From NCBI GenBank assembly GCA_003349915.1, contig QFXE01000023.1, positions 46,833-93,476 of the forward strand: a stretch of 46,644 nt of DNA. Direction: 5' to 3'. Shown here piece by piece: positions 1 to 46,644 of the stretch. Below the pieces are notes generated by a model. That model had not been told where the DNA came from, made no database searches, and saw only the letters and a list, made by a program, of their open reading frames with translations. The DNA comes from an endosymbiont of Escarpia spicata. GTDB lineage: Bacteria; Pseudomonadota; Gammaproteobacteria; Chromatiales; Chromatiaceae. The stretch's first letter is position 1. Each line of letters starts with the position of its first letter. The translations under genes were made by a program, and so were the position numbers.

Positions 1-1102
1 CGACGCGGCGTGCACTCTCCACCCAGGGGTGGTCCATCGGCACTAACTTCTTATTACCCGCCACCTCCTGTAACGGAACGGGAACCGCCAGTTCGCCGCG
101 GGCCGCCACCATTACCCCGAACTGCCCCTGCTCAATCAGATCGGCACAGGCGGTACCCAGCCGGGTGGCGAGCAGGCGGTCGACAGCCGATGGGGTGCCA
201 CCCCGCTGAAGATGGCCCAGTATGGTGACCCTGGACTCCAATCCTGTAAGCGCCTCCAGCTGCTGGGAAAGCGTAACCGTATGGTTGGCGTTGGCAGCCT
301 GCAGCACCTCCAACTCCTTTTTGGCGCTCTTGCGCTCCCTCTTGTCGACCGCTGCCGCCTTGCGCGCCTCGGCAGCCCGTACCAAAACCGCCTGATCTTT
401 GGGCAGCGCGCCCTCCGCCACGGCGACAATACTGAAGTTCTTTCCGCTGCGCACCCGGGTTCGAATTGCCTCGGATACATTCTCGATATCGTAGGGGATC
501 TCCGGCAGCAGGATCACATCCGCCCCGCCCGCAATACCGGCACCCAGGGCGAGCCAGCCAGCCCGGTGTCCCATGATCTCCACCACGATGATCCGGTGAT
601 GACTGTGGGCGGTGCTGTGAAGCCGGTCGATGGCTTCAGTGGCGATGCCCAAGGCGGTATCGAAACCGAAGGTCGTGTCGGTTTTGCCTACATCATTATC
701 GATGGTCTTGGGCAGAGTGATGACGTTCAAACCCTTCTCCATCAGTTGCAGCGCGTTCTTCTGGGTCCCACCGCCGCCAAGACAGACAAGCGCATCGAGG
801 TGATTCGCCGCATAGTTCTCGACAATCACATTTGTCATGTCCTGCTTCTTACCCCCAAACATCATGCGGTGGGGTTTATCCCGGCTGGTACCCAGGATGG
901 TGCCCCCCTGGGTAAGGATGCCGGAGAGTACACCTCCGTCCAAACGGGTGGAGCGGTTATCCACAAGACCACGAAAGCCGTCCATAAAACCGATCATCTG
1001 CATGTCGTAATAACCTTGGGCCGCCTTGCCGACGCCACGGATCGCCGCATTGAGGCCAGGGCTATCGCCACCTGCAGTCAGTATCCCTATATGCTTGGTC
1101 AT
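1..1102 (-). CDS. 6-phosphofructokinase, 3' end outside the window
   Basis: Phosphorylates fructose 6-phosphate in glycolysis. About 367 codons are visible, read leftwards from an ATG at 1100-1102 that follows a strong GGAGGGGAG ribosome binding site; the stop lies beyond the window edge. The N-terminus carries the nucleotide/PPi-loop signature [13 protein letters not shown] (residues 11-23). The catalytic loop is PKTIDND (131-137), with the two catalytic aspartates at 135 and 137. The position that separates ATP from PPi enzymes (E. coli Gly104) is Gly112, which favours ATP. Lys132 (E. coli Gly125 region) is shared by PPi enzymes and by some ATP-dependent group III enzymes. The preceding metal-binding Asp (E. 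coli Asp103) is Gly111 here. The family is clear; the phosphoryl donor is not settled. It is divergent from the rnf operon. A long plus-strand reading frame over it is an antisense shadow. Confidence 0.9.
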
Positions 1103-1325
1103 CTCCCCTCCAAACGGCTTCTGCCGATGCAATTGATCGTAATGGGCAGAGGCGCTGAAACGTCTGCTACCCTGATTGAAAAACGGGATTAGTGTAACCT
1201 CCCTCAAGAGATAGCACAGCAGATTCCTGGAAACATATTTCGCCGTAATTTTGTAGGGGCAGCCCAGGGCCGTTTTTTGATAGACTATGCGACTTTGATG
1301 GCTATTTTTTCTCTGTTTCTGAAGA
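1103..1325. other. Divergent intergenic region between phosphofructokinase and rnfC
   Basis: This 223-base gap separates two divergent genes and must hold both promoters. I could not pick out a convincing -35/-10 pair for either. The phosphofructokinase ribosome binding site lies at its left edge; rnfC has only a weak GAAGA before its ATG. Confidence 0.4.
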
Positions 1326-2675
1326 ATGTCACTGCTCAACTCACTACTGAATCTTCGCCCGACTTTCCGGCACGGCGTCCATCCTGATCCTCTCAAGGAG
1401 CAGACGGTTGACCTGCCGGTACAGCGCGTACCCTTCGTTTCCCGCTATGTGATGCCCCTGGGACAGCATATCGGCGTACCGGCCAAGCCGGTGGTAAAGA
1501 AGGGTGATACGGTCGCCCGGGGTCAAATGATCGCCGAACCCGGCGCCTTCATGTCCACCGCCCTGCACAGCCCCGTTACCGGCAGGGTGGTGGGCATCGA
1601 GCCCCATCGCTATACGGACGGCTCCTTCAAGCCAGCCATAGAGATCGAAGCCGACCCCTACGCCACCCAACAGTTTCAACCCCGCCCGCCCATCGACTGG
1701 GAGTCCCTCTCCATGGATGGCTTCATCGCCGAGGTGCAGAAGGCTGGTATCGTGGGCATGGGCGGTGCCGCTTTCCCTGCCCATGTAAAGTACGCAATCC
1801 CGGAAGGACAGAAAATCAGCAATCTGCTGATCAACGGTGCCGAGTGCGAACCCTACCTGACCACCGACCACCGCCTGATGGTGGAGCGCCCCGAATCGGT
1901 TGTGCGGGGAGCAGAGATCATCCGCCGCAAACTCGGAGCGGAAAAGGCCACTATCGGGGTAGAGGACAACAAACCCGATGCCATCGAGATTCTCTCCCGG
2001 ACCATCGGCAACGAGCCCATCGAAGTGGTCGGGTTGCCGATGAAATACCCTCAGGGTGCCGAGAAGATGCTGATCAAGGCGACCTACGGCATCGAGATCC
2101 CTGCCGGGCAGCTGCCCCGGGATTGCGGTATCGTGGTCAACAATGTCGGCACTGCGGTAGCTGTCGCAGAATGGTTCGATTTGGGCCGCCCGCTGATGGA
2201 GCGGGTGGTCACCGTCTCAGGCCCCGGCATCCACTACCCCGCAAACCTGACGGTTCCACTGGGCACTCCCATCCGGGAGGTGCTGAAATTCTGCGGCGGC
2301 CTGAGCGAAAACACCCGTGAGGTGATCTCGGGCGGGCCGATGATGGGCGCACCCATCGCCAGCCTGGATGTTCCAGTGCTGAAGGGTACCTCCGGCATCC
2401 TCGCCTTCACCGCAGCCGAAACCGGACGCCCCCACGAATACCCCTGCATCCACTGCGGGCGTTGTCTGGAGGCCTGCCCCTATTTTCTCAATCCGTCGCG
2501 TTTCGCCCGCCTCGCCAAGGCCCGTTTGTTCGATGAGATGAACGCCCTGAACGTCTCTGACTGCGTGGAGTGTGGTGCCTGTACCTACTCCTGTCCCTCA
2601 GGGATACCGATCGTGCAGCATATCCGCACAGCAAAGAATAACTTACGGCAGCAGCATAAGAGGGCAAGCGGCTAA
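1326..2675 (+). CDS. rnfC: Rnf electron transport complex subunit C
   Basis: Peripheral Fe-S/flavin subunit of the Rnf complex, which couples electron transfer between ferredoxin and NAD to ion movement across the inner membrane. The 449 residues contain an N-terminal RnfC barrel-sandwich domain, the NADH/FMN-binding core with [12 protein letters not shown] (residues 144-155), and two 4Fe-4S motifs: C374-C377-C380-C384 and C413-C416-C419-C423. The protein lacks the long Ala/Lys-rich C-terminal tail of E. coli RsxC (about 740 residues). The Fe-S motifs separate it from NqrA of the Na+-NQR complex, which has none. It is the first gene of a C-D-G-E-A operon, the order known from clostridial Rnf, but it is followed by an unusually long gap of 236 bases before rnfD. 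Confidence 0.95.
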
Positions 2676-2681
2676 AAACAT

Positions 2682-2770
2682 GTAGGCCCGATCAAGCGCG
2701 GCGGATCGGGCATCCAGGCTTCGTCAGAACGATTCAGATTGCCGGTTCCGCTACGCTTGAACCGGCCTAC
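2682..2770. repeat. Inverted pair of REP-like elements between rnfC and rnfD
   Basis: Two related 30-base units lie in opposite orientation at 2682-2711 and 2741-2770, 29 bases apart. Each begins with GTAGGCC when read in its own direction, and each is itself an imperfect hairpin (arms CCGATC and GATCGG in the first, CCGGTTC and GAACCGG in the second). Reverse-complementing the second gives a close match to the first. This is the layout of paired REP/BIME elements. It sits inside an operon, so it may stabilise or attenuate the rnfC-rnfD transcript. Confidence 0.75.
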
Positions 2771-2868
2771 GGCTAAAGGCTTTTCGAGTATGTGTCGGTG
2801 TTTGTTATGTGCAAGTATTATTTTATGAATTATAAAAACGACAACGCTTGGCTTATCCGGTGGCACGG

Positions 2869-2908
2869 CCCCCTTTTGCCTTTAACCTTTAGCCTTTTGC
2901 CTTAAAAA
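2869..2908 (+). repeat. Degenerate pyrimidine-rich tandem repeat upstream of rnfD
   Basis: The stretch repeats a unit like CCTTTTGCC / CCTTTAACC / CCTTTTGCC and ends in an A-run directly before the rnfD ATG. No Shine-Dalgarno sequence is visible between it and rnfD, so the repeat seems to occupy the place where the ribosome binding site should be. Confidence 0.5.
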
Positions 2909-2911
2909 AAC

Positions 2912-3931
2912 ATGAAGAAGAAAGACCCAAATTTATTGGTTCAACCTGCGCCACTGCTGGTGCAGGGCATGACCACCCCCAAGGCAATGCGCGATGTCTG
3001 GTACGCACTGCTGCCCGCCACTCTGGCCGGTCTCTGGTTTTTCGGCCTCAGCGCCCTGCTGGTTCTGCTCGCATCGATCATCGGCGCAGTCGCCACAGAG
3101 TGGGCGTTTACTCCGGCGCAAACCCGGACCACGGCGCTAGGCGACGGCAGCGCCGCGCTCACCGGCCTGCTGCTGGGGCTGACCCTGCCGCCTGCATTAC
3201 CAATCTGGATGGCCTTTCTCGGCGGCGTAGTGGCCATCGGACTCGGCAAGGTAATCTGGGGCGGACTGGGTAACAACCTCTTCAATCCTGCGCTGGTGGG
3301 ACGAGCCTTTCTGCTGGGAACCTTTCCCATCGCCATGACCACCTGGTATGCGGCGCAGGGTCCGGAACACTTTTTCGACCTCTACTCCAGCACCCTGGCC
3401 GCCCCTTTCATGCAGGCCACCTGGGACACCATGAGCGGCGCCAGCCCCCTCGGTTTGATGAAGTTCGAATATGAGGGCACCGCTATTTCCAGCCTCTTTA
3501 TCGGCAACACCGCCGGCTCTCTGGGCGAAACCAGCAGCCTGCTGTTGCTGCTCGGTGGACTCTGGCTCTGGTTCCGCCGCGACCTGGACTGGCGCATCCC
3601 CGCCAGCATCTTTCTTGCCGCAGGCATCTTCTCCGGCATCCTGTTTGCCGTCGATGCGGAACGTTTTCCGAGCCCTCTCTTCACCCTCTTTTCCGGCGGA
3701 ATGATGCTTGGGGCGATCTACATGGCGACCGACCCGGTCACCTCACCGCTCACCCCCAGGGGCAGTTGGATCTTCGGTGCAGGCATCGGTTTTCTGGTGG
3801 TGCTGATCCGCGTCTTCGGCGGCATGCCGGAGGGCATGATGTACGCCATTCTGCTGATGAATGCCGCAACACCCCTCATCGATCGCTATACCCAACCCCG
3901 GGTATTTGGACGGGGAGTGAAAAAGGCATGA
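2912..3931 (+). CDS. rnfD: Rnf electron transport complex subunit D
   Basis: Membrane subunit of the Rnf complex, homologous to NqrB; carries a covalently bound FMN and forms part of the ion path. The 339 residues hold multiple hydrophobic helices, for example near residues 32-62, 83-115, 200-240 and 265-310. The expected flavin-attachment motif is DTMSGAS at residues 172-178, where the acceptor would be Ser178 rather than the usual Thr. The ATG at 2912 is preceded by an A-run with no clear ribosome binding site. The stop codon overlaps the rnfG start in ATGA. Confidence 0.95.
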   Translation: MKKKDPNLLVQPAPLLVQGMTTPKAMRDVWYALLPATLAGLWFFGLSALLVLLASIIGAVATEWAFTPAQTRTTALGDGSAALTGLLLGLTLPPALPIWMAFLGGVVAIGLGKVIWGGLGNNLFNPALVGRAFLLGTFPIAMTTWYAAQGPEHFFDLYSSTLAAPFMQATWDTMSGASPLGLMKFEYEGTAISSLFIGNTAGSLGETSSLLLLLGGLWLWFRRDLDWRIPASIFLAAGIFSGILFAVDAERFPSPLFTLFSGGMMLGAIYMATDPVTSPLTPRGSWIFGAGIGFLVVLIRVFGGMPEGMMYAILLMNAATPLIDRYTQPRVFGRGVKKA

Positions 3932-4605
3932 CCATCGAACAGCAATCCCTGGAGCAGCAGGAGCCCAGCTCCACCAAACTGGCCCTTTCGCTGGCCTTTG
4001 CCGGCCTGATCTCCGGCATTATCATCATCAGCATCTTCGAGGCGACCCTGCCTACCATCACCGCCAATAAGGCCCGTGAGTTGCGAGAGGCGGTTTTCAA
4101 GGTGTTGCCGAACGTCACCACCATGCAGAAACTGCAGTTCGACAACGGAAAACTGCGGGTGCGCACTGAAAAAGGGGCCGATGAGAATACGATCTATGGC
4201 GGTTATGGCAGTCAAGGCCAGTTCGTAGGCTATGCCGTGGAGGGTGCCGGCCCAGGATTTCAGGACACCATCCGCGTCCTTTATGGCTACCTGCCGGAGC
4301 AGCGCAAGATCGTAGGCATGGAGATACTGGAGAGCCGGGAAACCCCAGGTTTGGGGGACAAAATCTTCAAAGACATGGCCTTTGTCGCTAACTTTGACGA
4401 TCTTGCGGTCGATCCGGAGATAAAGGCCGTAAAGAAGGGCACCAAATCCACCCCCTTTGAGATCGACTCCATCACCGGCGCCACCATCTCCGCCAAGGCG
4501 GTGGTGAGGATCATCAACAAGGCCCGCGTACGCTGGGAAGACCGGCTGCCAGCCCCAGGCAATGAGCCGAAACTGGAAAGCAAAAAAACTAAGGACGAAG
4601 GTTAA
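3928..4605 (+). CDS. rnfG: Rnf electron transport complex subunit G
   Basis: Membrane-anchored periplasmic flavoprotein of the Rnf complex, homologous to NqrC; it passes electrons through a covalent FMN. I chose the ATG at 3928, which overlaps the rnfD stop by four bases (ATGA) and gives 225 residues; a longer frame running back into rnfD is an artefact. One transmembrane helix lies at residues 18-38. The FMN domain carries the flavin-attachment motif DSITGAT at 180-186, with Thr186 as the expected acceptor. No ApbE flavin transferase, which would attach the FMN, is in this window. Confidence 0.95.
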   Translation: MTIEQQSLEQQEPSSTKLALSLAFAGLISGIIIISIFEATLPTITANKARELREAVFKVLPNVTTMQKLQFDNGKLRVRTEKGADENTIYGGYGSQGQFVGYAVEGAGPGFQDTIRVLYGYLPEQRKIVGMEILESRETPGLGDKIFKDMAFVANFDDLAVDPEIKAVKKGTKSTPFEIDSITGATISAKAVVRIINKARVRWEDRLPAPGNEPKLESKKTKDEG

Positions 4606-4655
4606 GGGGAACATTCCTTCCCCCTTTATCCCTGGTAATTATTGAGACATCAATT

Positions 4656-5312
4656 ATGGCAATCAACATCAAAGACCCCTCCGCCGTACAGGAGATGATG
4701 AAAGGCCTCTGGCGGGACAACCCCGTCTTCGTGCAGGTGCTCGGCATGTGTCCGATGCTGGCGGTGACCAACTCCGCCATCAATGCGCTGGCGATGGGAC
4801 TCGCCACCCTGTTCGTGCTGGTGGGCTCGAGCGCCTTGGTCTCCGCCTTCAAGAACCTGATCCCGAAACAGGTACGGATCTCCCTCTATATCGTCATCAT
4901 CGCCACCTTCGTGACGGTGATCGACTACACCCTGCTGGCCCTGTTTCCCGCCATCCACAAGGAGCTGGGGGCCTTTATCCCGCTGATCGTGGCCAACTGC
5001 ATGATCCTCGGCCGCCAGGAGGCGTTTGCCGCCAAGCACACGGTGGGTTTTGCAGTGATGGACGCCATCGGCATGTCCGCCGGTTTTCTCATCGCCCTCT
5101 TTGCACTAGGCAGCGTGCGCGAGATCCTGGGCAACGGCAGCCTCTTCGGCATTGATCTGTTTGGTGCGGGATTTGAACCCTGGGTAATCATGATCCTGCC
5201 GCCGGGCGGCTTCATCACCCTCGGTCTGATCCTGCTCTTCTTCAACTGGGTCACCGAGCGCAAAACCCGGTTTCTGGAACAGGTTGTTGCCGCCGAACAG
5301 GCCAAGGGGTAA
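4656..5312 (+). CDS. rnfE: Rnf electron transport complex subunit E
   Basis: Integral membrane subunit of the Rnf complex, homologous to NqrD. The 218 residues form about six hydrophobic helices. The conserved stretches PKQVRISLYIVIIA, IPLIVANCMILGRQEAFAAK and GSVREILGNGSLFG match RnfE rather than NqrD. The Cys in the ANC segment is the RnfE-side ligand of the buried iron centre that RnfE and RnfA share. The gene follows rnfG by 50 bases and ends six bases before rnfA. Confidence 0.95.
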   Translation: MAINIKDPSAVQEMMKGLWRDNPVFVQVLGMCPMLAVTNSAINALAMGLATLFVLVGSSALVSAFKNLIPKQVRISLYIVIIATFVTVIDYTLLALFPAIHKELGAFIPLIVANCMILGRQEAFAAKHTVGFAVMDAIGMSAGFLIALFALGSVREILGNGSLFGIDLFGAGFEPWVIMILPPGGFITLGLILLFFNWVTERKTRFLEQVVAAEQAKG

Positions 5313-5318
5313 GCACGC

Positions 5319-5897
5319 ATGGATAATCTGATCTGGATCTTCATCAGCGCCATGTTGGTCAACAACTTCGTGCTGGCCTATTTTCTTGGGCTCTGTCCCT
5401 TTCTCGGCGTCTCCGGGAGGCTGGAAACCTCATTCCGCCTGGGCCTGGCCACCACCTTCGTGCTGCTCATCACCGCGCTCTGTTCCTGGTTTCTCAATGC
5501 CTATGTGCTGATCCACGCCCCCTACCTGAGACTGATCAGTTTCATCGTGGTCATCGCCTCCACAGTGCAGTTTATCGAGATGGCGATCAAGAAGCTCAGT
5601 CCCGCACTATTCAAGGCACTGGGCATCTTCCTGCCGTTGATCACCACCAACTGCGCCATACTGGGACTCGCAATCTTTGCCACCAACCGGGGTTACGGCT
5701 TCGCCGAAGGCATGGTCTTCGCCCTCGGCGCCGGCGCCGGCTTCACCTTGGCAATGGTCCTGATGGCGGGACTGCGGGAAGAGACCGAAATCATCGACAT
5801 GCCCGTGCTGGTTCGCGGCACCGCCATGAACCTGATCATTGCCGGCATCCTCTCCATGGCATTCATGGGGTTTGCCGGGCTGTTCAGCTCAACCTGA
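5319..5897 (+). CDS. rnfA: Rnf electron transport complex subunit A
   Basis: Integral membrane subunit of the Rnf complex, homologous to NqrE and pseudo-symmetric with RnfE. The 192 residues start with MDNLIWIFISAMLVNNFVLA and contain FLGLCPFLGVS and LPLITTNCAILG; these two Cys-bearing segments complete the membrane iron site with RnfE. The gene has an AAGGGG ribosome binding site at the end of rnfE. In clostridial-type operons rnfB would come next; here it does not. Confidence 0.95.
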   Translation: MDNLIWIFISAMLVNNFVLAYFLGLCPFLGVSGRLETSFRLGLATTFVLLITALCSWFLNAYVLIHAPYLRLISFIVVIASTVQFIEMAIKKLSPALFKALGIFLPLITTNCAILGLAIFATNRGYGFAEGMVFALGAGAGFTLAMVLMAGLREETEIIDMPVLVRGTAMNLIIAGILSMAFMGFAGLFSST

Positions 5898-5909
5898 GGA
5901 GGGTTACCG

Positions 5910-6116
5910 ATGCTCATCCATATACTTTCACTCCTGGGATTGATGCTGCTGTGCGGCGGCTGGGTGCTGTTTCAGGGCTGGCTGTCACGGCAGGATCCCG
6001 AATACAAGGGCTACAAGGTGGGTTGTGGTGCCTGCAAGCAGGGTAGCTGCTCCACCCAGGATGGTTGTGATACAGCCATCCCCGTCGTCTCTCTCAAACA
6101 CAGGCCTGATCAATAG
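5910..6116 (+). CDS. Small cysteine-rich membrane protein in the position of rnfB
   Basis: I do not recognise a named family. The 68 residues comprise one N-terminal transmembrane helix (about residues 5-24, with Cys15 inside it) and a short tail with the motif CGACKQGSCSTQDGC, giving Cys at 39, 42, 47 and 53. The charge distribution suggests a cytoplasmic tail. It begins 12 bases after rnfA behind a good GAGGAGGG site, so it is translated as part of the rnf operon. The Cys pattern does not match NqrM, which delivers iron to Na+-NQR, but a similar role in maturing the RnfA/RnfE iron centre, or carrying a metal or cluster, is reasonable inference. It is far too short to be RnfB. Confidence 0.75.
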   Translation: MLIHILSLLGLMLLCGGWVLFQGWLSRQDPEYKGYKVGCGACKQGSCSTQDGCDTAIPVVSLKHRPDQ

Positions 6117-6140
6117 CTGCAGGTCCGGTTACAACCACCC

Positions 6141-6199
6141 GTAGGAGCGGCGCCTCACCACGAAACCTTCGGCTAATCGCGGCGAGGCGCCGCTCCTAC
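6141..6199. repeat. REP-like hairpin between convergent genes
   Basis: Perfect 16-base arms at 6141-6156 and 6184-6199 begin GTAGGAGCGGCGCC and flank a 27-base centre. The GTAGGAGCGG start is typical of intergenic REP sequences in gammaproteobacteria. It lies between the end of the rnf operon and the convergent nuclease gene and may act as a transcription barrier for both. A short GTAGGAGCGGC match recurs at 32185, at the end of the PEP-CTERM gene. Confidence 0.75.
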
Positions 6200-6218
6200 G
6201 CTCAGACTTTTCACTAGA

Positions 6219-7001
6219 TTACATGGCATCAAGCTTTCTGATAGCCGATGGATGCCGGATTCGTATGCGCTGGCTCCCCTTATAAGACCGGATCCAACCT
6301 CGCACTTCAACACGCTGACCCACCAAGCTTTCCAGCTGCCCTTCGTTGAAATGATCGAGATCCGAGCGGTCGACGCGCAACTTCACTCCGGCAATCTTCA
6401 ACCAGAGAGAACGGCGGCTCTGTTGCAACTTTTCAACCCAGCCCCGCAGCAATCGAAACCCTTCGACTGAGCGCGCCAGCCCAGCCGCATCGGCCACCGA
6501 CGCACTGGCCCAAACACCCCGTCCCGCAGCACGTGCCCGGCTTTCTGCCGCACTATAACATTGCAGGTGGTCTAGATTCGGGGGAAAGGCGATCTGGAAA
6601 CCCGCACCATCCTGCAACAGTGCCTCAATAAGATTTTTTCCATTCTGGCTATATACGTGGACCAGGATCCGTCGGTAGCGATCCTTTTGTTGATGCCCCT
6701 TCTCCAGACGAATCCGCTTACCGGAATCGGAGACCAGCCGCTCAAGCCGTCTCTTTGCAGCCTTGGCATGAGGTTCGTCGGGTTTATCCTCCCAACCTGT
6801 CTCCGGGGTATTGATACCGATCAGGCGAATCCTGCGGCCATCGGACAGCAGCAGAGTATCCCCATCGAAAACCTCCGCCACTTCGAATAACTCACCGCTG
6901 CGCAGGGAAGGGCAGGAAGCATCGACAGCGCTGCTGAACAGCAACGCCAGAAAGAGCAACAACAAAAAAGGCCCCGCACTGCGGAGCCTTTTTGCTGTCA
7001 T
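6219..7001 (-). CDS. Secreted thermonuclease (staphylococcal nuclease-like) family protein
   Basis: Predicted exported nuclease of 260 residues. I chose the ATG at 6999-7001, because a longer frame would run through rpmE. The N-terminus is a signal peptide: RLR, then a Leu/Phe-rich core, ending near VDA-SC (residues 26-31). The nuclease core shows FDGDTLLLSDGRRIRLIGINTPE, holding the metal-binding Asp, the catalytic Arg and the Asp-Thr pair, followed by DRYRRILVHVY with the second Arg. The C-terminal 90 residues include GQRVEVRGWI and may be an extra OB-like module. The first codons coincide with the rpmE terminator hairpin. Confidence 0.85.
   Translation of the reverse strand: MTAKRLRSAGPFLLLLFLALLFSSAVDASCPSLRSGELFEVAEVFDGDTLLLSDGRRIRLIGINTPETGWEDKPDEPHAKAAKRRLERLVSDSGKRIRLEKGHQQKDRYRRILVHVYSQNGKNLIEALLQDGAGFQIAFPPNLDHLQCYSAAESRARAAGRGVWASASVADAAGLARSVEGFRLLRGWVEKLQQSRRSLWLKIAGVKLRVDRSDLDHFNEGQLESLVGQRVEVRGWIRSYKGSQRIRIRHPSAIRKLDAM
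6964..6993 (-). terminator. Intrinsic terminator of rpmE, inside the nuclease signal-peptide codons
   Basis: On the minus strand the sequence reads AAAAAGGCTCCGC, a 3-base loop, then GCGGGGCC and a T-run: a G+C-rich stem with one mismatch followed by TTTTTT. It lies about 70 bases after the rpmE stop, where a terminator is expected, yet it is inside the first codons of the nuclease gene. Confidence 0.8.
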
Positions 7002-7062
7002 CTGCCTTGTTCGATCCACACGCTGCGCGGTCACAGACCGCGAAGCGGGCAGGGCGGCGAGA

Positions 7063-7266
7063 TTAACGGTTGTATTTCTTACGAAACTTATCGACACGAC
7101 CGGCAGTATCGAGGATCTTCTGCTTGCCGGTGTAGAAAGGATGGCAGGCAGAACAGACTTCGACGTGCAGCTCGTCCTTACCCAAGGTGGAACGGGTAAC
7201 GAACTCGCTACCGCAACTGCAAACGACCTTGACCTCATTGTACTTAGGATGGATATCCGCTTTCAT
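7063..7266 (-). CDS. rpmE: 50S ribosomal protein L31, zinc-binding type
   Basis: Component of the large ribosomal subunit that contributes to an intersubunit bridge. The 67 residues start [20 protein letters not shown] and carry the four zinc-ligand cysteines (C16, C18, C38, C41), so this is the C+ form rather than the zinc-independent YkgM type. Length is normal. A strong promoter lies 60 bases upstream and a terminator follows, so it is probably a single-gene transcript. Confidence 0.97.
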
Positions 7267-7295
7267 GTCAGACCCGCTATCTAGAAACTATTAAT

Positions 7296-7354
7296 TACCG
7301 CCATAGTGGGCGGAGAAAGCGCGCAATTATATAAGAAACCGACGCCTTAGGCAA
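7296..7354 (-). promoter_or_regulatory. Sigma-70 promoter and leader hairpin of rpmE
   Basis: Reading the minus strand, -35 TTGCCT (7349-7354) and a perfect -10 TATAAT (7326-7331) are separated by exactly 17 bases. The short leader after it holds a hairpin CCGCC-6-GGCGG near 7300-7316. L31 is known to regulate its own mRNA in some bacteria, so the hairpin could be an autoregulatory site; that part is inference. Confidence 0.8.
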
Positions 7355-7397
7355 GCATTCTATTACCGCGCTGGACTTGCGATGCGGAGGAGGGGAT

Positions 7398-7753
7398 TCA
7401 GTGTCCGCCGGATGCCCTGAAATCAATCACTTTGGCAGAGCAAGGCTCCTCCGTCGCCTCTGTCCAGGGTTTGTCCTTCAATCCACTGATTCTTGCGAGC
7501 AAACCAAACTCTCCATGAAGCTGCTCCCACATCATACGGGATATATGCAGACAGGCGCTCAACGGGGTACGGTTGCGGCGCTCCTGGTCGATACGCCACT
7601 GCAGACAACGCAGACGATGTCGGCGCTCCTCCGGGGCACTTTCGATAAATTCATCAATCGCCTCCAAGCGCAGGCGTTCGAACTCCTCCGACGCTCCTTG
7701 GCCACGGCAAGCATGGAATCAAAGTCCATAGTGTCAAAATTATTCTTATTCAT
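7398..7753 (-). pseudogene. DUF3135-like gene with a one-base frameshift
   Basis: Small protein family of unknown function. The N-terminal part starts at the ATG 7751-7753 and reads MNKNNFDTMDFDSMLAVAKER, then goes out of frame. The next frame continues as EEFERLRLEAIDEFIESA and runs through LRCLQWRIDQERR and LHISRMMWEQLHG to a stop at 7398. Together they give a continuous DUF3135-type protein of about 117 residues. One missing C near 7690 (CGT-C-GGAG where CGT-CCG-GAG is expected) explains the break. It is either a recent mutation or a sequencing error; everything else in the gene is intact. Confidence 0.75.
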
Positions 7754-7891
7754 CCGAGTCGCACCTAAACGCCTGAGATGGTAAAAAACTACCACGGCTA
7801 CACTGCATTGTCGCAGAACCTGCTTCCCAGATTTAATGATAGCGCCGGTTACAAAAAGATAACCTTTTAAATATCATAGTGTTACTGCTCG

Positions 7892-8194
7892 TTATTCTTG
7901 ACTGCCAGGTTTCCGACACGCCTGCCTGTCCCAGCCCTCGAAGGCCTCTCCGCTGCCACTCCAGCGGGCCTCTCCGATCATATCCAGGCGGATCTTCACC
8001 CTCTCATCTGACTCAGTGATACCCTGCAGATACTCGGCCCCGGCTTGAGTATAGACGTCGGTAGGGCGCACCTTGCCGTGCACCTCCAACCCCATTTCAT
8101 CCCGCCAAATCAACTCAAGCCATGCTCTTTTAAGTACCGCATACTCAAACTGCTCATGCAGCAAACAAGCTATCGGCACATAGTCGTTTTTCAT
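7892..8194 (-). CDS. rof: Rho-binding antiterminator (Rof)-like protein
   Basis: Rof (YaeO) binds the transcription terminator Rho and blocks its RNA access. The 100 residues begin MKNDYVPIACLLHEQFEYAV, matching the Rof start pattern of Y-x-P-I-x-C then E-x-A, followed by small beta strands such as LELIWRDEMGLEVHGKV and a conserved RLDMI. The C-terminal tail (SGSGEAFEGWDRQACRKPGSQE) is longer than in E. coli Rof. It has a GGAAGGCAGG ribosome binding site and lies 23 bases after hemW on the same strand. Assignment rests on pattern similarity, so it is likely but not certain. Confidence 0.7.
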   Translation of the reverse strand: MKNDYVPIACLLHEQFEYAVLKRAWLELIWRDEMGLEVHGKVRPTDVYTQAGAEYLQGITESDERVKIRLDMIGEARWSGSGEAFEGWDRQACRKPGSQE

Positions 8195-8217
8195 CCTGCC
8201 TTCCGCATCTTTTGCCT

Positions 8218-9357
8218 TCAGGTAAAAAGCTGCAACAGATCGTTGAGGAAGCGCTGACCCAGCTCAGTTGGCCTGATGCGCCCTTCACCTCTCTCCAGCA
8301 GACCCCGTGATTCTGCCTTGTCGAGCGCATGGTTCATGACCGACAAATCCAAGCCTGTGCGGGCTTCAAACATCGTGATCTCAATACCTTCACACAGGCG
8401 CATCCCATTCATCATAAACTCCAGCACCCGCTCTTCCGGCGCCAACGTTTTTTCTCCCTGGGTAAACAAACCACCGGCGCGTCCCTGCAGATAACCGCCG
8501 GGACTCCGCATCTTCCAGAAGCGTCTGATCCCGCCAGCCCTATCTGTCACCTTGGCATGGGCGCCGGCGCCTATTCCCAGGTAGTCACCGAAAGACCAGT
8601 AGTTAAGGTTATGGCAGCACGCTTCTCCCTGCCGGGCATAGGCGGAGATCTCATACTGATCATATCCCCCAGCCGCCAGCTGGGCCTGTCCCTGCTGCTG
8701 TATCTCCCATATCAGATCGTCATCCGGCAGTTGCGGGGGCGCATGATGGAAACGGGTGTTGGGCTCAAGGGTCAATTGATAGTAGGAGATGTGACCGGGA
8801 TCGAGCTCTAGCGCCAACTCCACGTCCCGCCTGGCTGCCTCAGGTGACCGCCCCGGCAGGCCGAACATCAGATCCAGGTTAATGCACCTGAACCCGGCCG
8901 CCTTTGCGGACTCAACCGCCTTGGTCGCTTCGTCCGAGCCATGTATCCGCTCCAGGGCCCGCAGACTTTCTGCGTCAAAACTCTGTACACCGATGGAGAG
9001 ACGGTTGACTCCAGCCGCACGAAAGCCGGTGTAATATTCAGCCTCCAGGGATCCGGGGTTGGCCTCCAGGGTGATCTCCATGCCTTCAGGGCAGTCGATT
9101 CGCTCCCGTACCCCAACCAGCAACTGCTCAATCGCCGCCGGAGAGAAGAGACTGGGCGTGCCTCCACCGATGAAGATGCTCTGTAGCGGGCGATCTTTAA
9201 GATTGGCTGTGTCGACACTCAGATCCGCCAGCAGCGCCTCCACATAGGCTGCTTCATCCAGGCTTTCATCCGCCGCATGGGAGTTGAAATCGCAGTAGGG
9301 GCATTTCCGCACACACCACGGAATATGCACATAGAGGGAGAGGGGAGGGGGGATCAT
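8218..9357 (-). CDS. hemW: Radical SAM heme chaperone HemW
   Basis: HemW binds heme and inserts it into respiratory proteins; it was formerly annotated as an oxygen-independent coproporphyrinogen oxidase. The 379 residues begin with LYVHIPWCVRKCPYCDFNSH; the radical-SAM cluster cysteines are C15, C19 and C22, and the extra Cys that HemN has after this motif is absent (F24). Other family marks are IFIGGGTPSLF and GIGAGAHAK, with a C-terminal HemN domain. Start at ATG 9355-9357. The rof-like gene follows on the same strand. Confidence 0.93.
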   Translation of the reverse strand: MIPPPLSLYVHIPWCVRKCPYCDFNSHAADESLDEAAYVEALLADLSVDTANLKDRPLQSIFIGGGTPSLFSPAAIEQLLVGVRERIDCPEGMEITLEANPGSLEAEYYTGFRAAGVNRLSIGVQSFDAESLRALERIHGSDEATKAVESAKAAGFRCINLDLMFGLPGRSPEAARRDVELALELDPGHISYYQLTLEPNTRFHHAPPQLPDDDLIWEIQQQGQAQLAAGGYDQYEISAYARQGEACCHNLNYWSFGDYLGIGAGAHAKVTDRAGGIRRFWKMRSPGGYLQGRAGGLFTQGEKTLAPEERVLEFMMNGMRLCEGIEITMFEARTGLDLSVMNHALDKAESRGLLERGEGRIRPTELGQRFLNDLLQLFT

Positions 9358-9377
9358 CTATTGCTGAATATCAAAAA

Positions 9378-9430
9378 CGTAGGGTGTGCCGTGCGCACCA
9401 TGATTGCTGGTGCGCATAGCGCACCCTACG
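9378..9430. repeat. Imperfect inverted repeat between the TRAP-protein gene and hemW
   Basis: Arms of about 22 bases at 9378-9399 and 9409-9430, starting CGTAGGGTGTGC and ending GCGCACCCTACG, flank a 9-base loop. The GTAGGGTGTGC core is a common intergenic repeat type in proteobacteria. It sits just after the stop of the binding-protein gene and could act as its terminator, although there is no T-run. Confidence 0.7.
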
Positions 9431-9449
9431 GTCGAGATGACATTGCCAA

Positions 9450-10535
9450 TCAGTCCCGGTCGCGGGCGTCGAGATAGGCCATATCTGAGAGCGCGCCCCA
9501 TTCACGGGATCCCTTCAGAAAAGCGCTGTAGGAGTCGTAGACCCGCTTGGTGAAATCGTCCTTGCCGGCCAGTTCCTGCACCACCTCTTCCGAGTATTTA
9601 CGCAGGGTCGCTATGACGTCCTTCGGATAGCTACGAATATCGACCTTATGTTTCTCCACCAGGGTCTTGAGCGCTGCCGGATTACGCGCGGTGTACTCCG
9701 CCAGCATATCCTGATTCACCACCTTGCAGGCGTTGAGCACGATGGACTGCAGATCCTTGGGCAGCGCATCGAAGGCCTTCTGGTTGATGACCGCCTCCAG
9801 CGTAGTGCCGGGCTCGTGGAAACCCGGATAGTAGTAGTACTTGGCCGCCTTGAAGAGACCGAAGGCGAGGTCGTTGTAAGGATTCACCCACTCAGTGGCA
9901 TCAATGGCGCCGGATTGGAGTGAGGTGAACAGCTCGCCACCGGGCAGATTGACCGGTGTGCCGCCCGCCCGCTTCAACACTTCGCCGCCCAGGCCGGGGA
10001 TGCGCATCTTCAACCCCTCGAGGTCTTCCACGCTGTTGATCTCCTTGTTGAACCAGCCACCCATCTGCACACCGGTGTTACCGGCCGGTGCGGGGATCAT
10101 GCCAAATTTCTTGTAGAGTTCGCGCCACAGCTTGAGACCGCCACCGTAGTAAAGCCAGCCATTCATCTCCTGAGCCGTCATGCCGAAGGGCACCGTGGAG
10201 AAGAACTGCGCCGCCTCGCTCTTACCCTTCCAATAGTAGGCCGCGCCATGGCCCATCTCGGCGGTGCCGCGGGAGACTGCGTCGAAAACTTCGAACGCAG
10301 GCACCAGCTCTTTTGCGCCATAGACCTTTACCTTGATGCGCCCTCCGCTCATCTCGGTGATCAGTTGGGCCAGCTTGTTCGCCCCGGTACCGAGGCCGGG
10401 AAAGTTCTTCGGCCAGGTGGTCACCATCTTCCATTTGAATTGCGCTTTTGCCTGCACCATCGGCGAAACGGCAAGGGCCGTGCCTGCCACCAAAGAGCCG
10501 GCGCCCACTTTTTTTATAAATTCACGGCGTTTCAT
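9450..10535 (-). CDS. TRAP transporter substrate-binding protein, TakP-like
   Basis: Periplasmic binding subunit of a tripartite ATP-independent transporter; relatives of this type bind 2-oxo acids or other small carboxylates. The protein has 361 residues from the ATG at 10533-10535, which follows GGAG by seven bases. The N-terminus has a Tat-type signal (KRREFIKK, then a hydrophobic stretch ending VQA-KA). The mature part opens with WKMVTTWPKNFPGLGTGA, characteristic of the TakP subgroup. GLKMRIPG and DATEWVNP hold the expected Arg and Glu/Trp of the ligand pocket. No membrane subunits (DctQ, DctM) are in the window, so its partners must be elsewhere. Confidence 0.9.
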   Translation of the reverse strand: MKRREFIKKVGAGSLVAGTALAVSPMVQAKAQFKWKMVTTWPKNFPGLGTGANKLAQLITEMSGGRIKVKVYGAKELVPAFEVFDAVSRGTAEMGHGAAYYWKGKSEAAQFFSTVPFGMTAQEMNGWLYYGGGLKLWRELYKKFGMIPAPAGNTGVQMGGWFNKEINSVEDLEGLKMRIPGLGGEVLKRAGGTPVNLPGGELFTSLQSGAIDATEWVNPYNDLAFGLFKAAKYYYYPGFHEPGTTLEAVINQKAFDALPKDLQSIVLNACKVVNQDMLAEYTARNPAALKTLVEKHKVDIRSYPKDVIATLRKYSEEVVQELAGKDDFTKRVYDSYSAFLKGSREWGALSDMAYLDARDRD

Positions 10536-10581
10536 CAACTTCTCCAGGTTCTGCCCATTCGGCGGGCTGTTTCACTCAGTT

Positions 10582-12744
10582 TCAACAAGGCGACAGGTTC
10601 GCATAGGCGACCACCAGCCACTTGCTGCCCTCGGTTTCAAAATTGACCTGCACCCTGGCGCTACGCCCCTGACCCTCGGCATTCAGGACGACACCTTCAC
10701 CAAACTTGGGGTGAATGACCCGCTGACCCAGGCTGAAACCCACCGACTCATCTGTGTAGGCGCGAGCCGGTTTGCTGTAGAGGGGCTGGGTGACCTGAGG
10801 TCCGGAGCGGATCTCACGCATCAGTGACGAGGGGATCTCCCGCAGGAAGCGGGAGGGCCTGGGATAGTTCTCCTGTCCGTGCAGACGGCGACTTTCAGCA
10901 TGGCTCATATAGAGCGTCTGCATGGCGCGGGTCACCCCCACATAACAGAGCCGCCGCTCCTCCTCCAGGCGCTCCGGGTCATCCGCCGACATACTGTGGG
11001 GAAAGAGCCCCTCTTCTACACCCACCAAGAAGACCAGGGGGAACTCCAGCCCCTTGGCGGAGTGCAGGGTCATCAGTTGCACGCAGTCCTCGAAGGGATC
11101 GCCTTGGGCCTCCCCCGCCTCCAACGCGGCGTGGGAGAGAAAGGAGGATAGCTCGTCCATCTCCTCGTCTGCGTGGGCCTCGTAGCCAAACTGGCGGGTG
11201 GCATTGACCAGTTCCTCCAGATTCTCCTTGCGGTCCTGACCCTTGCCGTCCCGGCTCTTTTCGAAGTGTTCCGGCAGACGGCTGGCGGCCAGCACCTGCT
11301 CGACCTTTTCAGGCAGATCCAGGGCCGCAGTATCGATCCGCAGCTCCTCGACCAGATCAAGAAATCCCTGCAGTGAGTTGGCCGCACGGCGGGGCATGGC
11401 GCCCCCCTTGAGCAGCTCCGCAGTCGCCACCCAGAGAGAGACGTTGAAATCCCTGGCGTGCGCCCGCACCGCATCGACGGTCTTGGGTCCGATCCCCCGT
11501 GGCGGCATGTTCACCGCACGCTCAAAGGCGGCATCGTCATCCGGGTTGTTGAGCAGACGCAGATAGGCCATGGCGTCCCTGATCTCTGCGCGCTCGAAGA
11601 AACGCAACCCACCATAGACCCGGTAGGGAATCGCCGACTGAACAAGCGCTTCTTCAAAGATCCGCGACTGGGCAGAGGTACGGTAGAGAATCGCCGATTC
11701 ACTACGACTGTTGCCATCGGAGATGAACTGGCGGATACGCTCGATGACAAACCGCGCCTCATCCACCTCGTTGAAGGCAGAGTAGAGGTTGATCGGGTCA
11801 CCCTCGCCGTCGGCGGTCCAGAGCTGCTTGCCCAGACGCGAGGGGTTGTTGCCGATCAGTGCATTGGCCGCGTTGAGGATATTACCGGTAGAGCGGTAGT
11901 TCTGCTCCAGTTTGAACATACGGCTATTGGAGCAGTTTTGCTCAAAATTGCGGATATTCTCTACCTGCGCGCCACGCCAGCCGTAGATCGATTGGTCATC
12001 ATCACCCACCACGAAGAGGTTGTCCTGACCCCTGGTCAACAGCCTCAGCCAGGCGTACTGAATTGCATTGGTGTCCTGAAACTCATCCACCAGCACGTGA
12101 CGGAAGCGCGCCTGATAGTGTTGCAGGATATCGGCCCGGTCGCGCCACAACTCATGGGCGCGCAGTAGCAGTTCGGCGAAATCCACCATACCGCCACGCT
12201 CACAGGCCGCCTGGTATTCGGTATAGATGCGGATCATCTGGTGCTGGTAAGGATCGCCGCCATCATCCAGGTGTTGGGCACGCAGCCCTTCATCCTTCTT
12301 GCCGTTGATGAACCACTGTACCTGCCGTGGCGGCCACTTGGCATCATCCAGGTCGAGGCTTTTCAGGATCCGCTTGATCATGCGGAACTGGTCGTCTGAA
12401 TCGAGGATCTGGAAACTCTGGGGCAGTCCCGCCTCCTTCCAGTGGGCTCGCAGCAGGCGGTGCGCCAGCCCGTGAAAGGTGCCGACCCACATGCCGCCGA
12501 TGGGCTGACCCAACAGCTCCTCGATGCGCCCACGCATCTCTTTGGCCGCCTTGTTGGTAAATGTCACAGCTAGCACCGACCAGGGCGTAGCCTCCTCCAC
12601 CGTCAACAGCCAGGCGATACGATGCACCAGGACACGGGTCTTGCCGCTTCCGGCGCCCGCGAGCACCAAAGTATTGCCAACCGAGGCGCTAACCGCGTCA
12701 CGCTGTGCTTCATTCAGTGGATCGAGAATAGGGGAGACATCCAT
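10582..12744 (-). CDS. uvrD: DNA helicase II
   Basis: 3'-5' superfamily 1A helicase acting in nucleotide excision and mismatch repair. The 720 residues match the usual length. Walker A is GAGSGKT at residues 30-36; the Walker B region reads VDEFQDTN; QNYRSTGNIL, LMTLHSAKGLEFP and VGVTRAM represent later helicase motifs. The C-terminal Tudor-like domain (FGEGVVLNAEGQGRSARVQV) is complete; it distinguishes UvrD/PcrA from Rep. Start at ATG 12742-12744. Confidence 0.97.
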   Translation of the reverse strand: MDVSPILDPLNEAQRDAVSASVGNTLVLAGAGSGKTRVLVHRIAWLLTVEEATPWSVLAVTFTNKAAKEMRGRIEELLGQPIGGMWVGTFHGLAHRLLRAHWKEAGLPQSFQILDSDDQFRMIKRILKSLDLDDAKWPPRQVQWFINGKKDEGLRAQHLDDGGDPYQHQMIRIYTEYQAACERGGMVDFAELLLRAHELWRDRADILQHYQARFRHVLVDEFQDTNAIQYAWLRLLTRGQDNLFVVGDDDQSIYGWRGAQVENIRNFEQNCSNSRMFKLEQNYRSTGNILNAANALIGNNPSRLGKQLWTADGEGDPINLYSAFNEVDEARFVIERIRQFISDGNSRSESAILYRTSAQSRIFEEALVQSAIPYRVYGGLRFFERAEIRDAMAYLRLLNNPDDDAAFERAVNMPPRGIGPKTVDAVRAHARDFNVSLWVATAELLKGGAMPRRAANSLQGFLDLVEELRIDTAALDLPEKVEQVLAASRLPEHFEKSRDGKGQDRKENLEELVNATRQFGYEAHADEEMDELSSFLSHAALEAGEAQGDPFEDCVQLMTLHSAKGLEFPLVFLVGVEEGLFPHSMSADDPERLEEERRLCYVGVTRAMQTLYMSHAESRRLHGQENYPRPSRFLREIPSSLMREIRSGPQVTQPLYSKPARAYTDESVGFSLGQRVIHPKFGEGVVLNAEGQGRSARVQVNFETEGSKWLVVAYANLSPC

Positions 12745-12797
12745 GTGCCTATCTTAATCAATTATTGCCATCGGAGCATCCGCCAAGAAACCCCTTT

Positions 12798-12879
12798 CAC
12801 CTCGAAGAACTCGAAGGCACGAATCAACAAATTGATTAGTATTAATCCTTCTTCGTGTCCTTTGTCCCCTTCGTGGTGA
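12798..12879. repeat. Imperfect inverted repeat upstream of glk
   Basis: The arm at 12798-12823 (reverse strand TTCGTGCCTTCGAG...) resembles the arm at 12852-12879 (TTCGTGTCCTTTGTCCCC...). The TTCGTG-CCTT-CGTGGTGA type is a recurring intergenic sequence in many bacteria. It fills most of the gap between divergent uvrD and glk; I found no clear promoter for either gene here. Confidence 0.45.
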
Positions 12880-12946
12880 GTTTTGGGTTTCCGAATAGAG
12901 ACTAGGCTAGAATGGTCCTACATCCTTAGCGACAAGGCATATCGGA

Positions 12947-13927
12947 ATGGAAGTTTTGGCAGGCGACATCGGCGGCACCAACACACGTCTGGCGTTATAC
13001 AGAATCGAAGAGAACAGGCCGGGAGAGGCCCTGCTGGAATCCACCTATCCCAGCCGGAATTTCGACTCGCTGGAGGCGATCCTCGACGATTTCAGCGAGC
13101 ACTTCTCCTGGCGCATTCAACGGGCCTGTTTCGGTATCGCCGGCCCAGTGGTCAACCAGAGCTGTGAGACCACCAATCTCCCATGGAAGATCACCGCCCG
13201 CACCATCACCGACCGTTTCGGCTTTGATGAGACTTGGCTGATCAATGATCTTGAGGCCAACGCCTGGGGCATAGGCGCGCTCTCTCCCGATGACTTCCAC
13301 CTGCTCAATCCCGGCAGAGTGGATCTGCCGGGAAATGCTTCCATCGTCTCCGCCGGTACCGGACTGGGGGAGGCAGGACTCTACTGGGACGGCAACGTCC
13401 ATCGGCCCTTCTCATCAGAGGGAGGCCACACCGATTTCAGCCCCAGCAACGAACTGGAGTTCGCCCTCTACCAAACCCTGGCGGAGAAGTATGGTCATGT
13501 CAGCTGGGAACGGTTGGTCTCTGGTCCAGGACTGGAGGCCATCCACAGCTTTCTGCGCACTTACCGCCGCACCCCCACCCCTGGCTGGCTGAAACTGGAG
13601 ATGAACAAACTCGGCGGCGCCCCGGCCATCTCCAACGCTGCCATGGCGAGAAAAGATCCGATCTGTGACGAGTCACTGAATCTTTTCATCCACCTCTACG
13701 GACGCGAAGCAGGCAACCACGCCCTTAAGATAATGGCGTCCGGCGGCGTCTACCTAGGCGGCGGCATCGCGCCGAGGATTCTGCAACGTCTCAAGCAACC
13801 GACCTTCCTCAAGGCCTTTTTCGACAAAGGCCGCATGCGCCATCTGATGGAAGCGATACCAGTAAAGGTAATCCTCAACGACCAGGCTGCCCTGTTGGGG
13901 GCGGCGCGCTATGCTGCTATTCAGTAA
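12947..13927 (+). CDS. glk: Glucokinase
   Basis: Phosphorylates glucose with ATP to feed glycolysis. The 326 residues fit the bacterial Glk family. The phosphate loop is GDIGGTNTR near residues 6-14; other signatures are INDLEANAWGI with the catalytic Asp, GTGLGEAGL, and EGGHTDFSP, the sugar-binding Glu-Gly-Gly-His. GGVYLGGGIAPRIL is the adenosine-binding motif. The start ATG at 12947 is preceded by a weak CGG A-rich site. Together with the phosphofructokinase gene and glmS/glmU, it points to active hexose-phosphate metabolism. Confidence 0.95.
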   Translation: MEVLAGDIGGTNTRLALYRIEENRPGEALLESTYPSRNFDSLEAILDDFSEHFSWRIQRACFGIAGPVVNQSCETTNLPWKITARTITDRFGFDETWLINDLEANAWGIGALSPDDFHLLNPGRVDLPGNASIVSAGTGLGEAGLYWDGNVHRPFSSEGGHTDFSPSNELEFALYQTLAEKYGHVSWERLVSGPGLEAIHSFLRTYRRTPTPGWLKLEMNKLGGAPAISNAAMARKDPICDESLNLFIHLYGREAGNHALKIMASGGVYLGGGIAPRILQRLKQPTFLKAFFDKGRMRHLMEAIPVKVILNDQAALLGAARYAAIQ

Positions 13928-14090
13928 GCTGATACTTAGCCGTAGATTTTATGCTTACAAAAACCCGCTGTTTTTCGACTTGTTAAACCATTGTTATCAA
14001 ATCGTGATGGTTTCTCTGAACATACCCACTATTCTTCGTTCTAACTAGGGAGATCGATCTCACCTCGTTCAGCGCAGAGATTAAGAAACC

Positions 14091-14687
14091 ATGAACAGAC
14101 ACATATCCAGCATCGCAATGCTCACTGCACTCTTATCCCCACCGCTTCAGGCCCAAAGCTTTAAATATGAGACAGCGATCCTCGCCGGCGGCTGTTTCTG
14201 GTGTGTCGAATCCGACTACGAAAAACTGGACGGGGTGGTGGATGCTATCTCCGGCTACACAGATGGGCATCTGGATATGCCGTCCTACGAAGAAGTCTCA
14301 ATGGGCGGCACAGGTCATATCGAGGCGGTTGAGGTGATCTATGACCCTAAGCGGGTGAGCTATGACGAAATCCTCGATTACTTCTGGCGCCATATCGACC
14401 CCACCCGTGACGATGGCCAGTTCTGCGATCGCGGCCCACAGTACCGGCCGGTTATTTTTTACCGGGGATCAAAACAAAAGGCAGCGGCATATCAGTCACT
14501 ATCCAAGCTCAGACAGAACAAACCTTTTGAAGCGCAGATCAAAGTCGAATTGAAGCCTGTTGCGACCTTCTATCCCGCCGAGGAGTACCACCAGGATTAC
14601 TACCTCAAGAACCCTGTGCGCTATAAATACTACCGCTATGCCTGCCGGCGGGATCAGCGGGTGGAGTCACTTTGGGGAAGTCATTGA
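14091..14687 (+). CDS. msrA: Peptide methionine sulfoxide reductase MsrA, exported form
   Basis: Reduces methionine-S-sulfoxide in oxidised proteins. The 198 residues start with a signal peptide (core IAMLTALLSPPLQA, cleavage near residues 21-22), so this enzyme probably works in the periplasm. The catalytic motif is GGCFWCVE with the nucleophilic Cys in GCFWC. GYTDGH, GTGHIEAVEV and EEYHQDYY are the usual substrate-pocket segments. The C-terminal YACRRDQRVESLWG carries a resolving Cys. No msrB lies beside it. Confidence 0.93.
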   Translation: MNRHISSIAMLTALLSPPLQAQSFKYETAILAGGCFWCVESDYEKLDGVVDAISGYTDGHLDMPSYEEVSMGGTGHIEAVEVIYDPKRVSYDEILDYFWRHIDPTRDDGQFCDRGPQYRPVIFYRGSKQKAAAYQSLSKLRQNKPFEAQIKVELKPVATFYPAEEYHQDYYLKNPVRYKYYRYACRRDQRVESLWGSH

Positions 14688-14697
14688 CGATAATACA

Positions 14698-14731
14698 GCG
14701 GGCGCCATGAAGGGCGCCCGCTTGGTTTTTT
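14698..14731 (+). terminator. Intrinsic terminator after msrA
   Basis: A perfect 9-base G+C-rich stem (GCGGGCGCC, 14698-14706, with GGCGCCCGC, 14713-14721) encloses a six-base loop and is followed by TTGGTTTTTT. It abuts the stop codon of the convergent aldolase gene. Confidence 0.9.
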
Positions 14732-15696
14732 CAATCCCCACCCTCCAGGCGCAGGGACTCAAGGTAGAAATCGTAGCACTTGTCCTTCAATTCCGGATTG
14801 CCGCGCACTTTCATACCATCACGGGGGTGCTGGTTAAGGTGGCCGCTGATGCCGTAGATGTCATTGAAGCCCCATTCGATCTGTTCGCGCAGGGGGACGA
14901 AATCCTCCTGAATCACCTTGTAGATGGGACGTACATGGAATTTCGGGTTCTTGAGGAAGTTCAACAGTAACTCGAGGTTACAGTTACCGGCGCCACGGCC
15001 AATGCCGTTAATGGTGGCATCCAGCAGGTTGACCCCGTCGATGATCGCCTGCTGGGTATTGGAAAAGGCCAGTTGCTGGTTGTTGTGGGCATGAAAACCC
15101 AGCTCCTTGCTTGGTGCGTATTTCTGGTACAGCTTGAGATAATAAGTCACCTGCTCGGAATAGAAGGCGCCAAAGCTATCCACCAGGTAGAGATAGTCCA
15201 GCTCAGTCGTCTGATCGACCTCCTGTAACCCCTCCACCAGTTCGGTTTCGATGGCGGCAGAGGCGGCCATGATGTTCATGGTGGTGAGATACCCCAGGTC
15301 TTTGCAGCATTTCACCAACTCCAGGCCTGCATCTATCTGGTGCACATAGCAGGCGATACGGACCATATCGATGGGGCTTTGGTCCCTGGGCTGGAGTTTG
15401 TGGATATCCACCCGGCCCACATCGTACATAACCGCCACCAGGGGTGGCTTTTCGCACTCGTGGGAGTCGATAACACGCCGCAGGTCGTCGTCGTCGCAGA
15501 AGTTCCAGGCGCCGTATTTATCCCGGGTATACTCGTCGCTCTCGGTCAGTTTCTTGCCCAACTCCACGATATCGACGCCGGCATCGCAAGTCGCCCGCCA
15601 TACCGCCTTCACGAAATCCAGCGAGAACTGGTAATTGTTGATCAGGCCCCCGTCCCGAATAGTGCAATCCAGGACCTTCAGCTCTTTACGAAACAT
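14731..15696 (-). CDS. HMGL-like (DRE-TIM) aldolase-family protein
   Basis: Predicted TIM-barrel carbon-carbon lyase or condensing enzyme of 321 residues. The N-terminus has VLDCTIRDGGLINNYQFS, the Arg-Asp-Gly form of the DRE motif with the metal-binding Asp. LGFHAHNNQQLA provides the two metal-ligand His, and INGIGRGAGNCNLE is the Gly-rich loop typical of the HMG-CoA lyase/4-hydroxy-2-oxovalerate aldolase group. Substrate unknown. No acetaldehyde dehydrogenase partner lies nearby, so a 4-hydroxy-2-oxovalerate role has no support. Its first bases overlap the end of a short open frame at 15678-15854. Confidence 0.8.
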   Translation of the reverse strand: MFRKELKVLDCTIRDGGLINNYQFSLDFVKAVWRATCDAGVDIVELGKKLTESDEYTRDKYGAWNFCDDDDLRRVIDSHECEKPPLVAVMYDVGRVDIHKLQPRDQSPIDMVRIACYVHQIDAGLELVKCCKDLGYLTTMNIMAASAAIETELVEGLQEVDQTTELDYLYLVDSFGAFYSEQVTYYLKLYQKYAPSKELGFHAHNNQQLAFSNTQQAIIDGVNLLDATINGIGRGAGNCNLELLLNFLKNPKFHVRPIYKVIQEDFVPLREQIEWGFNDIYGISGHLNQHPRDGMKVRGNPELKDKCYDFYLESLRLEGGD

Positions 15697-15854
15697 CTTG
15701 CAGACTCCAGGTTGATAGGGTCGTTACGCCGGCCCTGCAGCACGGCGGTGAGTGGCAACTGTGAAGTATCCTCCACTTCACCACCCAATGCCAAACCCAA
15801 ACGAAGAGAATGCTCAACAGCCTCTATCAACCGTGGTACTTCCCTTATATTTCC
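15678..15854 (-). other. Short open frame overlapping the aldolase start, possible 3' remnant of a gene
   Basis: An open stretch of about 58 codons without ATG lies just upstream of the aldolase gene and ends 18 bases inside it. It reads for example REVPRLIEAVEHSLRLGL then GGEVEDTSQLPLTAVLQGRR, with a protein-like composition. The only plausible start is a TTG at 15828-15830 without a convincing ribosome binding site. It may be the tail of a deleted upstream gene, or a small protein. I recognise no family. Confidence 0.3.
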
Positions 15855-16006
15855 CTATTATTCACCTGAAGTTCATTAGTCGACGCTGCAATGACAGGGG
15901 TCAATAAAACCTTTTGAATCCAAACCTAAAATTATAGTACAGGAAGGGATTTCTGCAGCATTTTCGTAAGGATGATAGTTCATCTGTCAAATGTTGGGGG
16001 TGTGCG

Positions 16007-16996
16007 ATGTTTAGACAAACACGCTTGAGTTCGCCAACCTCGCCTTTCAAATGGAGCCTGATATTAGCGGTGTTGGCAGGGTGCCTTTTCGTAGCACCGG
16101 CGCTGGCGGGTACGCTCGTCGTCGAGAGCAGCAGTGACTGGAAGTCATTTAATGCGGTGGCCGATCCGGGTATCTGCCCGGGGACCCTCGGTTCTGCGGG
16201 ACCGGCGTGGACGGAAGCAGGCTTCGAGGATTCTGGTTGGCGTAATGCTACTGCGCCTACGCCGTTTGCGATCTGGTATGGAAATCCTCCTGGTCCAGAT
16301 TTGGAGGTCTTCATGTGGGATTGCCCATCTGAATGCGGCGAGTATATCTACGGTCCGGATGAGGCCTACTTCCGCTATCAGTTCACGATCGATCGACCGT
16401 TGCTTGGTGCAACCGCCAAGTTCGATGTGAATGATGAGTTCCAGCTCTACATCAATGGCACATTGGCCTATATCGACCTCACTGGTGGCGCCAATCAGAC
16501 CGGTTGGGTTGATGTCACTTCCTATCTGAACCAGGGTGAGAATACACTTGCAATGCGGGCCTGGGATGGCAGTTACTGCAACGTGTTTAGCCGTGGCGTG
16601 GCAGAGGCCGCCATCAAGCTGCTGATTGAGATGGAAGACACGATCCCGGTGGAGATCGACATCAAGCCGGGTAGCGCCATCAACAGTATCAACCTGAGTT
16701 CCTCCGGTGTGGTGCCGGTGGCAATCCTGAGCTCTGCAGATTTTGATGCCACGACCGTACTGCCAGAGAGTGTTGCCCTGGCCAGTGCCCGGGTAAAGAT
16801 GGTGGGCAAGAGTGGCAAGTACCTCTGCCATCGAGAGGATATCAACGGTGATCAGTTGACCGACCTGATCTGCCAGGTCTATACCGCTCAGTTCATGATC
16901 GAGCCGGGCGAGGCAAGTGTAATGCTAGAAGCCGAGACCATGGATGGCATGATGATTCGCGGTGAAGATAACGTGCAAATCGTTCCAGACCACTAG
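16007..16996 (+). CDS. Secreted protein with a jelly-roll-like domain and a C-terminal DIKPGS-type domain
   Basis: Exported protein of unknown role, 329 residues. A signal peptide (hydrophobic core 16-31, cleavage after ALA at 35) is followed by a region whose pattern, DEFQLYINGTLAY then TSYLNQGENTLAMRAWD (residues 143-187), is like galactose-binding or lectin-type jelly rolls that bind sugars or surfaces. From about 216, VEIDIKPGSAINSINLSSSG begins a domain seen at the C-termini of many secreted environmental proteins. Cysteines at 57, 106, 110, 191, 274 and 289 could form disulfides. EDINGDQLTDL near 277-287 resembles a calcium loop. The ribosome binding site is GGGGGTG before the ATG. The gene stands alone; no export partner is visible. 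Confidence 0.75.
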   Translation: MFRQTRLSSPTSPFKWSLILAVLAGCLFVAPALAGTLVVESSSDWKSFNAVADPGICPGTLGSAGPAWTEAGFEDSGWRNATAPTPFAIWYGNPPGPDLEVFMWDCPSECGEYIYGPDEAYFRYQFTIDRPLLGATAKFDVNDEFQLYINGTLAYIDLTGGANQTGWVDVTSYLNQGENTLAMRAWDGSYCNVFSRGVAEAAIKLLIEMEDTIPVEIDIKPGSAINSINLSSSGVVPVAILSSADFDATTVLPESVALASARVKMVGKSGKYLCHREDINGDQLTDLICQVYTAQFMIEPGEASVMLEAETMDGMMIRGEDNVQIVPDH

Positions 16997-17015
16997 GCTA
17001 GGCATTAGCCTGTCG

Positions 17016-17047
17016 GTCCCCCTTGTGTCGAGCAGGGGGGATCGGCT
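17016..17047 (+). terminator. Possible terminator hairpin after the secreted-protein gene
   Basis: CGGTCCCCC pairs with GGGGGATCG (one G-U pair) around a short loop, 20-50 bases after the stop. There is no clear T-run, so this may only be an RNA-stabilising hairpin. Confidence 0.4.
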
Positions 17048-17171
17048 ATTTAGGCAAGAATGGGGATCTGAATACTCCACCAGTTAATAGCCGAATTGAT
17101 CAGCCATACGGTCGTTTGCCCTTCTCTCTCGGGAAGAAGGGGTTACCAATCCAACACTACGTCCTGTGTAC

Positions 17172-18998
17172 CTATTCCACCGTCACAGACTTTGCCAGAT
17201 TTCGCGGCTGATCCACATCAGTACCCTTTAGTACCGCCACATGATAGGAGAGCAGTTGCAGCGGGACGCTGTAGACGATGGGCGCAGTTGAAGGGTAGAT
17301 GTCCGCCAGGGTCAAATTCTGGAAGCGATCCAGATCGATCTGAACATCGTGATCACTGAACAGGAAGAGCTCACCGCCCCGCGCCCGGACCTCCTGCAGA
17401 TTGGAAATGACCTTTTCCAGCAACGGGTCATTGGGCAGGGCGCAGACCACCGGCATTTCCGCATCAACCAGCGCCAGCGGGCCATGTTTCAGTTCGCCCG
17501 CGGGATAGGCCTCCGCGTGGATATAGGAGATCTCCTTGAGTTTCAGCGCACCTTCCATGGCGATGGGATAGAAGGTACCCCGACCCAGGAAGAGGGCATG
17601 GTTCTTTTCCGAAAAGGCATTCGCCATCTCCTTTATCGCATCGCTGAGTTCCAGTACCACCTCTACCTGGCGGGGCAGGGCGTGTAGCTCGTTGACGTAG
17701 ACCTCTTCCTGCTCCGGGGGCATGCCGAAACGGCGTGCCAGCGCCAGGGTGAGCAGGCGCAAAGCCACCAGCTGGGTGGTGAACGCCTTGGTGGAGGCAA
17801 CACCGATCTCAGGACCGGCACGGGTCATCAGCGCGGCATTGGATTCTCGCACCAGGGAGCTTTCCGGCACGTTGCAGACAGTGAGGCTTCCGATATAACC
17901 CATCTCTCTGGAACCGCGCAACGCGGCAAGGCTGTCCGCCGTCTCACCCGACTGCGAAATGGTGAGGAAGAGGGTGTCGTCCGGCACCACGACCTTGCGG
18001 TAGCGGAACTCGCTGGCTACCTCCACGCTGCAAGGAACACCGGCCTCTTCGAGCCAGTAACGTGCCACCATGCCTGCATGATATGAGGTGCCGCAGGCGA
18101 TGATGTGGACACTCTTCGTCTTATCGAGCAGCGCCTTCGCTTCGTGGCCAAAACTGTCCTCGAGCAAGCGGCCCTTGTGGATGCGGCCCTCCAGGGTCTC
18201 GGCAATCACCGACGGCTGCTCGAAGATCTCCTTGAGCATGTAGTGGCGATAGGGACCCTTTTCTGCTGTGGAGGCGGAGAGTTCGGAGGTGCGTTCCGGC
18301 CGTTCCACCGGGTTCCCTTCGTTATCGAAGATACGCACGCTTTCACGGGTGATCTCTGCAACATCCCCCTCTTCGAGAAAGACGAAGCGCTGGGTTACCG
18401 GCAACAACGCAAAGACATCTGAGGCTATAAAGTGTTCGCCGACACCGATACCAATTACCAGCGGACTGCCCGCGCGGGCGACAACCATCTTGTTTGTGTC
18501 ATCCGTGCTGACCACCGCCAGGCCATAGGCGCCAACCAGCCGGGTGATCGATTTCTGTACCGCTTTTAGCAGATTCTGTTCATCTTTCAGAATACTGCCC
18601 AGCAGGTGCGCGATAACCTCAGTATCTGTTTCGGAGGTGAAGCGGTAACCCTGGCCTTCGAGTTCTTTACGCAGCAGGGCGTAATTTTCGATAATACCGT
18701 TGTGGACGATCGCCACCTGCTCCCCACTCATGTGAGGATGGGCATTTCGCTCTGCAGGCATGCCGTGGGTGGCCCAACGGGTATGGGCAATCCCAAGATT
18801 TCCGCTGACATTGCCGCTGTCCACCATCTCCTGCAGCATTGCCACTTTTCCGACAGAGCGGATGCGCTGCATCTTTTCCGCCTGATCAAGCACCGCGATA
18901 CCCGCCGAATCATAACCCCGATATTCGAGCCGGCTTAGACCCTCCATCATAATCGGCACTACGTCCCGCTGTGCGATTCCTCCAACGAGGCCACACAT
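17172..18998 (-). CDS. glmS: Glutamine--fructose-6-phosphate aminotransferase
   Basis: Makes glucosamine 6-phosphate from fructose 6-phosphate and glutamine, the first step to peptidoglycan and lipopolysaccharide amino sugars. The 608 residues match the family. After Met removal, Cys2 of MCGLVGG is the glutaminase nucleophile; EYRGYDSAG and HTRWATHG follow. The second half carries two SIS sugar-isomerase domains (ACGTSYHAG, SQSGETADSLAALR) and ends in the conserved NLAKSVTVE. It lies 18 bases after glmU, so the two are one transcription unit. No glmS ribozyme or clear sRNA site is visible in that short spacer. Confidence 0.98.
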   Translation of the reverse strand: MCGLVGGIAQRDVVPIMMEGLSRLEYRGYDSAGIAVLDQAEKMQRIRSVGKVAMLQEMVDSGNVSGNLGIAHTRWATHGMPAERNAHPHMSGEQVAIVHNGIIENYALLRKELEGQGYRFTSETDTEVIAHLLGSILKDEQNLLKAVQKSITRLVGAYGLAVVSTDDTNKMVVARAGSPLVIGIGVGEHFIASDVFALLPVTQRFVFLEEGDVAEITRESVRIFDNEGNPVERPERTSELSASTAEKGPYRHYMLKEIFEQPSVIAETLEGRIHKGRLLEDSFGHEAKALLDKTKSVHIIACGTSYHAGMVARYWLEEAGVPCSVEVASEFRYRKVVVPDDTLFLTISQSGETADSLAALRGSREMGYIGSLTVCNVPESSLVRESNAALMTRAGPEIGVASTKAFTTQLVALRLLTLALARRFGMPPEQEEVYVNELHALPRQVEVVLELSDAIKEMANAFSEKNHALFLGRGTFYPIAMEGALKLKEISYIHAEAYPAGELKHGPLALVDAEMPVVCALPNDPLLEKVISNLQEVRARGGELFLFSDHDVQIDLDRFQNLTLADIYPSTAPIVYSVPLQLLSYHVAVLKGTDVDQPRNLAKSVTVE

Positions 18999-19016
18999 AA
19001 CTCGTGCTCCTGCCTA

Positions 19017-20387
19017 TTATTTTTTGGGTTGTTTGACCGGGCGATGCCAGCTGCTCACGGTGAGCTGCTTCGCTCGGCTCAGGGTCAGGCTATTGGGTGC
19101 AGCATCCCGGGTAATGGTTGAACCGGCACCGACGGTGGCGCCATCGCCAATTATCACCGGCGCAACCAATTGGCTATCGGAGCCGATGAAAGCATTATCC
19201 CCGATCACGGTCTGGTGTTTGTTGGCCCCATCGTAATTGCAGGTGATGGTACCCGCGCCAATGTTCACCGAATGGCCAACCAGGCTATCGCCCACATAAC
19301 TCAAATGGTTGATCTTGCTGCCTCTGCCCACAGTCGATTTCTTGATCTCGACAAAGTTGCCGACATTCACTTTCTCGGCAAGTTTCGTCTCCGGACGCAC
19401 ACGGGCGAAGGGACCGATGCGGGAACCTGCGCCTATCTCCGCATCCTCAATGACACAGTTGGGCAGAATCTCCACGCCTTCACCAATGCGGGCGTTTTTT
19501 ATTACCGCATTGGGGCCTATTTTCACGCCGTCCGCCAATTCGACCTGGCCCTCGAATATGGCATTGCAGTCGATAAATACATCCTGACCGACAACCAGCT
19601 TGCCACGAATATCCACCCGAGCCGGGTCCGCCAGGGAGGCGCCGGCAGCCATCAACTCATCGGCGCGTTGTCGCTGATAGTAGCGTTCCAGAAAGGCCAG
19701 CTGCGCACGGTCGTTGATGCCCATTACCTCCTCCTCGCTGGAGGGGTGTACCGACTGGACCTCTACGCCGTCCTCAACCGCCAGGGCGATGATATCCGTC
19801 AGGTAGTACTCCTGCTGGGCATTGTTGTTGTCAATACGGGCGAGCCAACCCTCGAGCCTTGCGCGGCTTACCGCCATGATGCCGGTATTGATCTCGTTGA
19901 TCGCAAGTTCTGCCTCGGAGGCATCCTTCTGCTCAACGATACTGGTGATGTGGTGGTCGCTATCTCGCACGATCCGCCCATAACCACTTGGATTTTCAAG
20001 CTTGACCGTCAGCAACGCCAGATCACTCTTTCCCAATCTAGCCATCAACGCCTCAAGGGTCTCACCGCTGATAAGAGGCACATCCCCATAGAGAATCAAT
20101 ACTCGATCGTCTGACTTGAGATGGGGTAATGCTTCGATTACGGCGTGGCCCGTACCCAACTGCTCTTTCTGCTCACACCAATCGAGGTGTTGATCAGCCA
20201 GCGTCGACTTGACCTGCTCCCCACCATGCCCATAGATGACGGTGATTCTGTCGGGTGAAAACGCCTGGGCTGTCTCAACCACATGGGATAGAAGCGGCTT
20301 GCCAGCTAATGGATGTAGCACCTTCGGAAGGCGGGATCGCATCCGGGTACCCTGTCCGGCTGCGAGGATCAAAACACCGAGTTTCAT
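19017..20387 (-). CDS. glmU: Bifunctional GlcNAc-1-P uridyltransferase / glucosamine-1-P acetyltransferase
   Basis: Acetylates glucosamine 1-phosphate and joins it to UTP to give UDP-GlcNAc. The 456 residues have the N-terminal uridyltransferase fold with LILAAGQGTRMRSRLPKVLHP, then a left-handed beta-helix of hexapeptide repeats from about residue 250 (for example IGPNAVIKNARIGEG). ETKLAEKVNVGNFVEIKKS and NYDGANKHQT are acetyltransferase signatures. Start at ATG 20385-20387. It is immediately followed by glmS, the usual gammaproteobacterial order, though here next to slyD rather than directly joined to atpC. Confidence 0.98.
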   Translation of the reverse strand: MKLGVLILAAGQGTRMRSRLPKVLHPLAGKPLLSHVVETAQAFSPDRITVIYGHGGEQVKSTLADQHLDWCEQKEQLGTGHAVIEALPHLKSDDRVLILYGDVPLISGETLEALMARLGKSDLALLTVKLENPSGYGRIVRDSDHHITSIVEQKDASEAELAINEINTGIMAVSRARLEGWLARIDNNNAQQEYYLTDIIALAVEDGVEVQSVHPSSEEEVMGINDRAQLAFLERYYQRQRADELMAAGASLADPARVDIRGKLVVGQDVFIDCNAIFEGQVELADGVKIGPNAVIKNARIGEGVEILPNCVIEDAEIGAGSRIGPFARVRPETKLAEKVNVGNFVEIKKSTVGRGSKINHLSYVGDSLVGHSVNIGAGTITCNYDGANKHQTVIGDNAFIGSDSQLVAPVIIGDGATVGAGSTITRDAAPNSLTLSRAKQLTVSSWHRPVKQPKK

Positions 20388-20706
20388 GCATGCTCCATGA
20401 TGGTCTGGTAGTTGGAATGTTCCATTTGTGGCCGTTCACCGAAACAAATCAATTCGGTTTCAGGATGTCCTGAAAAAGGATGTCGGCAAAAAACGCCATG
20501 ACTTTAAATTCTTCACAAATGAGAGCAAATTCAAAGCCCAACACTAATAAATTATTAATGCGGTCTCAAAAAGAGCGTCCATCTTCCAGATCTTCATCGC
20601 CTGGTACCAGGAGGTGCAAACAATCCCTTCTATTCGTCTTTCCGAGTATAACGGCAGGGGGCGCGGAGCGCACCTGTTGGCGGGGAGCAATAGTGAAATA
20701 AGTGTT
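20388..20706. other. Intergenic region between slyD and glmU
   Basis: About 320 bases without a supported gene. It should hold the glmU promoter, which I could not identify with confidence. The only clear structure is an 18-base dyad, TTTCAGGA-TG-TCCTGAAA, at 20458-20475, about 70 bases upstream of glmU. It has perfect 8-base arms and could be an operator or a short RNA hairpin. Short reading frames here have no recognisable content. Confidence 0.45.
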
Positions 20707-21195
20707 TCAGTTGATGGTTGGGTTCTGGCCGGGAACACCAACACTCATGGCATCCTCTTTGGTTGCGTCACGCACTTCAACAATCTTGATGTTGACAGTG
20801 AGTGTCTTGCCGGCAAGTGGATGGTTACCATCAACCGTCAGCTTGCCGTTTTCAATCCTGGTGACAAAAAAACTCTTGGCTTCACCTTGCTCATTCTGCA
20901 TCTGAACTTCAGCGCCCAGCTTACGGAATTCAGGGGGCACGTTTTCAATGTCATCGGTAAAAGTCAGATCCGGATCATGATCCCCGAAACCTTGATCCGG
21001 GGAGAGGGTAAACGACACCTTATCTCCAGGAGAACGACCCGTCACTGCAGCGTCCATGCCACCGATCAGCTCAGTCTCACCGCCGTGAATATAGTTGACC
21101 GGCAGGTCACTCTGCTCAAGAACATTGCCTTGCTCCTCGACAATGGAATAGGTCAGGGAGACAAATTTGCCTGTTTTTATCACTTCTTTGGACAT
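20707..21195 (-). CDS. slyD: FKBP-type peptidyl-prolyl isomerase, SlyD-like
   Basis: Protein-folding helper of 162 residues with a split FKBP domain: GKFVSLTYSIVEEQGNVLEQ and IHGGETELIGGMDAAVTG at the front, and NHPLAGKTLTVNIKIVEV at the back. The insert-in-flap chaperone domain lies between (residues about 68-120). The histidine/cysteine-rich nickel-binding tail of E. coli SlyD is missing, so a hydrogenase-nickel role is unlikely. It follows the ATP-synthase operon on the same strand but lies beyond the operon terminator, and its own ribosome binding site is weak. Confidence 0.88.
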   Translation of the reverse strand: MSKEVIKTGKFVSLTYSIVEEQGNVLEQSDLPVNYIHGGETELIGGMDAAVTGRSPGDKVSFTLSPDQGFGDHDPDLTFTDDIENVPPEFRKLGAEVQMQNEQGEAKSFFVTRIENGKLTVDGNHPLAGKTLTVNIKIVEVRDATKEDAMSVGVPGQNPTIN

Positions 21196-21207
21196 AGCTT
21201 TAAAACC

Positions 21208-21238
21208 AAAAAAGGGCCTCTCTTAACAGAGAGACCCT
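21208..21238 (-). terminator. Intrinsic terminator of the atp operon
   Basis: On the minus strand AGGGTCTCTC pairs with GAGAGGCCCT around TGTTAA and is followed by a run of six T. It begins about 25 bases after the atpC stop and ends before the slyD start. Confidence 0.85.
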
Positions 21239-21262
21239 GTTGAACGGTGCAATCAGAACGGT

Positions 21263-21688
21263 CTAGCCGCGACCCCTCTTGCGAAGACCCTCGATGGTGC
21301 GCAGCTGCGCAACCGCTTCAGCCAACTCGGACTGTGCCTTGGCATATTCAAATTCGGCAGACTTGTCCACCATCGCCTCTTCAGCGCGTCGCTTGGCTGC
21401 CTGGGCTGCCACTTCATCGAGATCGGCGGCACGGGCGGCGGTATCCGCCAGAATTGTGATCACATGGGGCTGCACTTCCAGAATGCCGCCAGAGACAAAA
21501 AAGTGCTGCATCTCACCGCCGCCGGTGTCGACTCGCACTTCACCCGGCTTCAGCCGGGTAACCAGCGGTGTATGACGTGGTGCAATGCCCACCTCACCCA
21601 TTACCGCCGGCGCATAGACCATCTCCGCACTACCGGAATGGAGCTCGCCTTCGGCGCTCACAATATCGACATGGATTGTCATTGCCAT
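21263..21688 (-). CDS. atpC: ATP synthase F1 subunit epsilon
   Basis: Rotor subunit that links gamma to the c-ring and restrains ATP hydrolysis. The 141 residues begin [19 protein letters not shown], an N-terminal beta sandwich, and end in a two-helix region (from about residue 88) that includes [20 protein letters not shown]. Last gene of the operon, 24 bases after atpD and followed by a terminator. Confidence 0.97.
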
Positions 21689-21712
21689 AGCTTAGCACTC
21701 CCTAGAGTGGGA

Positions 21713-23134
<1,422 letters not shown>

Positions 23135-23159
23135 CTAATTCTGTGGCAAGGCCTGCGCG

Positions 23160-24020
23160 TCAGACCGCTGCAGCACCACTGACGATCTCGGAAATTTCCT
23201 GGGTAATCGCAGCTTGGCGAGCCTTGTTGTAGATCAACTGCAACTCATTGATGAGATCCCCCGCATTATCGGAGGCAGCCTTCATCGCAACCATTCGCGC
23301 TGACTGTTCGCAGGCACCATTCTCTACCACTGCCTGATAAACCAGGGACTCCACATATCTGCCAAGGAGATTGTCCAGCACTTCCTTGGAATCCGGCTCG
23401 TAGATATAGTCCCAGTGGTGCTGCAGATCTTGATCTGCCTCAGCGCTGATCGGCACCAACTGTTCGACAGTCGGATCCTGCGTCATGGTGTTGACGAACC
23501 GATTGTAAGCCACATAGATGCGATCAATTTCACCCGCGGCAAAAGCATCCAGCAACACCTTCACCGTACCGATCAGATCCTCAATGTGCGGCGCATCGCC
23601 AAGGTGAGTCGCCTGCCCGGTCACATTACCGCCGAAACGCCCGAAAAAACCCAGCGCCTTGGTGCCTATGGTACAGAAATCCAGCTCCACGCCAGCTTCG
23701 TTCTGAGACTGGATCTCTTTCGCCAGCCTGCGGAACAGATTACTGTTCAGACCACCACAAAGACCACGGTCGGACGAGACGATGATATAACCTACCCGCT
23801 TGACCTCACGGTCGATCATGAAGCTGTGACGATACTCAGGATGAGCATGGGACAGGTGACTGATCACCATACGCATCTTTTCCGCGTAGGGACGGGTCGC
23901 GTCCATCCTGTTCTGGGCCTTACGCATCTTCGCGGCCGCCACCATCTCCATCGCAGAAGTAATCTTCTGCGTGTTTTTGATGCTGGCGATCTGGGTGCGT
24001 ATCTCTTTTGCGCCTGCCAT
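23160..24020 (-). CDS. atpG: ATP synthase F1 subunit gamma
   Basis: Central rotating shaft of F1, 286 residues. The N-terminal helix [20 protein letters not shown] and the C-terminal helix ending [15 protein letters not shown] form the coiled coil; the middle holds [16 protein letters not shown], a family signature. Lies between atpA and atpD. Confidence 0.98.
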
Positions 24021-24073
24021 ATCTCTAAAAACCCTATTTTGGCCCTATCGTGTGATATTCCAATGCTCTTTGG

Positions 24074-25615
24074 TTACCAGGTATGGTTGGCCTTGAAATC
24101 CTTCAATGCTTCGTGCGACGCCTGCTCGATCTCGGGATTGTAGTCCGTTTTCTCGTTGATCAGGTCGACCAGTGCCTTTTGGTTGCTCTTCATGTAGTCA
24201 TGCAACGCCGCTTCAAAATCCACGACCTTGCTCGTCTCTATGTCGTTCAGATAACCTTCATTGGCAGAGAACAGGGTGGTTGCCATATCGGCCACACTGA
24301 GGGGAGAGTACTGACCCTGCTTCATCAGTTCGGTTACGCGCTCACCAAGCTGCAGCTGGGCACGGGTCGCGTCATCGAGATCGGAGGCAAACTGGGAGAA
24401 GGCTGCCAGCTCACGATATTGCGCCAACGCCAGTCGCACACCACCACCCAATTTCTTGATGATCTTGGTCTGCGCAGCACCACCCACCCGCGATACGGAG
24501 AGACCAGCATTGATCGCCGGACGGATACCGGCATTGAACAGATCCGCCTCAAGGAAGATCTGGCCGTCAGTGATGGAGATAACGTTTGTCGGTACGAAAG
24601 CCGACACGTCACCTGCCTGAGTCTCGATGATTGGCAGAGCCGTCAGAGAACCCGTCTTGCCGGTAACCTTGCCGCCAGTGTTCTTTTCAACCTGCTCCGC
24701 ATTGATCCGGGCCGCACGCTCCAGCAGACGGGAGTGAAGATAGAATACATCACCTGGATAGGCTTCTCGGCCCGGTGGACGACGCAGCAGCAGGGAGACC
24801 TGGCGGTAGGCCCAAGCCTGCTTGGTCAGATCGTCATACACAATCAGGGCATCTTCGCCTTTATCGCGGAAATACTCACCCATGGAGCAACCGGCATAAG
24901 GAGCCAGGAACTGCATGGCGGCAGAGTCGGCAGCAGGGGCGGCGACGATGACGGTGTGCTCCATCGCGCCGTGCTCCTCCAGCTTACGCACAACCTGCGC
25001 GATGGTGGAATTCTTCTGGCCCACCGCGACATAGATACACTTAACGCCGGTGCCTTTCTGGTTGATGATCGCATCGATCGCCAGGGCCGACTTACCGGTC
25101 TGACGGTCACCGATGATCAACTCTCGCTGGCCGCGGCCAACTGGCACCATGGCGTCGATGGCCTTGATACCTGTCTGCACCGGCTGATCAACCGATTTAC
25201 GGGAGATAACACCGGGGGCTACCTTTTCGAGGGTCGCGGTTTCTGTGGTTTCCACAGCGCCCTTGCCGTCGACCGGACTGCCCAGAGCGTCAACCACTCG
25301 ACCCAGCAGGCCTTCACCCACCGGCACTTCGAGTACGCGACCGGTACATTTGACCGCATCACCCTCGGAGAGATGTTTATAGTCACCCAATACCACGGCG
25401 CCGACCGAGTCGCGCTCCAGGTTGAGGGTCAGACCGAAGGTATTCCCCGGGAACTCCAGCATCTCGTAAGACATGGCGTCCTCGAGACCGTGGATACGGG
25501 CGATACCGTCGGTAAGACTGATAATCGTGCCCTCGTTACGGGCCTCGGTTTTAAGATCGAATTTCTCGATCTTGCTTTTGATCAGTTCGCTGATCTCGGA
25601 TGGATTGAGTTGCAT
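24074..25615 (-). CDS. atpA: ATP synthase F1 subunit alpha
   Basis: Non-catalytic nucleotide-binding subunit of the F1 head, 513 residues. The N-terminus is [20 protein letters not shown]; the P-loop is [13 protein letters not shown] near residues 169-181; [17 protein letters not shown] is the family signature that contains the arginine finger. A 534-residue antisense frame over it is a shadow. Confidence 0.99.
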
Positions 25616-25628
25616 GATGGCTTCTCGC

Positions 25629-26168
25629 TTAGATTCCCAATTCGTTCGCCAGTTGTTGCAGTTGTCCCCGGACGGATCCGTCGATAACCATGTCGCCTGC
25701 GCGGATGTGGATGCCGCCGATCAGATCGGTATTCTTTTCGCTGGTGATGGTGACATCACGTCCGAGTTTGGCCTTCAAGGCATCGGCAATATGTTTTTGC
25801 TGGACAGGGCTGAGTGCGAAGGCGGAAGTGACATGTACCTTGAGTACACGCTCCCTTTCAGCCTTCAGCAGTTCAAACACCTCGACGATCTCCGGCAGAA
25901 CCGTAAGACGCCCATTCTGCACCAACAACCTGACCAGGTTTGAACCTTCTTCGTTCAGTCGTCCGCCACCGATCTCCAGCATCAATTCGGTCAGTTGTTG
26001 ACGATCAAACAGCGGATCCTTGATGACACCGGCCATGGTCGAATCCTGAACAACCGCAGCCAACAAACCCAACATCTCGGACCAGAGGTCAAGTTTATCG
26101 GTCTCTTCGGCGCGGGCAAAAACGGCCTCCGCGTAAGGACGGGCAATAGTGGTAGCTTCTCCTGCCAT
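25629..26168 (-). CDS. atpH: ATP synthase F1 subunit delta
   Basis: Peripheral-stalk subunit on top of F1 that joins alpha to the b dimer. The 179 residues start [17 protein letters not shown], the helical N-domain, and end with [20 protein letters not shown], the conserved C-terminal segment. It is 13 bases upstream of atpA and 9 after atpF. Confidence 0.97.
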
Positions 26169-26177
26169 AGCGGTGCC

Positions 26178-26648
26178 TTAGATCTCTTTGGCCAGACCGT
26201 CGACGATATCTCTATGCGTCTCGGCGTTGATCTCTTTCTTCAGGATCTTCTCCGCACCGGCAATAGCCAGTTCGGCAACCTTCCCGCGCAACTGTTCACG
26301 CGCACGATTGGTCTCCTGTTCGATCTCCGCCTGCGCAGCGGTCAGGATTCGCTCCCCTTCGGTACGGGCGCTACCCTTCGCTTCGTCTACAATTTCAGCG
26401 CCTCGCTTCTGCGCCTGGGCAACGATCTCCGCCGCCTGGGCTTTCGCTTCGTGAAGCACGCCCTTGGCTCGCTCCTTCGCAAGCTCCTGTTCATGCTGCC
26501 CACGTTCTGCTGCAGCAAGACCGTCGGCTATCTCTTTTTTACGCACTTCAAGCGCGCCCATGATCGGGGTCCAGACGAATTTCATCGTGAACCACACGAA
26601 CACCATAAAAGAGAGTAGCTGACCAATCAGAGTCAGATTGATGTTCAT
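26178..26648 (-). CDS. atpF: ATP synthase F0 subunit b
   Basis: Peripheral stalk, 156 residues. One N-terminal membrane helix ([20 protein letters not shown]) is followed by the conserved KFVWTPIM turn and a long charged Ala/Glu/Lys-rich coiled coil (residues about 35-140) reaching up to F1. There is a single b gene and no b' copy. Confidence 0.98.
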
Positions 26649-26702
26649 CCCGGAATTACCTCGTATTTGACGAGATGATAGTCGGTTCGATTATCGGTCG
26701 GA

Positions 26703-28242
<1,540 letters not shown>

Positions 28243-28287
28243 CCCAGTTTCCCGGCACCCCTTTAACCACTTTCACTTAGACGGCTA

Positions 28288-28316
28288 AGTATAAGTTTTT
28301 TTTAATATAGGGTCAA
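28288..28316 (-). promoter_or_regulatory. Sigma-70 promoter of the atp operon
   Basis: Reading the minus strand, -35 TTGACC (28311-28316) and -10 TATACT (28288-28293) are separated by 17 bases, with a run of eight A inside the spacer. It is the best promoter upstream of atpI. Confidence 0.8.
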
Positions 28317-28433
28317 ATGATAGGCGAATAAATTTAGAACGGCTTTAAACCTCATCTACATCGGGCATGGCAAGCATTTATGTCGCCACTGGACCATCTT
28401 CTCATCACTCACAAAAAAGTAAATTATCTGTGA

Positions 28434-28461
28434 TTGATGTGCATCAACGAAGGTCGATAAT
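28434..28461 (+). promoter_or_regulatory. Possible promoter of the lipoprotein pair
   Basis: TTGATG (28434-28439) and GATAAT (28456-28461) are 16 bases apart and about 80 bases before the GTG start at 28542. The -35 box is also the left arm of a TTGATG-TG-CATCAA dyad (28434-28447), which could be an operator. Confidence 0.4.
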
Positions 28462-28541
28462 CTACTCAATTAAAAGTTGTTTTCTGGTACATATACGGAA
28501 GCACATCGATAGTGCAACATACAACATTAGGGAGAAAATCC

Positions 28542-29126
28542 GTGAATTTCGCTGCTAAAAACCTGTCAATCCTGCTTCTGCTTGTCGTTACTGGCTGCGC
28601 GCATCAGATCAACCTCACGCCACCACTCAATACGCTGGATAGCGATGGTCTGGCATCAATAGCCAAAAGTGTTGGTTACTATATTTCCGAGGCGGATAGG
28701 GCAAAAGAAGTGGAAACCCCTGGCGGTGGCGGGGATAAGGTCAAATACAAGCCCTACAGTGACTTGGAACCGGCGCTAAAACATGCGCTTGCCAACATTT
28801 TTTCCGACGTTCACTCCGTTCCCTCCCTCGATAACCGTGACTTTATTCAATCAAACAACATCACCTATATATTTGTCCCGACAATAGCAACAGATTCATC
28901 CTCTGACAGCATCCTGACCTGACCCCCAACGGATTTCTCTATCTCCCTGCAGTGCCGAGCGCTGAACGAAACCGGATCCACCGTCTGGGAAACCTCGGTC
29001 GAAGGCAAGGGGCATGCTGAATTCGAACAATTCAAACACGACTTTTCCCTATCTGCGAGAAAGGCAGCCAAGGAGGCATTGCTAAAACTTGAGCGCGAAA
29101 TCAGCAAGGCCGAGGTTTTCAAATGA
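28542..29126 (+). pseudogene. Lipoprotein gene interrupted by an in-frame TGA
   Basis: The frame begins at a GTG (28542) seven bases after an AGGGAG site and encodes a lipoprotein signal peptide ending in the lipobox VTGC. A TGA at 28920-28922 stops it after 126 residues. The same frame then continues open for 67 more codons (PPTDFSISLQCRALNETG and onwards) to a TGA at 29124-29126 that overlaps the ATG of the next gene (ATGA). Composition is protein-like on both sides. A Trp codon (TGG) mutated to TGA fits best: the context LT-stop-PPTDF suggests TWPPT. The full product would be 194 residues. It resembles small outer-membrane lipoproteins of unknown function. A truncated product may still be made. 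Confidence 0.7.
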
Positions 29127-29626
29127 TCAAGCCTTTTATATGGATTGCTCTACTGGTCTCAGTTACACCCCTGCTGCTTACTGGATGCAGCGGCAACACC
29201 TTTGGCGTGAAGGAGGTTGCTTTTACGCCCCCTCCACCACCAACAGACGAACAAACACAGATCTTTGTCTTCCGTGAAGACAGCGCTTTTGGCGGCGCAA
29301 GAAAGTTTTCGATCATCAACAACGACACCATCGTCGGTGTAGTAACGCCCGGCACCTTCACACATTACACTGTGAAGAGCGGTGAAAATGAGGTCGTCGC
29401 CTACATGTCACCCAGTCCGCTCACCCATCTTCGGGTGCTGCATAATCCCGGTAAGACCATTTATCTCTTTTGCCATATGGGGTACACAACCGGCATTTTT
29501 ATAAAAGAGATAGATGAAGAGAAAGCCAAAGCCCTGATGCAGACGTTCAAATACACAGAAATAGCGGTGAAGGCTGCCAGGGCGAAGATGGACTACAAGC
29601 AGTACTACGACAACTTGTACCGATAG
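29123..29626 (+). CDS. Lipoprotein with a DUF2846-like domain
   Basis: Predicted outer-membrane lipoprotein of 167 residues; function unknown. The signal peptide ends in LLTGCSGN, with the lipid-modified Cys at residue 22. A Pro-rich linker (TPPPPPT) leads to TQIFVFREDSAFGGARKFSI and VTPGTFTHYTVKSGENEVVA, the short beta-rich pattern of DUF2846 proteins. It overlaps the end of the preceding broken lipoprotein gene by four bases, so the two were built as one operon. Confidence 0.8.
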   Translation: MIKPFIWIALLVSVTPLLLTGCSGNTFGVKEVAFTPPPPPTDEQTQIFVFREDSAFGGARKFSIINNDTIVGVVTPGTFTHYTVKSGENEVVAYMSPSPLTHLRVLHNPGKTIYLFCHMGYTTGIFIKEIDEEKAKALMQTFKYTEIAVKAARAKMDYKQYYDNLYR

Positions 29627-29637
29627 GGATCAAAGCC

Positions 29638-30528
29638 TCACTTAATATGATCCAAAATCCCTTCCAGCTCGTCGAGGCTGTTGTAGGCGATGATCAGCTT
29701 GCCTTTGCCTTTTGCATTCTGCTGCAGGTTGACCTTGGCGCCAAGGCGCTCTGAGAGATCGGTCAGCAGTCTGCGGATATCCGGGTCATCTTCGGTCTTG
29801 CTGGCCACTTTCGCAGGTGCATCCTGCTCCCCCTGGATACGCCGAACCAGGCGCTCTGTTTCACGTACCGAGAGCCCGACTGTGACAACTTTTGCTGCGG
29901 CATTGCTCTGGGCACGATCTTTCAGGCCAAGCAAGGCACGACCATGACCCATTTCAAGGCGGCCGCTCTCGATCAGGATTTTGACATCCTCGTTCAACTC
30001 CAGCAGACGTAACAGGTTGGTGACCGTTGTGCGGGATTTACCCACCGCCTTGGCCACAGCCTGGTGGGTCAGTTCAAATTCAAGCAGTAACCGGCTGAGG
30101 GCGTTTGCCTCTTCCAACGGATTGAGATCATCCCGCTGGATATTCTCGATCAACCCCATGGCCATAGCGGCCTGTTCGGTGACTTCTTTGATGACCACCG
30201 GGATGGTATCGAGGCCAGCCTGTTGTGCTGCACGCCAGCGCCGTTCACCGGCGATCAACTCATAGCGGTTGTTTTCGATCTCCCGCACCACTACCGGCTG
30301 GATTACGCCCTGAGCGGCTATGGAGTCGGCGAGTTCCCGCAGACTGTCCGGATCGAACTCCCGTCTGGGTTGATAGCGACCACGCTGGATCAGATCAACA
30401 GGCAGGTGCGCAAGATTGCCCCCCATGCCTTTTTTACCCGCGGAGTCATCCGCTGCTGCACTCTCGCTGTTGATACCGCCGAGCAGTGCATCCAATCCTC
30501 TACCGAGGCCCCGTTTCTTCGCCGCCAT
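29638..30528 (-). CDS. parB: Chromosome-partitioning protein ParB
   Basis: CTP-dependent DNA clamp that loads at parS near the origin and guides chromosome segregation. The 296 residues begin MAAKKRGLGRGLDALLG; the N-domain holds GERRWRAAQQAGL, the CTP/arginine-rich box; ENIQRDDLNPLEEA and a helix-turn-helix (LTHQAVAKAVGKSRTTVTN) follow, and the C-terminal dimer domain ends LDELEGILDHIK. It sits 33 bases after parA. The likely parS sites are in recF, about 13 kb away. Confidence 0.97.
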   Translation of the reverse strand: MAAKKRGLGRGLDALLGGINSESAAADDSAGKKGMGGNLAHLPVDLIQRGRYQPRREFDPDSLRELADSIAAQGVIQPVVVREIENNRYELIAGERRWRAAQQAGLDTIPVVIKEVTEQAAMAMGLIENIQRDDLNPLEEANALSRLLLEFELTHQAVAKAVGKSRTTVTNLLRLLELNEDVKILIESGRLEMGHGRALLGLKDRAQSNAAAKVVTVGLSVRETERLVRRIQGEQDAPAKVASKTEDDPDIRRLLTDLSERLGAKVNLQQNAKGKGKLIIAYNSLDELEGILDHIK

Positions 30529-30561
30529 CTCTCTGCGTACCGTAGCTATTTTTAAATTAAA

Positions 30562-31338
30562 TCAGGATGTCCGCTTGCGATTCCGACGCACCACTTCACT
30601 CGCCAGAGCCAGATAGGCCGTCGCACCGCGGGAGGATCTATCATACAGTAAAACCGGTTTGCCATGACTCGGCGCTTCGGCGACCCGTACATTTCGCGGA
30701 ATGATGGTGTTGAAAACCTTATCCTTGAAATGGGTGATCAGCTGGGTGGATACATCAACCGCCAGGTTATTGCGGGGGTCGTGCATGGTACGCAGGATAC
30801 CTTCGATCTCCAATTCGCCATTGAGATGGGATTGAACCTGCTTCACCGTGCCCATCAGCGCGGATAGCCCTTCCAGCGCATAGTATTCAGTCTGAATCGG
30901 TATCAATACTGCATCCGCTGCTACCAAGGCATTCAATGTCAGCATGTTCAAGGACGGTGGGCAGTCGATGATGATGAAATCATACTTGTCCTTTGTTGTC
31001 GCCAGCGCCAGACTCAAACGCTTTTCCCGCAGGGTGGCGTTCATCAATCCCACCTCTGCTGCCGTAAGATCCGCATTGGCAGGCAGAACATCAAACCCTG
31101 CCTCAGGGGTTTTCATCACAGCCTCGTGCAACTGTACGTCCCCCAACAACACATCGCAGCTGGAACGTTCGAGCTGGTGCTTGTCCACCCCGCACCCCAT
31201 ACTCGCGTTGCCCTGTGGATCGAGATCCACCATGAGAACGCGCTTCTTCAGCGTTGCCAGGGAAGCGGCCAGGTTAACGGCAGTAGTGGTTTTGCCCACG
31301 CCGCCTTTCTGATTCGCGACGGTAATGATATGTCCCAT
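30562..31338 (-). CDS. parA: Chromosome-partitioning ATPase ParA (Soj)
   Basis: Walker-type ATPase that with ParB moves newly copied origins. The 258 residues begin MGHIITVANQKGGVGKTTTAV, a deviant Walker A with the signature Lys; IIIDCPPSLNMLT is the Walker B/switch region, and the short N-terminus marks the chromosomal rather than plasmid type. In most relatives rsmG precedes it directly; here a plus-strand gene is inserted between them. Confidence 0.97.
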   Translation of the reverse strand: MGHIITVANQKGGVGKTTTAVNLAASLATLKKRVLMVDLDPQGNASMGCGVDKHQLERSSCDVLLGDVQLHEAVMKTPEAGFDVLPANADLTAAEVGLMNATLREKRLSLALATTKDKYDFIIIDCPPSLNMLTLNALVAADAVLIPIQTEYYALEGLSALMGTVKQVQSHLNGELEIEGILRTMHDPRNNLAVDVSTQLITHFKDKVFNTIIPRNVRVAEAPSHGKPVLLYDRSSRGATAYLALASEVVRRNRKRTS

Positions 31339-31537
31339 GAATTTCAGACCGGGTTGAGACTGGAGCCCGCTATGATAACGGGCAGGAGACCGCTGCGATA
31401 CCTGCTCTGTTGATGAAGATCAGAATTTCATGGTTTTTCACCAGCACCTGAAAAGGAAACAAGATCCTGAATAATTAAACTACGTCCTGAAATGACCGAC
31501 TACCTCTATTAGTACGGATCGAATTTGAGGCATCGGT

Positions 31538-32188
31538 GTGACTTCAATGGGTAAATTGGCGGTTATCTTGCTGCTCTTGGCAGCGGCCAGCGCCACACAG
31601 GCCGGCATTATCTCCTTTAACGACTGGGACACCTTTTCCAGCAGACTGGGTAGTGTCACCACCATAGATTTCGAGGAAAATGAGCGGCGGCGCTGGCGCT
31701 CCTACCGTGACCAGGCCCTTTTTGCCGATGTTGTTTTCCAGGGCAGCGGTAATATCTATACCGTGGATCCCGACTACTACCGCAGATTCTACGACTGGAA
31801 CTCCGGGGATGTGCTCTCTGACCAACAGGCTGATGGCCGCATCACCGCCTATCTGCCTCAGTCCATCTATGCCATTGGTGTGGACTTGATGACCTTCCGA
31901 CCGTTCGCTTCAGACGTTCGGGTCGTTTTGTCCTCCGGGGATATCTTCGACATAGCAACCGCAAACCCTGGCAATAGAACCTTTGCCGGATTTATTTCGG
32001 ATGAAGCCATCAGTTCAATTACCTTCGAATCCCTTTCCGGCCGTTTTCTGAATATCGATAACTTCGCCTACTCCGCCCAAGTACCTGAACCCAGAACCTA
32101 TCTGCTGTTCGGATCGGCTATTTTTGTACTCGCTTTTTTTCGTCGCCGCTGGAAGCAATTCGGTGAAGAAGATCACACAGACAAGTAG
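31538..32188 (+). CDS. PEP-CTERM sorted exported protein
   Basis: Secreted protein destined for exosortase-type cell-surface sorting, 216 residues. I prefer the GTG at 31538, seven bases after GAGG; an ATG at 31547 is the alternative. A signal peptide (LAVILLLLAAASATQAG) precedes a beta-rich body (IDFEEN, VDLMTF, ITFESLSGRFLNIDNFAYS). The C-terminus is a textbook PEP-CTERM signal: VPEP at 182-185, a hydrophobic helix at 188-201, and the basic cluster FRRRWK. No exosortase gene is in the window. The gene lies on the opposite strand between rsmG and parA, so it is an insertion into a conserved cluster. Confidence 0.85.
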   Translation: MTSMGKLAVILLLLAAASATQAGIISFNDWDTFSSRLGSVTTIDFEENERRRWRSYRDQALFADVVFQGSGNIYTVDPDYYRRFYDWNSGDVLSDQQADGRITAYLPQSIYAIGVDLMTFRPFASDVRVVLSSGDIFDIATANPGNRTFAGFISDEAISSITFESLSGRFLNIDNFAYSAQVPEPRTYLLFGSAIFVLAFFRRRWKQFGEEDHTDK

Positions 32189-32224
32189 GAGCGGCAGGAT
32201 GCAGGAAGTAAATCAGAAAAGAGA

Positions 32225-32860
32225 TTATTCGACAATAATCAGGTGACGCTCAGCATCCGTTAACGGCACTTGTAACCGTATCACTTCCTTTTTCATCCCT
32301 GCCGGAAGTCCGGCAATCTCATCTTCCGGCACCATCCCTTTCATCGCCAGCAAGCGGCAACCGGGAGCGCGCAGATGGCGGGTCAGTTCAATCATCCGGG
32401 GCAGGGCAGTAAAGGCCCTGGAGATCAAGGTGTCGAAAGGGTGATTTGGCTGGTAGGTTTCGACCCTGGCATGTACGGGAAGAACATTCACTATTCCCAA
32501 CTCAAGCACTACCTGACGAACAAAACGGATTTTTTTGTTGTTACTGTCGAGCAATACGAAATGGGCATCTGGCCGTAGCAGCGCCAAAGGGATGCCGGGA
32601 AGGCCAGGTCCCGTTCCCATATCTAAAATTTCTTCACCGTGAAGATGGGGAAGCACCGAAAGGCTGTCGAGCAAGTGTCGATCCACCATCTCCAACGGAT
32701 CACGCACAGCGGTGAGATTGTAAGCCTTGTTCCACTTTATAAGCAGGCCATGAAAGCGGAGTAAGTGCTCACGTACATCTGCCGGGATCGACAGTGGCAT
32801 TCTTTCGAGGCCCAAATCAAGCCGTTCTCCCCATCGAGACTCCACTAAGTTCTTCGTCAC
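32225..32860 (-). CDS. rsmG: 16S rRNA (guanine527-N7)-methyltransferase
   Basis: Methylates G527 of 16S rRNA using S-adenosylmethionine. The 211 residues contain [15 protein letters not shown]-like [14 protein letters not shown] and [18 protein letters not shown], the SAM-binding motif I of RsmG. The GTG start overlaps the mnmG stop by four bases (GTGA), the usual mnmG-rsmG coupling. Confidence 0.97.
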
Positions 32861-34734
32861 TTTACCGAGACCTGTTTCAGATGGATCATCAACATCGAAA
32901 TGGCAGCAGGGGTGACCCCGGGAATGCGTCCCGCCTGACCCAGGGTATCCGGCCGGTGGCGCTGGAACTTCTCCCTTATCTCCGCGGAGAGTCCCCGGAC
33001 TTTCTCAAAATCAAAATCATCGGGCAGAGACATGGATTCATTTGCCCGTTGCCGTTCAATCTCATCCCGCTGCCGATCGATATAACCGGCATATTTGGCC
33101 TGAACTTCGATCTGCCCGGCCACCTGCCGATCCGACACACCCGGCCCGATACCGGGCAGACTCATCAATCCGGTATAACTCACTTCGGGTCGCACCAGCA
33201 GTTCCAGGGCCCGCACCTCCCGAGCCAAAGGCGCACCCACCACCCGGGTTACCTCATCCTCCGAAAGATCTCTCGGCCGTACCCAGGTATCCCGCAGCCG
33301 TTGCTGCTCCCGTACTATCGTCTCGCGCTTGAGATCAAAAGCGGCCCAGCGTTTTTCAGACACCAAGCCGAGTTCGCGCCCTGTTTCAGTTAACCGCAGG
33401 TCGGCATTGTCTTCCCGCAGCAACAACCGGTACTCCGCCCGGCTGGTGAACATACGGTAGGGTTCAGAAGTGCCTTGGGTAACCAGGTCATCAACCATCA
33501 CGCCGAGATAAGCTTCATCCCGCCGGGGAGACCAGGCCTCCTGTTCCCTGCTTAATCGCACCGCATTCAAACCTGCCAGCAGGCCCTGGGCCGCCGCCTC
33601 TTCATAGCCTGTGGTGCCATTGATCTGCCCAGCAAAAAAGATCCCGGCCATATGCTGGGTCTGCAACGAAGACTTGAGGCCACGGGGATCGAAAAAGTCA
33701 TACTCGATGGCATAACCCGGGCGGATTATGTGGGCCTGGGCAAATCCCTTCATAGAGCGCACAAGTTCATACTGCACATCAAAAGGCAGGCTGGTGGATA
33801 TGCCATTAGGATAGACCTCGTTGGTATCCAGGCCCTCTGGTTCGATGAAGATCTGATGGGAGTTCTTATCGGCAAAGCGCACAATCTTGTCTTCAATGGA
33901 GGGACAGTATCTCGGTCCAACCCCCTCGATCACACCGGTGTACATTGGCGAGCGGGACATGCCGCCACGGATGATGTCATGGGTCTGTTCGTTGGTATGG
34001 GTGATGTAACAACTGACCTGTCGCGGGTGTTCCTCCCGCTGACCCAGAAAGGAGAAAACCGGTGTCGGCTCATCCCCCGGCTGCTCCTGCAGTACAGAAT
34101 AATCTATGCTGCGCCCGTCGATGCGTGGCGGGGTACCGGTTTTGAGGCGTTCCACCTTAAAGGGCAACTCTCGAAGGCGACGGGAGAGGGCATTGGCCGG
34201 GGGATCACCGGCGCGTCCCCCTTCATAGTTGGACAATCCTATATGGATGCGGCCTCCAAGGAAGGTACCCACCGTCAACACCACTGCGCGGGCACTGAAC
34301 TTCAACCCCATCTGTGTCGTGACACCGGTGACCCTATCCCCCTCAACCAACAGATCATCCACCGCCTGTTGGAAGAGATCGAGATTGGGTTGATTCTCCA
34401 GGGCAAATCTCACCGCAGCCTTATAACGAACCCGATCCGCCTGCGCCCGGGTGGCTCGCACTGCGGGACCCTTGCGGGAGTTGAGAATGCGGAACTGGAT
34501 GCCACCGAGATCCGCTGCATGGGCCATGATGCCGCCCAGTGCGTCCACCTCTTTCACTAAATGGCCCTTACCTATGCCCCCGATGGCCGGGTTACAGCTC
34601 ATCTGTCCAAGGGTCTCGATGTTGTGGGTCAGCAGCAAGGTTCGTGCACCCATACGCGCGGCGGCCAGCGCAGCCTCGGTGCCGGCATGGCCGCCCCCCA
34701 CTACAATCACATCATAGGTGCCGGTGTAAAACAT
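32857..34734 (-). CDS. mnmG: tRNA uridine-5-carboxymethylaminomethyl modification enzyme MnmG
   Basis: FAD enzyme that with MnmE makes cmnm5U at the tRNA wobble position. The 625 residues begin with the FAD motif [40 protein letters not shown] carries the family Cys region, and [18 protein letters not shown] is a second family signature. Its partner mnmE lies about 1.4 kb upstream on the same strand. Confidence 0.98.
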
Positions 34735-34752
34735 TAAACTCCGAAAACTCTG

Positions 34753-35145
34753 TTATTTCAGTTCAATTGAAAAAGCCGGTGAATCCATCATGTGTCTCTT
34801 CACCGCACAGAGTTCCATCGCCCGGAGAATACCCTTTTGATATTTTTCGGGAAAATCCGCCGGCAGTGTGAGTCTCAAAACAATATGGGAGAAGAGTTTC
34901 TTCTTCTCATCCCGTTCACAATCCATGTGCAACGCCATGCCTTCAGTTGAGAGTTCCCGTATTTCACAAAAATTCCAGGCGAAGATACCTGCACAGGTGG
35001 CGATGGAGGCAAGAAACAGATCGAAGGGTTCCGGCGCCGACGCACTACCCCCATATTTTTCTGATTGATCTGTGTGGATAACAAAATTCCCAACCTTGGC
35101 ATCAATTCGCTTTCCTCCGGGAAAGCTGACTTCTATCGTATCCAT
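34753..35145 (-). CDS. OsmC/Ohr-family protein
   Basis: Predicted thiol peroxidase-like protein of 130 residues. I chose the ATG at 35143-35145 (MDTIEVSFPGGKRIDAK), preceded by TTGGAGATAACA with a good GGAG; the 14 codons upstream belong to the remnant frame next to it. Two cysteines fit the OsmC fold: one in SIATCAGIFAWNF, on the core helix, and one near the C-terminus in MELCAVKRHMM. SAPEPFDLFLAS is the family core. Function may be peroxide reduction or sulfur handling; the substrate is unknown. Confidence 0.85.
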   Translation of the reverse strand: MDTIEVSFPGGKRIDAKVGNFVIHTDQSEKYGGSASAPEPFDLFLASIATCAGIFAWNFCEIRELSTEGMALHMDCERDEKKKLFSHIVLRLTLPADFPEKYQKGILRAMELCAVKRHMMDSPAFSIELK

Positions 35146-35211
35146 TGTTATCTCCAATTCATCTAAATTAATCTTAAAATACACCACTGCCTCTCCTTGA
35201 ACTGCGGGAAA

Positions 35212-35472
35212 TCAGTGGTTGAAATAGCAGGCCAAGGCCCCACCATCAACACCAAGCAACAGTATCCGCTTTGCTATAGGCACAAACAGCATTGGTGCCA
35301 ACATTGCGTGATAAACCGGGGAGATCAGTTGATCGGGATGATCAAGATCGATAATCGACTGCACTGCGCCATCGCCAAAATCCAGCCAGCGCAGGCGCTC
35401 TTGCTGCCACACGCTCACTGAACCTCTATTCAGTGGCTGCTTGGCAACCGTAACTGGCGGCGGTGTTATCAT
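35212..35472 (-). pseudogene. N-terminal fragment of a spermidine-synthase-like protein
   Basis: An 86-codon frame from ATG 35470-35472 reads like the start of a polyamine aminopropyltransferase-type Rossmann protein: WLDFGDGAVQSIIDLDHPDQ, SPVYHAMLAPML, then RILLLGVDGGALACYFNH, where LGxGGG would be the nucleotide-binding loop. It stops at TGA 35212-35214 where such proteins continue (HHFP...). After the stop the same frame goes on as FPAVQGEAV before the OsmC-like gene. So the gene has lost its remaining two thirds, and a CGA-to-TGA change is possible at the break. Probably non-functional. Confidence 0.6.
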
Positions 35473-35503
35473 TCAATAGAAAGAACGGTGGCTCAAGCGG
35501 TAT

Positions 35504-36118
35504 CTATACCTGTCTGCAAAAACGGTAGTAGCCAAAATCCTGAAGCTTCTCAGCCGGAGTAATATGTCTTTCATTACGCTGTTCTGTCAGCACAAATTCA
35601 CTTCCCATAACCTTTTTCAGTTTTTCAGCATCGTACTGCACGATATCCAGACCACTGCACTTTGTCGGTCCGCCAATGGCAAACGCAGCGATGATCACTG
35701 TTCCATCCACTTTCAAGGAACGTCGCATGACGCCCAGATATTTCTCGCGCATTTCTGCATCGGTGAGAAAGTGGAATACCGCCCGGTCATGCCAAATATC
35801 GTACTGTTTCGGTGACTCAAATTCGGTGATATCAGACTCTATCCAGTTTACTAAAGTTGCCCTGTCACCAAGACGGACTTTGGCATATTCCATACCCGTG
35901 GATGAGATATCCAATACCGTGAGATTGTTCAGCCCTTCCTGCAGCAGTCTGTCCACCAGTACCGAAGCGCCACCACCCACATCGATGATAGCCGGTTGAC
36001 CCTCAAGCCCACTCTTTTCCATCATCTCAAAGGAGATGCTTGAGGCTTTTTGGTACCAACTGACATCAAATGGTGACTTTTCTCTATAGACCTTTTCCCA
36101 ATGCGCCTTGCCGCTCAT
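35504..36118 (-). CDS. Class I SAM-dependent methyltransferase
   Basis: Small-molecule or unknown-substrate methyltransferase of 204 residues. I chose the ATG at 36116-36118 (MSGKAHWEKVYREKSPFDVSWYQ), because an upstream in-frame ATG would overlap mnmE. SAM motif I is AIIDVGGGASVLVDRLL; LTVLDISSTGMEYAK is motif II; YDIWHDRAVFHFLTDAEMRE follows. The HWEKVYREK-x(3)-VSWYQ opening is shared with thiopurine/arsenite-type and tellurite-type methyltransferase relatives, but I cannot name the substrate. It lies just after mnmE. Confidence 0.85.
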   Translation of the reverse strand: MSGKAHWEKVYREKSPFDVSWYQKASSISFEMMEKSGLEGQPAIIDVGGGASVLVDRLLQEGLNNLTVLDISSTGMEYAKVRLGDRATLVNWIESDITEFESPKQYDIWHDRAVFHFLTDAEMREKYLGVMRRSLKVDGTVIIAAFAIGGPTKCSGLDIVQYDAEKLKKVMGSEFVLTEQRNERHITPAEKLQDFGYYRFCRQV

Positions 36119-36156
36119 ACCACTTCTCACAAAAACTTCTGCTGAAAAAAACCGTT

Positions 36157-37503
36157 TTACTTGCCGATACAAAAGGTGGAAAAGATGCGCCCCAGCAGGT
36201 CGTCAGCAGTGAATTCCCCGGTTATCTCGTTGAGAGATTGCTGGGCGAGACGGAGGTCTTCCGCCAGCAGATCGCCAGCAGCTGTTTCTTCCAGCATCCG
36301 CTTTCCCTGATGAAGAAGATTCATGGCTTTTGCCAGCGCATTCAAATGACGACGACGGGCGATAAATTCTCCTTCCACACTGCCAGTGTAGCCCATGGCC
36401 TGTTTCAGATGATCCTTCAGCAGGTCAATCCCCAGCGAGGATTTGGCGGCGATGGAAATCTCAGCCAATCCCTCATCGTCCACCAGGGCAGGGGGGGTGC
36501 CGCTCAGGTCGATCTTGTTCCTGATCAGAGTTAGAGGAACATGCTCAGGCAGGCTCTCCCGATCCAGCGCGAGGTGGTTGGGGTCATCCTTGTCATCGAA
36601 GACCCAGAGGATGCGATCTGCCTGATCGATCTCATTTCTCGCCCGCCGTATTCCTTCCTGTTCAACCGGATCGGTACTCTCGCGCATGCCTGCCGTATCG
36701 ATGATGTGGATCGGCATGCCATCGATCTGTATCTGCTCCCGCAACAGATCTCTTGTTGTGCCTGGGATCTCTGTCACTATCGCGGAATCCCTTTCTGCCA
36801 GCGCATTGAGCAGACTCGACTTACCTGCATTGGGACGACCGGCAATGACCAGTGTCATGCCATCACGCATCAGGCATCCTGTATGGGCACTTTTCTGTAC
36901 AGCTAAGAGTTCATCAATGATTGACTGTAAGTTAGTGCTCACTTTTCCATCAGAGAGGAAGTCTATCTCCTCTTCAGGAAAGTCGATGGCCGATTCAACA
37001 TAGAGCCTCAGGTTGATAAGTCCTTCAACCAGCTTGTGGATTCGCCCGGAGAAAACGCCCTGCAGGGTACGGCTGGCCAGACGGGCCGCAGAGGTGGTCT
37101 CTGCATCTATCAGATCGGCAATCGCCTCCGCCTGGGCAAGGTCGAGTTTGCCATTGAGGAAGGCACGTTCACTGAATTCCCCTGGGCGGGCGACACGAAT
37201 GCCGGTCGCCAGCACCCGCTGCAACATGAGATCGAGAATAAGCGGTCCCCCATGCCCCTGCAGTTCGAGTACATCTTCACCGGTGAAGGAGTTGGGGGCG
37301 GGGAAATAGAGACAGATGCCTTCGTCAATGGTAAATCCATCAGCATCGGAAAAACTGCAGAAGTGCGCATGCCTGGGTTTCGGCAGATTACCTGCCACCG
37401 CATTGGCCACATCTGCACAACGCGGACCGGAAATCCGGATGATGCCCACCCCGCCACGACCGGGCGGAGTGGCAACAGCAGCGATAGTATCTCGCGGCTG
37501 CAC
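36157..37503 (-). CDS. mnmE: tRNA modification GTPase MnmE
   Basis: GTPase that with MnmG modifies tRNA wobble uridines. The 448 residues start at a GTG (37501-37503); an in-frame TAG just upstream leaves no longer option, and there is no clear ribosome binding site. The N-terminal formyl-tetrahydrofolate domain ([20 protein letters not shown]) is followed by the G domain with [22 protein letters not shown] and NKID; the C-terminus is the family FCIGK, whose Cys is essential in E. coli. Confidence 0.97.
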
Positions 37504-37522
37504 TTTGATTAGCCGATGCTAA

Positions 37523-39178
37523 CTAACCCGCCTGCTCTATCTTGCGGGTGATGTAGTACTGCTGAGCAATAGAGATCAGATTGTTCACAACCCAGTAGAG
37601 CACCAGACCCGACGGGAAGAAGGCGAAGAAAATGGTAAAGACGAAGGGCAGACTCATCATGATCTTGGCCTGCATTGGATCCGGTGGTGCCGGATTGAGC
37701 TTCTGCTGTACGAACATGGAGACGCCCATGATCAGCGGCAGCACGAAGTAGGGATCTTTCGCAGAAAGGTTATCAATCCACAGCATAAATGGTGCCTGGC
37801 GCATCTCAACGCTTTCCAACAACACCCAATAGAGGGCGATGAAAACAGGAATCTGCACTAAAATGGGCAGGCAGCCACCCAGAGGGTTGACCTTCTCCTT
37901 CTTGTACATCTCCATCATCGCCTGGTTCAGGCGCTGTTTATCATCACCATAACGGTCCTTCATAGCCTGAAGTCTCGGTGTCAGCTTGCGCATATTCGCC
38001 ATAGACTTGTAGCTGGTCTCAGACAACTTGAAGAAAAGCGCTTTGATGATGATGGTCAGAAGGATAATTGACCAACCCCAGTTGCCTACCCAGCTATGGA
38101 TCTTTTTCAACAGCCAGAAGATCGGCTGTGCAATCACGGTCAGCCATCCATAATCCACGGTCAGCTCCAATCCAGGAGCAACCGTCACCAGGTGGTCCTG
38201 CAGCTTCGGACCAACGAAGAGCTGTTTACTGAAACTGTGGCTGCTGCCAGGGTCAACAGTCACGGATGGAGAGTAGCTGCCAATAAGATATTTCGGTCCC
38301 GGCAGGCTGTTAGTGTAGTAGTGCTCCATCTGCGTTTTTGGTGGAATCCAGGCCCCAAGGAAATAGTGCTGGATCATTGCCAGCCAACCGTCAGTGGAAT
38401 CGACATTAAGTCCTTTCTCAGCCATCTCGTCGAAATCGACTTTTTCGTATTTCGCTTCAGGATTGTAGTAGACGCCACCTGTGTAGGTGTAAGTGGTCAA
38501 TCGTGACTGATCCGTCGGTTCCGTACGCTGCAGTTGCGCATAATCTCTCGCTGCCCAAGGCTCCGCCGACTGGTTATCCACTTCGTGGGTAACATCTATC
38601 AGATAGCTGCCGCGGTTGAAGATAAAGTGCTTGGTAACCTTGAGACCATCACTGCCTGCCCAGGTCATGGCCACATCAATTGTGTCCTGCCCCTCTGCCA
38701 AACGGTACTCACTCAGTTCGATCTGATATTCGGCCTCGTGTGTCGGGGCCTTGCCTTCTTCGCTTCCGATCATGCCGGACTGGGCGATGAACAGGTTCGG
38801 CATCGTCGGTGATAAGAGTTGGAACTTTAACTCCGGTGTCTCCGGTGACACCTGATAATCGAGCAGATGTACACTCTGCAGCGTTCCACCCAGCGTGGAA
38901 ATCTCCACTTTCAACAGATCGGTTTCGACCCTGACTATCTTTCCACCTACAGCAGTGACGCCAACTGTCGCGGGAACAGCCTGATTTCCACTAGCTGTGA
39001 CCCCTGGTGCAACCGAGGCAGTTGGCACACCGGCCGATTCAGTTGCAGCAGGCACAACCTCAGCCGTCTGTTGCGGCGCCACAACTTGTGGTGATCCATA
39101 ATCGGTCATCCATGCCTGATAAAGCAGCAGGCAGATGAAGGCAAAGGCAAACAGGAGAATCAGTCTTATATTATCCAT
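37523..39178 (-). CDS. yidC: Membrane protein insertase YidC
   Basis: Inserts and folds inner-membrane proteins, with or without the Sec translocon; it places subunit c of the ATP synthase. The 551 residues start at ATG 39176-39178 (MDNIRLILLFAFAFICLLLYQ), overlapping the yidD end by 8 bases. After the first helix and a Ser/Ala/Thr-rich linker comes a periplasmic beta domain, then the five-helix core with WSIILLTIIIKALFF. Hydrophobic core motifs such as GGCLPILVQIPVFIALYWVL close the family match. Confidence 0.97.
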   Translation of the reverse strand: MDNIRLILLFAFAFICLLLYQAWMTDYGSPQVVAPQQTAEVVPAATESAGVPTASVAPGVTASGNQAVPATVGVTAVGGKIVRVETDLLKVEISTLGGTLQSVHLLDYQVSPETPELKFQLLSPTMPNLFIAQSGMIGSEEGKAPTHEAEYQIELSEYRLAEGQDTIDVAMTWAGSDGLKVTKHFIFNRGSYLIDVTHEVDNQSAEPWAARDYAQLQRTEPTDQSRLTTYTYTGGVYYNPEAKYEKVDFDEMAEKGLNVDSTDGWLAMIQHYFLGAWIPPKTQMEHYYTNSLPGPKYLIGSYSPSVTVDPGSSHSFSKQLFVGPKLQDHLVTVAPGLELTVDYGWLTVIAQPIFWLLKKIHSWVGNWGWSIILLTIIIKALFFKLSETSYKSMANMRKLTPRLQAMKDRYGDDKQRLNQAMMEMYKKEKVNPLGGCLPILVQIPVFIALYWVLLESVEMRQAPFMLWIDNLSAKDPYFVLPLIMGVSMFVQQKLNPAPPDPMQAKIMMSLPFVFTIFFAFFPSGLVLYWVVNNLISIAQQYYITRKIEQAG

Positions 39179-39407
39179 GGGACTTCTTTTCAGTAGGTTC
39201 TGGAACCGGATCGATTCCACCTTCGTGCCAAGGGTGACAATGAGAGACACGACGCAAAGAGAGCATCAGGCCACGAAAAAATCCATGTTTTTCGAGGGCT
39301 TCAACCGCGTAGGCAGAGCAGGTTGGGTAGAAACGGCAGTGATTTCCCAGGAAAGGGCTTATAATAAGCTGGTATCCACGGACAAGGAAGATCAGGATAT
39401 GGCGCAT
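39171..39407 (-). CDS. yidD: Membrane protein insertion efficiency factor YidD
   Basis: Small membrane-associated helper of YidC, 78 residues. YQLIISPFLGNHCRFYPTCSAYAVEA is the signature with conserved Cys; PWHEGGIDPVP follows. It overlaps rnpA by 16 bases and yidC by 8, so translation of the three is tightly coupled. Confidence 0.95.
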   Translation of the reverse strand: MRHILIFLVRGYQLIISPFLGNHCRFYPTCSAYAVEALEKHGFFRGLMLSLRRVSHCHPWHEGGIDPVPEPTEKKSHG

Positions 39408-39757
39408 CTTTCTGCCAGTCTCTTCCAGTGCCGTAATAATGAAGCCGTGTACCTGCCGTTGTCCATAAGCAATTTACCACGCCGATTCAACACCACGATA
39501 TCAAGACCTGCCAACAATTCCTGATTTAACCTAAAACTTTCTCGAACCAATCGTTTCAATCGGTTACGATCCACTGCACGGCGCGTGTTCTTCTTGGAAA
39601 TTGCCAAACCCAGTCTCGCAAACTCCAGGCCATTCTCTCTCGCAAGCACCAGAAAAAGATTATCTGTTGAACGTTCTGCCCGACTAAAAACCCGACGATA
39701 TTCGTCGGGTTTCAATAATCTTAATCTGCGGGGAAAACTCCCCTGAACTGCCGTCAA
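39392..39757 (-). CDS. rnpA: Ribonuclease P protein component
   Basis: Protein cofactor of the tRNA 5'-processing ribozyme. The 121 residues contain FPRRLRLLKPDEYRRVF and the RNR motif VDRNRLKRLVRESFR. The start is a TTG (39755-39757), nine bases after the rpmH stop; E. coli also uses a non-ATG start. RNase P RNA itself is not in this window. Confidence 0.96.
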   Translation of the reverse strand: MTAVQGSFPRRLRLLKPDEYRRVFSRAERSTDNLFLVLARENGLEFARLGLAISKKNTRRAVDRNRLKRLVRESFRLNQELLAGLDIVVLNRRGKLLMDNGRYTASLLRHWKRLAERCAIS

Positions 39758-39766
39758 GGACAGAAA

Positions 39767-39901
39767 TTACGATGTCAGACAGGCGCGGCCCTTGGCACGA
39801 CGTGATTTGATCACCTTACGACCATTGCGTGTGGCCATGCGAGCGCGGAAACCGTGGGTACGGACGCGTTTGAGATTACTGGGCTGAAAAGTTCTTTTCA
39901 T
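39767..39901 (-). CDS. rpmH: 50S ribosomal protein L34
   Basis: Small basic protein of the large ribosomal subunit, 44 residues, read from ATG 39899-39901. It opens [20 protein letters not shown] and ends [11 protein letters not shown], close to E. coli L34 throughout. It is the first gene of the rpmH-rnpA-yidD-yidC-mnmE run and has a strong promoter upstream. Confidence 0.98.
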
Positions 39902-39962
39902 GACTCTATACCGATATTGCCTGAGCGTTCCCGTAAAATACGGACGAAAAAAAGAGACGCAG

Positions 39963-39990
39963 CATATACCTTACGGCCATATTTTGTCAA
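39963..39990 (-). promoter_or_regulatory. Sigma-70 promoter of rpmH
   Basis: Reading the minus strand, a perfect -35 TTGACA (39985-39990) is followed 16 bases later by TATATG (39963-39968), about 60 bases before the rpmH start. Confidence 0.8.
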
Positions 39991-40033
39991 CAAATTCCCG
40001 GAACAAAAAACGGACACTCCACAGCCTTGAAAC

Positions 40034-40042
40034 TGTGGATAA
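40034..40042 (-). promoter_or_regulatory. DnaA box upstream of dnaA
   Basis: A perfect TTATCCACA on the minus strand lies in the 266-base gap between rpmH and dnaA. It could autoregulate dnaA or belong to a bipartite origin. I could not fix the dnaA promoter in the rest of this gap. Confidence 0.75.
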
Positions 40043-40167
40043 GTCTCTAATCGCAGAGTAGACTTGGTGCCCAGAACAGTTAGAAATTCCATCTCCATCT
40101 CAAACAACATAATTCTATCGGATCATCAGCAGATGGTTACGGTAGCTAGCATTCGGAGACAAACAAG

Positions 40168-41517
40168 TTGGATCTTTGGCAACGTTGTAGCAAGCACCTC
40201 GAACAGGAGCTTTCACCTCAGCAGTTCAATACCTGGATTCGTCCGCTTCAGGTAGTTGAGGAAAACAACCGCCTCCGTCTATTGGCACCCAACCGCTTTG
40301 TACTTGACTGGGTACGCAACCACTATCTCGAATCCATAGATACCTATCTTGGCACCCTCTCTCTGGATAAAACACCTATCATCTCCATCGATATCGGATC
40401 AAAGAAAAAAGCTGCTGCCGTCAGACAGAGAAACAACCCTCAAACCAACAGGACTGGTGTTCAAACCATTGTTCCATCAAAGGGAAGTCCGAACATTGAG
40501 AGCCATCTCAATCCCAACTTCACCTTCGAAACCTTCGTTGAAGGAAAATCCAACCAGATCGCCCGTGCCGCTTCGATGCAGATTGGTGAGAATCCCGGCA
40601 GGGCCTACAATCCTCTATTTATATACGGTGGAGTTGGACTTGGTAAAACCCACCTGATGCACGCTGTGGGTAACACGATTCTGCAACACAATCCTACTGC
40701 CCGGGTCATATACCTCCATTCGGAACGTTTCGTTTCAGAAATGGTTAAGGCGCTGCAGCACAACACAATTGACCAGTTCAAACGTAAGTACCGTTCTGTC
40801 AATGCACTGCTGATTGATGATATTCAGTTTTTCGCCGGAAAAGAGCGGTCGCAAGAAGAGTTCTTTCACACTTTCAATGCACTCTTCGAATCTCAACAAC
40901 AGATCATCTTATCAAGTGACCGATTTCCCAAAGAGGTTGGCGGCCTGGAGGAGCGTCTCAAATCGAGATTTGGCTGGGGTCTGACAGTCGCAATCGAACC
41001 CCCCGACCTGGAAACCCGTGTCGCTATTTTGCAGAGCAAGGCTCTCCAACTGAAAGCCGAACTTCCCAGCGAAGTTGCCTTTTTCATGGGTAAACGTATT
41101 CGCTCCAATATTCGCGAGCTGGAAGGCGCTTTGCGGCGTGTTATCGCCAACTCAACCTTCACCGGAACTAGTATCAATCTCGATTTTGCAAAAAATGCCT
41201 TGAGAGACATGATCGCTGCACAGGACAAACAGGTCACGATCGACAACATCCAAAAAACAGCGGCGGAGTATTTTCAGATACGCACTTCAGATCTACTCTC
41301 TGCAAAACGTAGTCGTTCCATCGCCAGACCCAGACAGATCGCCATGACGCTGGCCAAAGAATTAACAAATCATAGCCTACCCGAGATAGGAGCAGCTTTC
41401 GGTGGTAGAGACCACACCACTGTCATCCATGCCAATAAAAAGATCAAGGAACTGAGGGATAGTGATGTTCGCATATCTGAGGACTACTCAAACCTGTTGA
41501 GGACTCTAAGCAGTTAG
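40168..41517 (+). CDS. dnaA: Chromosomal replication initiator protein DnaA
   Basis: Binds DnaA boxes and melts the origin. The 449 residues start at a TTG (40168) after a CGGAGA site. The N-terminal domain I ([20 protein letters not shown]) and the AAA+ domain are intact: Walker [10 protein letters not shown] at 154-162, Walker [11 protein letters not shown], sensor ILSSDRFP. Domain IV contains [15 protein letters not shown], the DnaA DNA-binding signature. Transcribed away from rpmH, so the replication fork passes it co-directionally. Confidence 0.98.
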
Positions 41518-41744
41518 TGTGGATAATATGTTGAGAAAAATACTAAAAAATAAAATGGTCACTTATCCACAAGAGATAGACAGGAAACCACAAACTTACA
41601 CGACAGTCATCAACAGGCAATAAAGCTATAAAAGCTATCAAAAACAGTGTGTTATATGAGTTATCCTCATAAGTGTCAGGCACTAATAATAATAATAAGT
41701 AGATATATAAAATAAACTAACTATAACTACCCTGGGTAGAGAAT
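41518..41744. other. Probable oriC between dnaA and dnaN
   Basis: The 227-base gap has a perfect DnaA box at 41518-41526 (minus strand), another at 41563-41571 (plus) and a one-mismatch box TTATCCTCA at 41661-41669. It is A+T-rich, with A-runs at 41535-41556 and an AAT-repeat plus TATATAAAATAAACTAA at 41685-41720 that would serve as the unwinding element. Together with the 40034 box this fits a gammaproteobacterial origin. Coordinates of a minimal origin cannot be fixed by eye. Confidence 0.75.
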
Positions 41745-42845
41745 ATGAAAATAGTTACCAAACGAGAAGCTCTATTGGATCCACTACAGCGGATTGGTGG
41801 GGTTGTCGAAAGAAGGCAAACACTACCAATATTGTCCAATATCCTTATCAACGCTAAATCCAGTGAGATTCAGATAACTGCGACGGATCTTGAGGTTGAA
41901 CTCAGGACGCAGGCAGTTGCTGAGTGTGGTGGAGAAGGTGACTTCACTGTCCCTGCAAGAAAAATTTTGGATATATGTAAAGCGCTACCCGAGGGTGCGG
42001 ACATTATTCTTGAGGTAGATGGTGACAAGGCGAAAATTCGTTCCGGGCGGAGCCGTTTCTCCCTCGGCATATTGCCAGCACAGGATTATCCAGTAATCGA
42101 GCCGACCGCAAGCAGCTCAGTGTTTACGCTTAAAGAGTCTGAACTCAAACAGTTAATTGAGAAGACCCAATTTGCGATGGCTCAACAGGATGTTCGGTAT
42201 TATCTAAACGGGATGTTGCTTGAAATAAGAGATGGTGATGTTAGAACTGTTGCCACAGATGGCCATCGTCTAGCATTGAGTGAATGTATTAACACCGTAG
42301 ATAGTGACTTAGACATCCAGGTCATATTACCTCGTAAAGCGGTGTTGGAATTGGGCAGATTGCTCAAGGATAGTGAGGACGAAATTAAACTTGAGCTAAG
42401 CGCCAACTATATTCGAATTCTTATGGCTGGAGCTGTTTTCACCTCAAAACTTATCGATGGCCGTTTTCCTGATTATCAGCGTGTTATGCCAAGTGGAACA
42501 AATAAAGAACTTCGCGCGGACAAGATACTTTTAAAACAGTCTTTATCCAGAGCATCCATTCTCTCAAATGAAAAGTACCGTGGAATCCGTTTTTCAGCCA
42601 GCAACAACACGCTGCAGCTTCAAGCACATAATCCTAAACAGGAGGAGGCTGAGGAAGAACTGGAAGTAGATTATAGTGGCGACGAAATAAAGATTGGTTT
42701 CAACGTTGGTTATTTCATTGATGTACTCTCAGCAATCAAAGAGGATGAAATTATTGTTGAACTCAAGGACTCTAACAGCAGTGCGTTGATCTACGGGAAA
42801 GACAACAGTAAAAATAGATATGTTGTCATGCCAATGAGAATATAA
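41745..42845 (+). CDS. dnaN: DNA polymerase III subunit beta (sliding clamp)
   Basis: Ring-shaped clamp that tethers polymerase III to DNA. The 366 residues form three clamp domains, starting MKIVTKREALLDPLQRIGGV and ending YVVMPMRI, the family C-terminus. QDVRYYLNGMLLE and TDGHRLA are characteristic. A hairpin terminator follows 20 bases after the stop. Confidence 0.98.
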   Translation: MKIVTKREALLDPLQRIGGVVERRQTLPILSNILINAKSSEIQITATDLEVELRTQAVAECGGEGDFTVPARKILDICKALPEGADIILEVDGDKAKIRSGRSRFSLGILPAQDYPVIEPTASSSVFTLKESELKQLIEKTQFAMAQQDVRYYLNGMLLEIRDGDVRTVATDGHRLALSECINTVDSDLDIQVILPRKAVLELGRLLKDSEDEIKLELSANYIRILMAGAVFTSKLIDGRFPDYQRVMPSGTNKELRADKILLKQSLSRASILSNEKYRGIRFSASNNTLQLQAHNPKQEEAEEELEVDYSGDEIKIGFNVGYFIDVLSAIKEDEIIVELKDSNSSALIYGKDNSKNRYVVMPMRI

Positions 42846-42865
42846 ATTGATAGTAGAGAAGAGAG

Positions 42866-42902
42866 AAAAACCGGCATTGATAACTATTGCCGGTTTTTTT
42901 TT
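42866..42902 (+). terminator. Intrinsic terminator between dnaN and recF
   Basis: AAACCGGCA pairs with TGCCGGTTT around an 11-base loop and is followed by nine T. It ends about ten bases before the recF start. Confidence 0.9.
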
Positions 42903-42911
42903 CGCCTGACC

Positions 42912-43976
42912 TTGAATATTACAAAATTACAAATCCAGAATCTCCGTATTCTTGATTCTGTCGATTTATCTCCACAGCCTGGGATTAACATATTCTGTGG
43001 TGATAACGGTGCTGGTAAAACGAGCTTACTCGAAGCAATATTTTTGCTTGCCCGGGCGAAAAGTTTCAAGAAAACTAGAGGGAAAAATCTTATTCAGGAG
43101 GGGAAAGAGAAACTCTCAGTCTACTCAGAAACTCAGCATACAAACCATTCAATAGTGCGGATCGGTTTTGGTTTGGATAATAATCAAAAGAGAATACAAC
43201 TCAATGGGACACCAGTTTCCCGTGTCTCAGAAGTCGCAAAACTTCTCCCTATCGGGATAGTCACACCAATAATTCATCGCCTGATTGAAGAGGGCCCTGA
43301 CAATAGAAGGAGATTCTTGAATTGGGGAGTGTTTCACGTGGAACACTCGTATGTCTCAATGATGCGGCATTATTCAACAACACTGCAGCAAAGAAACGCT
43401 TCATTGCGTTCTGGTGATTCAAGCTGGAATGTTTGGGATGCGCAATTAATCGACTACGGGGATCAGATTAACCAATTGCGGGCAGATTATTTTAGTAGCT
43501 GGAAATCTGTGTTCCAGTCCCTTGCTGCATCGTTTCCTAGTGTACCAGTGATTAGCTTTAGCTTTTATAAAGGCTGGAATAAATTACTTTCACTTGAAGA
43601 TTCTCTTCAGGCACAAGTCAAAACTGATCTGTCCGCGGGTTTTACAACTACTGGGCCTCATAGGGCTGATATACGCATAACTGTGAATTCTCTACCTGCA
43701 AAGGAGATTCTTTCTCGTGGACAACAAAAGATTGTTGCCACATTGATGGTTTTATCACAGCTCGTTGCGCAGAAAGAGCACACAAATATCAATCCTATTC
43801 TTCTTATGGATGACTTCTCTGCTGAGCTTGATCTAAGAACAACTAATTCCTTACTCTCACTTATTGATTCCAGTGGCTTTCAAACTTTTCTTACAGCAAT
43901 AGACAGCGAAACAGTAACCGGGAAATATAGTAATGAAGCGAAAATGTTTCACGTGGAACACGGAGCAGTAAAATAG
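42912..43976 (+). CDS. recF: DNA replication and repair protein RecF
   Basis: SMC-like ATPase that helps load RecA at gaps. The 354 residues have Walker A GDNGAGKTSLLEAI and, near the end, the ABC signature LSRGQQKIVA and the Walker B LLMDDFSAELD. The start is a TTG at 42912 (MNITKLQIQNLRIL) with no visible ribosome binding site, directly after a terminator. The last 14 residues (EAKMFHVEHGAVK) extend past the usual RecF end, and this tail encodes one of the two parS-like sites. The other lies mid-gene and reads VFHVEH in protein. Confidence 0.95.
   Translation: MNITKLQIQNLRILDSVDLSPQPGINIFCGDNGAGKTSLLEAIFLLARAKSFKKTRGKNLIQEGKEKLSVYSETQHTNHSIVRIGFGLDNNQKRIQLNGTPVSRVSEVAKLLPIGIVTPIIHRLIEEGPDNRRRFLNWGVFHVEHSYVSMMRHYSTTLQQRNASLRSGDSSWNVWDAQLIDYGDQINQLRADYFSSWKSVFQSLAASFPSVPVISFSFYKGWNKLLSLEDSLQAQVKTDLSAGFTTTGPHRADIRITVNSLPAKEILSRGQQKIVATLMVLSQLVAQKEHTNINPILLMDDFSAELDLRTTNSLLSLIDSSGFQTFLTAIDSETVTGKYSNEAKMFHVEHGAVK
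43330..43345. promoter_or_regulatory. parS-like site 1, inside recF
   Basis: TGTTTCACGTGGAACA fits the ParB site consensus (TGTTNCACGTGNAACA) in every fixed position. It lies in recF, in the reading frame that gives V-F-H-V-E-H. Confidence 0.85.
43945..43960. promoter_or_regulatory. parS-like site 2, inside the recF 3' end
   Basis: The same 16 bases as site 1, 615 bases downstream and in the same codon phase, giving M-F-H-V-E-H near the RecF C-terminus. Confidence 0.85.
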
Positions 43977-44032
43977 CTAAGAGTCACAATGCTTTGTTAA
44001 CGATTTTGTCGTTTTGATACCCATTCCCGTTG

Positions 44033-44038
44033 TATAAT
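44033..44038 (+). promoter_or_regulatory. -10 element of gyrB
   Basis: A perfect TATAAT lies about 60 bases before the gyrB ATG. The -35 region is weak: TTGATA and TTGTCG occur upstream, but their spacings of 13 and 21 bases are poor. Confidence 0.5.
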
Positions 44039-44040
44039 GA

Positions 44041-46509
<2,469 letters not shown>

Positions 46510-46548
46510 TGAAGAAAGGTGACAGTATCATTTGATACCCTCCCTTTC

Positions 46549-46565
46549 CCTCCCCGATGGGGAGG
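46549..46565 (+). terminator. Hairpin after gyrB
   Basis: CCTCCCC and GGGGAGG pair around GAT about 40 bases after the gyrB stop. There is no T-run directly after it, so it may instead be part of a repeat. The remaining bases to the window end show no gene start. Confidence 0.4.
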
Positions 46566-46644
46566 TGGCCATCCTGCAAGGGCAGTGACAAAATAGGGTA
46601 ATTTCTTCTTGACCCGAAAAATACTCCCGCAATAATCCTGCTGT

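Follow-up and report, generated by a model that had tools for sequence, protein, structure and literature searches.

A small cysteine-rich membrane protein encoded at the end of rnf operons linked to 2-oxoacid oxidoreductases

Organization of the rnf operon

The window (the complete 46,644-nt stretch of DNA that was analysed, from an endosymbiont of Escarpia spicata) carries an rnf operon with the gene order rnfCDGEA, which is followed by a gene for a 68-residue protein (Table 1). The gene calls and the curated models agree on this arrangement, which had already been proposed in the initial annotation, and no rnfB was found directly 3' of rnfA. All five Rnf subunits are recognised by curated models, RnfG at a score below the cut-off (94.0 bits compared to 102 for TIGR01947, obtained with a query sequence extended 5' of the rnfG start). 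The cluster cysteines of RnfA and RnfE are kept, as are the flavinylation-type motifs of RnfD and RnfG. We take the two RnfE cysteines to be ligands of the membrane [2Fe-2S] cluster, with the two RnfA cysteines presumably providing the remaining ligands. The gap between rnfC and rnfD looks like an inserted element.

Table 1. Features of the rnf operon and its surroundings (positions within the window).
Feature	Position	Strand	Remarks
rnfC	1326..2675	+	type I, oxoacid-oxidoreductase-linked lineage; TIGR01945, 525 bits; CxxCxxCxxxC at residues 374 and 413
rnfC-rnfD gap	2676..2911	.	236 bp; ~240 bp in L042 versus 5 bp in L043
rnfD	2912..3931	+	TIGR01946, 332 bits; SGAS flavinylation-type motif, residue 175
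rnfG	3928..4605	+	FMN_bind and TIGR01947; TGAT flavinylation-type motif, residue 183
rnfE	4656..5312	+	TIGR01948, 233 bits; cysteines 32 and 115
rnfA	5319..5897	+	TIGR01943, 234 bits; cysteines 26 and 112; solved RnfA relatives 7zc6_A, 9eri_A, 8ahx_A
ribosome binding site of small gene	5898..5903	+	GGAGGG, read from sequence
small gene	5910..6116	+	68-residue Cys-rich membrane protein with one helix; Rnf-associated, type I family
inverted repeat	6140..6200	.	24 nt; directly 3' of operon; REP-like or terminator-like

The start codon of the small gene (ATG at 5910) follows the stop codon of rnfA (5895-5897) after 12 bases. When its first 45 codons are compared with those from two loci of the same genus, four synonymous and no non-synonymous differences are seen for L042, and three synonymous and two non-synonymous differences for L043. 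The single helix of the protein is followed by a tail with the pattern C39-x2-C42-x4-C47-x5-C53. AlphaFold places the helix at residues 2-28 and models the tail as unstructured with low confidence (mean pLDDT 66). No Pfam or NCBIfam model matches the protein, in agreement with its earlier description as an unclassified component. Considered as a stand-in for RnfB, it was searched with the same two collections for the FeS domain and for ferredoxin-type clusters, and neither was found. The small gene is a genuine component of the operon that belongs to no Pfam or NCBIfam family.

Association of the small gene with two Rnf lineages

Related loci were located via RnfA. Type I is the operon type of the window, while type II is linked to a pyruvate:ferredoxin oxidoreductase (PFOR) that keeps its cofactor motif. 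A profile-confirmed small gene adjoins rnfA in 32 of 34 type I and in 53 of 59 type II loci. A strict rule (a hydrophobic segment, at least three cysteines after it, and a length of at most 85 aa) is passed by 30/34 type I and 50/59 type II rnfA ends, compared to 0/837 for the ends of other genes in these loci. A chance ORF is rejected by these controls together with the codon conservation within the genus. The short spacing, the GGAGGG sequence, and the controls thus bear out the previous assignment of the small gene to the operon.

A search starting from the small protein gave 24 of 25 places after rnfA within the taxonomic family (class-wide, 12/13 and 12/12). Homologues occurring mostly away from rnf operons had been named as an argument against the assignment; those encountered are almost confined to the position behind rnfA. 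Classical proteobacterial Rnf (rnfABCDGE) has the same core subunits but differs from the window system by a short RnfB, another gene order, an RnfA identity of ~54%, and the lack of the small gene at all 18 operon ends for which sequence was available. The small protein tracks the oxoacid-oxidoreductase-linked Rnf lineages. Type I and type II small proteins are homologous as judged from their profiles (hhalign probability 97.2%, compared to 28% and 3% for FixS controls).

One possible role of the small protein is that of a permanent subunit. With an Fe-S cluster or a metal site of its own, it would serve as an extra relay, or would clamp the long RnfB, RnfA, and the attached oxoacid oxidoreductase together. 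The restriction to the two linked Rnf types, with none in the classical operons that these genomes also carry, would fit such a role, as would the near invariance of C39, G40, and C42 in both types. FeoC from E. coli, which is also small and Cys-rich, is described in the accessible text of PMC8749426 as binding a [4Fe-4S] cluster. However, the number of cysteines (2-6) and their spacing vary strongly within each type (C-x2-C-x2-5-C, C-x3-C-x-C-x4-5-C, C-x-C-x4-C), the type I protein from L052 having only two tail cysteines, and AlphaFold predicts no structure for the tail. In addition, the gene is missing from six operons despite enough 3' sequence (L166, L168, L171, L176, and L178 of type II; L145 of type I), so that it is not strictly required. 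Among the chains of solved Rnf complexes, no homologue of the small protein was detected (best E 2.7); to our knowledge, no type I or type II complex has been solved. On balance, we consider a permanent subunit rather unlikely.

The displaced RnfB and its neighbours

A long RnfB is encoded on the same contig, 15.5 kb upstream of the window operon (G000:C17:31600-32691), and matches 9eri_B with an E-value of 1.3e-53. Its gene adjoins korAB and two PFOR homologues. This upstream half of the system, at a distance of 10.9-21 kb, encodes KorAB, an 823-residue PFOR-like protein, the long clostridial-type RnfB, and a 1509-residue PFOR-like protein. In relatives, the two halves form the single cluster korAB-X823-rnfB-"PFOR-like"-rnfCDGEA-small gene, and in 15 type I loci rnfB and the PFOR-like gene stand together next to rnfCDGEA. 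On sequence grounds, the long RnfB can be assigned to the window operon. Because it is encoded upstream, and in the same cluster in relatives, this displaced clostridial-type RnfB is probably the entry module.

From the missing rnfB, the initial annotation had deduced either a distant rnfB or a different electron entry. The absence holds for the operon itself, but an RnfB-free electron entry after loss of rnfB is ruled out by the upstream gene. Nor does the small gene mark operons that lack rnfB, as had been suggested, since it also ends clusters with rnfB upstream. A second complete rnfABCDGE cluster, which had been named beforehand as an observation that would speak against the proposal, does exist elsewhere in the same genome (C9), but it belongs to another lineage, in which the small gene is absent. 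Its classical RnfB is a possible default partner of the window operon but a less likely one, because the long RnfB travels with type I operons.

With clostridial-type Rnf (rnfCDGEAB), the window system shares the C-D-G-E-A order and a long RnfB that matches the proteins from Acetobacterium and Clostridium (9eri_B, 7zc6_B). It differs by having RnfB encoded upstream beside oxoacid-oxidoreductase genes and by the small Cys-rich gene at the operon end.

The thiamine-diphosphate motif GDG...N is gone at the aligned position in all 17 orthologues of the 1509-residue PFOR-like protein and is kept in 9/9 type II PFORs. The Fe-S motifs of the PFOR-like proteins are retained. Given the loss of the thiamine-diphosphate motif, the PFOR-like protein seems to conduct electrons between KorAB and Rnf; the PFOR-like proteins, which lack this motif, are likely to be wiring rather than enzymes.

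Rnf, korAB, and a "PFOR-like" gene have been reported for the rTCA region of tubeworm symbionts (PMC6315080, PMC11636981). In the accessible text of these reports, rnfABCDGE is given with korABCD, while korAB and the PFOR-like gene are entered separately; neither a korAB-rnfB-PFOR-like-rnfCDGEA unit nor the small protein appears there. A description of the small protein was not found in the accessible literature on Rnf layouts and NqrM either, in which subscription journals are thinly covered, so that this is weak evidence for novelty.

Comparison with NqrM, FeoB-associated, and RseC proteins

NqrM (DUF539, PF04400) is required for the maturation of Na+-NQR (review: PMC12174285). The initial annotation had suggested that the small protein may act on the RnfA/RnfE iron site in the same way. 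The two proteins are equal in size, have one N-terminal helix and four cysteines, and are co-encoded with a homologous membrane pair. For type II, the hhalign comparison with NqrM reaches 88.0% over 63 columns (FixS control 3.2%), and 69-72% over 18 columns is obtained for the combined types (control 37.9%), a comparison that is limited by an NqrM set of only 10 rows, all PF04400 matches from the same family and four of them above the cut-off. In contrast, type I (29.9%) scores no better than its FixS control (28.5%), PF04400 matches 0/33 small-protein members at E-values up to 1 and gives no match in the genome of the window (G000) at up to 0.1, and the C-G-G start and the cysteine spacing of NqrM are not kept. 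That the small protein is an ordinary NqrM which has diverged too far for Pfam is hence highly improbable, and we do not file it as such, given the unmatched PF04400 and a type I similarity at the control level. While the comparison does not establish homology to NqrM and is suggestive for type II only, a helper of the iron site is still the best reading.

The closest relative outside the Rnf-associated family is encoded directly after feoB rather than beside rnfA; with an E-value of 2.4e-4 per genome, it is the best match from 378 genomes, and ~0.1 such matches are expected by chance. Two models for families with one helix and a cysteine tail are weakly matched by 6/33 and 3/33 small-protein members (best E 8.3e-4 among the six), the window protein not being among them. 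The feoB-side relative also matches both models weakly, below the curated cut-offs (21.0 compared to a cut-off of 27 for one of them).

The small protein might also regulate the complex as a sensor of redox state or iron, or stabilise it, in a role resembling that of RseC in Rnf/Rsx systems. The accessible text of PMC9124969 describes RseC as a membrane protein which is associated with Rnf clusters and which Clostridium ljungdahlii needs for autotrophy, but it has two membrane helices, compared to one in the small protein. RseC_MucC is matched by 1/33 members, with an E-value (0.62) at noise level. Such a role appears clearly unlikely.

Proposed function

We tentatively propose that the small protein, tethered to the membrane, acts as an iron or Fe-S chaperone on the cluster of RnfA/RnfE within a two-part Rnf system linked to a 2-oxoacid oxidoreductase (probability roughly 0.45). 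The window operon would represent the membrane half of this gene system and the upstream KorAB/PFOR-like/RnfB genes the other half. Electrons may pass between NADH (at RnfC) and the 2-oxoacid oxidoreductase via the membrane core (RnfD, RnfG, RnfE, RnfA) and RnfB. The net direction would probably be an uphill reduction that is driven by the ion gradient and powers reductive carboxylation. With its single helix as anchor, the small protein may expose a flexible tail with 3-4 cysteines on the cytoplasmic side. This tail would bind Fe(II) or an Fe-S unit in the making and deliver it to RnfA/RnfE while the complex is assembled, so that the protein would act like NqrM irrespective of homology. A carrier fits better than a fixed cluster site because the cysteines are variably spaced in a tail that is predicted to be unstructured. 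The position of the closest outside relative after feoB and the retained cluster cysteines of RnfA and RnfE also speak for this reading.

The classical Rnf in the same genomes, which has no small gene, must mature its cluster in another way, and this counts against a chaperone, as do the six operons that lack the gene and the tail of the L052 protein with its two cysteines.

A more far-reaching variant, which we regard as rather doubtful, is that Rnf is hard-wired to the 2-oxoacid oxidoreductase. The pseudo-PFOR without thiamine diphosphate would be the conduit between KorAB and the long RnfB, and the ion gradient would drive reductive carboxylation without free ferredoxin. Such a supercomplex would need its own membrane iron chaperone, whose family would also include an accessory protein of ferrous-iron (Feo) systems.

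The loading of a buried iron-sulfur cluster has so far been explained mainly for Na+-NQR, via NqrM; for Rnf, the small protein offers a testable candidate for this step. As a component that closely tracks an enzyme lineage but is not represented by a Pfam or NCBIfam model, it is likely to be missed by automatic annotation. The findings also point to a form of Rnf centred on oxoacid oxidoreductases, which would explain where sulfur-oxidising symbionts obtain electrons of low potential for the reductive TCA cycle or for pyruvate synthesis.

Rnf lineages in the endosymbiont genome

The window's operon has the order rnfC-D-G-E-A followed by a 68-residue ORF, as described in the initial annotation. 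The window spans C17:46833-93476, and its source assembly comprises 4.06 Mb in 23 contigs. That annotation had also read the operon as one without rnfB, which needs correction. A TIGR01944 search of the whole genome returned 12 RnfB-like places, of which three are relevant. One belongs to a complete operon of the classical proteobacterial order rnfABCDGE on contig C9. The second is a long RnfB on C17, 15.5 kb before the window's rnfC, which is preceded by korA, korB, and a gene for an 823-residue PFOR-like protein (X823) and followed by a gene for a 1509-residue PFOR-like protein. This RnfB matches long RnfB chains of known structure, 9eri_B (E 1.3e-53) and 7zc6_B (E 2.6e-51), over most of its length. 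The third is a further long RnfB on C10; behind it come a PFOR of 1644 residues, a peroxiredoxin-like gene, and another rnfCDGEA. The genome thus carries three Rnf lineages: classical (C9), type I (the window's operon), and type II (C10).

Among the type I loci, 15 (L044, L046, L047, L049, L051–L059, L064, L068) have the long RnfB and the PFOR-like gene adjoining rnfCDGEA, and L055 shows the unbroken series KorA-KorB-X823-RnfB-PFOR-like-C-D-G-E-A-small gene. X823 was not found ahead of RnfB in L051 and L052; rnfC of L052 is inverted and located at the end, and L057–L059 have a 2.6-kb gap ahead of rnfC. The cluster halves lie 10.9 kb from each other in the window's genome, a split which we infer to be a rearrangement. 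The rnfC-rnfD gap resembles what insertion of a repeat element into the operon would leave. A locus from another genome of the same family (L080, G032) has a clostridial-order operon, C-D-G-E-A-B, without the small gene after rnfA.

Features of the Rnf clusters and of related loci
Feature	Location	Strand	Remarks
Complete rnfABCDGE	C9:28398-33623 (= L010 8399-13624)
Long RnfB	C17:31600-32691
1509-residue PFOR-like gene	C17:32688-37217		behind the long C17 RnfB
Two NifJ-like proteins	L011 1753-4224, 5689-10218 (C17, just upstream of window)		beside korAB and rnfB; thiamine-diphosphate motif lost
rnfC-rnfD gap, 236 bp	window 2676-2911		~240 bp in locus L042, 5 bp in locus L043
68-residue ORF	window 5910-6116
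24-nt inverted repeat	window 6140-6200		92% complementary, 13-nt loop; just after operon
Protein with staphylococcal-nuclease-like domain PF00565	window 6219-7238	minus	adjoins operon, opposite strand
Another inverted repeat, 23 nt	window 9378-9430
Type II operon	L066 + L012, C10 ~132.5-143.9 kb		second oxoacid-linked operon: long RnfB, PFOR, peroxiredoxin-like, rnfCDGEA, small Cys-rich gene, PEP synthase-like gene
Further long RnfB	C10:142995-143894
66-residue one-helix Cys-rich protein	L245 1501-1698	minus	directly after feoB; weak DUF6587 and FeoB_associated matches

A small gene follows rnfA

The window's small protein is 87–94% identical to those in records named Lamellibrachia or Escarpia tubeworm endosymbionts. 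To guard against circularity, loci were located by an RnfA search, not by the small protein, and the ends of those genes were fetched. Type I, defined by RnfA at 74–100% identity, has 34 loci, of which 25 come from the 96 family genomes and 9, all complete, from the 369 class genomes. The tenth class locus, G261:C8, has only part of rnfA and a small-gene match with one stop codon; it is not included in this total. The small gene lies directly after rnfA in 32 of these 34. The sequence of L068 stops 198 bp after rnfA, and L145 is truly without the small gene. Among 59 sampled type II loci, which are not all type II places in the lists, 53 have the gene: 51 scan candidates that also pass the family profile, plus two profile matches overlooked by the scan, L209 and L077 (the latter seen in the longer stretch L216). 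L218 fits the scan pattern and fails the profile, and the gene is absent after rnfA in L166, L168, L171, L176, and L178. Because 33 of these sequences went into building the profile, part of their success against it is built in; the scan rule is independent of this.

None of 837 other gene ends passed a strict rule (a hydrophobic segment, at least three cysteines after it, at most 85 aa), and seven passed a loose one. Of the 21 classical loci sampled, two are without rnfE shown and one is without sequence after rnfE; the small gene was found at none of the 18 operon ends with enough sequence.

Further counts come from searches starting with the small protein. The window protein matched 24 of the 96 family genomes (25 places, 24 after rnfA, the exception being G052:C12), the type I profile 12 of 369 class genomes (13 places, all but L112 after rnfA), and the type II profile likewise 12 of 369 (12 places, 12 after rnfA). 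A joint profile matched 6 of 378 phylum genomes at seven places, four after rnfA and one directly after feoB (L245); L243 and L244 are likely chance matches. The proposal of an undescribed component stands, and its association with the operon is strongly supported.

In L166, L168, and L176, rnfA is directly followed by what is presumably an FNR-like reductase gene, named by inspection of its sequence; part of one such gene, taken from L065, had no Pfam match. In L178, a PEP synthase-like gene directly follows rnfA.

Relatives and proposed role of the small protein

Profile comparison shows homology between the type I and type II small proteins (hhalign 97.2%, 53 columns), with FixS, an unrelated one-helix control family, scoring 28.5% and 3.2%, respectively. 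In comparison with NqrM, type I scored 29.9%, type II 88.0%, and both together 69–72%, which is insufficient for that name; PF04400 and NCBIfam gave no meaningful match for any member. FeoB_associated is the Pfam family matched most often (6 of 33 members, best E 8.3e-4). The L245 protein, which adjoins a FeoB C-terminal domain, reached 96.8% against the joint Rnf-side profile; since it was picked as the best hit among 378 genomes, we regard a tie to Feo-side proteins as suggestive.

The finding itself holds up and merits follow-up; the evidence for its mechanism is indirect. The predicted structure consists of one helix and an unstructured tail. Arginine and lysine are abundant just after the helix, so that the tail would be cytoplasmic according to the positive-inside rule, by which such a flank points to the cytoplasm. 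Cysteine spacing varies within both types; since a fixed Fe-S subunit is expected to retain its spacing, a flexible carrier of iron or Fe-S is the better fit. The core cysteines are retained (26 and 112 of RnfA, 32 and 115 of RnfE), which we take to be the ligands of the membrane [2Fe-2S] cluster. The small protein may hand iron to this RnfA/RnfE site, a job comparable to that of NqrM in Na+-NQR. A review describes the membrane cluster and the iron maturation by NqrM (PMC12174285).

Linked oxidoreductases and electron route

The 1509-residue PFOR-like protein aligns over its length with the type II PFOR (27.6% identity) and retains two CxxCxxCxxxC motifs. The GDG thiamine-diphosphate motif is absent at the aligned position in all 17 orthologues, whereas 9 of 9 type II PFORs retain it; KorB retains it in both loci that include this region (L011, L055). 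The two NifJ-like proteins beside korAB and rnfB, one of them the 1509-residue protein, look like conserved pseudo-enzymes. KorAB would do the chemistry, with the PFOR-like proteins as wiring to RnfB.

Tubeworm symbiont studies report korAB, PFOR-like, and Rnf genes (PMC11636981, PMC6315080); expression of both korAB and the PFOR-like gene is reported to be down upon sulfide limitation (PMC11636981), and Rnf is discussed together with the rTCA cycle (PMC6315080). In the type II operon of the endosymbiont, the small gene is followed by the start of a PEP synthase-like protein (PPDK_N), which points to the route acetyl-CoA + CO2 to pyruvate to PEP and suggests that the type II system runs in the reductive direction.
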